A stretch of DNA of 64,000 nt from Acidimicrobiales bacterium (GTDB lineage Bacteria > Actinomycetota > Acidimicrobiia > Acidimicrobiales > SKKL01), in NCBI GenBank assembly GCA_034521975.1, contig JAXHLR010000006.1, positions 620,001 to 684,000 of the forward strand. Direction: 5' to 3'. This document shows positions 1 to 64,000 of the stretch, in pieces. A program made the position numbers and the translations under genes. The stretch's first letter is position 1, and the number at the start of each line of letters is the position of its first letter. The notes beneath the pieces were generated by a model, which saw only the letters and a list, made by a program, of their open reading frames with translations, searched no databases and was not told the DNA's origin.

Positions 1-771
1 GATCGTGCCCGAGAGCTCGGCGGTCTCGGGGATGACGTTGGTGGTCGTTCCCGCCTGGATCCTGGCGATGGTGACCACGGCCGGGGCGAACACGTCGACG
101 CGGCGGGTGACCATCGTCTGGATGGCACCGACGATCTCGCAGGCGACCGGCACCGGGTCGGCGGTGAAGTGCGGGGTCGAGGCATGACCGCCACGACCCC
201 GAACGGTGATGAACAGCTCGTCGGCCGAGGCCATGAACGGCCCGGGTCGGGTCATGATCCATCCCGACGGCAGGTTGGGGGTGACGTGGATCGCGAAGCC
301 GGCGTCGACGCCGTCGAGCACGCCGTCGTCGATCATGTGCTGGGCGCCGCCGAACCCCTCCTCGCCGGGCTGGAACATGAACCGCACCCGACCCTGGAGC
401 TCGTCACGTCGGGCGACCAGCTGCCGGACGGCGGCGACCAGCATCGACACGTGGGCATCGTGGCCGCAGGCGTGCATGGCACCGGACACCTCGCTGGCAT
501 GGTCGAGACCGGTGTCCTCGGGCATGGGAAGGGCGTCCATGTCGGCTCGCAGCAGCACCGTGGGGCCCGGGTGGGCACCGTCGAGCGTGGCGACGACCGA
601 GGTGCAGGTCGATCCCGTCTCGATCCGGAGCGGAAGCCCATCGAGCTCGGCGAGCACGGCCGCCTGGGTGCCGGGCAGCTGCAGACCCAGCTCGGGCCGA
701 CGGTGCAGGCGGTGCCGCAGCTCGACCATCTCCGGCAGAGCCGAGACCATGTCGTCATGAATCGTGCTCAT
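1..771 (-). CDS. M20-family amidohydrolase (hippurate hydrolase/aminoacylase type), 3' end cut by window
   Basis: The first 257 codons of a leftward gene that runs off the window. The protein begins MSTIHDDMVSALPEMVELRH, the usual start of M20 amidohydrolases. Visible metal-site motifs are the D-x-D of LLRADMDALP, the HACGHDAH stretch and the FQPGEEG loop carrying the general-base Glu. The last visible part is the lid domain (GGHASTPH). The family removes N-acyl groups from amino acids or similar amides, using two metal ions, in the cytoplasm. The ATG at 771 fits the alignable start; the only other close candidate is an internal ATG seven codons on. The exact substrate cannot be read from sequence. 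No partner gene is visible. Confidence 0.9.
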   Translation of the reverse strand, partial: MSTIHDDMVSALPEMVELRHRLHRRPELGLQLPGTQAAVLAELDGLPLRIETGSTCTSVVATLDGAHPGPTVLLRADMDALPMPEDTGLDHASEVSGAMHACGHDAHVSMLVAAVRQLVARRDELQGRVRFMFQPGEEGFGGAQHMIDDGVLDGVDAGFAIHVTPNLPSGWIMTRPGPFMASADELFITVRGRGGHASTPHFTADPVPVACEIVGAIQTMVTRRVDVFAPAVVTIARIQAGTTTNVIPETAELSGTI

Positions 772-812
772 CGGACCGGCCACCGCGCCGACCGTAGCCC
801 GCCAGGGGCCGC

Positions 813-1595
813 TCAGCGTGGGACACGGGGTGGTGGGTCGATCACAACCGACCCACCACCGCTGCGGACCCTGATCGTCCGCTCGGCGAACTCCTCGGTC
901 TCGACCCTCGTCTCGACCTCTCCGCCATCGGCGCTGACGGTCACCTCGTATGGGGCCTCGGGCAGGATCAGCTCGACGTCACCTCCGCTGGTGGCGACGT
1001 CGACCCGGCTGGGAGCGTCGGTGAACCACGCCTGCACGTCTCCTCCGTGGGTGTCGACGACCAGCTCGTCGCTGGCGAGGTCCGTGGCCTCGACCCGGCC
1101 GTTGGAGGTGATGATGCGCACCCAACCGTCCAGACCCTCGGCGGTGACCGTTCCGGCGTCGGTGCGCACGTCGACCCGCACCCCTTCAGGCACCTCGATC
1201 CGGTGAGCGACCGAGCAGGTCGCCAATGGGACCAGGACGCGGGGACAGGTTGCGTGAATGCGGGCGGTGGACTCGTCGACGGCCGCCACCAGGTCGGGGG
1301 GCCGGAGGCGCCAGGCCGAGGTGCGCTGCACCGTCACATCACCACTCGAACCCTCCACGAGCTCGATGTCTCCGCTGGCCACCTGCAGGTCGATGCGGTC
1401 GACCGGTCCCGCCAGCGTGACCGAGCTGAACTCCCGGCGGTCGAGCAGGCGGGCGGCTCCGAGTCCGACGGCGCCGAGGATGACGACCACGACGAGCGCG
1501 GCGATCACCTTCAGCCAGCGTGGCCACCGCTGGGCCCGGCGGCGCGCCCTCGGCAGCGTCCGCGAGCTGTTGAGATCGGTCATGGGTTGGGCCAT
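813..1595 (-). CDS. DUF4097-type membrane-anchored beta-repeat protein
   Basis: 260 residues: a basic cytoplasmic N-terminus, one membrane segment at about residues 30-48, then an outward domain rich in short beta repeats of the type GDIELVEGSSGDVTV, GTVTAEGLDG, GDVQAWFTD and GDVELILPEAP. This G-x-V/I beta-strand periodicity is characteristic of DUF4097/putative-adhesin beta-helical domains. No catalytic residues are evident. Start: ATG at 1595 or a second ATG four codons later (1583); both have purine-rich upstream sequence. Function is unknown; the family is often found near membrane regulators, but no such partner is adjacent here. Confidence 0.75.
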   Translation of the reverse strand: MAQPMTDLNSSRTLPRARRRAQRWPRWLKVIAALVVVVILGAVGLGAARLLDRREFSSVTLAGPVDRIDLQVASGDIELVEGSSGDVTVQRTSAWRLRPPDLVAAVDESTARIHATCPRVLVPLATCSVAHRIEVPEGVRVDVRTDAGTVTAEGLDGWVRIITSNGRVEATDLASDELVVDTHGGDVQAWFTDAPSRVDVATSGGDVELILPEAPYEVTVSADGGEVETRVETEEFAERTIRVRSGGGSVVIDPPPRVPR

Positions 1596-1668
1596 CCTCG
1601 ACTACTTCCTCGTCGCTCCCGAGGGAGCCATGGTAGGTCCGGGCAGGAGGTCACCCCGGCCAGGCCAC

Positions 1669-1674
1669 TAACCT
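1669..1674 (+). promoter_or_regulatory. Putative leaderless -10 box TAACCT
   Basis: TAACCT lies 7 nt before the GTG at 1682, with no Shine-Dalgarno sequence between. This spacing puts the transcript start at or next to the start codon, as in actinobacterial leaderless genes. Inference from sequence only. Confidence 0.5.
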
Positions 1675-1681
1675 GGCCACG

Positions 1682-1930
1682 GTGAACGACGCTGCCCCTG
1701 TGCTCGCATCCGAGCTGGTTCCCTGGTGGTTCGCAGCGGCGTTCTGGCTGGCACTCGCCGCGCTGGTCGCGATGGCCGTTCGCGACGTGCGCCGGATGGG
1801 TGGCCCACGAACCGTGCTGTCCAGGGTCCGCCGAGCAGCCCAGCGCCGCGCGGTGGGCGACGCTCCCGAGGCGGGCGCGACCACTGCGGACGAGGGCCAC
1901 TCGTCGGGAACAGACGACCGAGCCGACTAG
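1682..1930 (+). CDS. Small single-pass membrane protein, unknown function
   Basis: 82 residues from GTG. A hydrophobic segment at about residues 14-34 is followed by a basic stretch (RDVRRMGG, RVRRAAQRR) and an acidic/hydroxyl tail ending GTDDRAD, so the C-terminus should face the cytoplasm. I do not recognise a family. A leaderless-type -10 box sits 7 nt upstream. The stop codon overlaps that of the converging cysC by 4 bp. Codon use matches its neighbours, which supports a real gene. Confidence 0.55.
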   Translation: MNDAAPVLASELVPWWFAAAFWLALAALVAMAVRDVRRMGGPRTVLSRVRRAAQRRAVGDAPEAGATTADEGHSSGTDDRAD

Positions 1931-2598
1931 TGCCGATCGGTCGCAGATCCGTCGGCACGGGGGACGACGCCCAGCTCGCAGAGCAGGTCGACCACCGCAG
2001 CGGCCTGCTCGGCAGGCGTGCCCGTCGACACCTCGAGCTCGGGAGTGGTGGGGGGCTCCCAGGGGTCGTCGAGTCCGGTCAGTCCCGAGATCTCGCCCGC
2101 TCTGGCCTTGGCGTAGAGCCCCTTGGGGTCGCGCCGCTCGCACTCGTCGAGCGGCGTGGCCACGTGCACCTCGACGAAGGGGAGTCCGGCGGCGTCGTGC
2201 CGGGCCCGCACCCGGTCGCGATCGTTGCGGTAGGGGCTGACCAACGGGGCGAGTGCGACCACTCCGGCATCGGCGAGCACCAGCGCGACCTCGCCCACGC
2301 GCCGCACGTTCTCGGCTCGGTCCTCGGCGCTGAAGCCGAGCCCGGCGTTGAGGCCGTGGCGCAGGTTGTCGCCGTCGAGCACGTAGGCGGGGATGCCCTT
2401 CCCCACCAGGCGTGACTCCACCTCGAACGCGAGGGTGGACTTCCCCGATCCGGACAAGCCGGTGAGCCACACGGTCGCACCCGTCACGCCCAGTTGGCGC
2501 TGCCGGTCGGCCCGATCGATGGCCCCGGCGTGCCAGGTGACCTCGGGGTGCGGATCTCGGTGCCCGGTACCGCCTGGCCGGCCGGTCGCCATCGTCAC
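1927..2598 (-). CDS. cysC: Adenylylsulfate (APS) kinase
   Basis: 223 residues. Phosphorylates adenylylsulfate to PAPS in sulfate activation. The P-loop GLSGSGKST is followed by the family stretch LDGDNLRHGLNAGLGFSAED and by the DPKGLYAKARAGEI motif near the C-terminus, both diagnostic of CysC. Length fits a stand-alone kinase with a short N-terminal extension. The ATG at 2598 overlaps the TGA of the upstream hydrolase gene (ATGA), implying translational coupling; a second ATG two codons in is possible. No cysD/cysN (ATP sulfurylase) genes are in the window, so here it is an orphan of the pathway. Confidence 0.93.
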   Translation of the reverse strand: MTMATGRPGGTGHRDPHPEVTWHAGAIDRADRQRQLGVTGATVWLTGLSGSGKSTLAFEVESRLVGKGIPAYVLDGDNLRHGLNAGLGFSAEDRAENVRRVGEVALVLADAGVVALAPLVSPYRNDRDRVRARHDAAGLPFVEVHVATPLDECERRDPKGLYAKARAGEISGLTGLDDPWEPPTTPELEVSTGTPAEQAAAVVDLLCELGVVPRADGSATDRH

Positions 2599-3533
2599 CC
2601 CAGCGCCGTGCGCAACGCGGCCGCGGACTCCGAGAGCGCACGTGCGCCGGCGTCGAGGAACGGGGCGAGTTGGAACATGGCGTGCACGGTGTCGGGGTAG
2701 TCCGAGTGCACGACCTCGACCCCCGCGGAGCGGAGGGTGTCGGCATAGACGGATCCCTCGTCACGCAACGGGTCGAACCCGGCGGTGATCACCAGGGCCG
2801 GCGGTAGGTCGCGATGGTCCTCGGCCAGCAGCGGCGACACCCGCCAATCGTGGCCGAGTGCGGGATCCGGCCGGTAGCTGGCGGAGAAGAGCTCCATGTG
2901 CTCCAAGGTGAGCACATGGCCGGTGCCGTTCTCGCGGCGCGACGGGTAGCGGTCGGTCGCCTCCTCACGGAGGTCGACGGCGGGGTACACCAGCAGCTGG
3001 AAGTCGAGCGCCGGCCCGCCATGGTCGCGGGCCATCAGGGCGAGTACCGCCGCCAGGTTTCCTCCGCCGCTGTCACCACCGACCGCGAGTCGGTCGGGTC
3101 GGCCACCGATCTCCGCGCCATGATCGGCCACCCAGGTCAGTGCCGCCCACGCGTCGTCGAGCGCGGCGGGGAAGGGGTGCTCGGGAGCCAGCCGGTAGTC
3201 GACCGACACCACCACCACCGATGCCTCCTCGCAGAGGGTCCGGCAGGGATGATCGTGGGTGTCGAGGTCTCCGATGGTCCAGCCGCCGCCGTGCAGGTAC
3301 ACCAGCACGCCGAAGGGTCCATCCCCCGACGGCGAGTACACCCGCACGGGAACCTCACCTGCCGGTCCGGGGATCGTCCGGTCGGTGGTAGCGACCGGTG
3401 GGCCGGGCGGCACCATGTCGGCCAGGGCTGCGTACTCCCGGCGAAGGGTCGCGACCTCGAGCGGTGGGCGCTCTTCGGGAGCCGCGGTTGCCATCATCTC
3501 GAGCAGCTGCTGTTCCTGCGGGCCGACCGGCAT
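2595..3533 (-). CDS. Alpha/beta hydrolase, hormone-sensitive-lipase (HSL) family esterase
   Basis: 312 residues from the ATG at 3533, preceded by an excellent ribosome site (GGAGGAG, about 6 nt away); the open frame extends 16 codons further without a good site. The oxyanion motif HGGGW, nucleophile elbow GDSGG, acid in FDPLRDEG and the His of DTVHAMF make a complete HSL-family (arylacetamide deacetylase-like) catalytic set. Expected activity: hydrolysis of short acyl esters in the cytoplasm. It is translationally coupled to cysC and divergent from a TetR regulator that may control it. Substrate unknown. Confidence 0.9.
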   Translation of the reverse strand: MPVGPQEQQLLEMMATAAPEERPPLEVATLRREYAALADMVPPGPPVATTDRTIPGPAGEVPVRVYSPSGDGPFGVLVYLHGGGWTIGDLDTHDHPCRTLCEEASVVVVSVDYRLAPEHPFPAALDDAWAALTWVADHGAEIGGRPDRLAVGGDSGGGNLAAVLALMARDHGGPALDFQLLVYPAVDLREEATDRYPSRRENGTGHVLTLEHMELFSASYRPDPALGHDWRVSPLLAEDHRDLPPALVITAGFDPLRDEGSVYADTLRSAGVEVVHSDYPDTVHAMFQLAPFLDAGARALSESAAALRTALG

Positions 3534-3593
3534 CGACGCTCCTCCTGTCCACGACCACCGGCACCCTAGCGAAACCTCCACCTCACCAGCCGA

Positions 3594-3606
3594 CCACCGA
3601 CGGTGG
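3594..3606. promoter_or_regulatory. Perfect inverted repeat CCACCG-A-CGGTGG between divergent hydrolase and tetR genes
   Basis: A 6-1-6 perfect palindrome in the 115-bp gap between the hydrolase start (3533) and the TetR start (3649). Its position is right for an operator serving both promoters. It is short enough to occur by chance in GC-rich DNA, so binding by the TetR protein is only a suggestion. Confidence 0.35.
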
Positions 3607-3636
3607 GCGAGCTACACCGCGAGGTGCCGATGTGGC

Positions 3637-3642
3637 TAGCGT
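3637..3642 (+). promoter_or_regulatory. Putative leaderless -10 box TAGCGT
   Basis: TAGCGT sits 6 nt before the GTG of the TetR gene at 3649, leaving no room for a ribosome binding site. The same hexamer precedes the MFS gene at 57290. Confidence 0.5.
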
Positions 3643-3648
3643 GGGCAT

Positions 3649-4356
3649 GTGACCGCTGCCGCAGAAGTCGCCGATGGCGACGCCGCCCGCCGGCCCGTGC
3701 TCAGCCGCGACGAGATCATCGACGCCGCGCTCGAGCTGATCCGGCACCAAGGCATCAGCGCGGTCACCATGCGCCGCCTGGCCGATGAGATCGGTGTCAC
3801 CCCGATGGCGCTCTACCACCACATCCCGAGCAAGAAGCAGTTGCTCGACATAGCGGTGGACCGCGTCGGCGAGCACGTCCACATCGCCCACGACGGACGG
3901 CCCTGGATCGACCAGATGCGCGACTACGCCATGGGCTGGCGAGCCGAGCTGCACCGGTTCCCCGGGGTGGCCGGCTACCTGTTGCGCCAGGAAGCTCCGC
4001 CCTCGATGACCTGGCGGGTGATCGACGATGCCGTGAGCCTGCTGGTCGAGTCCGGGTTCGACGAGCGCTCCGCGGCCCGCGCCTACGCGGCCCTCGCCAG
4101 CTACGTGCTGGCGCGCTGTGATCAGGAAGAGATCATGGCCCGCCACGCCCGCGACAACGCGCCGTGGTCCGAAGAGCGCATCCGGAAGCTGCTGATCGAC
4201 GCCCACGACAACGTCGACCACGGACGCATCTCGGGATACCTCCAGGAGCTGTCCCACGATGACCACTTCAGCTACACCCTCGAGCGCCTGCTGGTCGGCA
4301 TCGACGCCGACCGGGGTGATACCGACGATCGCCCGGGCAGGACCTCAGACGACTGA
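3649..4356 (+). CDS. TetR-family transcriptional regulator
   Basis: 235 residues. The N-terminal TetR DNA-binding domain is clear: RDEIIDAALELIRHQGISAV, then MRRLADEIGV, then MALYHHIPSKKQLLD, at about residues 20-66. The all-alpha ligand domain resembles TetR_C regulators and gives no ligand hint. The GTG start is preceded by a leaderless-type -10 box. It is divergent from the HSL-family hydrolase/cysC pair, so autoregulation and control of that pair is the simplest model. Its 3' end overlaps the converging DUF4031 gene by 12 bp. Confidence 0.92.
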   Translation: MTAAAEVADGDAARRPVLSRDEIIDAALELIRHQGISAVTMRRLADEIGVTPMALYHHIPSKKQLLDIAVDRVGEHVHIAHDGRPWIDQMRDYAMGWRAELHRFPGVAGYLLRQEAPPSMTWRVIDDAVSLLVESGFDERSAARAYAALASYVLARCDQEEIMARHARDNAPWSEERIRKLLIDAHDNVDHGRISGYLQELSHDDHFSYTLERLLVGIDADRGDTDDRPGRTSDD

Positions 4357-4887
4357 GCGCCATTCGGCGTAGGTTCCTCGCTCCCCACGGGAGCGATGCA
4401 AGGTCGTGGTGCGGTCCACGGACACCAGGCCGGCTTCGATGGCGACCTGAGCGGAGGTCGAGACCACCAGCACCGATTCGGCCGAACGCTGAGCTCTGGC
4501 CACCTCGACCGGTGCACTCCCCGTCGCGAACCGCCGGATCACCGCACCCACCGTGTCGTCGACCGCCTCGGGCAGTGGATCGTGACGAGGCGAGGTGACG
4601 CGGCGTCTCCACCGCCACTGCCACGGATCCATCGGCCCACGGCGCCGCAGTCCCGCGTCGCGCAGGGCCACGACGACCTCACGCCCGCTGACCGGACGCG
4701 CCCCCGCACCGATCGCCTGCCGTCGCAGTTCGGTGTGGATGTCGTAGTGGTCTCCCTGGAAGGCCAGGTACGGCACACCCAAGCGGTGGGCGAAGTCGTG
4801 GAGCTCGTCGGGATCGGAATCGGACACGAGGTGGGCCCACCGGCGGCCCCGCCACTCCCAGATGGCCTCATCGACCAGGATGGCCAT
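4345..4887 (-). CDS. DUF4031 domain protein
   Basis: 180 residues. The N-terminus MAILVDEAIWEWRGRRWAHL, then SDSDPDELHDFAHRLGV, is the signature of DUF4031, a small conserved domain of unknown function. The rest (VSGREVVVALRDAGLRRRG) keeps the family pattern; the C-terminal half is less conserved. No catalytic motif is recognised. Its start lies 6 nt after the stop of a short upstream gene and its end overlaps tetR from the other strand. Confidence 0.8.
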   Translation of the reverse strand: MAILVDEAIWEWRGRRWAHLVSDSDPDELHDFAHRLGVPYLAFQGDHYDIHTELRRQAIGAGARPVSGREVVVALRDAGLRRRGPMDPWQWRWRRRVTSPRHDPLPEAVDDTVGAVIRRFATGSAPVEVARAQRSAESVLVVSTSAQVAIEAGLVSVDRTTTLHRSRGERGTYAEWRSVV

Positions 4888-4893
4888 CGGCGA

Positions 4894-5094
4894 TCAACGC
4901 CCCGAGGCCGCAGGTGCGGTGGTCGGCGGCGCGGTGGTCGGCGGTGCGGTGGTCGGCGCGGACCGCACGCCGGTGGCCGCCACGTCCATGGCGTCGGCGA
5001 GGGGGTCCGAGGGGGTCTCGGGGTCGTGGTCGCCGTCAGCGCCGCACCCCGCGCCCAGGATCGCCCGTGCGGCGAGCGCCAGGTGCCGTCTCAC
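4894..5094 (-). CDS. Short putative exported/lipoprotein-like peptide
   Basis: 66 residues from GTG. A basic start and short hydrophobic run (MRRHLALAARAILGAGC) resemble a minimal signal sequence, but the residues before the Cys (L-G-A-G-C) are only a poor lipobox. The C-terminus is a low-complexity APTTAPPTTAPPTTAP linker like those of exported actinobacterial proteins. It sits 9 bp after the protease stop and 6 bp before DUF4031, so it would be part of the same run. There is no clear ribosome site. A plausible but unproven gene. Confidence 0.4.
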   Translation of the reverse strand: MRRHLALAARAILGAGCGADGDHDPETPSDPLADAMDVAATGVRSAPTTAPPTTAPPTTAPAASGR

Positions 5095-5103
5095 CTCGCT
5101 CGT

Positions 5104-6330
5104 TCACCCCCTCTCATAGATCTCGATGCACCAGCCGGCGGGCTCGTTGCGTCCGCCACAGGTGTCACCGAACCTCTCGTACCCGGATTCGGGCGGAGCC
5201 AGCCACCACAGATCGTCGCACGCCTGGAAGTCCCCGCCCTCGCACTGCTCCCACAGCTCGTCGAGCATCGGATGGTCGCCATAGGTGTCGGCATCGCTGG
5301 ACCAGGTGTCGGGCTCGTCGGGACCCTGCTGCGGAATGCCTCCGTCCAGCGCGCCACAGTCGACGACCGGCTCCTCGGGAGCGGCCACGAACCCGTCGAT
5401 CAACTCCCCCAACAGGTCGTAGGTGAAGACCAGCGGCACCAGTTGGAACCCCTCGAGGTTGGGTGCCATCTCGGTGACGACCCCGATGACCCTGCCCTGG
5501 CTGTCGAGCGCGGGCCCGCCACTGTTGCCACGGTCGATCGCGGCATCGGTGCGGACGGCCTCGCGCCGCCCGGTGCGGGCCTGAAACGACAGGATCGATC
5601 CGGGGGTGGCAGTGAAGTCGGTGGCGGGGACGGGGTAGCCGAGCGCGAGCAAGCGCTGTCCTTCCCGCAGCTCGTCGGCGGGTGCCCACTCGAGCCAGAG
5701 CTCCACAGGATCGTCCGCCCGGATCACCGCCAGATCGGGACGTTGCGACCAGCCGATGACGGTGCCGGACATTCTGGTGCCGGTACGGCTCACGAGACTG
5801 GGCCGGGTGGTGTTCGAGACCACATGGTGGTTGGTGACGAGGTGGTGCTCGTCGATCGCGAACGCGGTACCGGTCCAGACCTCGTCGCACCCGAAGGCCT
5901 CGACGCGCCAGACAGCATCACCGAACTCGGATGCAAGCTCCTCGGCGCTGTAGGAGAGGCGTTGCGGGGCGGTGGTCGTCGTCGTGGACGCCTCGATGGT
6001 GGTCGTGGTGGGCGTCGCCACCTCGGTCGGACCATCGGACGCGAGGCGCATCCCGACGACGGTCCCAGCAGCCAGTGCCACCAGCACCAGCGCCCCGACC
6101 GCGAGCACGGTGAGACGCGGTCTCGACCCGCCGTTGGGCGGGCCCGAAGAGCCCGGACCGAGCGGCGGCGACGGTGGTGGCGGTGGTGGCGGCGGCGAGG
6201 GTGGTGGGGGCGGCGTTCGCGGCGGAGGCGGCACCCGCGGCGGAGGCGGGATCCGCGGGGGAGGTGGGACCCGTGGGGGAGGCGGGATCCCGGGCGGTGG
6301 GTCCTGGGAAGGTGGTGGCTGATCGGTCAT
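5104..6330 (-). CDS. Membrane-anchored trypsin-like serine protease with proline-rich N-terminus
   Basis: 408 residues. Residues 1-60 are proline-rich with PPPPR-V/I repeats (15-bp DNA repeats), then one membrane segment at about 72-94, a Thr-rich linker, and an S1-type protease domain from about 125 to 310. The catalytic triad is intact: H169 in TNHHVV, D199 in RPDLAV, S270 in GNSGGP. Unlike HtrA there is no PDZ domain. After it comes a Cys-containing C-terminal region (ELWEQCEGGDFQACDDLW, FGDTCGGR), a module also attached to other secreted actinobacterial proteins. Predicted to act outside the membrane with the Pro-rich tail inside. Substrate unknown. Confidence 0.88.
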   Translation of the reverse strand: MTDQPPPSQDPPPGIPPPPRVPPPPRIPPPPRVPPPPRTPPPPPSPPPPPPPPSPPLGPGSSGPPNGGSRPRLTVLAVGALVLVALAAGTVVGMRLASDGPTEVATPTTTTIEASTTTTTAPQRLSYSAEELASEFGDAVWRVEAFGCDEVWTGTAFAIDEHHLVTNHHVVSNTTRPSLVSRTGTRMSGTVIGWSQRPDLAVIRADDPVELWLEWAPADELREGQRLLALGYPVPATDFTATPGSILSFQARTGRREAVRTDAAIDRGNSGGPALDSQGRVIGVVTEMAPNLEGFQLVPLVFTYDLLGELIDGFVAAPEEPVVDCGALDGGIPQQGPDEPDTWSSDADTYGDHPMLDELWEQCEGGDFQACDDLWWLAPPESGYERFGDTCGGRNEPAGWCIEIYERG

Positions 6331-6410
6331 CGTGGGCCGCTGGGTCGAGGGGAGCCGTCACCACAGTGCACCACGTGCACCGTGTCGGTGTCAGCCGGGT
6401 CCATCGGACC

Positions 6411-8207
6411 TCATCCGGTCAAGGGGAACACCACCGGCACCACGACGGCGGTGGTCACGAACACCACGAGGGTGAGCGGGATGCCGAGACGAGTGAAGTC
6501 CGAGAACCGATAGCCGCCGATGCTCCACACCATCGTGTTGGTCTGGTACCCGATCGGGCTGAGGAACGAGCACGACGCCATGATCAGCACGCCGACCGCG
6601 AGCCCACGAAGGTCGACCCCGGTCTGGGCGGCGGTCACCGCCGCGACCGGGAACATGAGCGCAGCGGCGGCGTTGTTGGTGAGCAGCTCGGTGAGCACGA
6701 GCGTGGCTGCCATCACCGCCACGAGCACGCCGACGGCCCCGAACGGCTCGCCGAGGTCGACCAGCCGGGTGGCGAACTGCTCCGCCAGCCCGCTCGATGC
6801 CGCGGCCCCACCCAGTCCGAAGCTGAACGCCACCAGGGCGATCACGTTGAAGTTGACGGCGCGGCGGGCCTCGGTGGGTGACATGACTCCCAGCACGACC
6901 AGGGAGAGGGCTCCCGCCAGCGACGCCGTCGTGAGGTCGACCAGACCGGTCCCGGTCGTGAGGATCAGCGCGACGACCACGGCCTGGACGATTCGCCCGC
7001 CGGGACGGCGGATCGGGGCGGTGGCCTCCATCGGCGCCACCACCAAGAAGTCGGGCAGGTCGCGGGTACGGGCCCGGAACCCGTCCTCGGCCACCACCAC
7101 GAGCACGTCGCCACCGTGCAACCGGACGTCGCCGAGCTTGCCACCCACCCGTTCGCCGGCGCGGTGGATGGCGATGACCACCGCGCCGTGGCGATCCTGG
7201 AACTCCAGTTCCTTGAGCGTGTGCCCCGACAGCGGACCGGAGCCGGCGACGACGACCTCGAACATGTGACTGCGGTCGGTGCCGGCGGGGTCGACCAGCT
7301 GCTCGTGGGTGGTGACCAGGCCCGACACCTCCTTCAGGTCGTGCATCCGTTCGATGCTGCCGGCGAAGATCAGGTGGTCGCCCGCCTCGAGCACCTCGGT
7401 GCCGGCGACCGGGGAGATGATCTCGCCGAGGCGCTCGATCTCGATCAGGGTGACCCCCTCGATCTCGGCGAGTCCGGACTCGGCCACAGCCGCTCCCCTG
7501 ATCGGCCCTCCGGCAGTCACCACCATGTCGATCGTGTACTCCCTGGACGGGAGCTCTTCGCCAGGTGTGGTGCGCACCCGCAACAGCACGGGGCTGGCCA
7601 GGACCAGGACCCCCGCTCCGACCACGGCCACCGGGAGCCCCACCGGGGTGATCGTGAACACGCCGAACGGTTCGAGGCCGGCACTGCCGAGGAAGTCGCT
7701 GATGATGAGGTTGGTCGAGGTGCCGATCAGGGTGATCACCCCGCCGAGCACCGCCGCGAACGACAACGGCATCAGCACCCGCGACGCGCTGACACCGTTG
7801 CGACGGGCCCACTGCTCGATGTTCGGGATCATCAGCGCGACCAGAGGGGTGTTGGGTACGAACCCAGAACCGGTGGCGGCGACGCGGACGACTCTGAGCA
7901 CCGCCCGACGCTCGGACCCGGGCCGCTTCCTGCCCAGGAGCACCGCCAACGCCCGGGAGAGCGCGCCGGTCTGTTCAGCCGCGCCGGCGATGACATACAG
8001 CGCCGCCACCGTGATGGGAGCGGCGCTCGAGAACCCACCGAAGGCCTCGGTGAAGTCCATCACGCCGACCACGTGCAGAGAGACCACCGCAACACCGACA
8101 CACACCGCGGGCGCGACGCGCTCGGTGAGCAGCACTCCCACCATGATCGCGATGACCCCGAGGGTCACCCATGCTTCCCAGGCCATGCGCGGTGGCGACT
8201 CCAGCAC
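6411..8207 (-). CDS. SLC13/DASS-family permease with two TrkA-C (RCK_C) domains
   Basis: 598 residues. Two blocks of membrane helices (about 8-215 and 410-598) flank a soluble insert with two TrkA_C-like domains (ESGLAEIEGVTLIEIERLGE and DRHGAVVIAIHRAGERVGGK). The first block has the GTSTN substrate/cation motif of SLC13 carriers, and the second repeats it in degenerate form (TELLTNNAAAALMFPVA). Such SLC13-TrkA_C proteins import sulfate, dicarboxylates or similar anions with sodium. The substrate cannot be fixed; sulfate would fit cysC 4 kb away, but this is weak. The start is the GTG at 8207 or the ATG at 8186; neither has a strong ribosome site. Confidence 0.88.
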   Translation of the reverse strand: MLESPPRMAWEAWVTLGVIAIMVGVLLTERVAPAVCVGVAVVSLHVVGVMDFTEAFGGFSSAAPITVAALYVIAGAAEQTGALSRALAVLLGRKRPGSERRAVLRVVRVAATGSGFVPNTPLVALMIPNIEQWARRNGVSASRVLMPLSFAAVLGGVITLIGTSTNLIISDFLGSAGLEPFGVFTITPVGLPVAVVGAGVLVLASPVLLRVRTTPGEELPSREYTIDMVVTAGGPIRGAAVAESGLAEIEGVTLIEIERLGEIISPVAGTEVLEAGDHLIFAGSIERMHDLKEVSGLVTTHEQLVDPAGTDRSHMFEVVVAGSGPLSGHTLKELEFQDRHGAVVIAIHRAGERVGGKLGDVRLHGGDVLVVVAEDGFRARTRDLPDFLVVAPMEATAPIRRPGGRIVQAVVVALILTTGTGLVDLTTASLAGALSLVVLGVMSPTEARRAVNFNVIALVAFSFGLGGAAASSGLAEQFATRLVDLGEPFGAVGVLVAVMAATLVLTELLTNNAAAALMFPVAAVTAAQTGVDLRGLAVGVLIMASCSFLSPIGYQTNTMVWSIGGYRFSDFTRLGIPLTLVVFVTTAVVVPVVFPLTG

Positions 8208-8333
8208 GAAGAACGGACGTGGCCGACCAGTGTGGCCTATTTCTGAGTGGAACGGTCAAGATTCGCCGGACTCTCCTCGAACCACTACGTCGCACCAGCG
8301 GTAACGTGGCCGGAACCGCACCAAGGGGGCACC

Positions 8334-10052
8334 ATGGCAACGTTCGATCTCGTGGTCCGCGCCGGCACCGTCATCGACGGCACCGGCTCGCCGGCGCGCA
8401 CCGCCGACGTCGCGGTCCGCGACGGCGTGGTGGTCGAGGTCGGGAAGGTCAGCGGCCGGGGAGCGAGGGAGGTCGACGCCGACGGAGCGCTCGTCACACC
8501 GGGCTTCGTCGACATCCACGCCCACTACGACGGGCAAGCCACGTGGTCGCCCACCCTCGATCCATCGTCGTGGCACGGGGTCACCACCTCGGTGTTCGGC
8601 AACTGCGGAGTCGGGTTCGCCCCGGTCCACGACCGCGACCACGACCAGCTCATCTCGCTCATGGAGGGGGTCGAGGACATCCCTGGTGCAGCACTGCACG
8701 AGGGTCTGAGCTGGGATTGGCACACCATGGCCGAGTTCCTCGATGCCCTCGACCACCCCCACGACATCGACTTCGCTGCCCAGGTTCCCCACGGTGCGCT
8801 GCGCCTCCACGTCATGGGCGAACGGGGAGCGGCCCGCGAACCCGCCACCGCCGACGACATCGCCCAGATGGCGGGGCTCGCTCGCGAGGGGGTCGAGGCC
8901 GGAGCGCTGGGATTCACCACGTCGCGGACGCTCAACCACCGCACCAGCACCGGTGACCCGACTCCCACCCTCACCGCCAGTACCGACGAGCTGGTCGGCA
9001 TCGCCCGTGGCCTCGGCGACGCCGGTCTGGGGGTCCTCCAGCTCGTGTCGGACTTCGGTGACCCCGACGCCGAGTTCGAGATGCTGCGGGCCATGGTCGC
9101 CGAGAGCGGGCGTCCCTTGTCCATCTCGGTGGCCCAGAGCCCGGTCGCTCCCGAGCAGTGGCGCACGCTGCTCGATCTGGTCACCGACGCCAACCAGCAG
9201 GGCCTCCCCATGACCGCCCAGGTGGCCGTGCGACCGGTCGGCCTGCTGTTCGGTCTCGACTGCACCCTGCACCCCTTCGTCACCAATCCCGTGTTCCGCG
9301 AGCTGAAGGGCCGTCCGGCATCCGACCAGGCGCGGGCGATGGCCGACGAGAGCTTCCGGATCCGGGTGCTCGAAGCCGAGGCGACCGGCGATCGCGGCAA
9401 GCTCGGTGGGCGGCTGATCAACCGATTCGCCACCATGTGGGAGCTCACCGATCCTCCGGTGTACGAGCCCGACCCGGCCGACTCGATCGAAGCCCGAGCC
9501 GCCCGCCTGGGCGTCGCCCCCGCGGAGCTGGCCTACGACCTGCTCCGCCGAGACGACGGCCGGGCGTTCCTCTACCTGCCGTTCCTCAACTACGCAGACG
9601 GGAACCTCGACGCCGTCGGCGAGATGCTGGCCCACCCGCATTCGGTGCCGGGGCTGGCCGACGGCGGTGCGCACGTCGGCACGATCTGCGATGCCAGCTT
9701 CCCCACCACGCTGCTCAGCTGGTGGGGCCGCGACCGCCCGTCCGGACGCCTCGACCTCGAGTTCCTGGTGCAGCGCCACTGCCGCGACACCGCCCGCACC
9801 GTCGGGTTGCTCGACCGTGGCGTCCTGGCACCCGGCTACCGCGCCGACATCAACGTGATCGACCACGAGCGTCTTCGGGTCCTGTCGCCCGAGGCCGTGC
9901 ACGACCTGCCCGCCGGGGGGCGCCGCCTCCTCCAGCGGGCCGAGGGGTACGTGCACACGTTCGTGGCCGGCACCGAGATCCTGGCTGGCGACAAGCCCAC
10001 CGGTGAGCTGCCCGGCCGCCTCGTACGGGGCGCCCAACCCGCCCCCGCCTGA
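8334..10052 (+). CDS. Amidohydrolase of the N-acyl-D-amino-acid deacylase family
   Basis: 572 residues from the ATG at 8334, which has AAGGGGGC upstream; the open frame extends 29 codons further without family similarity. It begins DLVVRAGTVIDGTGSP and has the metal-binding HAH at residues 62-64 in GFVDIHAHYDGQ, then FGNCGVGFAP, which is typical of D-aminoacylases (the Cys can be a metal ligand). The C-terminus retains GLADGGAHVG and GYRADINVID of the amidohydrolase fold. Predicted cytoplasmic hydrolase of N-acyl-D-amino acids or cyclic amides; the specific substrate is open. It ends 8 bp from the converging gene. Confidence 0.88.
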   Translation: MATFDLVVRAGTVIDGTGSPARTADVAVRDGVVVEVGKVSGRGAREVDADGALVTPGFVDIHAHYDGQATWSPTLDPSSWHGVTTSVFGNCGVGFAPVHDRDHDQLISLMEGVEDIPGAALHEGLSWDWHTMAEFLDALDHPHDIDFAAQVPHGALRLHVMGERGAAREPATADDIAQMAGLAREGVEAGALGFTTSRTLNHRTSTGDPTPTLTASTDELVGIARGLGDAGLGVLQLVSDFGDPDAEFEMLRAMVAESGRPLSISVAQSPVAPEQWRTLLDLVTDANQQGLPMTAQVAVRPVGLLFGLDCTLHPFVTNPVFRELKGRPASDQARAMADESFRIRVLEAEATGDRGKLGGRLINRFATMWELTDPPVYEPDPADSIEARAARLGVAPAELAYDLLRRDDGRAFLYLPFLNYADGNLDAVGEMLAHPHSVPGLADGGAHVGTICDASFPTTLLSWWGRDRPSGRLDLEFLVQRHCRDTARTVGLLDRGVLAPGYRADINVIDHERLRVLSPEAVHDLPAGGRRLLQRAEGYVHTFVAGTEILAGDKPTGELPGRLVRGAQPAPA

Positions 10053-10060
10053 CCGCACGC

Positions 10061-11230
10061 TCAGTGGGGCTGGCCGATCTCCCCGACTCCGGCGATGAGG
10101 CGGCGGGCCCTGGCCACCCTGCGGCCGGAGAGCTCGACCGAAGAGCGGGCGTCGCGCACCGCGGCCCGGCCCAGGGCGAAGGTCAGCGTGGCCGGAACCT
10201 TGATCAGGTTCATGCCGCTGGCCCAACCCACCAGCTGCGACACCCCGGCGGTGGTGACCACGTCCTTGGCCTGCTGCCAGGTGGAGGTGGCGATGTCGGT
10301 CCCGGGCTCGGCGGTGGTGGCCGCCCGGGTGGTGGCCCGGCCGCCGACGAGGAGCAGGGCGAGCACGGGAACGGCCTCGAGCAGCGCGTCGGCGCTGCTC
10401 TCGGCACCGGTTGCGTCGAGCACATCGGCGAGCTGGGCGTGCAAGGCCGAGGTGTCGGAACCGATGTCGACGACCACCACTCCCTCGGCGTCGACGGGCC
10501 ATGGGTCGCCCGGGCGGGCCACGGTGATCCCCTCGGTGCCGGACAGGCCGTCGGCGGCATCGCTGGTGGTGTACACGATGCTCACCCCGGGGCGCGACGC
10601 CAGATGGTCGATCACCTCGGTGGCGTCGCTGGTGATGGCGACGTCGGCGCGCCCGATGGTGTGGCCGCCGGATCCGAGGAGCTCGATGTCCCACGCCCCG
10701 TGCTCGGCGAAGGCGATCGAATCGGTCGTTCCCGGCGGAGCGGCGAGGATCCCCGCCGCCAGCAGCTCGTCGACGACCTGCTCACCCCGAACCGACTGGA
10801 GGAGCGCGCCGAGCTCGACGGTGCGGTCCGACAGGGCGAACGCGGCCTGTTCGCCCGCAACCGATGCGGTCGCCGCCGCATCGAAGGAGGCGGGGAGGCG
10901 GCGGCGACCCGCAACCTCGACCAGCGCGGCGTTGACCGATGCCGCCCAGGCAACCACGCGCTCCCACGCAGTGAGCCCGGCGTCGTCCCCGCCGTCCCCG
11001 CCGCTCGTGTCGGCCTCCGGTGGAGCGTCGTTCGGCGGATCGACGGCGGGTGCCGGCGCCAGATCGAGCAGGCGTCGTTCGAGGGCGCCGAGCCGGTCGG
11101 CGGCCTCGACCAGATGCTCGCGAAGGGTCTCCACCGCGTCGGAGGTGGAGTCGACCCACTCGAGATCGTCGGCGGTGAGCTCGCCGCGGACCCGGCCCAC
11201 GAAGGTGTTCAGACCGGGGTGCTCAGCCAT
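10061..11230 (-). CDS. Unrecognised protein, second gene of a two-gene module
   Basis: 389 residues, family not recognised. The N-terminal 60 residues are helical with coiled-coil character (VETLREHLVEAADRLGALER), followed by a Pro/Asp/Gly linker. A middle region has alternating strands and helices reminiscent of a Rossmann-like fold (GVSIVYTTSDAADG, GVVVVDIGSDTSALHAQLAD) but no nucleotide-binding motif. The C-terminus is basic and amphipathic (GRRVARARRLIAG). No signal peptide or certain membrane span. Its ATG overlaps the end of the upstream 121-aa gene by 8 bp, so the two are very likely co-translated. Confidence 0.7.
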   Translation of the reverse strand: MAEHPGLNTFVGRVRGELTADDLEWVDSTSDAVETLREHLVEAADRLGALERRLLDLAPAPAVDPPNDAPPEADTSGGDGGDDAGLTAWERVVAWAASVNAALVEVAGRRRLPASFDAAATASVAGEQAAFALSDRTVELGALLQSVRGEQVVDELLAAGILAAPPGTTDSIAFAEHGAWDIELLGSGGHTIGRADVAITSDATEVIDHLASRPGVSIVYTTSDAADGLSGTEGITVARPGDPWPVDAEGVVVVDIGSDTSALHAQLADVLDATGAESSADALLEAVPVLALLLVGGRATTRAATTAEPGTDIATSTWQQAKDVVTTAGVSQLVGWASGMNLIKVPATLTFALGRAAVRDARSSVELSGRRVARARRLIAGVGEIGQPH

Positions 11231-11588
11231 CGGACCGGGTCTGCTCGCGTTGCATCGACTCGAGGGTGGCTTCGAGGGCGGCGATCTGGGCGGCCTGGGC
11301 GGCGATCACCTCCGACGCTTCGGCCAGTGCACGATCGACCTCCTCGCGGTACTCGCCGAGGGTGAGGCTGGCAGCGGCCCGGCCGACGCCCCGGTTGACG
11401 GTGGTCCCGACGGACACGGTGGTGTCCCTGAGCCTGCGGCCGCCGGCCTGACCCGCCCGCACGACGCGCCCGACGACGTCGGGCCGATCGGCTGCGGTGC
11501 TGGCCGTGTGCGAGGCCAGCGCCGCGCCCGCCTGGAGGCTCTGACGTAGCCGGGTGACCGGTGAGGGATCGTCGGTTGATTCGCTCAC
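11223..11588 (-). CDS. Unrecognised small protein with C-terminal coiled coil
   Basis: 121 residues from a GTG with a strong AGGAGG site 7-8 nt upstream. The middle part is basic and Gly/Ala-rich (VVGRVVRAGQAGGRRLRD); the C-terminal 45 residues form a probable coiled coil (YREEVDRALAEASEVIAAQA, then AAQIAALEATLESMQREQ). I recognise no family. It overlaps the start of the downstream 389-aa gene by 8 bp; both proteins have coiled-coil segments, so a physical partnership is a reasonable inference. Confidence 0.65.
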   Translation of the reverse strand: MSESTDDPSPVTRLRQSLQAGAALASHTASTAADRPDVVGRVVRAGQAGGRRLRDTTVSVGTTVNRGVGRAAASLTLGEYREEVDRALAEASEVIAAQAAQIAALEATLESMQREQTRSDG

Positions 11589-11632
11589 TTCGGGACCTCC
11601 TGAGTGGTGGGACCAGTGGCGACAGCGGCGCC

Positions 11633-11986
11633 TCAGTCGTCGAGCAGGTCGAGGATGTCCTCGGGTGGGCGGCCGAGCACGGCCCGATCACCCTTGATCG
11701 CGACGGGGCGCTCCATCAGACGAGGATGCTCGACGAGCAGGTCGACGACCGACGCCGGGTCGGTGTAGTCGGATGCGTCGAGCCCCAGTTCCTTGAAGTA
11801 TGGGTCCGTGCGCACCAGGCGGGACGGGTCGTCGAGCTGGCCGGCGATGAGCTCGAGGGTGGCGCGGTCGGGCGGAGTGTCGAGATACCGGACGATCTCG
11901 GGTTCGACGCCGCGCTCGGCCAACAGATCGAGGGCCTGGCGGGACTTGGAGCACTTCGGGTTGTGGAGCAGTCGCAGATCGCTCAT
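11633..11986 (-). CDS. arsC: ArsC-family thioredoxin-fold reductase (arsenate reductase-like)
   Basis: 117 residues. It begins LRLLHNPKCSKSRQALDLL, with the single catalytic Cys of the glutaredoxin-coupled ArsC family, and carries the later conserved stretch RTDPYFKELGL and the RPVAIKGDRAVLGRP motif that closes the active site. It would reduce arsenate to arsenite using glutaredoxin or mycoredoxin. No arsenite pump or ArsR lies nearby, so a general ArsC/Spx-like role is possible. The start is the ATG at 11986; a much longer open frame upstream is spurious. A TACCAT box lies 7 nt before it. Confidence 0.88.
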   Translation of the reverse strand: MSDLRLLHNPKCSKSRQALDLLAERGVEPEIVRYLDTPPDRATLELIAGQLDDPSRLVRTDPYFKELGLDASDYTDPASVVDLLVEHPRLMERPVAIKGDRAVLGRPPEDILDLLDD

Positions 11987-11993
11987 GAGAGCG

Positions 11994-11999
11994 ATGGTA
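11994..11999 (-). promoter_or_regulatory. Putative leaderless -10 box TACCAT
   Basis: On the minus strand TACCAT precedes the arsC ATG by 7 nt, with no Shine-Dalgarno between. Confidence 0.45.
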
Positions 12000-12012
12000 G
12001 GCCGCGGTCCGG

Positions 12013-13014
12013 TCAGGGCGCTCCACCGAAGAGGGCACGTAGCTCGTCCCAGGTGGTCGGCTCGAGACTCTCGGCGATGCGGAGGAGCTCGTCCTCGGGA
12101 AGGTCCCCTTCCACCACCACTGACCATCCGGTCCGGTCGGTCCAGGCCAGCGCCAGGTGGGGTGCCTGGTCGACCTGGTCGATGAGCTGGGCCTCCTCGC
12201 CTCGCACCTCCGATGCAGTCACCTCGGGACACGGGGCCGAGATCCTCTCGCACTCCGAGCGCTCCCACGCGATGAGGAAGGACAAGAGGTCGAGTTCGGG
12301 GCTCAGCCCAACCAACAGGATCCCGCCGTCGCCGTCGACATAGTGGAGGAGGCCGGCTTCGGAATCGTCAGAGGGGATCGAGCGCCACCCATCGGGAGGG
12401 ACGCCGATCTCATGGCCGGACATGTCCCGAGCGAGGTCGGTCAGGTCCTCGACGCCGAGGTCGTAGGTGGCGAGAGTGATCATCCTGCCGTCCTCCACCC
12501 ACATGAGCTGCCGCCCACCCGAGCCCTCCCATGCCACGCCCTCTAGGTCGGGGCCAAGCGTGACCCGCTGCTCGTCATCACCCTGGAGGGGCTCGTCCGC
12601 CGGGACGACCTGCACCTGCACCAGCTCGTCCTCGAACGGATCGTCGACCTCGGACCGCACCAACCCGTAGGCCTCGAATCGGTCGAACTCGTCGTGGCCC
12701 GGCGGGGTGACCTCGAACAGCTCGTAGCCGTCGGGAAGGTAGGTCGGGGCGAGGGGTGGGAGGACCGAGCCGGCGCCGTCGTCGGTGGCCACCGGGACAC
12801 CATCGTCGCCGTTCCCGAGGACGGCGATGGCTGCCGCTCCGAGGGCCAGCACGACCACCACCGCTGCAGCGGCGAACAGCAACGATCCTCGGGACGAGCG
12901 ACGGTCGACCGGCTCGAACGCCGGGACCGCTGCGAACTCGCCCAGCGCCGACACACCAGCGGCACGGCCCATCTGGTCGACGTGTTCGAGCGAGCGGGGA
13001 TCGGGATCGGTCAT
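12013..13014 (-). CDS. Membrane protein coupled to an ECF sigma factor (putative anti-sigma/co-regulator)
   Basis: 333 residues. A cytoplasmic N-terminus of about 44 residues, one membrane segment (about 45-66), and a large outward region with no family I can name, rich in acidic residues and ending LEPTTWDELRALFGG. Its ATG overlaps the TGA of the ECF sigma gene (ATGA), the usual arrangement for sigma/anti-sigma pairs. The short N-terminus lacks a recognisable zinc anti-sigma motif (no HxxxCxxC), so the anti-sigma role rests on context only. Confidence 0.7.
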   Translation of the reverse strand: MTDPDPRSLEHVDQMGRAAGVSALGEFAAVPAFEPVDRRSSRGSLLFAAAAVVVVLALGAAAIAVLGNGDDGVPVATDDGAGSVLPPLAPTYLPDGYELFEVTPPGHDEFDRFEAYGLVRSEVDDPFEDELVQVQVVPADEPLQGDDEQRVTLGPDLEGVAWEGSGGRQLMWVEDGRMITLATYDLGVEDLTDLARDMSGHEIGVPPDGWRSIPSDDSEAGLLHYVDGDGGILLVGLSPELDLLSFLIAWERSECERISAPCPEVTASEVRGEEAQLIDQVDQAPHLALAWTDRTGWSVVVEGDLPEDELLRIAESLEPTTWDELRALFGGAP

Positions 13015-13538
13015 CTGGTCACCTCCTCATGGGGACCGAGCCGTTCGGCCAGGGTCGACCTGCCGCGATGGAGGTGGACCTTCACCGTGCTCTCGGCGCA
13101 GTCGAGCACTGCGGCGATGTCGCCCACCGACCGATCCTCCAGGTAGTGGAGGGCGACGGCCTGGGCTTGGCGGGTGGGGAGCCGACGCACCTCGGCCCAG
13201 AAGTGCTCGTGCTCGGCCGGCAACACGGTGCGCTGGTCGCCGCCCCGATCAGGACCGGCAGCGAGCCTCAGCCGTGCCCGTTTCTCGCGGTCCCGGCGGC
13301 GCAACACCGAGATCGCCGCGTTTGACGCCACCCGACGCACCCAGGCATCCGGGCGATCGAGTCGTGAGACCCGCTGCCAGTCCCGGTAGACGGCGGTGAA
13401 GGCGTCCTGGGCCAACTCCTCGGCAACCGGTCTGCTCCCGCACAGGGTGTAGGCGAGCGCGGCGACCGGGGCCCAGTGGGCCACATAGAACGAATCGAAG
13501 TCCGCCGGCACCTCGAGGGTGTCGTCGCTCTCGCTCAT
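13011..13538 (-). CDS. ECF RNA polymerase sigma factor, SigE-like family
   Basis: About 175 residues. Region 2 reads FDSFYVAHWAPVAALAYTLC then EELAQDAFTAVYRDW; region 4 has AVALHYLEDRSVGDIAAVLD then CAESTVKVHLHRGRSTLAER, a complete sigma-70 region 4 helix-turn-helix. This matches the SigE-like ECF families common in actinobacteria. Three in-frame starts exist: GTG 13562, ATG 13544 and ATG 13538; the last has AGGGTG at good spacing. It is translationally coupled to the downstream membrane protein, its likely regulator. Confidence 0.9.
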   Translation of the reverse strand: MSESDDTLEVPADFDSFYVAHWAPVAALAYTLCGSRPVAEELAQDAFTAVYRDWQRVSRLDRPDAWVRRVASNAAISVLRRRDREKRARLRLAAGPDRGGDQRTVLPAEHEHFWAEVRRLPTRQAQAVALHYLEDRSVGDIAAVLDCAESTVKVHLHRGRSTLAERLGPHEEVTR

Positions 13539-13606
13539 CTGCATCACCCTGTCTGACGCCACAGGGCGATGCCAGGTTTACCGACCGGTCGAGCACCTCG
13601 CGGGGA

Positions 13607-15298
<1,692 letters not shown>

Positions 15299-15376
15299 TC
15301 AAGCACCAACCCCGGGCGCGCGCAAGCCCCAGCCCACAGGTTCGCTGGTCGTCTCGATTGCGGTGGCGACCGATGC

Positions 15377-15652
15377 TCAGCCGCCGGCGACGGCAGGGAT
15401 GATCGACACCGTCTCGCCGTCGGGGACCGGGGTGTCGAGCCCATCGAGGAACCGGACGTCGTCGTCGGCGACGAACACGTTCACGAACCGCCGGATCTGG
15501 CCGCCGTCGTCGAGCAGCCGTTCCTTGAACCCCGGGTGGGCGGACTCGAGCGAGTCGAGCACGGCCGAGAGGGTCTCACCCTCGACGCTGACCTCGGACG
15601 CGCCGGCGGTCAGGGTGCGCAGCGTGGTCGGGACACGGACGGTGACGCTCAT
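15377..15652 (-). CDS. MoaD/ThiS-family small ubiquitin-like protein
   Basis: 91 residues beginning MSVTVRVPTTLRTLTAG and ending IIPAVAGG. The C-terminal Gly-Gly is the hallmark of sulfur-carrier proteins that are adenylated and thiocarboxylated. FVADDDVRFLDGLDTPVPDG is the usual MoaD/ThiS core. It follows threonine synthase by 28 bp, a pairing known in actinobacteria. The sulfur acceptor (molybdopterin, thiamine, cysteine or another) cannot be deduced, and no moaE, thiG or E1-like gene is nearby. Confidence 0.85.
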   Translation of the reverse strand: MSVTVRVPTTLRTLTAGASEVSVEGETLSAVLDSLESAHPGFKERLLDDGGQIRRFVNVFVADDDVRFLDGLDTPVPDGETVSIIPAVAGG

Positions 15653-15680
15653 GGGTGGGGATCCTCGCTCAGGGATTCGG

Positions 15681-16958
15681 TCATCGCAACAAGTGGTCGG
15701 GCAGCACCTCGGTGAGTGCGGCCACCGAGGCGTCGATCGTACCGGCGAGACCGCGGCCCGGCACCACCTCGGCCGATGCGCCCGTGGAATCGACCGACCT
15801 CGATGGCGGCGCGGCACCCGAGAGCACGGCGACGACCATCTCGTCGCGGTTGACGGTGCCGGCAGCCACCAGCGCCGCCAGTCCCGCGATGACCACGCCG
15901 CCCGCAGGTTCGACCGCCACGCCGGTGGTGGAGCGCACCAGTTCGGCCGCGTCGAGGATCGCGTCCTCGTCGACGGCCTGGACCGACCCACCGGTGGAGC
16001 GGGCGGCGGCCAGCACGGCGTGGCCGTCCGGAGGGTCACCCATGGCGAGTGACGCCGCGACGGTCTCAGGATGGGCGAGGGGTGTGACCACGTCGGCTCC
16101 CGAGGCGAAGGCCCGGGCGACCGGCGCGCATCCGGCTGGTTGCAGGGCGGTGAGCCGCGGCGGGACACCGCTGACCAGCCCGCTCTGGGCGAGGTGGGCC
16201 ATCGACTCGTGCAGGGCGCGGGCCAGGGCGCCCGAGGCCACTGGTGCCGCCACGCGATCGGGCATCCGCCAGCCCGACTGCTCGACGATCTCCCACCCCG
16301 TGGTTCGAGCTCCCAGCTCGTACCACGGCCTCAGGGTGACGTTGACCCAGGCCCACCGGTCGAGGTCACCGGCGGCTTCGGCAGCCAGACGACTCGCGGC
16401 GTCGTAGCCGCCGCGCACCGCAACGACCGTGGCCCCCAGCGATGCGAGCTCGGCGATGGTCGAGTCGTCGAGGTGCTCGGGAACGAGAACGATCGCTGCC
16501 ATGCCCCGCCGAGAAGCAGCAGCAGCGGTGGCTCGGGCGAGGTTCCCGGTGGAGGAGCATGCCACCGCACGCGATCCGGTGGCGGCTCCGCGAGCCACCG
16601 CAACCTCGACCACGCGGTCCTTGAACGACCCGGTCGGGTTCGCCGTCTCGTCTTTGATCCAGAGGTCGTCGAGCCCGATGGCTCGGCCCAGGTCCGGGGC
16701 CCGCACCAGCGGGGTCCACCCGGCCGAGACGCCGCCGAGGTCGAGCCCGCGTGGCAGGAGCGCCCCGTATCGGGCGAGGGAGGCGGGCCCGGCCTCGATG
16801 AGGGCGCTCACCTCGCCGGAGGGACGACCGGGGTCCGCCAGCACGACCTCGACCGGACCGAAGCACCGATCGCAGTACTGGGGACCGGTCGCGGAAGCCT
16901 CGGCACCGCACTCGCGGCATCGCAACCGGGGTTCCGACACGTCGGCGGTGCTGGTCAT
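15681..16958 (-). CDS. thrC: Threonine synthase
   Basis: 425 residues from ATG 16958; a far longer open frame upstream runs through the divergent gpgS and is not real. The N-terminal zinc-ribbon-like cysteines C14, C17, C29 and C32 are followed by a PLP fold-type II domain with NPTGSFKDR, in which K113 should form the Schiff base with PLP. Other family stretches: ACSSTGNLARATAAAASRRG and EPAGGVVIAGLAALV. Converts O-phosphohomoserine to threonine. A fold-type II relative with another substrate is possible, but the zinc ribbon favours threonine synthase. Co-transcribed with the MoaD/ThiS-like gene. Confidence 0.9.
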   Translation of the reverse strand: MTSTADVSEPRLRCRECGAEASATGPQYCDRCFGPVEVVLADPGRPSGEVSALIEAGPASLARYGALLPRGLDLGGVSAGWTPLVRAPDLGRAIGLDDLWIKDETANPTGSFKDRVVEVAVARGAATGSRAVACSSTGNLARATAAAASRRGMAAIVLVPEHLDDSTIAELASLGATVVAVRGGYDAASRLAAEAAGDLDRWAWVNVTLRPWYELGARTTGWEIVEQSGWRMPDRVAAPVASGALARALHESMAHLAQSGLVSGVPPRLTALQPAGCAPVARAFASGADVVTPLAHPETVAASLAMGDPPDGHAVLAAARSTGGSVQAVDEDAILDAAELVRSTTGVAVEPAGGVVIAGLAALVAAGTVNRDEMVVAVLSGAAPPSRSVDSTGASAEVVPGRGLAGTIDASVAALTEVLPDHLLR

Positions 16959-17051
16959 CCCGCCATGGTCGACCACCCGGCTCGGACCGGCAACCCGGGC
17001 GGCGGGACCGCTCGCCTTGCTACCGGCACGGCCGTCGATGACCATGGCTTG

Positions 17052-17996
17052 GTGTCTCCCGAGTCGATCCGGTCCTTTCACCACCAGGAGTTCGAGATCG
17101 ACCGCTTGGTCTCGGCCAAGGCCGGGCGGATGGTCGCGGTGTGCATCCCCGCCCGCAACGAGGAGGCGACCATCGCCACGATCGTCGGGACCATCCACCG
17201 CGACCTCGTGGTGGACCATCCCCTGGTCGACGAGCTGGTCGTGGTCGACGATCAGTCCACCGACGAGACAGCGGTGGTCGCCGCTCAGGCCGGGGCACGG
17301 GTGGTGTCGACCAGCGACCTGCTCCCCCACCTGGCGAAGGGGCCCGGAAAGGGCCAAGCGCTCTGGAAATCGTTGTACGCCACGAGCTCGGAGCTGATCG
17401 TGTGGTGCGACGGTGACATCACCGACTTCGACCGCCGGTTCGTGACCGGCATCGTCGGTCCGCTCCTCGAGCATCCCGACATCGGCTTCGTCAAGGGCTA
17501 CTACGACCGCCCCATCGATTCCGACCGAGCCGGAGGTGGAAGGGTCACCGAGCTCCTGGCCCGACCGCTCATCAGCGTCTTGTTCCCTCACCTCTCCCAG
17601 CTCATCCAACCCCTGGCCGGCGAGTACGGGGGTCGGCGCGCCCTGCTCGAGCAGCTCCCGTTCGCCAGCGGCTACGGGGTCGAACTGGGCCTGCTGGTCG
17701 ACATCGCCGCCCGCTTCGGCGACGACTGCATCGCCCAGGTCGACCTCGGCCAGCGTCGGCATCGCAACCGCGGGCTCGATGAGCTGGGGCCCCAGGCCGC
17801 TGCCATCCTGCACACCGCGCTGCGTCGCGTCGCCCCCGACCTCGTCGGGTCACCGCGACCGCTGGTGCGGCCCGGTGTCGAGGCCGTCGACATCGAGGTG
17901 GACGAGCACCCTCCGATGGTCACCGTGTCCGACTACACCCGTCGTTTCGGGCTCGGCGAACCGCCCGCGGGTGAAATCGCTCAAGCGAGCGAGTGA
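17052..17996 (+). CDS. gpgS: Glucosyl-3-phosphoglycerate synthase (GT81 family)
   Basis: 314 residues from the GTG at 17052 (a TTG just before it is the alternative; further upstream the sequence belongs to the divergent promoter). Strong family match: VAVCIPARNEEATI, VVDDQSTDET, LAKGPGKGQALWKSL, WCDGDITDF (the metal/UDP-sugar DxD site), PLAGEYGGRRALLEQLPFAS and a C-terminal YGVELGLLVDI block. GpgS transfers glucose from NDP-glucose to 3-phosphoglycerate, the first step to glucosylglycerate and methylglucose polysaccharide. Length matches mycobacterial GpgS. Divergent from thrC. Confidence 0.95.
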   Translation: MSPESIRSFHHQEFEIDRLVSAKAGRMVAVCIPARNEEATIATIVGTIHRDLVVDHPLVDELVVVDDQSTDETAVVAAQAGARVVSTSDLLPHLAKGPGKGQALWKSLYATSSELIVWCDGDITDFDRRFVTGIVGPLLEHPDIGFVKGYYDRPIDSDRAGGGRVTELLARPLISVLFPHLSQLIQPLAGEYGGRRALLEQLPFASGYGVELGLLVDIAARFGDDCIAQVDLGQRRHRNRGLDELGPQAAAILHTALRRVAPDLVGSPRPLVRPGVEAVDIEVDEHPPMVTVSDYTRRFGLGEPPAGEIAQASE

Positions 17997-18065
17997 ACAC
18001 GCCGATCACTCTGGGTGACGCTCGACACTCCCGCCGGGAGACCGAGACTGCGGAAGGAGGGTTCG

Positions 18066-18275
18066 GTGAACGTCTCAGCAGTGGCTGACATCGCAGGCAA
18101 CACCGACCGGCCCGAACGGCAGGCAACCCGATTGGCCGAGCTGGTGCTTCACCTCACCGACTGCTCGGCCGACGACGCGCTGCGCGCGGTGAGCGACCCG
18201 CCCATGGTCTCGAGGCTCGACAACGACGCGACCCTGGCACGAGTGGCCACGGCCATCGTGTCGCTCCGCCGCTGA
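18066..18275 (+). CDS. Small hypothetical protein with strong ribosome site
   Basis: 69 residues from GTG 18066, preceded by AAGGAGG at ideal spacing; this decides the start over an ATG 17 codons earlier. Predicted helical, with LAELVLHLTDCSADDALRAV and LARVATAIVSLRR. The Cys-Ser-x-x-x-A-L pattern recalls the helices of ANTAR-type output domains, but the similarity is too slight to claim. It follows gpgS by 69 bp in the same direction. Confidence 0.6.
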   Translation: MNVSAVADIAGNTDRPERQATRLAELVLHLTDCSADDALRAVSDPPMVSRLDNDATLARVATAIVSLRR

Positions 18276-18381
18276 TACGGCACGGCCGCCTCGACCAGCG
18301 ACGGATCACCGGTGCGGTGCTGCGTCGGACCAGTGTCGCTCCCACTAGGATGGACACCGTCGACAGAGGCTGGAGGTCCGC

Positions 18382-18585
18382 GTGGAGAAGCCCGTCCGTA
18401 CCGACGACGACAGCCGTCTCCCGCTGTCGGCGACCATCGCCATCGGTGGGCTCGCGGTCTTCGGGGCGATCACGCTCGTCTCGTGGGTGTTCGGCGCGCT
18501 CATCGGCATCGTCAAGTTCGTCCTCGCCGGGGTGGTGATCGTGGCGCTGCTCAGCTGGCTGACCGGGCGCCGGATCGACCGCTGA
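18382..18585 (+). CDS. Small two-helix membrane protein
   Basis: 67 residues from GTG with GGAGG upstream and a TAGGAT -10 box at 18346-18351. Two hydrophobic stretches (LPLSATIAIGGLAVFGAITL and IVKFVLAGVVIVALLSWL) end in a basic TGRRIDR. No family recognised. The stop is 1 bp from the converging glycerate kinase stop. Confidence 0.65.
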   Translation: MEKPVRTDDDSRLPLSATIAIGGLAVFGAITLVSWVFGALIGIVKFVLAGVVIVALLSWLTGRRIDR

Positions 18586-18586
18586 C

Positions 18587-19579
18587 TCAACCGAGACGGT
18601 CACCGACCACCTCGGCGATGCAGTCGAGCGGATCCGACATCGATCGTTCGTGGCCGAAGCGGTCCTCCAACGACACCACCTCGAGCCCGTGGCCCAGCCG
18701 GGCATCCACACCGTCATAGACCGCTCCGACGATGGCCAGCACCGGGACCCCGAACGACGCCGCCATCTGTGCCACCCCACCAACGACCTTGCCGTCGAAG
18801 GACTGCTCGTCCAGGAAACCCTCGCCGGTGATGACCAGATCGGCGCCCTCGATGTGCTCGTCGAGCGCCGCCTCGTCGGCCACCAGATCGAAGCCAGGGA
18901 CCACGGTGGCGCCGATGGCAGCCAGACCACCGGCCAGGCCGCCGGCAGCGCCACCGCCGACCAGGTCGGACACATCGACACCGTGCTCCTCGAGGTAGAC
19001 CTGCACCAGCCGCTCGAGGCGGCGGCGCAACAGCTCGACCTGGCTCGGTGTCGCTCCCTTCTGGGGGGCGAACTCCTCGGCCGCATCCACGAACCGGGTC
19101 CGCACGTCGCAGGCCACCACCAGCTCGACCCCGCGCAGGCGAGGGAACGGATGGATGGCACGCAGCGCACCGAGTCCACCATCGGTGGTGGCCGAACCCC
19201 CGACCCCCACCAGGATGCGACGGGCACCGGCGTCGAGGGCGGACGAGATCAGCTCGCCGGTGCCGGTGGTGGACGCGCTGACCGGGTCGTTGTGCTCAGC
19301 GCCTCCGACCACGTCGAGCCCCGACGCGGCCGCCATCTCGATCACCGCCTGGGAACGGCTCAACCGCCACCCGGCCTGGATGGGATCGCCCAGCGGCCCC
19401 GCCACCAGGGTGGAGCGGTTGGCCCCACCGAGCACCTCCAGCGTGCCCTCGCCGCCGTCGGCCATCGGCACCTCGTCGCAGGTCCACCCCTTGGCCGCGG
19501 CACCTGTCGCGACGGCGCGAGCCACGTCGGACGCGGTGGCGGTGCCCTTGAACTTGTCGGGTGCGGCGACGACTCGCAT
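18587..19579 (-). CDS. glxK: Glycerate kinase (GlxK/GarK family)
   Basis: 330 residues from ATG 19579; a longer frame upstream is not supported. It begins MRVVAAPDKFKGTATASDVA, the classical family start, with MADGGEGTLEVL, the glycine-rich GVGGSATTDGGLGAL and DLVITGEGFLDEQSFDGKV. Phosphorylates glycerate, usually at the 2-position, to feed glycolysis. Glycerate is a hydrolysis product of glucosylglycerate, so closeness to gpgS may be meaningful, but the genes are on opposite strands. Confidence 0.93.
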   Translation of the reverse strand: MRVVAAPDKFKGTATASDVARAVATGAAAKGWTCDEVPMADGGEGTLEVLGGANRSTLVAGPLGDPIQAGWRLSRSQAVIEMAAASGLDVVGGAEHNDPVSASTTGTGELISSALDAGARRILVGVGGSATTDGGLGALRAIHPFPRLRGVELVVACDVRTRFVDAAEEFAPQKGATPSQVELLRRRLERLVQVYLEEHGVDVSDLVGGGAAGGLAGGLAAIGATVVPGFDLVADEAALDEHIEGADLVITGEGFLDEQSFDGKVVGGVAQMAASFGVPVLAIVGAVYDGVDARLGHGLEVVSLEDRFGHERSMSDPLDCIAEVVGDRLG

Positions 19580-19623
19580 CGCCCAATGGTGACTCACCCG
19601 GCCGGCAACGGTGTGTCGCCGGG

Positions 19624-20244
19624 CTAGCCCTCGCCCTGGGCGATGCCGATCCGCTCGTCCTCGCCGAGCAGGATGAGGATCTGGGTGTCGCCCATCTCCG
19701 TCGCTGCCGGAGCAGGGATCGGGAGCGGGGCGACGATCTCGTCGGTGACGCCGAGCTCGCCGGCGACTTCGAGCGCCTCGGCCCGCCACCCTTCCTCGTA
19801 GTAGATGGCGGTCTCGGCGACACGGTCGGGAGCGTTGTCGGGGGAGCGCAGGATGTAGTTGAGCGCCAGCAGGTGGTCTCGCACCCGTCCCGCGGCACCG
19901 TTCACCCCGGAGCCGTTGCGGACATAGATGCCGGTGTCCTCGGGTGGGCGAGCCTGGGGCAACGCCTCGCCCGGTTCTGTGGTCTCGGTTCCGTCGTCGG
20001 TGGTGATGCCCGGATCCGCGTCGCCGTCACCGTTCTCGTCGCCGGTCTCGTCGCCGGTGTCGGGATCGCCGTCGCCGCTGGGTGCGGTGGTGGCGGTGGG
20101 ATCGGTCTCGACCAGCCCGCCCTCCTCGCTGAACCCCCACGCCAGCAGCGCGACGCCGATGAGGACCGACACGACGATGAGACCCCCGCCGCGCAGCGCC
20201 GCGTTGGCCGGCGGTCGCCCACCTGACGACCGGCGGGCAGCCAT
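19624..20244 (-). CDS. Membrane-anchored LytR C-terminal domain protein
   Basis: 206 residues. A membrane segment at about 20-40, an acidic low-complexity linker (GDPDTGDETGDENGDGDADP), then a LytR_C domain: IYVRNGSGVNGAAGRVRDHL, with AETAIYYEEGWRAEALEVAG. LytR_C domains occur at the C-terminus of LCP cell-wall ligases or alone, as here, on the outer face of the membrane. The start ATG shares one base with the DUF3263 stop (TGATG), so the two genes are translationally coupled. Confidence 0.85.
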   Translation of the reverse strand: MAARRSSGGRPPANAALRGGGLIVVSVLIGVALLAWGFSEEGGLVETDPTATTAPSGDGDPDTGDETGDENGDGDADPGITTDDGTETTEPGEALPQARPPEDTGIYVRNGSGVNGAAGRVRDHLLALNYILRSPDNAPDRVAETAIYYEEGWRAEALEVAGELGVTDEIVAPLPIPAPAATEMGDTQILILLGEDERIGIAQGEG

Positions 20245-20501
20245 CAGCCCTGGGTCCCGCTGGCGGAGCGGTCGTGGAGGCGTTCGCGCCGACGGCGGTC
20301 GCGGATGCGCCGCAGGCGGCGTACCAGCAACTGGTCGTGATCGAGCGCGTCGGGATCGTCGAGGAGCTCGCTCAGGACCTGGTAGTAGCGGGTGGCCGAG
20401 AGCTCGAACCGCTCGAGGATCGCCGTGTCCTTGGGCCCCGGTTCGGACCACCAGGAGCGCTCGAAGTCCAAGATGGCGCGGTCGCGGTCGGTGAGAGGCA
20501 T
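20244..20501 (-). CDS. DUF3263 family protein
   Basis: 85 residues from ATG 20501: MPLTDRDRAILDFERSWW, then PGPKDTAILERFELSATRYY, then QVLSELLDDPDAL. This is the DUF3263 signature, a small actinobacterial protein that usually sits upstream of a LytR_C gene. Its helical pattern, with ELSATRYYQVL as a recognition-like helix, suggests nucleic-acid binding, but this is unproven. An upstream GTG (20564) would add 21 residues without family similarity. Confidence 0.85.
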   Translation of the reverse strand: MPLTDRDRAILDFERSWWSEPGPKDTAILERFELSATRYYQVLSELLDDPDALDHDQLLVRRLRRIRDRRRRERLHDRSASGTQG

Positions 20502-20606
20502 CGGAAGCAGACTGCCCCGGACCGGACCCAGATGCAAGGACCCCCGCTCGATCGTGCGGGCCACGACGGCAGCGACCGGTACGCTCCTGCGGGGCAGCAG
20601 GCACCC

Positions 20607-20680
20607 GCCCGAGTAGCTCAGTCGGTCAGAGCAGGCGCCTTGTAAGCGTCAGGTCGTGGGTTCGAATCCCACCTCGGGCT
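20607..20680 (+). tRNA. tRNA-Thr (anticodon TGT)
   Basis: A 74-nt cloverleaf. Acceptor GCCCGAG/CTCGGGC; D-arm GCTC...GAGC; anticodon stem GGCGC/GCGTC around loop CTTGTAA (anticodon TGT); T-arm GTGGG-TTCGAAT-CCCAC; discriminator T. CCA is not encoded. Reads ACA and related Thr codons. Confidence 0.96.
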
Positions 20681-20738
20681 CCTTCCGAGACCACCGATCG
20701 GTTCGCCTCCCTCGGCGCCGACGCGGCAAGATCTACCG

Positions 20739-21455
20739 ATGCAGATCACGATCCCGAGTCGCTTCCAGGGCCCCCCGACCATGGGCCACGGCGGCTACGT
20801 GGCGGGACTGTTCGCCAACCGCACTCCGGGTGCGGTCCAGATCACCCTCCGCCAGCCCACGCCGCTCGATCAGCCACTCGAGCTCACCGACCTCGGCGAC
20901 GACCGCTGGGCGCTGATGAGCGGACCAGAGGTGATCGCCGAGTCCGAGCCGCGGGAGCTGAGCCTCGAGGTCCCTCCGCCACCGACGCTCGATGCGGCGC
21001 GAGCGGCCGAAGCCGGCTCTCCTGCCTTCTATGACGAGCGTGGGGTGCACCCCACCTGCTTTGGATGCGGCAACCGCCGCGAGCCCGGCGATGGGCTCCG
21101 CATCTTCGTCGGACCCACCGAGGCGGCCGGTCCTCGCCAGTTGGCCGGCGTGTGGCATCCGGGACCGGCCTTTGCCGAGGCCGACCGCACGGTGAGCACC
21201 CAGATTGTGCTCGCGGCGCTCGACTGTCCCGGCGCGTTCGCGTTCATCGCCGACGACACGCGGGCGGGCCTGCTCGGACGGATCGTGTTCGAGCAGTACG
21301 GCGTGGTGCGGTCCGACGCCGACCACATCGTCACCGGTTGGCAAGAAGGTGAGGACGGACGCAAGCTGTTCGCGGGCACCGCCCTGTTCTCGGCCGAGGG
21401 CGTCCTCCTGGCTGCGGCCAGAGCCACCTGGTTCCAGATGACCGTCGTGGGATGA
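20739..21455 (+). CDS. Hot-dog fold, thioesterase-like protein
   Basis: 238 residues. The pattern is that of acyl-CoA thioesterase-like hot-dog proteins: an N-terminal half (FQGPPTMGHGGYVAGLFANR ... VQITLRQPTPLDQPLEL) and a C-terminal half (VSTQIVLAALDCPGAFAF ... EGVLLAAARATWFQ), joined by CFGCGNRREPGDGLRI. The paired-Cys CFGCG segment is conserved in this group of uncharacterised proteins. The catalytic residue and substrate are not assignable. Its stop overlaps the next gene's ATG (ATGA). Confidence 0.75.
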   Translation: MQITIPSRFQGPPTMGHGGYVAGLFANRTPGAVQITLRQPTPLDQPLELTDLGDDRWALMSGPEVIAESEPRELSLEVPPPPTLDAARAAEAGSPAFYDERGVHPTCFGCGNRREPGDGLRIFVGPTEAAGPRQLAGVWHPGPAFAEADRTVSTQIVLAALDCPGAFAFIADDTRAGLLGRIVFEQYGVVRSDADHIVTGWQEGEDGRKLFAGTALFSAEGVLLAAARATWFQMTVVG

Positions 21456-22402
21456 TGCGCCCCACCGGCGGGCGGCACCGACCGGTGCTCGCCCTGGTGT
21501 TGACGACAGCCCTGCTCGCCGTGGGGTCCTGCGCCGCTGACAGCGACACCGACGGCAACGGGACCTCGGATCCCACCACCTCGATCGATGCGGCCGATGG
21601 GGACGGCGCCGACCCAGACGGTGCCGACGGCGTCCCCGGCGTGGCCGACGACTGTGCACCCGCCGACGACGCCAGGGTCGAGGTGACCCCGTCGTGGCCG
21701 GGGCCGAGGTTGCGGGCGACCACCGGCGGGCCCCCTCTGCAAATCGACCTCACCGAGGTCATCACCGCCGACTGCATCGTCCTCGCCGACACCTACTCGG
21801 CCGCGCTCGACATCGCGACACCCGCGCTGGGCTCGGTCACCCACGAGGCAGGGTTCGTCGTCACCTTCGAGTCGGCACCACCGCCGCCGGATCCCGACGC
21901 CCCCGATGCCCCCTGGTGGGGCGAGGACCGAGTTCGGGCGTGCGTCCCCATCGACGACGGCCGCCTGAGCTGCAGCAACATCGACATCGACGTCGTGCGG
22001 TCCGATGTCGCCGAGCTGGCCGAAGGGTTCGACACCGACACGCTTCCGAAGATGCTCTCTCCGCTGTCACGAGCCGAACCCAGCGATGGTGGTGCCGCAC
22101 CAGCAGACGTCGCCCGGCTCCAGGATGCACTGGCTGCGGAGTGGGCACTGGGGCTGGTCGCTGCGGCGCTGGAGAGCCCGCAGACACCGCCGGCACTCGT
22201 GGACGCGTGCGACGACACCGCGACCGACCTCGACACGCTGCGCGAGCGAGGACGCCAGCTGATCGATCGGCATTCGGCGCTGTCGGACCTCGGGGGTCTC
22301 GAACTGGGCGTGGCCATGGGAACCGAACCCGACCCGACCCTGTCCGCTCAGGCCAACGTGGTGCTGGCCGAGGCGGGCGACTGGGTCGACTGCCGACTCT
22401 GA
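21452..22402 (+). CDS. Predicted lipoprotein, unknown function
   Basis: 316 residues. The signal peptide ends LLAVGSCAAD, with a good lipobox (V-G-S-C). A Ser/Asp/Gly-rich linker follows, then a domain with several Cys (DDCAP, ADCIV, VRACV, LSCSN, VDACD, VDCRL), likely disulfide-bonded outside the cell. No family recognised. Coupled to the thioesterase-like gene by an ATGA overlap. A strong hairpin terminator follows 30 bp after the stop. Confidence 0.7.
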   Translation: MMRPTGGRHRPVLALVLTTALLAVGSCAADSDTDGNGTSDPTTSIDAADGDGADPDGADGVPGVADDCAPADDARVEVTPSWPGPRLRATTGGPPLQIDLTEVITADCIVLADTYSAALDIATPALGSVTHEAGFVVTFESAPPPPDPDAPDAPWWGEDRVRACVPIDDGRLSCSNIDIDVVRSDVAELAEGFDTDTLPKMLSPLSRAEPSDGGAAPADVARLQDALAAEWALGLVAAALESPQTPPALVDACDDTATDLDTLRERGRQLIDRHSALSDLGGLELGVAMGTEPDPTLSAQANVVLAEAGDWVDCRL

Positions 22403-22431
22403 ACCGTCGCCGCCTGGGGCCTGCCCGCCGA

Positions 22432-22470
22432 CGGTCGGTGGGTGGGGAACCCCGTCCCACCCACCGACCG
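22432..22470. terminator. Bidirectional hairpin terminator between convergent genes
   Basis: A perfect 15-bp stem, CGGTCGGTGGGTGGG / CCCACCCACCGACCG, with a 9-nt loop, sits between the lipoprotein gene (rightward, ends 22402) and the multicopper oxidase (leftward, ends 22482). There is no U-tract, as is usual in high-GC actinobacteria. Confidence 0.8.
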
Positions 22471-22481
22471 AGGTTGGGGGA

Positions 22482-23888
22482 TCAGTTGACGATCAGCGCG
22501 GTGACCATGCCGAACATCCCCTCTTCGCGCTCCACATGGGTGAGGATGTGGCAGTGCCAGACCCACACCCCGGGATCGGTGGCCTGAACCAGGATCGAGT
22601 ACCGCTCGCCGGGAGCGACGTTGATCGTGTCCATCCAGTACGGCGACTCGAGGGGCACGCCGTCCTTGGCCACCACCAGCTGCCGGAACCCGTGCATGTG
22701 CATCGGATGGACCTGGAGTCCCTCGTTCAGGTAGTGGACGAGCATCCAGTCGTCCTGCTCGAGCTCGACCGGCGCGGTCGCCGGGAACGACTTGCCGTTG
22801 AGCGAGTAGCCGATGACGCCGGCGTCGTTGAGCACCATCGGGAGCTCGAGTGCGAGCTCGAGATCCTCGGGGATGGTCACGTCGTTGATGGTCCGCCCCC
22901 GCGGCAGCTCCACGTCACCGACGGTGAAGACGCCGAACATCCCGTTTGGCACCGACACCTGGCTGTGGGCGTGCGCGTGGTACATCCCGATCATCGGCTC
23001 CTCGACGGTGAACTCGTAGGTGTAGGTCTCGCCGGAGCGCACCAGTTCCTGGGTGAAGGGGGCCACACCGTCCATCTCGTTGGGGACGGTGATCCCGTGC
23101 CAGTGGATGTCGGTGCCGAGCGGCGTGTCGTTGGTGAGGATGAACCGGGCGGTGTCACCGACCTCGAGGTCGATCCACGGCGCCGGCACCTGGCCGTTGT
23201 AGGTCCAGGCATCGACGAACTTGCCCGGCTCGACCTCCCACTCGGTGATCTCGGCGGTGAGCTCGAACACCTTCGTCCCGTCGTCCTCCACGCTCACCGG
23301 CTCGAGCTTCTGGTTGCCCGCACCCTCGGTCTCGGCGGGGAAGGCCGACATCGAGTCCATCATGATCTGATCGAGCTCGGCTGCCTCTTCAGGGGTCATC
23401 TCGGCGCCGTGGGAGCCGTGACCAACGGCGACATCCTCGGTGGGTGCGGTTGCTGATTCGCTGATGGTGATCTCGGTGACCATGCCCGAGGACTCGTGGC
23501 CGGGAACGGTACAGAGCAGCTCGTAGGTCCCGGCGGGCAGGCTGGAGAGGTCGAGCGTCGCCGTCTCGCCGGACGCGATCAGTGGGGTGGCGAGGTCGGT
23601 GCCCCGCACGGACACGTCGTGGTCGACGTTGCCGGTGTTGGTGACATCGAGCGTCGCCCCCACGGGGACCTCGGCGGGGACGGTGATGGCGAACTCGCTC
23701 AGCTGCGCGCTCACGTGGACCGCCTCACCGCCACCACCGGATGCGGCTGCGGCCGCGGTGGTGGAGTCGTCGTCGGTGATCGACACGATCACCACGGCCA
23801 GGGCGGCCAGGGCGAATCCGGTGATGCCGGCCAGCGCGGCGAAAATCGAGAACGCGTTGACGCGCTCGCGAGACGAAGGGACTGCCAC
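22482..23888 (-). CDS. Membrane-anchored cupredoxin-multicopper oxidase fusion
   Basis: 468 residues from GTG 23888, chosen for its GAGGAG site 6-7 nt upstream; the frame is open a further 55 codons. A membrane segment (about 11-37) precedes a cupredoxin domain (55-145) with a full type 1 copper set H90, C126, H131, M136. A multicopper oxidase region (205-468) follows, with HWHG (262-265), HAHAH (304-308), HPMHMH (394-399) and HCHILTH (445-451) plus M458, so the type 1 and trinuclear sites look complete. Predicted extracytoplasmic oxidase of metal ions or phenols, or nitrite reductase-like; the extra cupredoxin may pass electrons. Terminator shared downstream; divergent from a Cys/His-rich gene. 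Confidence 0.9.
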   Translation of the reverse strand: MAVPSSRERVNAFSIFAALAGITGFALAALAVVIVSITDDDSTTAAAAASGGGGEAVHVSAQLSEFAITVPAEVPVGATLDVTNTGNVDHDVSVRGTDLATPLIASGETATLDLSSLPAGTYELLCTVPGHESSGMVTEITISESATAPTEDVAVGHGSHGAEMTPEEAAELDQIMMDSMSAFPAETEGAGNQKLEPVSVEDDGTKVFELTAEITEWEVEPGKFVDAWTYNGQVPAPWIDLEVGDTARFILTNDTPLGTDIHWHGITVPNEMDGVAPFTQELVRSGETYTYEFTVEEPMIGMYHAHAHSQVSVPNGMFGVFTVGDVELPRGRTINDVTIPEDLELALELPMVLNDAGVIGYSLNGKSFPATAPVELEQDDWMLVHYLNEGLQVHPMHMHGFRQLVVAKDGVPLESPYWMDTINVAPGERYSILVQATDPGVWVWHCHILTHVEREEGMFGMVTALIVN

Positions 23889-24115
23889 GGGGTTCTCCTC
23901 GATGCTCGGGGTTCGATGGGGTATCGGGACATCGTCCCCGGCGGAGCACCGTCGCTGACAGGGCAACCAGTCCTGCCCGCGAGGGACTTTGGTCCCAACG
24001 ACGAGGGCCCTGTTCCCCTGCTCGGGGGCGATCGGTTGGACGAGCATCGACACGTGTCACATAGCCCGGGGGGGACCGACCGGGCCGACCGGATCACGAA
24101 TCAGGGAGGCGCGAC

Positions 24116-24754
24116 ATGCGCGTGCTCGTCGTCGAAGGAGAACCCGGAGCAGGTACGGACGCGGTGGCGGCACTGATCGCCGCTGGTCACGACATCACAA
24201 GCTGCCACGACGAGGGATCGACGTTCCCGTGTCACGGTCTGGCCGGTGGCAGCGGATGCCCACTCGAGGAGGACGGGCCGGTGGACGTGGCGCTGTTGGT
24301 CCGCGGCACCCCGAACACCGAGCCGACCCCCACCGAGGACGGTCTTCGCTGCGCCCTGCGGCGCCACGTTCCACTGGCCATCGTCGGCGCGCTCGACGGC
24401 AACCCCTACCAGCGGTTCGCCGCGGCCACCTCCACCGCGGTCGGTGACTCGGTCGCGACAACCGAGCAGGCAGCGAACAGCCCGTTGGCCGCGCACGCCG
24501 GTGTCGCCCGGGCAGCCCTGCAGACGATGCTCCGGAGCGAAGGGCTCGACGAGTCCAACGCCGATGCCGTCGTGACCCGCAACGGTTCGGCGCTGTGGGT
24601 CCTGCTACGCCCCGGGTTGGCGCTCGACCCGATGCTGGTCGAGGTGGCATCGGTCCGGGTGCTCGCCGCGGTCCGTGCCCACGACCGTGCGGCGTCGATC
24701 ATCGACGTGTCGGTCGCCGACGACGACACCGCCCCCGCTCGCGCCCCCACCTGA
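24116..24754 (+). CDS. Unrecognised protein divergent from the multicopper oxidase
   Basis: 212 residues; GGGAGG lies 6 nt before the ATG. Starts MRVLVVEGEPGAGTDAVAAL, superficially like a receiver or Rossmann strand, but without phosphoacceptor residues. A cluster C30-H31, C39-H40 and C48 lies in the first quarter. A later part reads ADAVVTRNGSALWVLLRPGL then LDPMLVEVASVRVLAAVRAH. No signal peptide, so cytoplasmic. I do not recognise a family. The Cys/His cluster and divergence from a copper oxidase allow a metal-sensing role as a hypothesis only. Confidence 0.65.
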   Translation: MRVLVVEGEPGAGTDAVAALIAAGHDITSCHDEGSTFPCHGLAGGSGCPLEEDGPVDVALLVRGTPNTEPTPTEDGLRCALRRHVPLAIVGALDGNPYQRFAAATSTAVGDSVATTEQAANSPLAAHAGVARAALQTMLRSEGLDESNADAVVTRNGSALWVLLRPGLALDPMLVEVASVRVLAAVRAHDRAASIIDVSVADDDTAPARAPT

Positions 24755-24760
24755 TGGGGA

Positions 24761-24786
24761 GGACCGGGTCCCGTGAGACCCGGTCC
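24761..24786 (+). terminator. Hairpin terminator
   Basis: A 10-bp perfect stem, GGACCGGGTC / GACCCGGTCC, with a 6-nt loop begins 7 nt after the stop of the preceding gene. No U-tract. Confidence 0.7.
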
Positions 24787-24889
24787 TGAGCCACAGACGC
24801 ACCAGAGCGGCGTTCTCGTCGGCCATCCCCCCACCGTTGGCGGGTAGGATGCGACTCGATCGCCAGCCTCCCGGGAGAGTCCCACACAC

Positions 24890-27160
24890 ATGAGCATCCT
24901 TGGCAACCGCGTACTCCGGACCGAGGACCCGAAGTTCTTGACCACCGGTGGCACCTATGTCGCCGACGTCGAGCTGCCCGACGGTGCCGCCCACGTGGTG
25001 TTCGTCCGGGCCACGATGGCCCACGCCGAGCTCACCTCCGTCGACATCGATGAGGCCAGGACCATGCCCGGCGTCATCGACGTGGTGACCGGGGCCGACA
25101 TCGACGTCGACCCCATGGCCCCGGCGATGGGACTGATCAACTCGGCCATGGGTCAGCCGCTCCTCGCCACCGGCCGGGTCCGCCACGTGGGCGAACCGGT
25201 GGCGGCAGTCGTCGCCGAATCGGTCGCCCAGGGCCTCGACGCGGCCGAGATGGTGTTGGTCGACTACGAGCCGCTCGACGCGTTGATCGACCCCGAAGCC
25301 TCCCTCGACGAACACCAGCTGCTGTTCCCCGACGCCGAGACCAACGTGGCGGTCGACCTCGAGCGACGCAAGCTGGTGGCCGACTTCGCCGAATGCGAGG
25401 TCACCGTCAGCCGGCGCATCCTCAACCAGCGCGTTGCCCCGGTGCCGATCGAGCCACGGGTCGCCGCCTCGTACTGGACCGACGACGACAAGCTCGTCCA
25501 CTACGCCAGCTCGCAGGGCGCCCACCCGGTCCGCGACACCCTCTGCTCGGTGCTCGGACTCGACCAGGACCGGGTGCGGGTCATCTCCCCCGACGTCGGT
25601 GGTGGGTTCGGGGCGAAGGGCCGCACCTACACCGAGGAGGTGCTGGTGGCCTGGCTCAGCCGGCGCACCGGACGGCCCTTGCTGTGGGCGGAGACCCGCT
25701 CGGAGAACCTCGTCGGCATGGGCCATGGTCGGGCCCAGATCCAAGACGTCGAGATCGGCGGTCGCCGTGACGGCACCATCACCGCCTACCGGCTGCGGGT
25801 CGTCCAGGATGCCGGGGCATACCCGAGCATGGGGGCCGTGCTGCCGTTCATGACCCGGACCATGCTCACCGGCGTCTACGACATCACCAACGCCGAGTTC
25901 AGCTCCAAATCGGTGGTCACCAACACCACCGCCACCGCCGCGTACCGGGGTGCGGGACGACCCGAGGCGGCCGCCGCCATCGAACGCGCCGTCGACCTGT
26001 TCGCCGCCGAGATCGGCATGGATCCCGCCGAGGTCCGGTTCCGGAACGTGCTCAGCCCCGACATGTTCCCCCACACCACCGCCACCAAGACCCAGTACGA
26101 CTCGGGCGACTACGCCACCGCCTTGTCCAAGGTGCTCGATGCCGCCGGCTACGACCAGCTCCGCGCCGAGCAGCGGGCACGTCGCGAGCACGGCGACCGG
26201 GTCCAGCTCGGCATCGGCATCTCGGTGTACGTCGAGATCACCGGCGGCGGCGGAGGCGGCGAGTACGGCTCGGTCGAGCTGTTGCCCGACGGCAAGGTGC
26301 TGGCCAAGACCGGATCCTCGCCCTATGGACAAGGTCACCACACGGCTTGGGCGATGCTGGTCGCCGACCGGCTCGGTCTCGACATCGACGACGTCACCGT
26401 CGTGCACGGCGACACCGACGAGATCCCGACGGGCAGCGTCACCGGTGGCTCACGATCGGTCCAGATCGCCGGCTCGTCCATCCACGAGGCTGCCGGTCGC
26501 CTGTCCGACCTGGCACGCGAGAAGGCCGCCGACCTGCTCGAGGCCTCGGTCGACGACGTGGTGCACGACACCGCCGAACGTCGTTTCCACGTGGCGGGCA
26601 CCCCGGCCCGGTCGGTGACCTGGTCCGAGGTGGCCGAAGCCGCCTCGGACGACGTCAACCCGCTGGTCGGCATCTCCGAGTTCTCCCAGGGTGGGGCGAC
26701 GTTCCCCTTTGGCGCCCATCTGGCAGTGGTCGAGGTCGACACCGAGACCGGCAAGGCCGAGCTGCGCCGCATCGTCGCCTGCGACGATGCCGGGACCATC
26801 CTCAACCCGATGTTGGCCGACGGTCAGGTCCACGGCGGCCTGGCCCAAGGGGCGGCCCAGGCTCTGCTCGAGGAGGTCCGCTACGACGAGGACGGCAACC
26901 CGCTGACCGCGAGCCTGGCCGACTACGCCATCGTCACCGCCACCGAGCTCCCCATGTTCGAGCGCATCCAGATGGAGACCCCCACCCACCTCAACCCGCT
27001 CGGGGCCAAGGGCATCGGCGAGTCGGGAACCATCGGGGCCACGCCGGCGGTGCAGAACGCGGTGTGCGACGCGGTGGCCCACCTGGGTGTCAGCCACATC
27101 GACATGCCCTGCACCCCGGAGAAGGTCTGGCAGGCCATCCAGGACGCCACCGGCGCCTGA
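24890..27160 (+). CDS. Xanthine/CO dehydrogenase-type molybdenum-binding subunit, CoxL form II-like
   Basis: 756 residues. Begins with the aldehyde oxidase/xanthine dehydrogenase a/b hammerhead (FLTTGGTYVADVELPDGAAH), then the molybdopterin-binding domain with DVGGGFGAKG, TNTTATAAYRGAGRPE, a glycine loop (TGGGGGGEYGSVEL) and GAKGIGESGTIG, where the Glu is the catalytic base of the family. The active-site loop reads AYRGAGR at 351-357, the form II (not form I, AYxCSFR) CoxL signature, so true CO oxidation is unlikely. Partner FAD (CoxM) and 2Fe-2S (CoxS) genes are absent on either side. TAGGAT at 24845 is a likely -10 box. Confidence 0.92.
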   Translation: MSILGNRVLRTEDPKFLTTGGTYVADVELPDGAAHVVFVRATMAHAELTSVDIDEARTMPGVIDVVTGADIDVDPMAPAMGLINSAMGQPLLATGRVRHVGEPVAAVVAESVAQGLDAAEMVLVDYEPLDALIDPEASLDEHQLLFPDAETNVAVDLERRKLVADFAECEVTVSRRILNQRVAPVPIEPRVAASYWTDDDKLVHYASSQGAHPVRDTLCSVLGLDQDRVRVISPDVGGGFGAKGRTYTEEVLVAWLSRRTGRPLLWAETRSENLVGMGHGRAQIQDVEIGGRRDGTITAYRLRVVQDAGAYPSMGAVLPFMTRTMLTGVYDITNAEFSSKSVVTNTTATAAYRGAGRPEAAAAIERAVDLFAAEIGMDPAEVRFRNVLSPDMFPHTTATKTQYDSGDYATALSKVLDAAGYDQLRAEQRARREHGDRVQLGIGISVYVEITGGGGGGEYGSVELLPDGKVLAKTGSSPYGQGHHTAWAMLVADRLGLDIDDVTVVHGDTDEIPTGSVTGGSRSVQIAGSSIHEAAGRLSDLAREKAADLLEASVDDVVHDTAERRFHVAGTPARSVTWSEVAEAASDDVNPLVGISEFSQGGATFPFGAHLAVVEVDTETGKAELRRIVACDDAGTILNPMLADGQVHGGLAQGAAQALLEEVRYDEDGNPLTASLADYAIVTATELPMFERIQMETPTHLNPLGAKGIGESGTIGATPAVQNAVCDAVAHLGVSHIDMPCTPEKVWQAIQDATGA

Positions 27161-27167
27161 CCGCCGC

Positions 27168-28103
27168 TCAGCTGCGCTGGCGAACCACCTCGAAGCAGGC
27201 GACGGCCCCGGCGGCGGCCACGTTGAGCGAGTTGAGCCGACCGCGGAGGGGGATGGCGGCCACGGCGTCGCAGCGTTGGCGGACCAGACGGCTCAGTCCC
27301 CGCCCCTCGGCGCCCAGCACCAGACACACCGGTTGGGTGAGATCGAGCGCGTCGAGGCGGGTGTCGCCGGCTTCGTCCAGGCCGACGACCCACACACCGG
27401 CGTGGGCCATCTCGGTCACCGCCTTCGGCAACCCTGCGACCAGACCCAGCGAGAGGTGTTCGACCGCGCCGGCCGCGGCCTTGGTGACGGTGGGGGTCAC
27501 GTGGACCGCCCGATGGCGTGGCAGCACCACCCCGGTGACCCCGGCGCACTCGGCGGTGCGCAGCAGCGCACCGAGGTTGCCGGGGTCGGTCACGCCGTCG
27601 AGCGCGATGAGGAAGGGCACGGTGCCGTCGTCAGGGGAGACGAGCGAGTCGAGGTCGTGCTCGACGAGGGGTGCCGCCTCGGCCAGCACCCCCTGAGCTG
27701 CCTCGGTCCGTGCGAGGGCGTCGAACTTCGACCGGCTGATCTCACGGACCGGCACCTTGAGCTCGTGGGCCAGTTCGACGATGTCGTCGACGATGTCGGC
27801 CGGGTCCATGCCCGCCGACAAGACGACCTCACGCGTGCGCCGGTGCCCGGCCAACAGGAGCTCGCGGACCGCTTGGCGGCCTTCGACCCGCTCGCCACCG
27901 AGGCCGCGTGGCTTGGACCGTCGCGCTGGTTCGCCAGCTCCCTTGGCCGTCGACGACCGGCGGGGCCCGGGCTTGGGCGCCCCACCCTGGGTCCGCTGGT
28001 CGCGTCGCTGCCCCTTGCCGGCGCCAGCGCCGCGACCACCACCGCCACCGGCGGGACGACCCGGGCGATCCGGGCGGCCCGGCTTCGCTCGCTTGCGTGC
28101 CAC
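27168..28103 (-). CDS. rlmB: 23S rRNA 2'-O-methyltransferase of the RlmB/TrmH (SpoU) family
   Basis: 311 residues. A long basic, Gly-rich N-terminal extension (about 1-68) precedes the substrate-binding domain (EGRQAVRELLLAGHRRTREV) and the SpoU knot: ALDGVTDPGNLGALLRTAEC, VVLPRHRAV, CLVLGAEGRGLS and IPLRGRLNSLNVAAAGAV, which are motifs 1-3. Methylates a ribose in 23S rRNA (G2251 in E. coli). Begins directly after the ispF stop, the order known from mycobacteria. Confidence 0.93.
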   Translation of the reverse strand: MARKRAKPGRPDRPGRPAGGGGGRGAGAGKGQRRDQRTQGGAPKPGPRRSSTAKGAGEPARRSKPRGLGGERVEGRQAVRELLLAGHRRTREVVLSAGMDPADIVDDIVELAHELKVPVREISRSKFDALARTEAAQGVLAEAAPLVEHDLDSLVSPDDGTVPFLIALDGVTDPGNLGALLRTAECAGVTGVVLPRHRAVHVTPTVTKAAAGAVEHLSLGLVAGLPKAVTEMAHAGVWVVGLDEAGDTRLDALDLTQPVCLVLGAEGRGLSRLVRQRCDAVAAIPLRGRLNSLNVAAAGAVACFEVVRQRS

Positions 28104-28589
28104 TCAGTGCTCCTCACGTCGTTGGATGAGCGCCACCGCGTGGCACTCGATGCCCTCGTTGCGTCCGATCGGACCGAGGCCCTCCCCGCGCGTGGCCTTG
28201 ACCGTCACGGGTGCGCCGACCGCGTCGGACAACCGGCGCTGCATCTCCTGGCGCCGGGGTGCGACCTTCGGCGCCTCGAGCACCACGGTGCAGTCGATGT
28301 TCACGACCCGCCACCCGGCCTCGGACACCCGCTGGGCGGCGATCTCGAGCAGTTCGATGCTGTCGGCGCCCTCGAGAGACGGATCGGTGTCGGGGAAGTT
28401 CGAACCGACGTCTCCCAACCCGGCCCCACCGAGGATCGCATCGGCGCACGCATGCGCGATCGGGTCGGCGTCGCTGTGTCCGACCAGACCGGGGACACCG
28501 TCGAAGGCGACGCCACCGAGCACCAGGACGCGGGCAGGATCGCCGCTCAGCGGGTGTATGTCATAGCCCTGACCGACCCGGATCTGCAC
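28104..28589 (-). CDS. ispF: 2-C-methyl-D-erythritol 2,4-cyclodiphosphate synthase
   Basis: 161 residues from GTG 28589. Starts IRVGQGYDIHPL with metal ligands D10 and H12; LVGHSDADPIAHACADAILG supplies the third His, and IGRNEGIECHAVALI closes the fold. Fifth enzyme of the non-mevalonate isoprenoid pathway, homotrimeric and cytoplasmic. ispD, often upstream, is missing here. An unrelated longer open frame continues upstream. Adjacent to rlmB with no gap. Confidence 0.96.
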   Translation of the reverse strand: MQIRVGQGYDIHPLSGDPARVLVLGGVAFDGVPGLVGHSDADPIAHACADAILGGAGLGDVGSNFPDTDPSLEGADSIELLEIAAQRVSEAGWRVVNIDCTVVLEAPKVAPRRQEMQRRLSDAVGAPVTVKATRGEGLGPIGRNEGIECHAVALIQRREEH

Positions 28590-28652
28590 GCCGCAAGGTT
28601 GCCACGCCCGGACCGGTCGCCGTGCAACGCTGCTCGCGGTCGCCGCGCTCGG

Positions 28653-28658
28653 TACGCT
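28653..28658 (+). promoter_or_regulatory. Putative leaderless -10 box TACGCT
   Basis: TACGCT is 7 nt before the ATG of the Crp/Fnr gene; the bases between (CCCTGTC) hold no ribosome site. Confidence 0.5.
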
Positions 28659-28665
28659 CCCTGTC

Positions 28666-29325
28666 ATGATTGACATCGAACTGCTCGGTTCGGTCGAGAT
28701 GCTGGCCAAGCTGACCGAAGACGAGCTCAACCGCCTCAGCGGCACCGCCGAGGTCCGCGAGCTGCGCCGGGGAGACACGCTCTTCGTCGAAGGTGACGCC
28801 TCGACCGAGCTGTTCGTCGTCTCCACGGGCCGCATCGCCATCGCCAAGCGTTCCGGCGATGGGCGTGAATCGCTCATCGCGCTCATGGAGCACGGAGACC
28901 TCTTCGGTGAGATGCCCTTGTTCGACAGCCAGGGACGCTCCGCCGACGCCCGGGCGCTGGAACCCTCCGGCGTCATCGCCATCCCCTACACCGGGCTGCG
29001 AGAGATCTACGAGTCCCGCCCCGACCTGTTGTGGGGTGTCGCCGAGATGCTCACCCAGCGTCTGCGCATCCTCGACGAAGCCCTGGCCGACACCATGTTC
29101 CTCGACGTGACCGGCCGCACCGCCAAACGGCTGCTGGAACTGGCCGGCGACGCCCAGGAGTTCTCGCTCCCCATCACCCAGGAGGAGCTCGCCGGCATGG
29201 TGGGTGCCTCACGGGAGCGGGTCAACAAGGCAATCGCCTCGTTCATCCGGCTGGGGTGGATCGAACAGCACGAGCGTCGGTACCAGATCCTCGACCGCGA
29301 ACAGCTCGAGCGCCGCGCGATCTGA
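28666..29325 (+). CDS. Crp/Fnr-family transcriptional regulator
   Basis: 219 residues. The cyclic-nucleotide-binding beta roll (about 10-120) contains LRRGDTLFVEGDASTELFVV and GDLFGEMPLFDSQGRSADAR, whose G-E and R-S residues resemble the cAMP pocket of CRP. A dimer helix and winged HTH follow (ITQEELAGMVGASRERVNKA, IASFIRLGWIE). Closest in layout to actinobacterial Crp/GlxR-type regulators, so cAMP control is likely but unproven. Leaderless-type promoter; divergent from ispF. Confidence 0.93.
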   Translation: MIDIELLGSVEMLAKLTEDELNRLSGTAEVRELRRGDTLFVEGDASTELFVVSTGRIAIAKRSGDGRESLIALMEHGDLFGEMPLFDSQGRSADARALEPSGVIAIPYTGLREIYESRPDLLWGVAEMLTQRLRILDEALADTMFLDVTGRTAKRLLELAGDAQEFSLPITQEELAGMVGASRERVNKAIASFIRLGWIEQHERRYQILDREQLERRAI

Positions 29326-29366
29326 ACTCTGGCCGGGCCGGCGCGATCCTCGCGACCAGCGCTGAC

Positions 29367-29372
29367 TAGCCT
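29367..29372 (+). promoter_or_regulatory. Putative leaderless -10 box TAGCCT
   Basis: TAGCCT lies 8 nt before the GTG of the MarR gene. The identical hexamer precedes the polyprenyl synthase and sigR starts. Confidence 0.5.
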
Positions 29373-29380
29373 GATACACC

Positions 29381-29860
29381 GTGTCCGAGACCCGTTGGCT
29401 CAACCCCGACGAGCAGCTCCCCTGGAGGCGAACCATCGCCGCGGCGATCCTGCTGGTCGACGCCCTCGACCGCGATCTGCGCTCAGCGCACGACCTCACC
29501 CTGGCCGACTACGAGATCCTCGTCCACCTCTCCGAGGCCGAGGACCAGCAGCTGCGGATGGCCGAGCTCGCCGACGCCGCCCTGGTCTCGCGCAGTCGCC
29601 TCACTCACCGGGTGAACCGGCTGGGCGATCGTGGCCTGGTCGCCCGCGAGGCGTGTCCCACCGACAAGCGAGGTACCTTCGCCGTGCTCACGCCCGAGGG
29701 GAGGGCCGTGCTCGAGCGGGCGGCACCCACCCACGTCGACAGCGTGCGGGCACACCTGATCGACCGGCTCGATCCCGACGACTTCGTGACGCTCGGCGTC
29801 ATGCTCTCGAAGATCGCGGCCCCGTTGCTGTCGGGTTCGCCTCCCGCCTGGGACATCTGA
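29381..29860 (+). CDS. MarR-family transcriptional regulator
   Basis: 159 residues. Winged-helix core: LADYEILVHLSEAEDQQLRM, ELADAALVSRSRLTHRVNRL, GLVAREACPTDKRGTFAVLT, which is the MarR HTH and wing, with the D-x-R of the wing intact. Flanking helices give the dimer interface. No Cys suggests it is not a thiol sensor of the OhrR type. The target is unknown; the gene stands 55 bp after crp and ends 5 bp from the converging disA. Confidence 0.92.
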   Translation: MSETRWLNPDEQLPWRRTIAAAILLVDALDRDLRSAHDLTLADYEILVHLSEAEDQQLRMAELADAALVSRSRLTHRVNRLGDRGLVAREACPTDKRGTFAVLTPEGRAVLERAAPTHVDSVRAHLIDRLDPDDFVTLGVMLSKIAAPLLSGSPPAWDI

Positions 29861-29865
29861 GCAGG

Positions 29866-30939
29866 TCAGGAGTAGCGCTCGAGGATCGAGGTCTCGGCCA
29901 GGCGGGAGAGCCCTTCCTTGATGGCTCTGGCCCGAGTGGTGCCGACGCCGTCGACCTCCTCGAGGTCGCTGATGGTGGCTCGCATGATCTTCTGCAGATC
30001 GCCGAACTGGGCGACGATGCTGTCGACCACCGACTCCGGTAGGCGCGGGATCTTGGACAGGAGCCGGTAGCCCCGCGGCGTGACGCTGTGGTCGAGGTCG
30101 AGCGAGTCGTCCGGGGTGTGCAGCATCTCGGCCACCACCTTGAGGTCGAGGAGGTCCTCGGTGCCATAGCCGGCGAGGGTGTCCATGGCCTCGCTGAGCT
30201 GCCACCCGTGACCGGCATGGAAGTAGTCGCGAACCACGGCTCGGCCGTCCTCGTAGACGCCGCCGAGGAGCTCTTCGAGCTGGAGCATGATGAGTCGTCC
30301 GTCGACGCCGAGCTCGATGATGTCGGTCTCGATCTCCTCGGCGATGCGGCGAACCATCTCGGTGCGCTGCAGCACGCTGACGACGTCTCGGAGGGTGACC
30401 AGATCCTCGACCTCGAGCGCCGACAGCGACGCCGACACGGAGTCGAGCCGGGAGCGGTACCGCTCGAGGGTCTGCAGGGCCTGGTTGGCGCGACCCAACA
30501 GGCGGGCGGTGGGTTCGAGCGGATGCTTCTCGTCATTGACGTAGACGGCGATGACCGCCATGTCCTCCGACACCGAGATGACGGGCACGTCGATCGATCG
30601 GGCCACCCGCTCGGCGGTACGGTGACGGGTACCGGTCTCGGAGGTGGGGACGTTGGGGTTGGGGACCAGGTGCACGTTGGCGCGAGCGATGCGGGACGCA
30701 TCGCGGGCCAAGATGATGGCGCCGTCCATCTTGGCCAGCTCTGACAGGCGCTGTGGGCTGAACGCCGCGTCGAGGAGGAACCCGCCCGAGCAGATGTTGA
30801 GCACCTCGGGACCGTCGCCGACGACGATCAACGCTCCCTTGCCGGCTTGCAGGATCCGGTCGAGCCCTTCGCGCAGCGGCTTTCCTGGCGCGATCGCCCG
30901 CAATGCATCGAGCATGGGGGTGCTACGGCGGGCAAGCAC
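29866..30939 (-). CDS. disA: DNA integrity scanning diadenylate cyclase DisA
   Basis: 357 residues. The DAC domain carries the catalytic DGA (72-74, MDGAIILARD) and RHR (105-107, TGTRHRTAERV) motifs; a helical spine follows, then a C-terminal helix-hairpin-helix (LEEVDGVGTTRARAIKEGL). Makes c-di-AMP and scans DNA for lesions. Start GTG 30939; an ATG eight codons in is an alternative. It follows radA by 9 bp, a widely conserved pair in which RadA modulates DisA. Confidence 0.97.
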   Translation of the reverse strand: MLARRSTPMLDALRAIAPGKPLREGLDRILQAGKGALIVVGDGPEVLNICSGGFLLDAAFSPQRLSELAKMDGAIILARDASRIARANVHLVPNPNVPTSETGTRHRTAERVARSIDVPVISVSEDMAVIAVYVNDEKHPLEPTARLLGRANQALQTLERYRSRLDSVSASLSALEVEDLVTLRDVVSVLQRTEMVRRIAEEIETDIIELGVDGRLIMLQLEELLGGVYEDGRAVVRDYFHAGHGWQLSEAMDTLAGYGTEDLLDLKVVAEMLHTPDDSLDLDHSVTPRGYRLLSKIPRLPESVVDSIVAQFGDLQKIMRATISDLEEVDGVGTTRARAIKEGLSRLAETSILERYS

Positions 30940-30948
30940 GTGACCACT

Positions 30949-32328
30949 CTACTCAGTCAGGACAACTGGCTCGGGAGTGATCGCTGTTGCCCGCTCGACC
31001 GCGACCGCCACCGTCGGGGCGCGCACGAGGTGGATCCCCGCCGGTCCGTCGGGCGCGGAGTCGGGCACCAGGGCGCGGGAGAACCCCAGACGGGCGGCCT
31101 CGGCCAGGCGTCGACCGGTCTGGGCGACCTGGCGCAACTCGCCACCAAGCCCGACCTCGCCGAGCACGACCAGGTCCGATGGCACGGGTCGGTCGAGTTG
31201 GGCCGATGCCACGGCGAGTGCCAGCGCCAGGTCGGCGCCGGGTTCGACGATCCGAACCCCTCCCACCGCAAGCGCGTAGACGTCGGTGCGGGCGAGTGGC
31301 ACGCCCACACGCTGTTCGAGCACGGCGAGCAGGAACGCGAGCCGTCCCGGGTCGAGCCCCTGAGCCGAGCGGCGGGGTGACCCCGGCGCATCGCCGGTGA
31401 CCAACGCCTGCAGTTCGACGAGCAGGGGGCGGTGGCCTTCGATGGTGGGCACCACCACCGAACCTGCAACCCCTGGTCGGCGGTCGGCCAGGAAGAGGCG
31501 ACTGGGGTCGGGCAGCCCCATGAGTCCGCCCTCGGTCATCTCGAACAGCCCGAGCTCGTCGGTGGAGCCGAACCGGTGCTTGACCGCCCGCAGCAGCCGG
31601 AGGGCATGGTGACGTTCGCCGGTGAAGGACAGCACCGTGTCGACCAGGTGCTCGAGCACCCGTGGCCCGGCCAGCTCGCCCTCCTTGGTCACGTGGCCCA
31701 CCAGCACCACCGCCACCCCGCGTTGCTTGGCCTCTCGGACGAGGTGGATGGCGCACTCGCGGATCTGGGTGGCCGAGCCGGCGCTCGAACCGACCCCGGG
31801 ATCGGCAAGGGTCTGGATGGAGTCGACCACCACCACCGAGGGGCCGACCTCACCGATGTGACGCACCACCTCGTCGAGGCGGGTCTCGGCGACGAACCAC
31901 AAGGTGGGTTGCAGAGCGCCGAGGCGCTCGGCGCGCAACCGCACCTGCTGCGCGGCCTCCTCGCCCGAGACGTAGAGCACCCGCTCGGCCCGGTCGGCCA
32001 TCGAGGCCAGGGCCTGCAGCACCAACGTGGACTTGCCGATGCCGGGCTCGCCGCCGATCAAGGTGACCGAACCCGGCACCAGTCCACCCGACAGCACGCG
32101 GTCGAGCTCGTCGACGCCGGTGGGCTGGGCGCTCCACTCGGCAGCGTCGACCTCGCCGAGGGGTTGGGCCCGAGAGCGCTCGCCGGCGATCACCGGGCCG
32201 GTGGGTCGTGCGGCCGGGCTCGTCTCGACCAGCGCGTTCCACGCCCCGCAGGTGGGACACCGCCCTGCCCACTGCGGCGCCTCTCCCGCGCACTCCTCAC
32301 ACCGGTACACCGTTCTGGATCGTGCCAT
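30949..32328 (-). CDS. radA: DNA repair protein RadA (Sms)
   Basis: 459 residues. N-terminal zinc finger C10, C13, C24, C27; RecA-like ATPase with Walker [10 protein letters not shown] (93-101) and [10 protein letters not shown] as Walker B; a KHRFG motif (250-254), a variant of the RadA KNRFG; and a C-terminal Lon-protease-like domain without catalytic Ser-Lys. Promotes branch migration in recombination. The ATG is preceded at 6 nt by TATCGT, suggesting a leaderless transcript for radA-disA. Confidence 0.97.
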
Positions 32329-32334
32329 GGGGTG

Positions 32335-32340
32335 ACGATA
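32335..32340 (-). promoter_or_regulatory. Putative leaderless -10 box TATCGT
   Basis: On the minus strand TATCGT ends 6 nt before the radA ATG; the spacer is CACCCC. Confidence 0.5.
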
Positions 32341-32388
32341 CGCACCCGCGCCGACAGTGAGCGGTGGAGGAGGGCTCGAGCAGCGATC

Positions 32389-32757
32389 TCAGCCGGCGCG
32401 GCGCCGGCGCCGGCCGAACAGGTACGCCCGTCGCTGCGACGGGCGCTCGCGCCCCGAATGGGCGCGCAGGTCGATGGCCGGCGGTGTCGAGTCGCCGGCC
32501 AAGTCGATCACGACACCCTCGTCGGGATCGACCGGATCGACCGCGACCACCCAATCGTGGTCGTTGGCGAGCAGGACCCGCGATCCGACCAGCGAGCCGG
32601 CAGGGGTCGACGGGGCCGGCACGAGACGCTCGTCGCCGTCGTCGGTCTGCACGAGCATCGAACTGCCGGCGCAGCACTGCACGACCGCGGACCGGTACCG
32701 GCTCGGGACTGCGGGGTCGAGCGCATCGGTGGACGCGCGGGACGGATGCCAGGACAT
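32389..32757 (-). CDS. Small hypothetical protein
   Basis: 122 residues from ATG 32757, chosen for its GAGGAG site (an ATG 11 codons earlier lacks one). Contains VGSRVLLANDHDWVVAVDPV and VVIDLAGDSTPPAIDL and ends in a very basic RRAYLFGRRRRRAG. No family recognised; probably cytoplasmic. Sits between the LppM-HAD fusion and radA in the same direction. Confidence 0.55.
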   Translation of the reverse strand: MSWHPSRASTDALDPAVPSRYRSAVVQCCAGSSMLVQTDDGDERLVPAPSTPAGSLVGSRVLLANDHDWVVAVDPVDPDEGVVIDLAGDSTPPAIDLRAHSGRERPSQRRAYLFGRRRRRAG

Positions 32758-32866
32758 GTCACTCCTCGCCCACCCGCTCCGAGGCGACAAGCTAGAAGGT
32801 GGCGGTGGTCGAGTGGTGGATGGGCCCCGGCTCCGGCACCAGGGGCCGGGTGTGGCGCGGGCCGGC

Positions 32867-34456
32867 TCAGTTCGCCAGCAGGTCGGCGAAGCCTCGGATG
32901 ATGCTGTGCCCCGGCGCTTCGGTGGCCCGCCCGGTCGGGCTGAACCAGGCGGTGCCGAACCCGAGGGAGTGGGCTGCCTCCAGCACCCGCAACCGGTCGT
33001 CGATCAGTAGGCACGATGCCGGGTCGACCGAGGCCATGCGCCGCAACGCCTCGAAGATCGCCGGCTCGGGAGTGCGGGCCCCAACGGTGCCGCTGACCAC
33101 CCACGGGTCGATCAGCTCGCCCAGGACCAGACTGCGACGGAGGTGGCCGATCCAGGCGGTCGGCCCGTCACCCAGGTAGGCGACGCGGTAGCCGCGGTCG
33201 CGGGCCCGCACGACGAACTCGCGCAGACCGGGGGCGAGCTGGTACTGCCCGAGCATCTCCTCGTCCAGCCCGGCGGGGTCGCCCTCGGCGCCGATGGCGA
33301 CCCAGAGCTCGGCGCTGGACATCCGGCCCAGCTCGGCCTGGGCGTAGTGCTCGGCGATCCGGGGGTACTCGAGCATCGAGCCGTGCGCCCGGGCGAAGGC
33401 CACCAGGTCATCGACGGGGTCGCGTACACCGAAGGCCACGCCGGGGCCCCCGATGACCACCAGTTCGAGGGGCGGAGGTGTGCTCGGCTCCGACCCGGCG
33501 CCCTCGGGCTCGGCGTCCTCGGCCGGGCTGGGCGGCACCGGGGTGTCGTCGGGGTCGCCCGAGGGAGCAGCTGCGGGCCCGGCGATGGGTCGTGGGGTGG
33601 ACGCCGCCCGCCGGGCATCCCGGCGCCTGCGGCGACGGCGACGCCACGACACCAGCGCCCACGCGATGAGGATGAGCACGAACAGCACGGCGAACCCGAC
33701 CGCCGCCGCGGCGAGCACGACCGACTGCACGCGCGAGGTCTCCGAGGTGGCGAGCACCGGCACCGGGTCCGAGGCGGCCAGCGTGGTCTCCCACCCCGAC
33801 GACGCATCATCGGACTCGACCTGCTGGAGCTCGCCGGGCAGCTCGACCTCGAGGCCGAGGGCCACCAGCTCGCCGACCGGGGTCCCCAGCTCGGTCTCGA
33901 GCGCCGCCAGGTCGACCCCGAACGGTGAGCCGTCGAGGGCGGCCGCCACTGCCGGGTCGGCGAAGGCATCGACGCCGACCGATCCGTCGAGCACGCCCTC
34001 GAAGCGGAACTCCGAGGCCGCGAACCGCCGGTCGACACGCAAGCCGAGCTGGCCGTAGGGACCGTCGGGGCCGCTGATCTCCTCCAGCACGTCGGCCAGC
34101 TCGCCGGGACTCCCGAACGGCTTCTCGCCAGTCAGGGTGACGCTGCCGTCGTCTCCTTCGGCCACCTCGCCGAGGGTCCAGCCGGCCTCCTCCAGGTCAT
34201 CGAGACGCAGCTGCTCGAGCCCCTCCAACCGGTCGATCACCTCCCGGTCGAGCCACACGTCGACCTGCACGGTCCCGGTCCCTGGCTCGTCGTCGACCAC
34301 CACGCTCACCGTCACCTCGGCCTGGCACCCCGCGGCCAGCACGATCACGAGCGCGAGCAGCGGGACGAGGAGGCGGCGGGCGAGGAGGCGGCGGATGGGA
34401 AGGCGGGGCGCGCGGAGGTGACGGGCCGAGGCGGAGGGCATGGTGGCGATGACCAT
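32867..34456 (-). CDS. LppM-like lipoprotein domain fused through a membrane helix to a degenerate HAD domain
   Basis: About 529 residues (start ATG 34456, or 34441; neither has a clear ribosome site). A signal peptide ends in a good lipobox (LAAGC, Cys44); an LppM/DUF3153-like extracellular domain follows (EVTVSVVVDDEPGTGTVQVD), then a membrane helix at about 245-270 with a poly-Arg stop, a Pro/Glu linker and a C-terminal HAD-like domain (330-529). In the HAD part the nucleophile motif DxDx(T/V) is replaced by VVIGGPGVAFGV, motif II reads YLGDG and motif III has no Lys (GARTPEP); only motif IV (LLIDDR) survives. It should be a non-catalytic cytoplasmic HAD tethered to an outside LppM domain. 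LppM itself is implicated in mycobacterial envelope/lipid biology. Confidence 0.75.
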   Translation of the reverse strand: MVIATMPSASARHLRAPRLPIRRLLARRLLVPLLALVIVLAAGCQAEVTVSVVVDDEPGTGTVQVDVWLDREVIDRLEGLEQLRLDDLEEAGWTLGEVAEGDDGSVTLTGEKPFGSPGELADVLEEISGPDGPYGQLGLRVDRRFAASEFRFEGVLDGSVGVDAFADPAVAAALDGSPFGVDLAALETELGTPVGELVALGLEVELPGELQQVESDDASSGWETTLAASDPVPVLATSETSRVQSVVLAAAAVGFAVLFVLILIAWALVSWRRRRRRRRDARRAASTPRPIAGPAAAPSGDPDDTPVPPSPAEDAEPEGAGSEPSTPPPLELVVIGGPGVAFGVRDPVDDLVAFARAHGSMLEYPRIAEHYAQAELGRMSSAELWVAIGAEGDPAGLDEEMLGQYQLAPGLREFVVRARDRGYRVAYLGDGPTAWIGHLRRSLVLGELIDPWVVSGTVGARTPEPAIFEALRRMASVDPASCLLIDDRLRVLEAAHSLGFGTAWFSPTGRATEAPGHSIIRGFADLLAN

Positions 34457-34496
34457 AGAACAGGGCGGGGCAGGCTCCCGACCACGTCGCCGAACG

Positions 34497-34530
34497 CGAT
34501 GGTGGCCCCACCGCAGCGGGGCCACCATCG
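34497..34530 (-). terminator. Hairpin terminator after clpC
   Basis: A perfect 13-bp stem, CGATGGTGGCCCC / GGGGCCACCATCG, with an 8-nt loop lies 18 bp after the clpC stop and before the next leftward gene, so clpC is probably transcribed separately. Confidence 0.75.
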
Positions 34531-34548
34531 GTCAGCGTCGGGTGACGG

Positions 34549-37080
34549 TCAGGAGTCGGTGGGACCGGCCTCGGCCAGCTCGGGCTGGGGTGGCTCGAAC
34601 CCCTCGACGGCGTTGAACACGATCGTCTCGGGCTCGTCGGGGGTCTCGGGGTCGACCCCGACATCGACGATGATCGTCTCTCCCGCCCGGTACTGCTTCC
34701 ACAGCAACCGTTCGGAGAGCGGATCCTCGATGAGCCGCTGGATGGCCCGGCGCAGTGGCCGTGCGCCCAGGGTGGCGTCATAGCCCCGCTCGGCCAGGTG
34801 CACCTTGGCTTCGTGGGTGAGCTCGAGGCCGATGCCCTGTGCTTCCAGCTGGCTGCGGAGGCGCCGGATCATGAGGTCGACGACCTTGGTGACCTCGGCC
34901 CTGGTGAGCTCGTGGAACACGATCGTGTCGTCGATGCGGTTCAGGAACTCGGGCCGGAAGTGCTGCTTCAGCGCGTCGTTGACCTTTTCCTTCATGCGCT
35001 CGTAGGTGACGGCCTCGTCGTTCTTGGTGAAGCCGAGCGTGGACTTGCGCAGATCGGCGGTGCCCAGGTTGGAGGTCATGATCAGCACGGTGTTGCGGAA
35101 GTCGACCGACCGACCCTGGGAGTCGGTGAGGCGACCCTCCTCGAGGATCTGCAACAGGGTGTTGAACACGTCCTGATGGGCTTTTTCGACCTCGTCGAAG
35201 AGCACGACCGAGAACGGCTTGCGCCGCACCGCCTCGGTGAGCTGGCCGCCCTCCTCGTAGCCGACATAGCCCGGGGGCGAGCCGACGAGCCGGCTGACGG
35301 TGTGCTTCTCCATGTACTCGGACATGTCGAGGGCGATGAGCGCATCCTCGTCGCCGAACAGGAACTCGGCGAGGGTCTTGGCCAGCTCGGTCTTGCCCAC
35401 GCCGGACGGGCCCAGGAAGATGAACGAGCCCGAGGGGCGCTTGGGGTCCTTGAGCCCGGCCCGGGTGCGGCGGATGGCCTGGGAGACGGCCTTGATGGCG
35501 TCCTCCTGGCCGACGACCCGCTTGTGCAGTTCGTCCTCCATGCGCAGGAGCTTGGCGGTCTCTTCCTCGGTGAGCTTGTAGACCGGGATGCCGGTCCAGA
35601 TCGAGAGGACCTCGGCCACGGCCTCTTCGTCGACCTCGTCGAAGAGGTCGACGCCGGACTCCTTGATCTCGGCCTCCTTGGCCTCCTTCTGGCCCAGCAG
35701 CTCCTTCTCCTGGTCGCGCAGGGTTCCGGCGGCCTCGAAGTCCTGGGACTCGACGGCCTCCTTCTTCTGGCGCACGACCTCGGCGAGCTGGTTCTCGAGA
35801 TCCTTGTAGTCGGGCGGGGTCTCCATGCGCTTGATGCGCAGGCGCGAACCGGCCTCGTCGATGAGGTCGATGGCCTTGTCGGGCAGGTGGCGGTCGGAGA
35901 TGTAGCGATCGGCGAGGTTGGCCGCGGCCACCAGCGCCTGGTCGGTGATGGTGACCCGGTGGTGGGACTCGTAGCGGTCGCGCAGACCCTTCAGGATCTC
36001 GATCGTGTGGGCCACCGTGGGCTCGTCGACCTTGATGGGCTGGAAGCGCCGCTCGAGCGCGGCGTCCTTCTCGAGGTGCTTGCGGTACTCGTCGAGGGTG
36101 GTGGCGCCGATGGTCTGCAGCTCACCCCGGGCCAGCATCGGCTTGAGGATGCTGGCGGCATCGATCGCCCCCTCGGCCGCACCGGCACCCACGAGGGTGT
36201 GGAGCTCGTCGATGAAGAGGATGATGTCGCCTCGGGTCTTGATCTCCTTCAAGACCTTCTTGAGCCGCTCCTCGAAGTCGCCCCGGTAGCGGCTGCCCGC
36301 CACCAGCGCACCGAGATCGAGGGTGTAGAGCTGCTTGTTGTGCAGCGTCTCGGGGACGTCGTCTCGAGCGATCGACTGGGCCAAGCCCTCGACGATGGCG
36401 GTCTTGCCGACACCGGGCTCGCCGATGAGCACCGGGTTGTTCTTGGTGCGACGGCTGAGCACCTGCATGACCCGTTCGGCCTCGCGGGTGCGGCCGATGA
36501 CCGGATCGAGCTTCTTCTCGCGGGCCATCTGGGTGAGGTTGCGCCCGAACTGGTCGAGCACGAGCGAGCCGGACTGGCTCTGCTCGCCCCCACCTCCGGC
36601 GGTGGCGCCGGCCTTCTCCGGACCGCCCTGGGCGCCGGGGCCCGAGTAGCCCGACAGCAGCTGGATGACCTGCTGACGCACCCGCGACAGGTCGGCGCCG
36701 AGCTTGACCAGCACCTGGGCGGCAACGCCCTCGCCCTCGCGGATGAGCCCCAGGAGGATGTGCTCGGTGCCGATGTAGTTGTGACCGAGCTGGAGCGCCT
36801 CGCGCAGCGAGAGCTCGAGGACCTTCTTGGCCCGAGGGGTGAAGGGGATGTGGCCCGACGGCGAGGAGCCGCCCTGGCCGATGATCTCCTCGACCTGGCT
36901 GCGCACGGCCTCGAGGCTGATGCCGAGCGACTCGAGCGCCTTGGCGGCCACGCCCTCGCCCTCGTGGATCAGGCCCAGGAGGATGTGCTCGGTGCCGATG
37001 TAGTTGTGGTTGAGCAGGCGCGCTTCTTCCTGCGCCAGCACCACGACCCGGCGTGCACGGTCTGTGAATCTCTCGAACAA
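34549..37080 (-). CDS. clpC: ATP-dependent Clp protease ATP-binding subunit ClpC
   Basis: 843 residues. I place the start at TTG 37080, giving [14 protein letters not shown] as in other ClpC proteins, because GGGAGG lies 6-7 nt upstream; the GTG at 37095 would add five residues and bury that site. Two Clp_N repeats, AAA1 with Walker A GEPGVGKT, a UVR segment ([20 protein letters not shown]), AAA2 with GPSGVGKT, and the ClpB_D2-small domain are all present. Unfolds substrates for ClpP and adapts proteolysis to stress. Divergent from a polyprenyl synthase; a TACACT box at 37117-37122 may be its -10. Confidence 0.97.
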
Positions 37081-37204
37081 GGAACTGCCTCCCACGGAGC
37101 GGGGGATCGTTCTTCGAGTGTAACCCCCACCCGTGCATTCACACGTCGGCAGAGCCGTCGGTTCCCTGAGGGCCTGCGAGTTACGTCACAGAGGCGTTTT
37201 CCCC

Positions 37205-37210
37205 TAGCCT
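37205..37210 (+). promoter_or_regulatory. Putative leaderless -10 box TAGCCT
   Basis: TAGCCT is 7 nt before the GTG of the polyprenyl synthase gene. Confidence 0.5.
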
Positions 37211-37217
37211 CCACGGC

Positions 37218-38306
37218 GTGCCGGCCGCTCCCTTGCACCGCCATCCCGTTCTCGAAGCCGACCTGACCAGGGTCGAAGAGACCTTGCGCGGCTCGGTCGT
37301 CACCGACGACGAGTTCCTCACCGAGGTCGCCAGCCACCTGATCGAAGCCGGGGGCAAGCGGGTGCGGCCCCTGTTCTCGGTGGCCTGCTCGGCGGTGACC
37401 GCCGACACGCTGGCCAGGGCCACCGACGACGCCGTCCGGGGCGGGGTGTCGGTCGAGCTGGTTCACATCGGCTCGCTCTACCACGACGACGTGATGGACG
37501 ACGCCACGACCCGTCGAACGGTGCAGAGCGTCAACGCCCGCTGGGGCAACCTCCGGGCCATCCTCGCCGGCGACTTCCTGCTGGCGAGGGCCTCGGAGAT
37601 CGCCGCCTCGCTCGGCACCGATGTGGCCGGCCTGCTGGCTGCGACCATCGCCAAGCTGTGCGAGGGCCAGGTGCGTGAGCTGCAGACGATGTTCGACCCC
37701 ACCCGCACCGAGGAGGCGTACCTCGCCTCGATCACCGGCAAGACCGCCTCGCTGTTCGCCGCCGCCTGCCGGATCGGCGCCATCGTCGGCGACCTCGAAC
37801 GCTCCCAGATCGACTCGGTGACCACCTTCGGCCACCACTACGGGCTGGCGTTCCAGATGGTCGACGACGTGCTCGATGTGATCGCCACCGACGAGCAGCT
37901 CGGCAAGCCCGCGGGCAACGACCTGGTCGAGGGCGTGTACACGCTGCCGGTCATCCGCGCCATGGCCCTCCCCGGCGGCGACGAGCTGGGCGAGCTGTTG
38001 CGCCAGCCGCTGGCCACCACCAGCGCCGAGGCCATCGCCCGGGCCGCGGCCAGCAGCGACGGCGACCCACCGGCCGACCTCGTCGAACCGGTGCCACTGG
38101 GCGCCCCTGAGGTCGCCCGGGCTCGCGAGATCGCCCGGGCCAACGGCGGGGTCGACTCCGCTCTCGAATCCGCCCGCGACCAAGTGGGCGCGGCCGTGGC
38201 CGCGCTGGCTCCGTTCAACGGCTCCGAGGCGGCCACCGCGCTCGCCGGAGCCGCCGAGCACCTGTTGACCTCGGTCACCGACATCGCCGCCGCCAACCAC
38301 CCCTGA
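37218..38306 (+). CDS. Long-chain polyprenyl diphosphate synthase
   Basis: 362 residues. Trans-isoprenyl synthase fold: GGKRVRPLFSVAC, first Asp-rich motif LYHDDVMDDA, GDFLLARASE, second Asp-rich motif FQMVDDVLD, followed by the usual GNDLVEGVYTLPVI. Builds the polyprenyl tail, most likely of menaquinone; chain length cannot be read with confidence. Length is above average because of an insertion after about residue 260 containing a run of Ala/Asp/Pro. GTG start with a leaderless-type -10. ispF elsewhere in the window belongs to the pathway feeding it. Confidence 0.92.
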   Translation: MPAAPLHRHPVLEADLTRVEETLRGSVVTDDEFLTEVASHLIEAGGKRVRPLFSVACSAVTADTLARATDDAVRGGVSVELVHIGSLYHDDVMDDATTRRTVQSVNARWGNLRAILAGDFLLARASEIAASLGTDVAGLLAATIAKLCEGQVRELQTMFDPTRTEEAYLASITGKTASLFAAACRIGAIVGDLERSQIDSVTTFGHHYGLAFQMVDDVLDVIATDEQLGKPAGNDLVEGVYTLPVIRAMALPGGDELGELLRQPLATTSAEAIARAAASSDGDPPADLVEPVPLGAPEVARAREIARANGGVDSALESARDQVGAAVAALAPFNGSEAATALAGAAEHLLTSVTDIAAANHP

Positions 38307-38353
38307 CGGCGCTGACCTCACCCCCCCCAATCGCGCTCGCCCCACCGCGTCAA

Positions 38354-38371
38354 CCGCGCCCATGGGCGCGG
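38354..38371. repeat. 18-bp perfect palindrome, copy 1
   Basis: CCGCGCCCATGGGCGCGG, self-complementary over its whole length. It shares the 14-bp core GCGCCCATGGGCGC with a second palindrome 41 bp on. Confidence 0.8.
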
Positions 38372-38386
38372 CAAGCGCGCCCTGAC

Positions 38387-38420
38387 AACGGTTCACGCGC
38401 CCATGGGCGCATGAACTGTT
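38387..38420. repeat. 34-bp near-perfect palindrome, copy 2
   Basis: The same 14-bp core GCGCCCATGGGCGC (38397-38410) flanked by GTTCA / TGAAC and outer AAC / GTT arms; the only defects are one C-A mismatch and one possible G-U pair. As RNA it forms a long, nearly loopless hairpin; as DNA it suits a dimeric binding protein. Confidence 0.8.
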
Positions 38421-38863
38421 TCGGTCCGACCCCAAGGGCATGGAAGGAGTAGAACCGGCTGCCTCGCTTCCGTCGGCACCATCGCTGCATCCCAGTCCTA
38501 CGGGCACCTGGCCAAGAGCGTCGTGTTCGGACTCGCGAGATTCGCTCCCAGCCGACACCTCGCAGCGGCGTCCCTCGCGATCGTCGGGGTGGCCGCTGGC
38601 ACATGGCTCGACAGCAGACTCCGCGTCCCTCACACCAGGTGTCCGTCAGACCGGGGGATCTCCAGACGCGCGCGCCAACCCGCCAACGTCACAACCCCAC
38701 CACTCGCCACCCCGGTCCCCCCGAACCTCACGCCCAGGCACCAGCCGCCCGAACTCCACGCCGACCAAAGACACCCTCGCGCCCCGCTCGCCACCGCGAG
38801 ACTCCCACACAAGTTACCGGTCCGCAACCTTTTCCGGTGGCGACGACCGCGACCAGGGAGAAC

Positions 38864-40294
38864 TCAGGTCTGTTCGGGGCGGAGCGTGGGGAAGAGGATG
38901 ACGTCGCGGATGGTGGTGGTGTCGGTGAGCAGCATCACCAGACGGTCGATGCCGATGCCGAGCCCCCCGGTCGGAGGCAGCCCGAACTCGAGGGCCCGGA
39001 TGAAGTCCTCGTCGAGCACCATCGCCTCGGCGTCGCCCGCCGCCTTCATCAACGCCTGGTCCTCCAACCGAGCCCGCTGCTCGTCGGGATCGACCAGCTC
39101 GGTGAAGGCGTTGCCCAGCTCACGGCCCGCCACGATCGGCTCGAACCGCTCGACCATGTCGGGCAGCTCGCGGTGGTCACGGGCCAGCGGGGAGACCTCC
39201 TTGGGGTAGTCGGTGACGAACACCGGCCCCCAGATCTCTGACTCGGTGGTCTTCTCGTAGATCTCCAGCACCAGCTTGCCGGGACCGTCGCCGTCCTTCC
39301 ACGGGATGTCGTGCTCGTCGCAGATGGCACGCAGCTCGCCGACCGGCATGGTCACGTCGATATCGAGCCCGGAGTGCTCCTTCACCAACTCGACCAGGGT
39401 GGCCCGACGCCAGGGAGGCGTGAGATCGAGCTCGCGGCCGCCATAGGTCAACACCGTGGTGCCGCAGACCTCGGTGGCGAGGTGAGCGACGAGCTCCTCG
39501 GTGAGGGCCATCATGTCGGTGTAGTCGGCATAGGCCTGGTACAGCTCGAGCATCGTGAACTCGGGGTTGTGGCGGGTCGACAACCCCTCGTTGCGGAACA
39601 CCCGACCGATCTCGAAGACCCGCTCCATGCCACCGACCACCAGCCGCTTGAGATACAGCTCGGGCGCGACCCGCAGGTAGAGGTCGAGATCGAGGGCGTT
39701 GTGGTGGGTGGTGAAGGGCCGCGCCAGCGCGCCACCGGGGATGAGGTGCAACAACGGGGTCTCGACCTCGACGAAGTCGCGGTCCTCGAGCCACCGCCTG
39801 GTGAGGCTCAGGATCCGGCTGCGGGTGCGCAACGCCTCGGCCTCGTCGGACACCCACAGGTCGACATAGCGTTGCCGGTACCGGATGTCGGGGTCGGACA
39901 GGCCGTGCCACTTGTCGGGGAACGAGCGGCGGGCCTCGGCCAGGATCACCCACTCGTCGACCCGGACCGACAGCTCGCCCCGGCGGGTGGTCATGACCAC
40001 GCCCCGAACCCCGATCCAGTCGCCGAGGGAGAGATCGCAGAAGCCGTCGAAGTCGGGGGTGGTGGCGGCCACGCCGAAGAGCTGGATGCGGCCCGACCCA
40101 TCCTGGAGGGTGCCGAAGGCGAGCTTGCCCTGAACCCTGCGCAGCATGAGCCGACCGGCGACGGTGACGACCGTGTCGGTCTCGGTGCCAGGCTCGAGGT
40201 CGCCCCACTTGGCGGCCACCTCGGCGGCGGTCGCGTCCGGTTCGAAGCGGTACGGGATGTCGGGGCGGGGGCTGGGTGCGTCGGGTTCGGTCAT
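38864..40294 (-). CDS. lysS: Lysyl-tRNA synthetase, class II
   Basis: 476 residues from ATG 40294. OB-fold anticodon domain ([20 protein letters not shown]), then class II motifs: motif 1 ([20 protein letters not shown]), motif 2 ([20 protein letters not shown]) and motif 3 ([15 protein letters not shown]). Charges tRNA-Lys. The ATG overlaps the coaX stop (TGATG), so it is translationally coupled to the vitamin operon, as known in other actinobacteria. A longer frame to 40420 is spurious. Confidence 0.97.
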
Positions 40295-41091
40295 CACTCG
40301 GCGTTCTTGGCGTGGACGAGGCGGAGCCCGTGGAGGGTGATCCACGGTTCGATCTGGTCGATGGTGGCCGAATACGGGGCGATGAGCGAACCCAATCCGC
40401 CGGTGGCCACCACCCGGCACTCCCCGATCTCCTCCTCGATGCGGGTGACGAGGCCGTCGACCTGTCCCGCGAACCCGAAGATCGCTCCCGCCTGGATGGC
40501 CTCGACGGTGGTCCTGCCGATGACGCTTCGCGGCTCGATCAGCTCGACGGCGCGCAGGGCCGAGGCCCGCTGGAACAGCGCATCAAGGCTGATGTCGACG
40601 CCGGGAGCGATGGCGCCGCCGAGGTATTCGCCCTTGGACGAGATGACGTCGCAGGTGGTGGCGGTGCCGAAGTCGACCACCACCGTCGGACCGCCGTAGA
40701 GGTGCCAGGCGCCCACGGCGTTGGCGATGCGGTCGGCTCCGACCTCGCGCGGGTTGTCGGTGGAGATGGCGATGCCGGTGCGCACCCCTGGTTCGATCAC
40801 CACGGGATCGACCTCGAAGTAGCGGGTGCTCATGTCGCGCAGCGCCGAGGTGATGCGGGGAACCCCCGAGGAGACGGCGATGCCCTGGATCGCCCAGGGA
40901 TCCTTGGACAGGCGCGAGTCGAGGAAACTGCGGATGGCCACCGACAGTTCATCGGCGGTGCGCTCGGCGGTGGTGGCGATGCGCCAGTGGTCGAGCAGCC
41001 CTTCGGCCGCCGAGTTGGCCTCCGCCGCGTCGTCGCCGTCGTAGAGGCCGATGACGGTGGTGGTGTTGCCGACGTCGATGACGAGCAACAT
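40294..41091 (-). CDS. coaX: Type III pantothenate kinase
   Basis: 265 residues. Starts [17 protein letters not shown], the ASKHA phosphate-1 loop of CoaX, with [26 protein letters not shown] and [14 protein letters not shown]. Phosphorylates pantothenate in the first step of CoA synthesis; this type is usually insensitive to CoA feedback and needs a monovalent cation. Both ends overlap neighbours by one base (TGATG with nadC before and lysS after). A longer frame upstream is not real. Confidence 0.96.
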
Positions 41092-42026
41092 CAGGCGATC
41101 CCCTCTCCCTCGGGAGTGATGTCGAGTCCGATGTCGAGCACCGGCGCGGAGTTGGTGATGGCCCCCACCGAGATGCAGTCGGCGCCCACCTCCGCGAGTG
41201 CGGCGATCGTGTCGAGGGTGACCCCGCCGCTGATCTCGACCAGGACCCCGGGCCGCGCCGATCGGACCAGCTCGACCGCTCGGCGGGCGGTGTCGGGTGT
41301 CATGTTGTCGAGCAGCACCGCGGTGGCACCGGCGTCGACCGCGGCCGCGACCTGGTCGAGCCGGTCGCACTCGACCTGGACGGTACGGCCCGGCCACTGG
41401 GCCCGGGCACGTTCGACCGCGACGGCGATCGAGGTGCCGACCAGGTGGTTGTCCTTGAGCATCACCCACTCGGACAGGTTCCCCCGGTGGTTGGCGCACC
41501 CTCCGGCACGCACCGCCGCCTTCTGCAGCGCTCGGAGGCCGGGGATGGTCTTTCGGGTGTCCCACACCAGCGTGGTGCTGGATCCAGCGGCCTCGCGGTA
41601 GCGGGCCGCCATGGTGGCGACACCGGAGAGATGGCCGAGGAAGTTCAGGGCGGTGCGCTCGGCGGTCAGCATCGACGCCAACGGCCCGTCGATGCGACCG
41701 ATGGTCGAGCCCGGCTCGACGTGGTCGCCGTCGCGGCGCGACCAGGTCACGGTGAGTGCCGGATCGACCTGGTGGCAGGTCTCGGCCACACAGGCGGTGC
41801 CGGAGACCAGCCCCGCCTCGCGGGCGACGAGCACCCCGCTGGCGGTCGTGGTGGGTGCGAGCAGCGCCGAGGTGATGTCGCCGAGGGGCGTGAGGTCTTC
41901 TGCCAGGGCGCGCCGGACCGCGTCGCGGACTGCCGGAACGGGGGGTTCGACGATCGGGTTCACAGGCGCACCAGCCTGCCCGGTCGACCGGATCGGTGGC
42001 GAGCCCGGTACCGGTTCACCGGTCAC
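41091..42026 (-). CDS. nadC: Quinolinate phosphoribosyltransferase (decarboxylating)
   Basis: 311 residues. EDLTPLGDITSALL, NFLGHLSGVATMAARY, DTRKTIPGLRALQKAAVRAG, GGCANHRGNLSEWVMLKDNH and LDNMTPDTARRAVEL are all NadC hallmarks; the Arg and Lys residues here bind quinolinate and PRPP. Makes nicotinate mononucleotide for NAD. The GTG at 42026 overlaps the nadB stop; a GTG at 41963 would give a start closer to other NadCs and trim a Pro/Gly-rich tail. Coupled to coaX by TGATG. Confidence 0.96.
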   Translation of the reverse strand: MTGEPVPGSPPIRSTGQAGAPVNPIVEPPVPAVRDAVRRALAEDLTPLGDITSALLAPTTTASGVLVAREAGLVSGTACVAETCHQVDPALTVTWSRRDGDHVEPGSTIGRIDGPLASMLTAERTALNFLGHLSGVATMAARYREAAGSSTTLVWDTRKTIPGLRALQKAAVRAGGCANHRGNLSEWVMLKDNHLVGTSIAVAVERARAQWPGRTVQVECDRLDQVAAAVDAGATAVLLDNMTPDTARRAVELVRSARPGVLVEISGGVTLDTIAALAEVGADCISVGAITNSAPVLDIGLDITPEGEGIA

Positions 42027-43608
42027 CGCCCCGACGCTGGATCACGTGCCGCACCCGCTGGTCGGCCGAGGGATCGGGGAAGTCGCTGCGGGTGTGGCAC
42101 CCCCGGCTCTCGGTGCGGGCATCGGCCGCCGCGATCAGCGCGGTGGCGACATCGAGCAGGTTGCGCAGCTCCCAACCGGCGATGTCGCCGTGCTCGTCGA
42201 CCGACACCTCGGCAGCCAGCGATCTGACGGTGGTGACGGCCTCGGCGAGCGAGGAGGTGTCGCGGACCACGCCCGCATTGCGGCTCATCACCTCCTGCAA
42301 GGTGGTCTTGAGGACCTGCGGATCGCCGTGCCCGGGACCGAACCGGAGGCCTGGATCATCGATGGCACGGCCCGCGATCGCCTCCCCGGCGTCGGCACCG
42401 GCCAGCGACCTCATCGCCCCGTCGGGCGACGGTCCGTCACGACCGGCTTCGATCGCCTCGACACAGCGGAACCCGAAGACCATGCCGTCGAGCAGCGAGT
42501 TCGAGGCCAGACGGTTGGCGCCGTGGACCCCGCTGCCGGCGGTCTCTCCCGCAGCCCACAACCCCGGCAGGCTGCTGGCCCCGTGGAGATCGGTCAGGAT
42601 CCCACCGCAGTGGTAGTGGGCGGCCGGGGCGATGGGCAACAGGTCGGTGCTGGGGTCGAGCCCGGTGCGCTCGAGCGCGGCGGCGATGGTGGGAAAGCGG
42701 GCGGCGAAGTCCTGGAGGCCGCGGGCGTCGAGATAGCAGTGGTCGACCCCGAGGTCGAGCATCCGGCGCATCATCGCCCGCGAGACCTGGTCGCGGGGCA
42801 ACAGCTCGTCGACGAACCGTTCGCCCGAGGTGTCGCGGATGAGGGCGCCGTGGCCCCGCAACGCCTCGGACAGCAGCGGGCGGGGCATCGCCGGATGGTG
42901 CAGGGCGGTGGGATGGAACTGCATGAACTCGAGATCGGCGACCGCCGCGCCGGCGCGCAGGGCCATGGCGATGCCGTCGCCGGTGGCCTCGGGCGGGTTG
43001 GTGGTCACCGAGTAGAGCTGACCCGACCCACCGGTGGCCAGCAGCACGTGTCGGGCGCGGATGGTGTGGAGCTTGCCCTGATCGTCGAGCGCGACGACCC
43101 CCCGGCACCGGCCGTCCTCGACGACCAGGTCGACGGCGAAGGTGTGCTCGTGCAACGCCGCGGCCGTGGCCCGCACCGCTTCGACCAGGGCCCGCTCCAC
43201 CTCGATGCCGGTGGCCGCTCCCCCCGCGTGCAGGATCCGGGGTAGCGAGTGACCGCCCTCACGAGCCAAGAGGTAGCCGCCGTGCTCGTCGAGGTCGAAC
43301 GCGGCGCCGAACCCGATCAGTTCGTTGACCCGGGCCGGACCCTCATCGACCAGGACCCGCACGGCATCGCTGTCGCACAGCCCCGCTCCCGCTGCCAGGG
43401 TGTCGGCCAGGTGCAGGTCGGTGGAGTCGGGGTCACCACCGAGGACCGCCGCCACTCCACCCTGGGCCCACCGGGTGGCCGACTGGGTGAGCTCACCCTT
43501 GGTGATGATGCCCACCCGCATGCCGTGGCTGCCCGCGGCCCGCACCGCAGCCGAGAGTCCGGCGACACCGCTGCCGAGCACCACGAGGTCGAGCTGCTGG
43601 TCGATCAC
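42016..43608 (-). CDS. nadB: L-aspartate oxidase
   Basis: 530 residues from GTG 43608, which overlaps the panC stop (GTGA). FAD-binding VVLGSGVAGLSAAVRAAG, the succinate dehydrogenase-like active-site region (FMQFHPTAL, MPRPLLSEALRGHGALI) and HYHCGGILTDLHG are present, then a helical C-terminal domain with SLAEAVTTV. Oxidises aspartate to iminoaspartate. The quinolinate synthase partner nadA is not in the window, although nadB usually lies beside it. Confidence 0.95.
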   Translation of the reverse strand: MIDQQLDLVVLGSGVAGLSAAVRAAGSHGMRVGIITKGELTQSATRWAQGGVAAVLGGDPDSTDLHLADTLAAGAGLCDSDAVRVLVDEGPARVNELIGFGAAFDLDEHGGYLLAREGGHSLPRILHAGGAATGIEVERALVEAVRATAAALHEHTFAVDLVVEDGRCRGVVALDDQGKLHTIRARHVLLATGGSGQLYSVTTNPPEATGDGIAMALRAGAAVADLEFMQFHPTALHHPAMPRPLLSEALRGHGALIRDTSGERFVDELLPRDQVSRAMMRRMLDLGVDHCYLDARGLQDFAARFPTIAAALERTGLDPSTDLLPIAPAAHYHCGGILTDLHGASSLPGLWAAGETAGSGVHGANRLASNSLLDGMVFGFRCVEAIEAGRDGPSPDGAMRSLAGADAGEAIAGRAIDDPGLRFGPGHGDPQVLKTTLQEVMSRNAGVVRDTSSLAEAVTTVRSLAAEVSVDEHGDIAGWELRNLLDVATALIAAADARTESRGCHTRSDFPDPSADQRVRHVIQRRGGDR

Positions 43609-44477
43609 GTGTCGCTCCCCGCGACGACCGCACCGACGTTGTCGATGAGCCGGGTCGAGCCGAGCCGGATCGCTCCCAGGAGCCGTACGGGTCGTGCGGC
43701 GACTGGTTCGAGCGGTCCGTGCGGTTCGAGAGCGACCGGATCGGCGACCTCGAGGTAGTCGAGCTCGGCCAGTGGCTCGGCCGCGACGACCTTCTGCATC
43801 GCCATCCGGACCTCGTCGGCGTGGGCGGCACCGGCTTCGACCAGCTCGGCTCCGGCGCACAGCGCCCGGTGGAGCACGGGAGCGGCGGCGCGCTGGTCGG
43901 TGTCGAGGTAGGCGTTGCGGCTCGACATGGCCAGACCATCGTCCTCGCGGACCGTCGGGCAGGCGACGACCTCGACCGGCATCGACAGGTCCGACACCAT
44001 GCGCCGCACCACCGCGACCTGCTGGAAGTCCTTCTCGCCGAAGTAAGCCCGACACGGCCCCGAGATGGCGAACAGCTTGGCGACCACCGTGGCCACCCCG
44101 GCGAAGTGGGTGGGACGGCTGGCGCCCTCGAGCCGTTCGGACACACCGGACACCGACACGGTGGTGGCCACCGGCTGCGGATACATCTCGGCGGCCGACG
44201 GCACGAAGAGCACCCCGACACCCGACCCGGAGGCCAGCCCCCGGTCCCGGTCGAGGTCTCGGGGGTAGGCGTCGAGATCCTCGCTGGGGGCGAACTGCAG
44301 CGGGTTCACGAAGATCGAGGCCAGGACCACGTCGCACTCGGCCGCTGCCCGCTCCATGAGCGACAGGTGTCCGGCGTGGAGGTAGCCCATGGTGGGGACG
44401 AACCCGATGGTGCGACCCTCCCGCCGCTCACCGTCGAGCACCGCCCGCAACTCGGCGATCGTCGCCACCTCGCGCAT
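43605..44477 (-). CDS. panC: Pantothenate synthetase
   Basis: 290 residues. FVPTMGYLHAGHLSLMERA carries the ATP-binding HIGH-like motif; FVNPLQFAPSEDLDAYPRDL, FGEKDFQQVAVVRRMV and LAMSSRNAYL bind pantoate, ATP and beta-alanine. Condenses pantoate and beta-alanine. panD, which often follows, is absent; nadB follows instead. Coupled to the DUF2520 gene by TGATG. Confidence 0.97.
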   Translation of the reverse strand: MREVATIAELRAVLDGERREGRTIGFVPTMGYLHAGHLSLMERAAAECDVVLASIFVNPLQFAPSEDLDAYPRDLDRDRGLASGSGVGVLFVPSAAEMYPQPVATTVSVSGVSERLEGASRPTHFAGVATVVAKLFAISGPCRAYFGEKDFQQVAVVRRMVSDLSMPVEVVACPTVREDDGLAMSSRNAYLDTDQRAAAPVLHRALCAGAELVEAGAAHADEVRMAMQKVVAAEPLAELDYLEVADPVALEPHGPLEPVAARPVRLLGAIRLGSTRLIDNVGAVVAGSDT

Positions 44478-45247
44478 CAGTGCCCACCTCCGGTGCGGCC
44501 GTTGGCATCGGCGACACCGTCCCGAACAGCGAGCAGGCGACCGGCTCGGGCGGCCATGGCCTCATAGGCCGGTCGCTCGGCAGGGTCGATCGCCGCCAGG
44601 TGCCGGTCGATGGTGGCCTGGTCGCCTCTGGCCACGGGTCCGGTGAGCGCCGCCCGCGGGCCCATCACCTCGACGTTGTCGATCGTGGTGCGAACCAGGT
44701 CGAGGTAGGCCTCGAGCGGGACTTCGGCAACGGCGGCGACCCGCTCCACCTGGGCGAGCAGCGCCACCAGGTGGTTGGAGGCGATGCAGGCGGCGGCGTG
44801 ATAGCTGGCGCGGTGTTCGTCGGACACCTCGACCACCGTGCCCCCGAGGTCGGCGACGGCCCCACGCACCAGGCGGTCTCCCCCTGCGGTGTCGGCCGCC
44901 ACGGCGAACCACGCGCCCTCCTGCAAGCGCCGGGCGCCGGTATCGGGACGCGGGATCGTCACCAGCGGGTGCATCGACGCGCGGTGGGGATGGATCCCGA
45001 GGACGTCGAGCCCCAGCGACCCGGCGAGATGGGCGACCACGGTGCCGGGAGCGGGGGTCATCTGGGCCGCGACCTCGGCGACCGAGGCATCGGGGGTGGC
45101 GATCACGCACAGGTCGACACCGATGGCGGCGGTGGCCAGATCGTCGCCTCGTCGGTAGGGCGGTTCGACCTCCCACCCCACGGCACCGAGGGCGAGCGCG
45201 AGCGCACTGCCCGCCCGTCCCGGTCCGATGATGCGCACGGTAGCCAC
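44477..45247 (-). CDS. Rossmann-like NAD(P)-binding protein with DUF2520
   Basis: 256 residues from GTG 45247, which has GGAGG upstream. N-terminal dinucleotide fold VRIIGPGRAGSALALALGAV and VIATPDASVAEVAAQM, and a C-terminal DUF2520 domain (YHAAACIASNHLVALLAQVE; ALTGPVARGDQATIDRHLAA). It resembles ketopantoate reductase-like and 6-phosphogluconate dehydrogenase-type folds and is a constant neighbour of panC in actinobacteria, which makes ketopantoate reduction a tempting but unproven role. Confidence 0.87.
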   Translation of the reverse strand: MATVRIIGPGRAGSALALALGAVGWEVEPPYRRGDDLATAAIGVDLCVIATPDASVAEVAAQMTPAPGTVVAHLAGSLGLDVLGIHPHRASMHPLVTIPRPDTGARRLQEGAWFAVAADTAGGDRLVRGAVADLGGTVVEVSDEHRASYHAAACIASNHLVALLAQVERVAAVAEVPLEAYLDLVRTTIDNVEVMGPRAALTGPVARGDQATIDRHLAAIDPAERPAYEAMAARAGRLLAVRDGVADANGRTGGGH

Positions 45248-45337
45248 GTGGTCCTCCGATCCAGCCCGCTGCGGTGCCGGTCGTCCCTTCGGAACGCTAC
45301 CGGCCCGCGGCACCGACGAGCGAGGTCGTCGGCGGTC

Positions 45338-45790
45338 TCACCGGTCGTCCACCCGGTCGACGACGTCGGTCTCGTCGACCCGCCAGTCCAGCTCGGCCAG
45401 GTCCGGAGCCAGCTCGAGCAGCGGCACCTGGACGAAGCGCCGCTCGAGCATCCGGGGGTGAGGCACCTCCAGATCGGGCTCGTCGATCCGGACCCCGTCG
45501 ATCCACACGATGTCGACATCGAGGGTGCGTGGCCCCCACCGCTCGACCCTGACCCGCTCGGCGGCAGCCTCGAGGCGGGCGCAGAGCCCGAGCAGTTCCC
45601 GGGCGTCGAGCGCGGTGTCGAGCTCGACCACCATGTTGAGGTACGGCCCTTGTGCCTCCGGCCCGCCGACCGGGGCGGTCTCATACACCGACGACGTCGC
45701 CACCAGATCCGGCATGGCGGTCACCGCCTCGCGGAGGCGAGCCCGCCGGTCGCCGAGGTTGGACCCGAGTGCCAGAAGTGCCCGGGCCAC
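45338..45790 (-). CDS. folK: 2-amino-4-hydroxy-6-hydroxymethyldihydropteridine pyrophosphokinase
   Basis: 150 residues from GTG. ALLALGSNLGDRRARLREAV, SVYETAPVGGPEAQGPYLNM, RVERWGPRTLDVDIVWIDG and VPHPRMLERRFV are the four conserved blocks; the D-x-D of LDVDIV holds the magnesium ions. Attaches pyrophosphate to the pterin alcohol for FolP. It follows folB by 3 nt. A 90-bp gap then separates it from DUF2520. Confidence 0.96.
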   Translation of the reverse strand: MARALLALGSNLGDRRARLREAVTAMPDLVATSSVYETAPVGGPEAQGPYLNMVVELDTALDARELLGLCARLEAAAERVRVERWGPRTLDVDIVWIDGVRIDEPDLEVPHPRMLERRFVQVPLLELAPDLAELDWRVDETDVVDRVDDR

Positions 45791-45793
45791 CGC

Positions 45794-46171
45794 TCAACCA
45801 CCACGGGTGCGGGCGATGGTCACGCCCGCGGTGTCGAGATGGACCGGCACCGGTGGACGCAGCTTGCGGACCGTCACGGTGACCGCACGGACGTGCTGGG
45901 ACGCGAGCACCGCGGTGGCGATGGCCTCGGCCAGACGTTCGAGCAGCACGAACCGGGTCTCGTCGACGATCGTGGAGACGACCTGGGCCAGGTCGCCGTA
46001 GTCGACGGTGTCGGCCAGATCGTCGGAGGCGCCGGCGGGCGCAAGGTCAGCCACCACGTCGAGATCGATCTCGAAGGGTTGGGCGCGCTCGCGCTCCTCG
46101 GGCAGCGCACCGCAGATGCCGACCGCCCGGATGCCCCGCAGCTCGATGCGGTCGGCTTCGGGACCGGTCAC
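45794..46171 (-). CDS. folB: Dihydroneopterin aldolase
   Basis: 125 residues from GTG 46171, overlapping the preceding stop (GTGA). IELRGIRAVGICGALPEER, FEIDLDVVADL, DTVDYGDLAQVV, FVLLERLAEAIATAVL and VTVTVRKLRPPVPVHLDTAG match FolB, with the catalytic Lys in RKLRPP and the substrate-binding Glu in LLERLAE. Splits dihydroneopterin to hydroxymethyldihydropterin. Between the phosphatase-like gene and folK. Confidence 0.95.
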   Translation of the reverse strand: MTGPEADRIELRGIRAVGICGALPEERERAQPFEIDLDVVADLAPAGASDDLADTVDYGDLAQVVSTIVDETRFVLLERLAEAIATAVLASQHVRAVTVTVRKLRPPVPVHLDTAGVTIARTRGG

Positions 46172-46686
46172 GTCTGCTCGGGACCGGGAATCCGACCCGC
46201 CACCGCGATCAGCTCGCGGCCGTCGGGGTCGAGCTGGCGCCCGGTGAGCTTCTCGATGGCGTTGATGGTGTCGGGACCGGTCTTGATCAGGCCGGTCCAC
46301 AGCAGGTAGCCCGCCGCCACGCCACAGACACGGTCGCCGAGCTCCTCGCCGTGGACGAGCAGCTTGCCGCCGGAGGTGAGCAGCGAGCGCATCTGGGGGT
46401 AGAGCACGGTGAGCACTCGGGGCGCATCATCCTGGGCGGCGAACGGGCAGTGCACCCACTCGACCCCCAGCTCGTCGTAGTTGTGGAGGTTGTGGGCCGA
46501 CGGGATCAGCGACACCACTCTCGTGAACCCCTGCTCGCGGACCCAGATGATCTCTTCCTGGCGACGGACCTTGCGGTGGTTGTGGCCGTACCCACCCGGT
46601 CGTTCGCTGATGGCGAGCTTGTCCTTGATGATCCACGAGAAGTGCCGTGGGGTGATGCCTTGTGCCCATTTGCCCTTCATGGCCAT
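46168..46686 (-). CDS. Dual-specificity-phosphatase-like protein without the catalytic Cys
   Basis: 172 residues from ATG 46686 (an ATG two codons in is equally possible; GGAGA upstream). The layout follows atypical dual-specificity phosphatases: FSWIIKDKLAISERPG start, FTRVVSLIPSAHNL strand, VEWVHCPFAAQDDAP holding the general-acid Asp position, then the phosphate loop. Where active enzymes have H-C-x5-R, this protein has H-G-E-E-L-G-D-R (112-119): the His and Arg remain but Gly113 replaces the nucleophile. It sits between folP and folB, coupled to folB by GTGA. I infer a pseudophosphatase or binding protein linked to folate synthesis. Confidence 0.7.
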   Translation of the reverse strand: MAMKGKWAQGITPRHFSWIIKDKLAISERPGGYGHNHRKVRRQEEIIWVREQGFTRVVSLIPSAHNLHNYDELGVEWVHCPFAAQDDAPRVLTVLYPQMRSLLTSGGKLLVHGEELGDRVCGVAAGYLLWTGLIKTGPDTINAIEKLTGRQLDPDGRELIAVAGRIPGPEQT

Positions 46687-46717
46687 CGCGTGCGCTGTCT
46701 CCGTGTCGTGGGTGGCC

Positions 46718-47569
46718 TCAACCGGCGACCACCATGGCTGCATCTCGTGCCGGGCGCACATCGTGCACCCGTACCATCCTCGCACCCTTCGCGAGGCCCC
46801 AGGCCACCGTGGCCACGCTCGCCTCGATCCGGTCGTCGACCGGGACCGGTCCCTCGGCGGGGACACCGGGGTCGACGAGGGCGGCCTCGCGCAGGACCGC
46901 CCGTTGCGCCCGGGCCCAGCCGGCCCGGTCGGAGTCGGCGAGCGCCGCACCCAGGAACGCCTTTCGGCTGGTCCCCACCAGCACCGGAAAGCCGGTGGCG
47001 CACAGATGGTCGAGGTGGGCGAGCAGGGCCAGGTTGTGCTCGGCGGTCTTGGCGAACCCGATGCCGGGGTCGATCCAGACCTCGTCCACGCCCCCGCGAC
47101 GCGCCGCCTCGGCCATCCTCGTCAGCTCGGCGGCGACCTCGGCGACGACGTCGTCGTAGTGGGCGAGCGATTGCATGGTGGCGGGTGTGCCGCGGCGGTG
47201 CATGGCCACCCACCCGACGCCGAGCTCGGCGGCGACCGGCGACAGCGAACCCGACACGTCGTTGATGAGCGTGGCCCCGGCAGCCACCGCCGCTCGGGCG
47301 ACGTCGGGCTTGGTGGTGTCGATAGAGACCCGGATGTGGGGCGAGAGAGCCTCGATGACCGGCTGCACCCGTGCCAGCTCGGTGTCGCGGTCGACCTCCT
47401 CGGCGCCCGGTCGGGTCGACTCGCCGCCGACGTCGACCAGGTCTGCTCCCTCGGCGATCAGGGCCCTCCCGTGCTCGATCGCCGCGGCGTGGTCGAGATA
47501 GCGGCCCCCGTCGGAGAACGAGTCGGGGGTCACGTTGAGGATCCCCATGACGAGGGGGAGCTCGGTCAT
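46718..47569 (-). CDS. folP: Dihydropteroate synthase
   Basis: 283 residues. LVMGILNVTPDSFSDGGRY, VDVGGESTRPGAEEV, ISIDTT-type strand (VSIDTTKPDVARAA), LINDVSG, WIDPGIGFAKTAEHN and LVGTSRKAFLG are the canonical sites for pterin and p-aminobenzoate. Condenses the pterin pyrophosphate with pABA; the target of sulfonamides. The ATG overlaps the HAD stop (ATGA). The canonical folE neighbour is missing. Confidence 0.97.
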   Translation of the reverse strand: MTELPLVMGILNVTPDSFSDGGRYLDHAAAIEHGRALIAEGADLVDVGGESTRPGAEEVDRDTELARVQPVIEALSPHIRVSIDTTKPDVARAAVAAGATLINDVSGSLSPVAAELGVGWVAMHRRGTPATMQSLAHYDDVVAEVAAELTRMAEAARRGGVDEVWIDPGIGFAKTAEHNLALLAHLDHLCATGFPVLVGTSRKAFLGAALADSDRAGWARAQRAVLREAALVDPGVPAEGPVPVDDRIEASVATVAWGLAKGARMVRVHDVRPARDAAMVVAG

Positions 47570-48221
47570 CGCCCGAGCGTACCGGCGAGCTCGACGGGCG
47601 TGTCGACGATGACGCTCGCCCCCGCCTCCTCCAGCTCGTTCCGGCTACCGAATCCCCAGGTGACGCCGACGGGGACGAGCCCGTGGTGGCGGGCAGCCTC
47701 GATGTCGTGGTGACGGTCGCCGATCATGACGCTCGACGCCCGGTCGAACGGCGACAGCGCCTCGATGGCACGACCGAGCGTGTCGACCTTGGGTTCTGGT
47801 GGGCTCAGCGGAGGCCCGGTGATCGTCTCGAAGTGCCGATCGAGGCCCAGGTGTTCGAGGATCGGTACCGCGTAGACCGACGCCTTCGAGGTGCACACGG
47901 CCAGCCGCTCTTCGCGCGCCAACTCGACCAGCAACTCGGGTATGCCGTCGTAGGCGACGGCCAGGTCGATCGAGGTCGGCAGGTAGCGGCTCCGGTAGGC
48001 CTCCACCAGGGGTTCGACCAGATCGTCGCTCTTGCCTCGCTCGGCGAGGATGCCGGCAACGGTGTCCTGCAGGGGTGGGCCGATGTAGCGCGCGATGTCG
48101 TGGCGGGAGATGGGCTCGAGCCCGAACTGGGCAAGTGCCGCGTTGTGGCAGGCGAGGATCGGCTCGGTCGAGTCGAGGATGCACCCGTCGAGGTCGAACA
48201 CGACCACCCGTCGGTCGAGCA

Positions 48222-48222
<1 letters not shown>
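47566..48222 (-). CDS. HAD-family phosphatase (phosphoglycolate phosphatase-like) in the folate operon
   Basis: 218 residues. Complete HAD motifs: VVFDLDGCILDS (nucleophile D10, acid/base D12), VCTSKASVYAVPI (motif II), PEPKVDTLGRAIEAL (motif III Lys), SSVMIGDRHHDIEAARHHGL (motif IV). Helical cap of the Gph/PGMB subclass. Translationally coupled on both sides (TGATG with ftsH, ATGA with folP) and placed where folE often lies. Removal of phosphate from dihydroneopterin phosphate is a plausible role given the operon; general phosphoglycolate phosphatase is the alternative. Confidence 0.88.
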
Positions 48223-50069
<1,847 letters not shown>

Positions 50070-50124
50070 GACGAGAGGGTACTGCCGGAGACCACCGCTG
50101 AGGGGGGCGACCGGGCGTGCAGGC

Positions 50125-50697
50125 TCAGTGATCGATGGGGCCGGCGTAGACCGCGATGTAGCGCAGGTTGCGGAACCGCTCGGCGGCATCGAGGCCGTAG
50201 CCGATGACGAACTGCTGGGGGATGACGAAGCCCACGTGGCGGACATCGACCTGCTCGAGGTCGGTGGAGTCGCGCACGAGCAGCGAGCAGACCTCGAGAC
50301 TGGCCGGCTGGCGGGCCTGCAGTGTGCGGCGCAGATAGCTGAGGGTGAGTCCGCTGTCGATGATGTCCTCGACCAGGATCACGTCGCGACCCGACAGGTC
50401 GAGGTCGAGGTCCTTCACGATGCGCACCACCCCGCTGCTGCGGGTGGCCGAGCCGTAGGACGACACCGCCATGAAGTCGAACTCGACCGGCAGGTCGATC
50501 GCCCGCGCCAGATCGCTCATGAACATGAACGCACCCTTGAGCACCCCCACCAGCAGGGGTGTGCGACCGGCGTAGTCCTGGGTGATGGCGGCGCCGAGCT
50601 CGGCGATCCGTGCTTGGAGCTGGGCCTCGGTGACGAGGACCTCGCCGATGTAGGGATCGTCGGTGTCCGCCGTCGGCGAGTCGTCGTCAAGGGCCAT
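50125..50697 (-). CDS. hpt: Hypoxanthine phosphoribosyltransferase
   Basis: 190 residues. [20 protein letters not shown] start, [19 protein letters not shown], and the PRPP-binding [17 protein letters not shown] with [16 protein letters not shown] complete the type I PRTase. Salvages hypoxanthine and guanine. Lies 12 bp after tilS and upstream of ftsH. Confidence 0.96.
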
Positions 50698-50709
50698 CGG
50701 GCAGCGACA

Positions 50710-51603
50710 CTAGCGGTGTTCGAGTCGCAGCCGCGAGTCGCTGCGTCTCACCTGCCACCCGCCGGTGACATCTGCCGCCTTGGCCGTCCCGGTGGCGACC
50801 TCGAGGACCCGCTGGACCGCAGCGGAGTCGACCGGGTGATCGAGTCCCGCAGCGTCGCTGACCCACCGGCGGATCGCCACCCTGGCCAGCGCCACCGGAG
50901 CCGAGGCGAGGGCACGTGCGTCGGTGGGGTCGAGCGGTGCCGCCTCGGCGGCGAGGTGGTCGACCGCGTCGCGCACCAGCTCGGCCTGGCGAGCGACGAG
51001 GGGGGCTACGTCGCGCCGGGCGATGTCGTCCAGCAGTGGGAGGGCCTCGTGGCGGATGCGGTTCCGGCGGTGGCGCGGGTCGGCGTTGCTGGGATCGACC
51101 AGCGGTTCGAGCCCCAGCTCGGTGCAGAGCTGCTCGGTCTCGTGCCGGCGGAGCCGGAGCAGGGGGCGGCCCTCGGCGCGCATGCCCGCCAACCCGTCGA
51201 GCGCCGCTCCCCGGATCAGGTTCAACAGCACGGTCTCGGCCTGATCGTCGGCGGTGTGACCCGTGAGCACCCCCGGTGGCAGGACCGCGTAGCGCGCCTG
51301 GCGGGCCCGGGCCTCGAAGTTGGGACCGGGCTCGACCGCGACCCGTCGGGAGTCGAAGGCGGCACCGAAGCGCGTGGCCGCCGCCGCAACGACCTGGGCC
51401 TCGGCGGCCGACCCCACTCGCGAGCCGTGGTCGACGTGCACCGCGGTGACCTCGCAGCCGGCGGCCACGGCGAGCACGAGCAGCGCGAGCGAATCGGCGC
51501 CGCCGGAGACCGCGCAGGTGACGGGGGTGGCCGCAGGAGGGAACCGGCAACGGGGAAGCAGCCGGGTGGCGACGGATGGGGCCGGCTCCGGCCGGATGGT
51601 CAC
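50710..51603 (-). CDS. tilS: tRNA(Ile) lysidine synthetase
   Basis: 297 residues. The PP-loop is CAVSGGADSLALLVLA; VTAVHVDHGSR, LTGHTADDQAETVLLNLIRG and the LVDPSNADPRHRRNRIRHE stretch are TilS-specific. Converts C34 of the CAU-anticodon tRNA-Ile to lysidine, changing its decoding from Met to Ile. It is short, lacking the C-terminal domains of larger TilS, as in actinobacteria. 15 bp after the metalloprotease gene. Confidence 0.95.
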   Translation of the reverse strand: MTIRPEPAPSVATRLLPRCRFPPAATPVTCAVSGGADSLALLVLAVAAGCEVTAVHVDHGSRVGSAAEAQVVAAAATRFGAAFDSRRVAVEPGPNFEARARQARYAVLPPGVLTGHTADDQAETVLLNLIRGAALDGLAGMRAEGRPLLRLRRHETEQLCTELGLEPLVDPSNADPRHRRNRIRHEALPLLDDIARRDVAPLVARQAELVRDAVDHLAAEAAPLDPTDARALASAPVALARVAIRRWVSDAAGLDHPVDSAAVQRVLEVATGTAKAADVTGGWQVRRSDSRLRLEHR

Positions 51604-51618
51604 GGCCTCGCCCAGCGG

Positions 51619-52707
51619 TCAGGCCGGTGCCAGTCCGGCACCCAACCGGCTCGACAGGCCCAACCGCTCGATCCAGAGGTCGGGGTCGCGGATCTCGTCC
51701 ATCGACGGGAGGTTGTCGGGACCCTCCCACGCCCGGTCGAGCAGCTCGGGGCCGCCGGCGGCCTCGATGGCGGCGATGAACTGCTCGCCCTGCTCGTACT
51801 GGCTGAGCTTGGCCTCGAGCCCGAGCAGCCGCTGGATCAGCTTGGCGGGGCCGCGCAGCTGCTTGCGGCGGGACCGAAGGACCCGGCCGAAGCGGTCGGC
51901 GTTGGGGATGAGGTCGGCGCCGGCGCGGTCCATGGTGACATCGCCATGACCTTCGAGCAGGCTCATCAGACCGCTGAGGCGCTCGAGCACCTGACGTTGC
52001 TCGGGGCCGGCGAAGAGCATGGCGAGACCACCGTCGTCGAGCGGCTTCTTGCCCTCGCGGAGCGCCTCGGTGATGCGTCGCAGCGCCTCGACGAAGCGCT
52101 GCGGGTCGGGGTCGACCGAGTCGACGGTGGCTTCGACCAACGACAGGAAGTGCGGCCGCATCCACTCGATGCCGGTGAACTGGGCACGGTGGGTGACCTC
52201 GTGCAGGGCGAGCCACAGGCGGAACTCGCGGGGCGGGAACGCGAACCGCTTCTCGAGCGCCAAGATGTTGGGCCCGACGTAGTAGACGATGTCTTGGTCC
52301 TCGGGATCCTCGTCCTCGATGACCAACAGGTCGTACTGGCCGAGCACCCGGGTGGACATCCATCCGAGCAGCGCTCCGAGCTCGGCGCCGGCCACGCCGC
52401 GTGCCACCGGGGCGATCGGCCCCCGGCCCAGGCGCGGCCCGACCTTGTCGGTGAGGGGGCGAAGCAGCCGCTGGAAGGAGGCGACGTTGGCGTTGATCCA
52501 GCCCGGCCGGTCGGTGACCCGCGCCCGGGCCGATCCGGACAGCGACTGCAGCCCGGTGGCGTCGGCGACGAGCCGTTCGGCCTCGGCGGTGAACTCGGCG
52601 AAGTCGGGCTCGAGGGAGTCCCAGTGGTAGGAGTCGGCGAAGGGTTCCCGCCCGGCCACGCGCGTGGCGACGCTGGCGGCGAGCTGCCAGTCGACGGGAC
52701 CGCTCAC
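51619..52707 (-). CDS. DUF2342 zinc-dependent metalloprotease-like protein
   Basis: 362 residues from GTG 52707, 2 nt after the stop of a 43-aa gene; the frame is open further up but overlaps it. Family marks: VDWQLAASVATRVAG, INANVASFQRLLRPLTDKVG, GALLGWMSTRVLGQYDLLV, YVGPNILALEKRFAFPPREF and the zinc motif HEVTHRAQF. The C-terminus has GLEAKLSQYEQGEQFIAAIE. The family was first noted as F420-biosynthesis-associated in actinobacteria and is cytoplasmic; peptidase activity is inferred from HExxH. Always near tilS-hpt-ftsH, as here. Confidence 0.9.
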   Translation of the reverse strand: MSGPVDWQLAASVATRVAGREPFADSYHWDSLEPDFAEFTAEAERLVADATGLQSLSGSARARVTDRPGWINANVASFQRLLRPLTDKVGPRLGRGPIAPVARGVAGAELGALLGWMSTRVLGQYDLLVIEDEDPEDQDIVYYVGPNILALEKRFAFPPREFRLWLALHEVTHRAQFTGIEWMRPHFLSLVEATVDSVDPDPQRFVEALRRITEALREGKKPLDDGGLAMLFAGPEQRQVLERLSGLMSLLEGHGDVTMDRAGADLIPNADRFGRVLRSRRKQLRGPAKLIQRLLGLEAKLSQYEQGEQFIAAIEAAGGPELLDRAWEGPDNLPSMDEIRDPDLWIERLGLSSRLGAGLAPA

Positions 52708-52709
52708 CG

Positions 52710-52841
52710 CTAGCGCCTCGGGTACCGGGGACGACTCACCTTGGCGAAGTATCCGACGATGGTCGCGATGAGCAACAAGATGGCGGGGATGGCGATGGCG
52801 ACCCCGATCCAGTAGTGCCACGGGACGGCTGCGAGGATCAT
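52710..52841 (-). CDS. 43-aa single-pass membrane protein upstream of the DUF2342 gene
   Basis: ATG at 52841 gives 43 residues: ILAAVPWHYWIGVAIAIPAI, then a continuing hydrophobic run and the tail GYFAKVSRPRYPRR. One membrane helix with a basic, Tyr/Pro-rich cytoplasmic end. An ATG at 52850 would add three residues; AGGATGG before 52841 looks like a ribosome site. Its TAG is 2 nt from the metalloprotease GTG, so the two are probably co-translated. The hydrophobic/aromatic pattern and codon use support a real gene although it is very short. Confidence 0.7.
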   Translation of the reverse strand: MILAAVPWHYWIGVAIAIPAILLLIATIVGYFAKVSRPRYPRR

Positions 52842-52917
52842 GAGGGCCATCCTAGGCGGGCATCGGGCGGTGGCTCACGTCGGGGTCGCGGCCAACGCGC
52901 CGGACCCGAGCGACAGA

Positions 52918-53181
52918 TCAGCCCTCGGGTGCTTCCAGCGCCTCGGCCACCCGACGGCGCAGCGACTCGGGCACCTCGTCGTGGCACCGGCGGGCGATGA
53001 CGATGCGCAGCTCGGCCTCGAAGTCGAAGGCCTCGAGGCAAGGGCTGCAGTCCTCGAGGTGACGGTGGATGGTGGAACGCTTCTCCTCGGTCAGCTCACC
53101 GTCGAGGAACGTGTACAGCTCGTGGATCGACTCGTCGCAGTCGCTCGTGCCGCTCGTGGCGTTGCAGTCACCAGATTCCAT
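52918..53181 (-). CDS. rsrA: Zinc-containing anti-sigma factor, RsrA type
   Basis: 87 residues from ATG 53181, with GAGGAGC upstream. The zinc anti-sigma motif is HRHLEDCSPC (H-x3-C-x2-C) and a further Cys-rich N-terminus (CNATSGTSDCDESIHELYTF) is present; C and H residues in RRCHDEV complete the set. RsrA binds SigR and releases it on disulfide stress. Follows sigR by 13 bp in the same operon. Normal length for the family. Confidence 0.92.
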   Translation of the reverse strand: MESGDCNATSGTSDCDESIHELYTFLDGELTEEKRSTIHRHLEDCSPCLEAFDFEAELRIVIARRCHDEVPESLRRRVAEALEAPEG

Positions 53182-53194
53182 CTGAGCTCCTCGG

Positions 53195-53800
53195 TCAGCT
53201 GGGCTCGTCGCCAGCAGGTGTCGCGACCGTGGCCTCGACCCGGTCGGCGAGACCATGGGACACGGCGAACTCGTACAACGCCCGTTGGAGGCCTTTTCTT
53301 CCCCGGTGCAGCCGACTCATGACGGTGCCCACCGGTATGTCGAGGATCTCGGCGATCTCCTTGTAGGAGAAGCCCTCGACATCGGCGAGGATCACCGGTA
53401 GCCGGAAGTGCTCCGGCAGGTCCTCGATCGCCTGCTTCACCTCGGCCTCGCTGAACACGTCCATCAGCTCGTCTTCCGCGCTGCGGCCGATGGTTGCGGC
53501 CTCGAGCCCGCCGAGCCGACGGTACAGGTAGAGGTCTTCCACCTCTTCGAGATCCTGCTCGTCGGGGCGTCGTTGCTTGGCCCGGTAGATGTTGATGTAG
53601 GTGTTGGTGAGGATCCGGTAGAGCCACGCCCGCAGGTTGGTGCCCTCCTGGAACCCTCCGAAGCCCCGGTAGGCCTTGAGGTAGGTCTCCTGAACGAGAT
53701 CTTCGGCGTCGGCGGGGTTGCGGGTCATGCGGAGCGCCGCGCTGTACAGCGAATCCATGTGCTGCATCGCCTGGTCGGCGAAGTCGGCCTGATCTGCCAC
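53195..53800 (-). CDS. sigR: ECF sigma factor SigR (SigH/RpoE type)
   Basis: 201 residues. Region 2: [59 protein letters not shown]; region 4: [38 protein letters not shown]. This is the SigR/SigH signature. Controls thiol-oxidative stress genes (thioredoxins, mycothiol) with RsrA. GTG start preceded at 6 nt by TAGCCT. About 124 bp before it is the tRNA-Thr gene. Confidence 0.95.
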
Positions 53801-53806
53801 GGTCCC

Positions 53807-53812
53807 AGGCTA
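53807..53812 (-). promoter_or_regulatory. Putative leaderless -10 box TAGCCT (sigR)
   Basis: On the minus strand TAGCCT precedes the sigR GTG by 6 nt (spacer GGGACC). Confidence 0.5.
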
Positions 53813-53923
53813 GCGGCCGCGCACGTCACCCCACAGCAGGGCGTGGAACCGAGTGGTGCGGGTGAGAGCCCGGCCGCGATGGCGCTGACCGGCCTGCGTT
53901 CCCGTGGGTCACTGGTGGGTGAG

Positions 53924-53996
53924 AGCCCGAGAGGAGATTCGAACTCCTGACCTGCTCATTACGAGTGAGCTGCTCTGCCAACTGAGCTACCCGGGC
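53924..53996 (-). tRNA. tRNA-Thr (anticodon CGT)
   Basis: A 73-nt cloverleaf on the minus strand. Acceptor GCCCGGG/CTCGGGC; D-arm GCTC...GAGC; anticodon stem GCTCA/TGAGC around CTCGTAA (anticodon CGT); T-arm AGGAG-TTCGAAT-CTCCT; discriminator T. No encoded CCA. Reads ACG. Confidence 0.96.
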
Positions 53997-54077
53997 GGGA
54001 CGTGTCAGCGTAGCCGCGACGTCGCGCCGGTCCAGCAACAGATCGGGCGCCGTCCGAGCCGGCGGGCCGGGCCCGGA

Positions 54078-55160
54078 TCAGCTGGTGAGACGCCCCAGGC
54101 GCACCATCAACGCCTGGAGCAGCAGCGACTCGTTGGGGTTGCGGTCGAGCGCCTCGGAGGCATCGACCAGGGCGCCGATGGCGTCCAGGGCCGGGGTGGC
54201 GTGCGCACCGTCGACGAGCTGTTCGCGGTAGCGCTCGGACAGCATCGTGAACCCGAAGCGCAGCTCGTCGGTGCGCAGGCGACGGATCTCACGCCGGTGC
54301 CGGGCCTCGAGCTCGCGACGTCCCGAGCCTCGCTCCCCGGTCACCGCCGTCCGTGCGGCCAGCTCGTCGAGCTCCTGACGGTGACGTGCGTCGAGCGGCT
54401 CCTGGGCGTCGTCGATCATCGCCGCGAGCTCGGCCGCGACGGTCGCCGCCACGGCACCGGTGCCGTCGAGACGGTCCGGTACCGCCACCCAGGCCTCGCG
54501 TCGAAGGCTCAACCGGGGGTCCCCCACCAGCAGGCGGGCCCGGTCCATGCTGCCCAACGCGCCGGCGGCAGCCGCCTGGGCCGCCTCGGCGGGCGCGCCT
54601 TCGGCGACCAGGGCCTCGGCGATCACCTCGCGGGCGACCCCGTGGAACTCCACCTTGACGCAGCGGGAGGCGATGGTCACCAGCTCGGGGGTGATCTCGT
54701 CGGCGACCACCACGAACACGGTGTGGGCCGGTGGTTCCTCGAGGGTCTTCAACAGCACGGGGGCGGCGTCGCGGACCAGGTGGAAGTCGAGGAGGACGAA
54801 GACGCTGTAGGGGGCTTCGACCGGCTTGAGCGCGGCACGTTGGGCGACCCAGCGCGCCGACCCCTCCTCGGGGTGCTCGCGGTCGCCGACGGGGATGGAT
54901 GCCCCCCGCCGCTCGACCACGGTGAGGTCGGGGTGCTGCTCGGCGGCGGCGAGACGGCGATGGCGGTCGGCCTGGTCCGCTCCGGCGCCGGTGGCGAACA
55001 GCTCACCGGCGAAGACCCGGGCCGCCGCCCGCCGCCCGCTGCCGGCCGGGCCGACGAACAGGTACGCGTGGGCCGGGGTGTGCACCGAGGCGCTCAGCCG
55101 GGCGATGGCATCGTCTTGTCCGACGACCCGTCCCCATCCGGCGGTGTCGAGCCGGCTCAT
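54078..55160 (-). CDS. holB: DNA polymerase III delta' subunit
   Basis: 360 residues from ATG 55160. AAA-like clamp-loader subunit: GRVVGQDDAIARLSASVHT, HAYLFVGPAGSGRRAAARVF (P-loop form), FVLLDFHLVRDAAPVLLKTL, EEPPAHTVFVVVADEI and LVTIASRCVKVEF, the last being the sensor and arginine-finger region of the fold. Loads the sliding clamp. Coupled to tmk by ATGA, a common pairing. Confidence 0.94.
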   Translation of the reverse strand: MSRLDTAGWGRVVGQDDAIARLSASVHTPAHAYLFVGPAGSGRRAAARVFAGELFATGAGADQADRHRRLAAAEQHPDLTVVERRGASIPVGDREHPEEGSARWVAQRAALKPVEAPYSVFVLLDFHLVRDAAPVLLKTLEEPPAHTVFVVVADEITPELVTIASRCVKVEFHGVAREVIAEALVAEGAPAEAAQAAAAGALGSMDRARLLVGDPRLSLRREAWVAVPDRLDGTGAVAATVAAELAAMIDDAQEPLDARHRQELDELAARTAVTGERGSGRRELEARHRREIRRLRTDELRFGFTMLSERYREQLVDGAHATPALDAIGALVDASEALDRNPNESLLLQALMVRLGRLTS

Positions 55161-55786
55161 GGTCTCTCCTCCAGGCCGATCCGGTCGTCGACGGTGCGCC
55201 GCACCCGTTCGGCCACCTCGGCCACCGTGCCGCGACCATCCACGCGCGCCCACCGGTCGGGATCGGCCGCGGCCATGGTCTCGAACCCCTCGGCGACGAG
55301 CCGATGGAACTCCGCTCCGACACCCTCCATGCGGTCGAGGTGGCCCAGCCGCGCCTCGGCCACCTCGGCAGGAACGTCGAGCAACAGGATCAGGTCGGGC
55401 CACACGCCGTCGACGGCGAAGGCCGACAACGCCTCGACCTCCGCGAGGGGCAAGCCCCGCCCGAAGCTCTGGTAGGCGAACGACGATGGCGCGAACCGAT
55501 CCGAGACGACCGGCCGGCCCGCGGCCAGCGCCGGCGCGATGACCTCGTGCACGTGCTGGGCCCGGTCGGCGGCGAACAGCAGCGCCTCGGCCCGATCGCA
55601 CATGGCGGTGTCGGCGGGGTCGAGCAGCAACGAGCGCACGGTCTCTCCGAGGCGGGTGCCGCCCGGTTCGCGGGTGAGGACGGCACCGAGGCGGTCGGCG
55701 AGCAGTCGGGCCTGGGTGGACTTGCCCGATGCCTCACCACCCTCGAAGACGATGAAGTGTGCCCTCGGCGGTCGCTGCTCAGTCAC
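55157..55786 (-). CDS. tmk: Thymidylate kinase
   Basis: 209 residues from GTG 55786. FIVFEGGEASGKSTQARLLA is the P-loop, LTREPGGTRLGETVRSLLLD the family motif, and DRFAPSSFAYQSFGRGL the substrate region. Phosphorylates dTMP. The start lies inside the 3' end of the MFS gene (8-nt overlap), and the end overlaps holB. Confidence 0.96.
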   Translation of the reverse strand: MTEQRPPRAHFIVFEGGEASGKSTQARLLADRLGAVLTREPGGTRLGETVRSLLLDPADTAMCDRAEALLFAADRAQHVHEVIAPALAAGRPVVSDRFAPSSFAYQSFGRGLPLAEVEALSAFAVDGVWPDLILLLDVPAEVAEARLGHLDRMEGVGAEFHRLVAEGFETMAAADPDRWARVDGRGTVAEVAERVRRTVDDRIGLEERP

Positions 55787-57290
55787 CCGACTCCTCCCCT
55801 GATCCGACCCCGGCCGCACTGGAGGCCTCGTCGAGGGTCCGGCCGGCCGCCCGGAAGCTCCACGCCGACAAGAACCCGGCCGCCACGATGATGCCTCCTG
55901 CCAACCACAGCGTGAGCCGGACCCCCGGCAGGAAGAGCGAGGCACCGAGCACCTCGACCTCGCGATCGAACAACGACTCCGAGAGCGAGTCGAGCACCTG
56001 CGCGGTGAAGGGCCCGATGAGGAAGGCGACCAGGACACAGAGACGGACCAGGGTGAACAGCGCGCCGAAGGTGCGGCCACGCAGGTCGTCGTCGACGCTC
56101 TCGTGCAGGAGGGTGAACCCGAGGACATAGACCATCCCGGCACACAGTCCGAGCCCCGCCACGAACATCACCGCCGGCCCGGTGGTCGAGGTGGTGGCCG
56201 CTGCGATGAGGAAACCGCCGGCACCGATCACCGCGAACTGAAAGACCCGACTCTTGGGGAGCCGGCGTTGCAGCAGCGAGATGGCGAGCACGCCCGACGC
56301 CACGCCGACACCCAACCCGAAGGTCAACAGCCCGAACCCGGCCTCGCCCCGTCCGAGCACCTCGTTGGAGAACACCGCTCCCAGCGGCACCAGCATGCCG
56401 CCGCCGATCAGCCCGGTGGCCAACCCCAGGTTGACCGCTCGCACGGTGGGGTTCAGGAAGGCGAAGTTCCAACCCTCCTTCAGCTCGGCGAAGGCTGCTC
56501 CGAGCTCGACCCGCTTCGATCCGGCCTTGGCCCGGCGCGGTCGCTTGGGGATGGCCAGGGTGGAGACGATGAAGGCGGCCACGAGGAAGGTGAGGGCATC
56601 GGCGTAGAAGGCCAGACCTTCCTGGTTGAGCCGGAGCGCCTCGAGCCAACGGACGTCGCCGAACAGCTCCGAGACCCGCGAGAGGATGGCGAAGAGCCCC
56701 GCGCCGATCGGGAACGTGCCATAGGCGGCGACCAGCGACAGGGAGTTGGCCGAGGCCAGCCGGTCGGGTGGGACGAGGTTGGGAACGGTGGCTTCCTTCG
56801 CGGGGGCCCACAACAGCGTGAAGACCTCGAGCACGAACGACGCCAGCACCAGTCCCCAGATGCTGTCGACGAAGGGCAGGCCCGCGAGCACGGCGGCGCG
56901 ACCGATGTCGCAGCCGATCATGAGCCGCTTGCGGTCGAGACGGTCGGCGAAGACACCGGCCACGGGGGCCAGGAAGAACCCGGGGCCGATGCGGGCCGCC
57001 AGCACCAGGCCGATGGCGACTCCTTCGGATCCGGCTCCGATGCGGGCCGCCAGCGCGGTGATGGCGATCAGCCCGAGCCAGTCTCCCGTCGCCGACACCA
57101 CCTGGCCCAGCCAGAGCCGGAAGAACGCGTGCGAACCGAAGATCCGGACGTGGCGTCCGGGTTCCTCGAGATCGCTCGGAGCCGGGGCGACCTGGGTGGA
57201 CGCACCGATGCCGATCTGGGTGTCCTCCTCGGCGGAGGTGCGGGGTTCCACCGGTGATGGGGTGATCCGAGTGGGAGAGGAGTCTTCCAC
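55779..57290 (-). CDS. MFS transporter
   Basis: 503 residues. About 12 membrane helices, with a long acidic N-terminal tail (about 45 residues). GVFADRLDRKRLMIGCDIGR, PAKEATVPNLVPPDRLASAN and HESVDDDLRGRTFGALFTLV are typical of MFS exporters of the DHA3/enterobactin-export class. Substrate unknown. GTG start preceded at 6 nt by TAGCGT, so it may have its own leaderless promoter although topA lies upstream. Conserved between topA and tmk in this lineage as far as this order shows. Confidence 0.9.
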   Translation of the reverse strand: MEDSSPTRITPSPVEPRTSAEEDTQIGIGASTQVAPAPSDLEEPGRHVRIFGSHAFFRLWLGQVVSATGDWLGLIAITALAARIGAGSEGVAIGLVLAARIGPGFFLAPVAGVFADRLDRKRLMIGCDIGRAAVLAGLPFVDSIWGLVLASFVLEVFTLLWAPAKEATVPNLVPPDRLASANSLSLVAAYGTFPIGAGLFAILSRVSELFGDVRWLEALRLNQEGLAFYADALTFLVAAFIVSTLAIPKRPRRAKAGSKRVELGAAFAELKEGWNFAFLNPTVRAVNLGLATGLIGGGMLVPLGAVFSNEVLGRGEAGFGLLTFGLGVGVASGVLAISLLQRRLPKSRVFQFAVIGAGGFLIAAATTSTTGPAVMFVAGLGLCAGMVYVLGFTLLHESVDDDLRGRTFGALFTLVRLCVLVAFLIGPFTAQVLDSLSESLFDREVEVLGASLFLPGVRLTLWLAGGIIVAAGFLSAWSFRAAGRTLDEASSAAGVGSGEESGD

Positions 57291-57296
57291 GACGAC

Positions 57297-57302
57297 ACGC
57301 TA
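57297..57302 (-). promoter_or_regulatory. Putative leaderless -10 box TAGCGT (MFS gene)
   Basis: On the minus strand TAGCGT precedes the MFS GTG (57290) by 6 nt (spacer GTCGTC). Confidence 0.5.
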
Positions 57303-57349
57303 CGGGATCGCGGCGGGCAGGCCTTGCACCGACCGGCCCCGCACGAGGG

Positions 57350-57844
57350 TCAGGAGCCAGCGGTGCCGGAACCGTCCGCGGGCCCCGGCGCCTTCTTCTT
57401 GGCCGGCGCCTTCTTCTTGGCCGGCGCCTTCTTCTTGGCCGGCGCCTTCTTCTTCGCCGGCGCCTTCTTCTTGGCGGGCGCCTTCTTCTTGGCGGGACCG
57501 GCATCGCGACGGATCTGGAGCAGCTCGGAGGCCCGTTCGTCGGTCACGTTCTCGACGGTGTCGCCCTTGCGCAGCGACGCGTTCGTCTCGCCATCGGTGA
57601 CGTAGGGGCCGAACCGACCGTCCTTGACGACCATCGCCTTGCCGCTGACCGGGTCCTCGCCCAGCTCGCGCAACGGCGGCGCCACGCGCCGGCCGCGGCC
57701 CCGCTTGGGTTCGGCGAGCAGCTTGAGGCACTCGTCCAGGCCGATGGTGAACAGCTGGTCCTCGGAGTCGAGGCTGCGGCTGTCGTTGCCCTTCTTCAGG
57801 TAGGGCCCGTACCGCCCGTTCTGGACGGTGATCTCCTGGCCGTC
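57350..57844 (-). pseudogene. topA: topA 3' portion, in a different frame from the main topA reading frame
   Basis: This 164-codon stretch reads DGQEITVQNGRYGPYLKKGN, then GRRVAPPLRELGEDPVSGKA, then MVVKDGRFGPYVTDG: the last C-terminal repeats of topoisomerase I, directly continuing the main frame if one base is removed. The lysine-rich tail has six AKKKAP units. It begins at the second base of the TGA that ends the main frame; it has no start of its own except a GTG at 57685. Either a sequence error or a real truncation makes it a detached fragment. Confidence 0.8.
57385..57492. repeat. Six tandem 18-bp repeats in the topA tail
   Basis: Six units of CCGGCGCCTTCTTCTTGG on the plus strand, four identical and two with single changes, encoding APAKKK units on the minus strand. 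Such repeats change copy number easily; the lysine-rich tail of actinobacterial TopA helps DNA binding. Confidence 0.9.
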
Positions 57845-60065
57845 AGCTCGGATCGGTCCCGACCACCCTGGGCAGGCTCAACAGCTCGAGGGCATCGTCG
57901 AGGGTCACCGACTCGAGCTGCATGTCCTGGAGCAGCGACTCGGTCTTGGGCTTGGTCTTGCTGGCGTCGTCGATCTCGCCCAGCTGGACGTAGGGGCCGA
58001 AACGACCCGACTTGGCGAACACCGGCAACCCCGACACGGGGTCGGTGCCCAGCTCGCGATCGCCCGATGGTGCCTCGACCAGCTCGATGGCCCGATCGAT
58101 GGTGAGCTCGTCGGGGGCGATGTCGTCGCGGATGCTGGCGGTGTCCTCTCCACGCTGGAGGTACGGCCCGTAGCGGCCGACCCGGGCGACGACGGGCTGG
58201 CCGTCGGCATCGACCCCGATCGGGATGCTGTTGATGTCGCGGGCGTCGATATCGGCCAGTCGGTCCGACACCATCTCCTTGAGCCCTGGCACATCTTCCT
58301 CGCTCGTCCCGAAGTAGAAGGTGCTGAGCCACGGGATGGCGTCCATGTCACCACCGGCGATGCTGTCGAGGTCGTCCTCCATGCGGGCGGTGAAGGCGTA
58401 GTCGACCAGGTTGGGGAAGTGGCGTTCGAGCAGGGTGACCACCGAGAACGCGGTGAACGACGGGACCAGGGCGTTGCCCTTCTTCCAGACGTAGCCGCGG
58501 TCCTGGATGGTGCCCATGATCGACGCGTAGGTGGACGGACGGCCGACGCCAAGCTCTTCGAGTCGCCGGATGAGGGATGCTTCGTTGAAGCGAGACGGCG
58601 GCTGGGTCTGGTGACCGTCGGGACGCAGTTCGCGAGCCGTGGCCCGGTCGCCTTCGGCGAGCGCGGGAAGCTGCCGCTCCTGGGCATCGTCGCTGCCCTC
58701 GTCGGTGTCCTCGACATAGACCCGGCGGAACCCCTGATGGGTGATGACGGTGCCACTGGTGGAGAACTCGGCGTCGCGGCCGTCGGTGGCGGTCGCCCCG
58801 AGACGCACGGTCACGGTCTGGCCGGTGGCGTCGGTCATCTGCGAGGCGACCGTCCGATTCCAGATCATCTCGTAGGCCCGTGCCTCCATGGCGCCGACCT
58901 CACCGGCCACCTCACGGGGAGCCCGGAACTGGTCACCGGCGGGGCGGATGGCCTCGTGGGCCTCCTGGGCGTTCTTGACCTTCTTGGCGTAGCGCCGCGG
59001 CTCCTCGGGCAGGAACTCGGCGCCGAAACGGTCGACCACCTCGGAGCGGGCAGCGTCGAGCGCGGTCTCCGACAAGGTGGTGCTGTCGGTGCGCATGTAG
59101 GTGATGTAGCCCTGCTCGTAGAGGGTCTGGGCGGCCCGCATCGCCTGGGCCGACGAGAGACGCAGCTTGCGGCTGGCCTCCTGCTGGAAGGTGGAGGTCA
59201 TGAACGGGGCGGCCGGACGGCGGCGGTAGGGGCGACTCTCGACCGATCGCACGGTGAAGTCGGAGTCGCCGAGGCCCTCGGCCAGGGAATGGGCCCCGGC
59301 TTCGTCGAGGGCCACGGCCTCGCCGGTGAGCGTGCCCGTGGAGTCGAAGTCCTTGCTGGTGGCGACGCGGGTGCCGTCGACCGCGACCAGCGTGGCGTCG
59401 AACGCCGGCGCGTCGTCGCCCGCCTCGGCTGCGGCGAAGGTGCCCTCGATGTCCCAGTAGGACGCGGCGACGAAGGCCATGCGCTCTCGTTCGCGTTCGA
59501 CCACGACCCGGGTGGCGACGCTCTGCACCCGGCCGGCGGAGAGCTGGGGCATGACCTTCTTCCACAGCACCGGCGACACCTCGTAGCCGTAGAGCCGGTC
59601 GAGCAGGCGCCGGGCCTCCTGGGCGTCGACCAGACGTCGGTCGAGGTCGCGGGGTTCGGCGATGGCGTGCTGGATGGCGTCGGGGGTGATCTCGTGGAAC
59701 ACCATCCGCTTGACCGGAACCTGCGGGTTGAGGGTCTCGAGGAGGTGCCAGGCGATGGCTTCGCCCTCGCGGTCCTCGTCGGTGGCGAGATAGAGCTCGG
59801 TGGCGTCCTTGAGCAACCCCTTGAGCCGCTTGACGACGTCCTTCTTCTGGCTCGCCACGATGTACAGGGGCTTGAAGTCGTTGTCGACGTCGATGCCGAG
59901 GCGAGCCCACGACTCGCCCTTGTGGGAGGCGGGCACCTCGGCTGCGTTCTTGGGCAGGTCGCGGATGTGTCCCACCGAGGACTCGACGACGTAGTCATCG
60001 CCGAGGATCTCTCCGATGGTGCGCGCCTTGGCGGGCGACTCGACGATGACGAGGGGCTTGCTCAC
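57843..60065 (-). CDS. topA: DNA topoisomerase I, main reading frame (C-terminus cut by apparent frameshift)
   Basis: 740 residues. Toprim domain SKPLVIVESPAKARTIGEIL, LATDEDREGEAIAWHLLE, then the type IA core with catalytic Y323 in YITYMRTDST and HEAIRPAG. C-terminal zinc-less repeats (GRYGPYLQRGEDTAS, GRFGPYVQLGEIDD) start. After LLSLPRVVGTDPS a TGA (57845-57843) stops it, but the next repeats continue in the +1 frame. Removing the T at 57845 joins both parts into a protein of about 900 residues, the usual actinobacterial length. The catalytic core is complete, so activity is likely; the lost tail would reduce processivity. Confidence 0.93.
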   Translation of the reverse strand: MSKPLVIVESPAKARTIGEILGDDYVVESSVGHIRDLPKNAAEVPASHKGESWARLGIDVDNDFKPLYIVASQKKDVVKRLKGLLKDATELYLATDEDREGEAIAWHLLETLNPQVPVKRMVFHEITPDAIQHAIAEPRDLDRRLVDAQEARRLLDRLYGYEVSPVLWKKVMPQLSAGRVQSVATRVVVERERERMAFVAASYWDIEGTFAAAEAGDDAPAFDATLVAVDGTRVATSKDFDSTGTLTGEAVALDEAGAHSLAEGLGDSDFTVRSVESRPYRRRPAAPFMTSTFQQEASRKLRLSSAQAMRAAQTLYEQGYITYMRTDSTTLSETALDAARSEVVDRFGAEFLPEEPRRYAKKVKNAQEAHEAIRPAGDQFRAPREVAGEVGAMEARAYEMIWNRTVASQMTDATGQTVTVRLGATATDGRDAEFSTSGTVITHQGFRRVYVEDTDEGSDDAQERQLPALAEGDRATARELRPDGHQTQPPSRFNEASLIRRLEELGVGRPSTYASIMGTIQDRGYVWKKGNALVPSFTAFSVVTLLERHFPNLVDYAFTARMEDDLDSIAGGDMDAIPWLSTFYFGTSEEDVPGLKEMVSDRLADIDARDINSIPIGVDADGQPVVARVGRYGPYLQRGEDTASIRDDIAPDELTIDRAIELVEAPSGDRELGTDPVSGLPVFAKSGRFGPYVQLGEIDDASKTKPKTESLLQDMQLESVTLDDALELLSLPRVVGTDPS

Positions 60066-60111
60066 AACCGACAGGTAAGGGCCCGGGCCGGGGCCCTGTC
60101 AACAACGGCCC

Positions 60112-60378
60112 TCACCGGACCAGCCGCCAGCCGACCACCGAGAGCACGATCAGACCCAGCGTGCGGCGCCACGGGTTGACCCCGCGGACGACCTCGTCGA
60201 CGCCCCACCAGAGGATCGCTGCCCCGGCGACGAGGCCGAGGGCTCGTCCCGCCGTTCCCGCCGGCGAGAGCACCCACCGCAACGCCCAGGCGACGACGAA
60301 CACGATCATGGGCGGGTTCGGCGGTTGCGCGATCGTGAGCTCGCCGGTGTGGCGGTTCTGGAACCACCAGCGGATCAT
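60112..60378 (-). CDS. Small membrane protein of the STAS/anti-sigma operon
   Basis: 88 residues from ATG 60378 (overlaps the preceding stop, ATGA). MIRWWFQNRHTGELTIAQPP then three hydrophobic segments (MIVFVVAWALRWVLS, AGRALGLVAGAAILWWGVDE, TLGLIVLSVVGWRLVR). No family known to me. Translational coupling to the anti-sigma kinase suggests a shared job, such as tethering or sensing at the membrane. Confidence 0.75.
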   Translation of the reverse strand: MIRWWFQNRHTGELTIAQPPNPPMIVFVVAWALRWVLSPAGTAGRALGLVAGAAILWWGVDEVVRGVNPWRRTLGLIVLSVVGWRLVR

Positions 60379-60824
60379 CGCTCGGCGTCGGAGCCGGTTC
60401 GGGGTGGGCGGGCGACGACGAGGCGGACGATGGTGCCGCTGGGGGTGAGCTCGAAGTTGGTCTCGTCGACGAGGATCTTCATGAGGGGGATCCCCAGCCC
60501 GCTCTCGTGGAGCAGTCGCTCGGGATGCTCGGGGTCGGGGGCCGAGGACGCCTCGTCGGGGACGAACCCTCCTCCGCGGTCGGTCACCTCGACCTCGATG
60601 CGGTCTTCGGCCAGGTTGCAGCGGATGACGATCCGGTCGTCCTGCCCGGCGCTGGCGTGGGCCTCGATGGCGTTGGTGCACGCTTCGGAGACGGCCAAGC
60701 GCAGGTCTTCGATGCGGTCGTCGGAGAAGGTCGGCTCGATGGTGGCGGCACCGGTGATGACGAGGCGGGCGAGCGAGATGAAGTCCGGCCTGGCGGGGAT
60801 CTCCAGCTCGACGATCTCGCTCAT
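60375..60824 (-). CDS. Anti-sigma factor kinase, RsbW/SpoIIAB-like HATPase
   Basis: 149 residues. GHKL ATPase with an N-box (LRLAVSEACTNAIEAH), G1 (VTDRGGGFVPD) and G2 (ESGLGIPLMKILVDE). This is the serine kinase of partner-switching modules: it binds a sigma factor and phosphorylates the STAS antagonist upstream. 7 bp after the STAS gene. No target sigma gene is adjacent. Confidence 0.88.
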   Translation of the reverse strand: MSEIVELEIPARPDFISLARLVITGAATIEPTFSDDRIEDLRLAVSEACTNAIEAHASAGQDDRIVIRCNLAEDRIEVEVTDRGGGFVPDEASSAPDPEHPERLLHESGLGIPLMKILVDETNFELTPSGTIVRLVVARPPRTGSDAER

Positions 60825-60831
60825 CGCCGCC

Positions 60832-61164
60832 TCAGCGCTCCAGTGCGGCGTCGACGGTCTCGGTCAGTTCGAACACCCGGTCGAGTCCGGTCACCTCGAA
60901 GACCTTGCGGACCCGTGGCTCGGTGATGACCAGCCCCAGGTGGCCTCCCGCCCCCCGGACCCGCTTGAGGGCCCCGACGAGCACCCCCAGGCCGAACGAG
61001 TCGATGAAGTCGACCCGGGTCAGGTCGATCACCAGGTCGGAGATGCCGTCGCCGAGCAACCTGACCACCTCGCTGCGCACCTGCGGCGCGGTGGCCACGT
61101 CGAGGTCGCCGGACACGATCAGGACGCGCCCGAGCGGCCGCTCCTCGACATCGAGCACCAGCAC
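60832..61164 (-). CDS. STAS-domain anti-sigma factor antagonist
   Basis: 110 residues from GTG with an AGGAGGTG site. STAS fold: GRVLIVSGDLDVATAPQVRS, DLVIDLTRVDFIDSFGLGVL, VRKVFEVTGLDRVFELTETV. Ser56 in the DSFGLG loop is the expected phosphorylation site. In the unphosphorylated form it frees the sigma factor from the kinase. First gene of the three-gene leftward operon; divergent from the helicase. Confidence 0.9.
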   Translation of the reverse strand: MLVLDVEERPLGRVLIVSGDLDVATAPQVRSEVVRLLGDGISDLVIDLTRVDFIDSFGLGVLVGALKRVRGAGGHLGLVITEPRVRKVFEVTGLDRVFELTETVDAALER

Positions 61165-61322
61165 CGTGGGTCACCTCCTGGCGGGAAACGTTGCGAACAG
61201 TGCGAGCACAAGGATCGCACGGAATCGGGTCAACTCCACCGTCGAGCAGCCTGCGGTGGCAAATCACAGCCCTGTCATCTGGCCCTCACGACCCCTAGAC
61301 TGCGTGGCCCAAGGGAGCTGCC

Positions 61323-63596
61323 ATGACCCTCACCGACGCGGGCTCGCTCGACACCCTGCTCGCCGAACTCGCCGCCGATGGCCGACTCGTCCACGTCGAG
61401 CGCCTGCCGGCCCGACCAGCCCGGTTCGCCGCGCTGGCCAACCCGCTCGGGCCCGTCGCCGCGTCCCGGACGCCGCCCACCGGTCTGTGGACGCACCAGG
61501 CCGACGCGATCGACCGCCTCCGCGCCGGCCGCTCGGTCGCGGTCGCCACCGGCACCGCGTCGGGCAAGTCGCTCTGCTACCAGCTCCCCATCGTCGAGGC
61601 CATCGCCGACGGGGCGACACCGGCCAGCGCGCTGGCCGTCTTCCCCACCAAGGCCCTGGCCCAGGACCAGCTTCGGGCGCTCACCGAGCTGGAGGTGAAG
61701 GACATGGTGGCGGTCACCTACGACGGCGACACCCCACCCGAGGCCCGCACCTGGGCCCGGCGCAACGCCAACGTGGTGCTCACCAACCCCGAGATGCTCC
61801 ACGCCGGAATCCTGCCCCACCACGGACGCTGGGCCACGTACCTGCACCGCCTCCGCTACGTGGTGATCGACGAGCTGCACCTGCTCCGAGGTGTGTTCGG
61901 CACCCACGTGGCCCACCTGCTCCGACGCCTCCGTCGCCTGTGCGAGCACTACGGGTCGTCGCCGACGTTCATCTTCTGTTCGGCCACCATCGGCCGCCCC
62001 GGCGCCCTGGCCAGCGAGCTCTGCGGACTCGAGGTCGACGAGATCTGCGACGACGGCTCCCCGAAGGGCGCCCGCACGGTGGCGCTGCTCGACCCGCCAG
62101 TGCTCGATCCGGTGACGGGAGTCCGCTCGTCGGGCCACGCCGAGTCGGCGTCGGTGATGTCCGAGCTGATCCGGCGCGGGCACCGTACCCTGGCGTTCAG
62201 CCGTAGCCGCACCGGCACCGAGCTGCTGGCCGCCGACGTCCGCGACCGTCTCGACACCGATCTCGCCGACTCGGTCCGCTCCTACCGCGGGGGCTACCTC
62301 CCCGGCGAGCGCCGCGACATCGAGCGATCGTTGTTCAGCGGCGAGCTTCGGGGAGTGGTGGCCACGACCGCGCTCGAGCTCGGGGTCGACATCGGGGGCC
62401 TCGACGCGTGCGTGATCGACGGCTATCCGGGCACCATCGCCTCGCTGTGGCAACAGGTCGGCCGGGCGGGACGCGAGCACCAGGAGTCGGTGGCGGTGCT
62501 GGTGGCCGGCGACGACCAGCTCGACCGCTGGTTCATGACCCACCCCCTCGACCTGTTCTGCCGTCCACCCGAACCGGCGGTGATCAACCCGTCCAACCCC
62601 GAGGTCCTGGCCCCGCACCTGGCCTGCGCGGCCTACGAGCGACCCCTCACCCACGACGACGCCCGGTTCTGGGGCGAGCTGCTCGACGAGGGGGTGCGCG
62701 ACCTGGTGCTGGCCGACCGCCTCCGGATCCGACGAGCGCACAGCGGCGGCCCACGGGCGGTGTGGGCGGGTCGTGGCTGGCCGTCGAGAGGGATGGGATT
62801 GCGCTCCGGGTCGGCGCGGGAGGTCACGATCGCCACCGTCGACGGGCGCTCGGTCGGCACCGTCGACGAGTCGCGCTCGCACTCGGTGGTGCACCCGGGG
62901 GCGATCTACCTCCACCAAGGGCGCACCTGGCGCGTCATCGAGCTCGACCTCGACGACCTGATGGCCATCGTCGAGCCCGACCCCGGCGACACCTATACCC
63001 AGGCCCGCACCGAGACCGCGGTGGAGATCGTCGACGCCGACCACAGCCGCCGGGTCGGTGCCGCCGAGCTGGCGGTGGGGCGGGTCCGGATCCACTCGCA
63101 GGTGGTGGGCTACCAGCGCAAGGACGTGCGCACCCGCGAGGTGCTCGGCACCGAAGAGCTCGACCTGCCGGCCACGGTCCTCGACACCCGGGGGTTCTGG
63201 TACACGGTCCCGCCGTCGCTGCTGGCCGGTGCCGGGGTCCCACCCGCCGCGGTGCCGGGCACGCTCCACGCGATCGAGCACGCGGCGATCTCGCTGCTGC
63301 CGCTGTTCACCATCTGCGACCGGTGGGACGTCGGCGGCGTGTCGACGGCGCTGCAGGCCGACACGGGGCTGCCCACCATCGTCGTCCACGACGCCTACCC
63401 CGGCGGCACCGGCATCGCCGAGCTCGGCTACGCGGCGGCCGACCGTCACCTCGGCGCCACCCTCGAGCTGCTCGAGCGCTGCGACTGCGCGGAGGGCTGC
63501 CCGTCGTGCGTGCAGTCGCCCAAGTGCGGCAACGGCAACGACCCCCTCGACAAGGCCGGGGCGGTCGCACTGCTCCGCGCGATGCTGGACCGGTGA
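61323..63596 (+). CDS. DEAD/DEAH-box helicase with DUF1998 (MrfA/YprA-like)
   Basis: 757 residues; GGGAGCT upstream of the ATG and a TAGACT hexamer about 20 nt upstream. Helicase core: VATGTASGKSLCYQLP (Walker A, 75-83), VIDELHLLRG (DEAH variant), FCSATIG, VATTALELGVDIGGLD, LWQQVGRAGRE (motif VI). The C-terminal DUF1998 region ends in a Cys cluster (C720, C722, C726, C729, C735) that binds zinc in the family. Bacillus MrfA repairs mitomycin damage as a 3'-5' helicase; the same role is inferred. Its stop overlaps the next gene (GTGA). Confidence 0.9.
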   Translation: MTLTDAGSLDTLLAELAADGRLVHVERLPARPARFAALANPLGPVAASRTPPTGLWTHQADAIDRLRAGRSVAVATGTASGKSLCYQLPIVEAIADGATPASALAVFPTKALAQDQLRALTELEVKDMVAVTYDGDTPPEARTWARRNANVVLTNPEMLHAGILPHHGRWATYLHRLRYVVIDELHLLRGVFGTHVAHLLRRLRRLCEHYGSSPTFIFCSATIGRPGALASELCGLEVDEICDDGSPKGARTVALLDPPVLDPVTGVRSSGHAESASVMSELIRRGHRTLAFSRSRTGTELLAADVRDRLDTDLADSVRSYRGGYLPGERRDIERSLFSGELRGVVATTALELGVDIGGLDACVIDGYPGTIASLWQQVGRAGREHQESVAVLVAGDDQLDRWFMTHPLDLFCRPPEPAVINPSNPEVLAPHLACAAYERPLTHDDARFWGELLDEGVRDLVLADRLRIRRAHSGGPRAVWAGRGWPSRGMGLRSGSAREVTIATVDGRSVGTVDESRSHSVVHPGAIYLHQGRTWRVIELDLDDLMAIVEPDPGDTYTQARTETAVEIVDADHSRRVGAAELAVGRVRIHSQVVGYQRKDVRTREVLGTEELDLPATVLDTRGFWYTVPPSLLAGAGVPPAAVPGTLHAIEHAAISLLPLFTICDRWDVGGVSTALQADTGLPTIVVHDAYPGGTGIAELGYAAADRHLGATLELLERCDCAEGCPSCVQSPKCGNGNDPLDKAGAVALLRAMLDR

Positions 63597-64000
63597 CCCT
63601 CACCGCCGACGAGGTGCGCGCCATCCGCGCCGGCCAGGACGACGACATCGAACGGCTCCGGCGGGAGATGGCCGGATCTCTCGCCCGCCTCGCCCCGCGC
63701 AGCGTCCTCAGCGTGGGCGAGGGCTGTGACCGCCGCGCCACCTTCGTCGGCGGCTGCCTGGCCACCGGCGCCCTGCCCGGCTCCACCGAGCTGGTGGTCC
63801 CGTTCGACCTCGAGGCCGCGGCCGAGTCGTTCCACCATGCCGGCCCGCCCTCGATCGGGCCGTGTCGGCTCGCTCCGCTGCTGGGCGACGTCCTGGCCCC
63901 ACCACTGAGGGCGGGCTCGTTCGACCTGGTCGTCGCCTCGCTGATGATCGACGACGTCGACGACCCACCCGCCGCCGTCGTCTCCATGGCAGCTCTGACC
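63593..64000 (+). CDS. SAM-methyltransferase-like protein, cut by window end
   Basis: The first 136 residues from GTG 63593, which overlaps the helicase stop. An N-terminal helix (DIERLRREMAGSLARLAP) precedes a motif I-like strand SVLSVGEGCDRRATFVGG, an acidic strand end ELVVPFDLEAA, and FDLVVASLMIDDVDDPPAAV, which resembles the motif IV region of class I methyltransferases. The glycine pattern is not canonical (GEGCD for GxGxG), so the call is tentative. Coupling to the helicase suggests a DNA or RNA role. Confidence 0.55.
   Translation, partial: MTLTADEVRAIRAGQDDDIERLRREMAGSLARLAPRSVLSVGEGCDRRATFVGGCLATGALPGSTELVVPFDLEAAAESFHHAGPPSIGPCRLAPLLGDVLAPPLRAGSFDLVVASLMIDDVDDPPAAVVSMAALT

Follow-up and report, generated by a model that had tools for sequence, protein, structure and literature searches.

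A dual-specificity-phosphatase-like protein without a catalytic cysteine, encoded in the folate operon of Acidimicrobiia, is probably not a folate protein

The window, by which we mean the whole 64,000-nucleotide stretch of Acidimicrobiales DNA analyzed here, contains an open reading frame at 46168..46686 on the minus strand (reading from 46686 to 46168) whose translation of 172 residues (172 codons) resembles a dual-specificity phosphatase (DSP) without the catalytic Cys. The first-pass annotation had placed this DSP-like gene correctly but left its strand unstated. Its upstream neighbor is folP (46718..47569, minus strand; Pfam Pterin_bind, 5.5e-77), which ends at 46718, 31 bp from the ATG of the DSP-like gene at 46686. 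Downstream, folB (45794..46171, minus strand; Pfam FolB, 2.5e-32) starts with a GTG at 46171 that overlaps the TGA stop of the DSP-like gene in the sequence GTGA (46168..46171, minus strand). Both the spacing to folP and the coupling to folB are as originally described. Next comes folK (45338..45790, minus strand; Pfam HPPK, 2e-37), and tilS lies farther upstream (50710..51603, minus strand; Pfam ATP_bind_3/TilS). Between ftsH and folP, the window also carries a gene for a HAD-type hydrolase (47566-48228, minus strand) that is present in only six examined loci (L001, L002, L003, L082, L083 and L084, with L002 and L082 identical in sequence); this hydrolase is more likely than the DSP-like gene to supply the unassigned pterin-phosphate phosphatase step.

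Orthologues of the DSP-like gene were found in 187 of the 198 genomes of the order, with one match per genome in all but one genome, and the family extends across the class. When 396 genomes from across the phylum were searched with the protein and with a profile, members turned up only in the class and in an outlying family, f80, whose relatives are 25-37% identical. Close pairs showed dN/dS values of ~0.1-0.3. Given this distribution and these values, the DSP-like gene is a real gene, and it is under purifying selection even in the folate-less pair L121/L122 (dN/dS ~0.10). The dN/dS values rule out local decay into a pseudogene.

The DSP-like protein alone matched nothing in Pfam or NCBIfam at E 10, and its only DSP match in the PDB was marginal (25xa, E 0.069). 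When 60 family members were compared with Pfam and NCBIfam, the best match was Tc-R-P at E 0.0075, and none was above its curated cut-off. A family profile made from an alignment of 60 relatives (A1) matched 25xa, an active DSP, at E 1.1e-11 over most of its length, followed by VHR/DUSP3 at E 0.0014. With the same alignment as input, AlphaFold2 produced a model with a pLDDT of 93.8 and a pTM of 0.89. The best Foldseek match to this model was VHZ/DUSP23 (4erc, E 4e-8), and VIA-align superposed it on DUSP23/VHZ (2img) with a Z of 19.0 and an rmsd of 2.1 over 146 residues; structure comparison gave Z values of 15.1 for STYX (2r0b) and 15.8 for PTEN (1d5r). On the basis of the profile match and the AlphaFold2, Foldseek and VIA-align results, we consider a DSP fold along the whole chain to be settled, as a prediction. 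Profile search and structure prediction agree on the DSP-type fold that had been proposed for this protein, and neither pointed to an unrelated fold. The predicted fold says nothing about the ligand.

Where DSPs read HCxxGxxR(S/T), the DSP-like protein reads HGEELGDR (residues 112-119; 46330..46353, minus strand), a degenerate P-loop whose register we took from alignment to the P-loops of 25xa and VHR. His112, Gly113 and Arg119 are exactly as first reported, and the missing nucleophile is a property of the family: none of 149 sequences contained HCx5R (Cys with Arg at +6), and no active orthologue turned up in the retrieved loci. Gly113, whose invariance the first-pass annotation had raised as a question, proved variable, with G, Q, A, R, S, H, N, D or L at this position across the class. 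Cys occurs there once among 143 class sequences, in L127, whose HCEEVSDK has Lys in place of Arg. The Gly at +3 of HCxxGxxR is absent from all 149 sequences, with L, V, I, F or M in its place in the class, and the Ser/Thr at +7 is V, L, I or M in nearly all class members (T in 4). Arg119 is replaced in about one-fifth of the distinct class sequences. Since the P-loop Gly is gone from every member and Arg119 from some, the family has lost more than its nucleophile. His112 is invariant in the class, and most class sequences have acidic residues at P-loop positions 114, 115 and 118. The earlier picture of a phosphate pocket that outlived its nucleophile fits poorly with these changes, and judged from the sequences a working phosphate cradle at the old site is doubtful. 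The acid Asp region, described as present, is so only loosely: most class members are acidic at Asp86/Asp87, but conservation does not extend to the column that aligns with the catalytic Asp of 25xa. DUSP23, for its part, has no standard D-loop Asp (PMC13147768).

Conservation is strictest in residues 28-45 (ERPGGYGHNHRKVRRQEE; 46552..46605, minus strand), a family-specific basic loop and the start of helix 1. R29, G31, G32, H37, R38, R41, R42 and E45, together with H112, are invariant in all 120 distinct class sequences, and seven of these nine residues are charged or His. The HRxVRR segment aligns with a six-residue gap in 25xa, and so is not common to that closest active DSP. In the AlphaFold2 model, residues 29-34 form a loop and residues 35-51 form helix 1, with lower confidence across the block 31-40 (mean pLDDT 77). 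The basic residues stay fixed even where the P-loop reads HRDIIDDT, and also in all but one (L143) of the six f80 relatives whose P-loop reads HCDRxxEW; therefore, they must do more than pair with the P-loop acids. We infer from this conservation that an anionic partner would bind at the basic loop-helix. PTEN has a positively charged "arginine loop" between p-beta-2 and p-alpha-1, and this loop helps the protein to bind membranes (PMC4700475). The basic loop of the DSP-like protein occupies the equivalent place between strand and helix 1, a likeness of position; PTEN differs in being catalytic and in having a C2 domain.

STYX has lost its Cys and is otherwise P-loop-like. The DSP-like family shares with STYX and with the pseudophosphatases DUSP24/DUSP27 a DSP fold in which the catalytic Cys is replaced, in STYX by Gly (PMC13147768). 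Unlike STYX-type proteins, it has also lost the Gly at +3 and the Ser/Thr at +7, its Arg is variable and its position 113 is not fixed. It resembles DUSP23/VHZ and the VHZ-like PTPs of archaea and bacteria (Tk-PTP, SsoPTP, TpbA and 25xa) in its whole-length fold and in its profile match to 25xa, but it lacks their Cys, P-loop Gly and, in nearly all members, the Ser/Thr after Arg, and has an HRxVRR segment that is extra relative to 25xa. The one literature library searched yielded no paper on a bacterial DSP pseudophosphatase family; the family described here is kept by purifying selection in nearly the entire class, has no match in Pfam or NCBIfam, and has a sharply defined invariant site.

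The typical gene order in much of Acidimicrobiia is hprt-ftsH-folP-X-folB-folK-DUF2520-panC-nadB, where X is the DSP-like gene, and the median gap between folP and the DSP-like gene is 5 bp (114 loci). Other genomes depart from this order in several ways. Those of f63 have folP-X-folK, and their folB lies elsewhere. At L077 it is hprt-ftsH-X-DUF2520-panC, with folP, folB and folK gone from both sides, in a genome of unknown completeness that has no HPPK; at L077, L074 and L035 alike, the DSP-like gene still follows ftsH while folP is gone. In f7, the f41-like group and L042/L059, the upstream neighbor is tilS (assigned through Pfam in L028 and L151, and elsewhere by similarity to those two) and no fol gene is nearby. 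These groups form three separate, well-supported clades, as read from the gene tree itself, and in the loci that we read, zincin and sigma-factor genes lie further upstream. Upstream of its DSP-like gene, the window too has zincin and tilS, in the series zincin-tilS-hprt-ftsH. From the patterns of gene loss, the contexts at L077, in f63 and beside tilS, and this upstream series, the gene order around the DSP-like gene looks inherited, not functional. In five genomes (G241, G483, G509, G518 and G253), HPPK is present twice, with one copy next to the DSP-like gene and the other next to folB elsewhere.

We compared the presence of the DSP-like gene with that of HPPK (folK) in 153 good genomes (≥90% complete, ≤5% contaminated), bearing in mind that completeness estimates do not guarantee that folate genes are truly absent: 142 had both, 4 had only the DSP-like gene, 7 had only HPPK, and none had neither. 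In the four genomes with the gene and no folK (G064, G087, which is 98% complete, G160 and G185), FolB and FolP were not detected either. FolE of family PF01227 is likewise missing from G064, G160 and G185, and with it the usual source of dihydroneopterin triphosphate. Conversely, HPPK occurs without the DSP-like gene in G032, G050, G082, G117, G125, G148 and G173, and in G032, G050, G082, G125 and G148 folP adjoins folB with no space for a 500-bp gene between them. The DSP-like gene is thus kept without folB, folK and folP, and is absent where a folP-folB-folK operon is kept. Because it survives in bacteria without folate synthesis, its product is probably not a folate protein, although it may act together with salvaged folates, which strains without folate synthesis still have to import. 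The tight, order-wide linkage to folP-folB-folK is contradicted by these gene-loss patterns, a caution on guilt by association. Replacement of GTP cyclohydrolase by the DSP-like protein was also considered and rejected: the window's own genome has folE, on another contig, and no FolE2. In three genomes without the DSP-like gene (G032, G050 and G117), folE directly precedes folP. Three f7 genomes (G006, G134 and G435) have folB and folK and no PF01227 FolE, and another GTP cyclohydrolase is expected there.

These results leave little room for the proposal of the first-pass annotation that the DSP-like protein may bind a pterin phosphate or regulate FolB/FolP. Synteny with folP across the order would normally suggest a functional link, and the tight spacing, the recurrence of folP-X-folB-folK through much of Acidimicrobiia and the translational overlap that the window shows with folB all speak for a pterin role; the two-way dissociation from folate genes, the three genomes that also lack folE, and the persistence of the DSP-like gene at L077 after folate genes were lost on both sides make it very improbable. 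Our literature search found no papers joining folate operons with DSPs. A partnership with a non-folate gene of the cluster, most likely that for TilS (tRNA-Ile lysidine synthetase), HPRT or FtsH, would account for the position directly behind tilS in three clades, where no hprt, ftsH or fol gene intervenes, and for the position behind ftsH at the three loci where folP is gone; RNA or a nucleotide would be a possible ligand of the basic patch. However, deletion of the intervening genes suffices to explain adjacency to tilS, f80 relatives adjoin genes for a 4HBT thioesterase and for polysaccharides, and tilS is, to our knowledge, near-universal in bacteria, whereas the DSP-like gene is not; we consider such a partnership improbable.

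We favor, with moderate confidence, a class-wide pseudophosphatase that would bind an anionic partner through its new basic loop-helix and whose position in the folate operon would be inherited. A protein with a DUSP23/VHZ-type DSP fold, lacking the catalytic Cys, the P-loop Gly and the Ser/Thr and kept by purifying selection in Acidimicrobiia, would act by binding rather than hydrolysis. Its Gly-rich loop (PGGxxxxHRxVRRxEE), which corresponds in position to the arginine loop of PTEN, may hold an RNA, a lipid head group, or a protein or metabolite that carries phosphate. Conserved acids now line the old pocket, which might be structural or might pair with the arginines of the loop-helix. The gene's place in the operon would reflect inherited order in a large housekeeping cluster, zincin-tilS-hprt-ftsH-folP-X-folB-folK-DUF2520-panC-nadB. 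The synteny with folP at 114 loci counts against this explanation, and the strict conservation of charged residues would also fit a new active site. A non-canonical enzyme could re-use the DSP fold, with His112/Asp118 and R29/H37/R38/R41/R42/E45 as its candidate active site and a poly-anionic substrate. The nine invariant residues exceed the usual needs of a scaffold, the Gly-rich loop keeps its invariant residues despite lower model confidence, and the single-copy gene is kept order-wide. But the P-loop acids and position 113 differ between clades, there is no known catalytic motif, and no neighbor points to a common substrate across contexts, which makes an enzyme unlikely. More broadly, and tentatively, a stripped DSP fold may have gained a strictly invariant His/Arg/Glu site (PGGxxxxHRxVRRxEE with His112); on that same tentative footing, the site could serve a new reaction or the sensing of a poly-anionic signal, as part of near-universal Acidimicrobiia housekeeping.

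The f80 relatives (L143-L148), the only members found outside the class, were also considered as active phosphatases and rejected: their HCDRxxEW keeps the Cys, but Trp replaces Arg and the Gly at +3 is missing. In the single-contig genome G273, which holds L143, the frame diverges from that of its relatives after HCDRANEWL, possibly through a frameshift.
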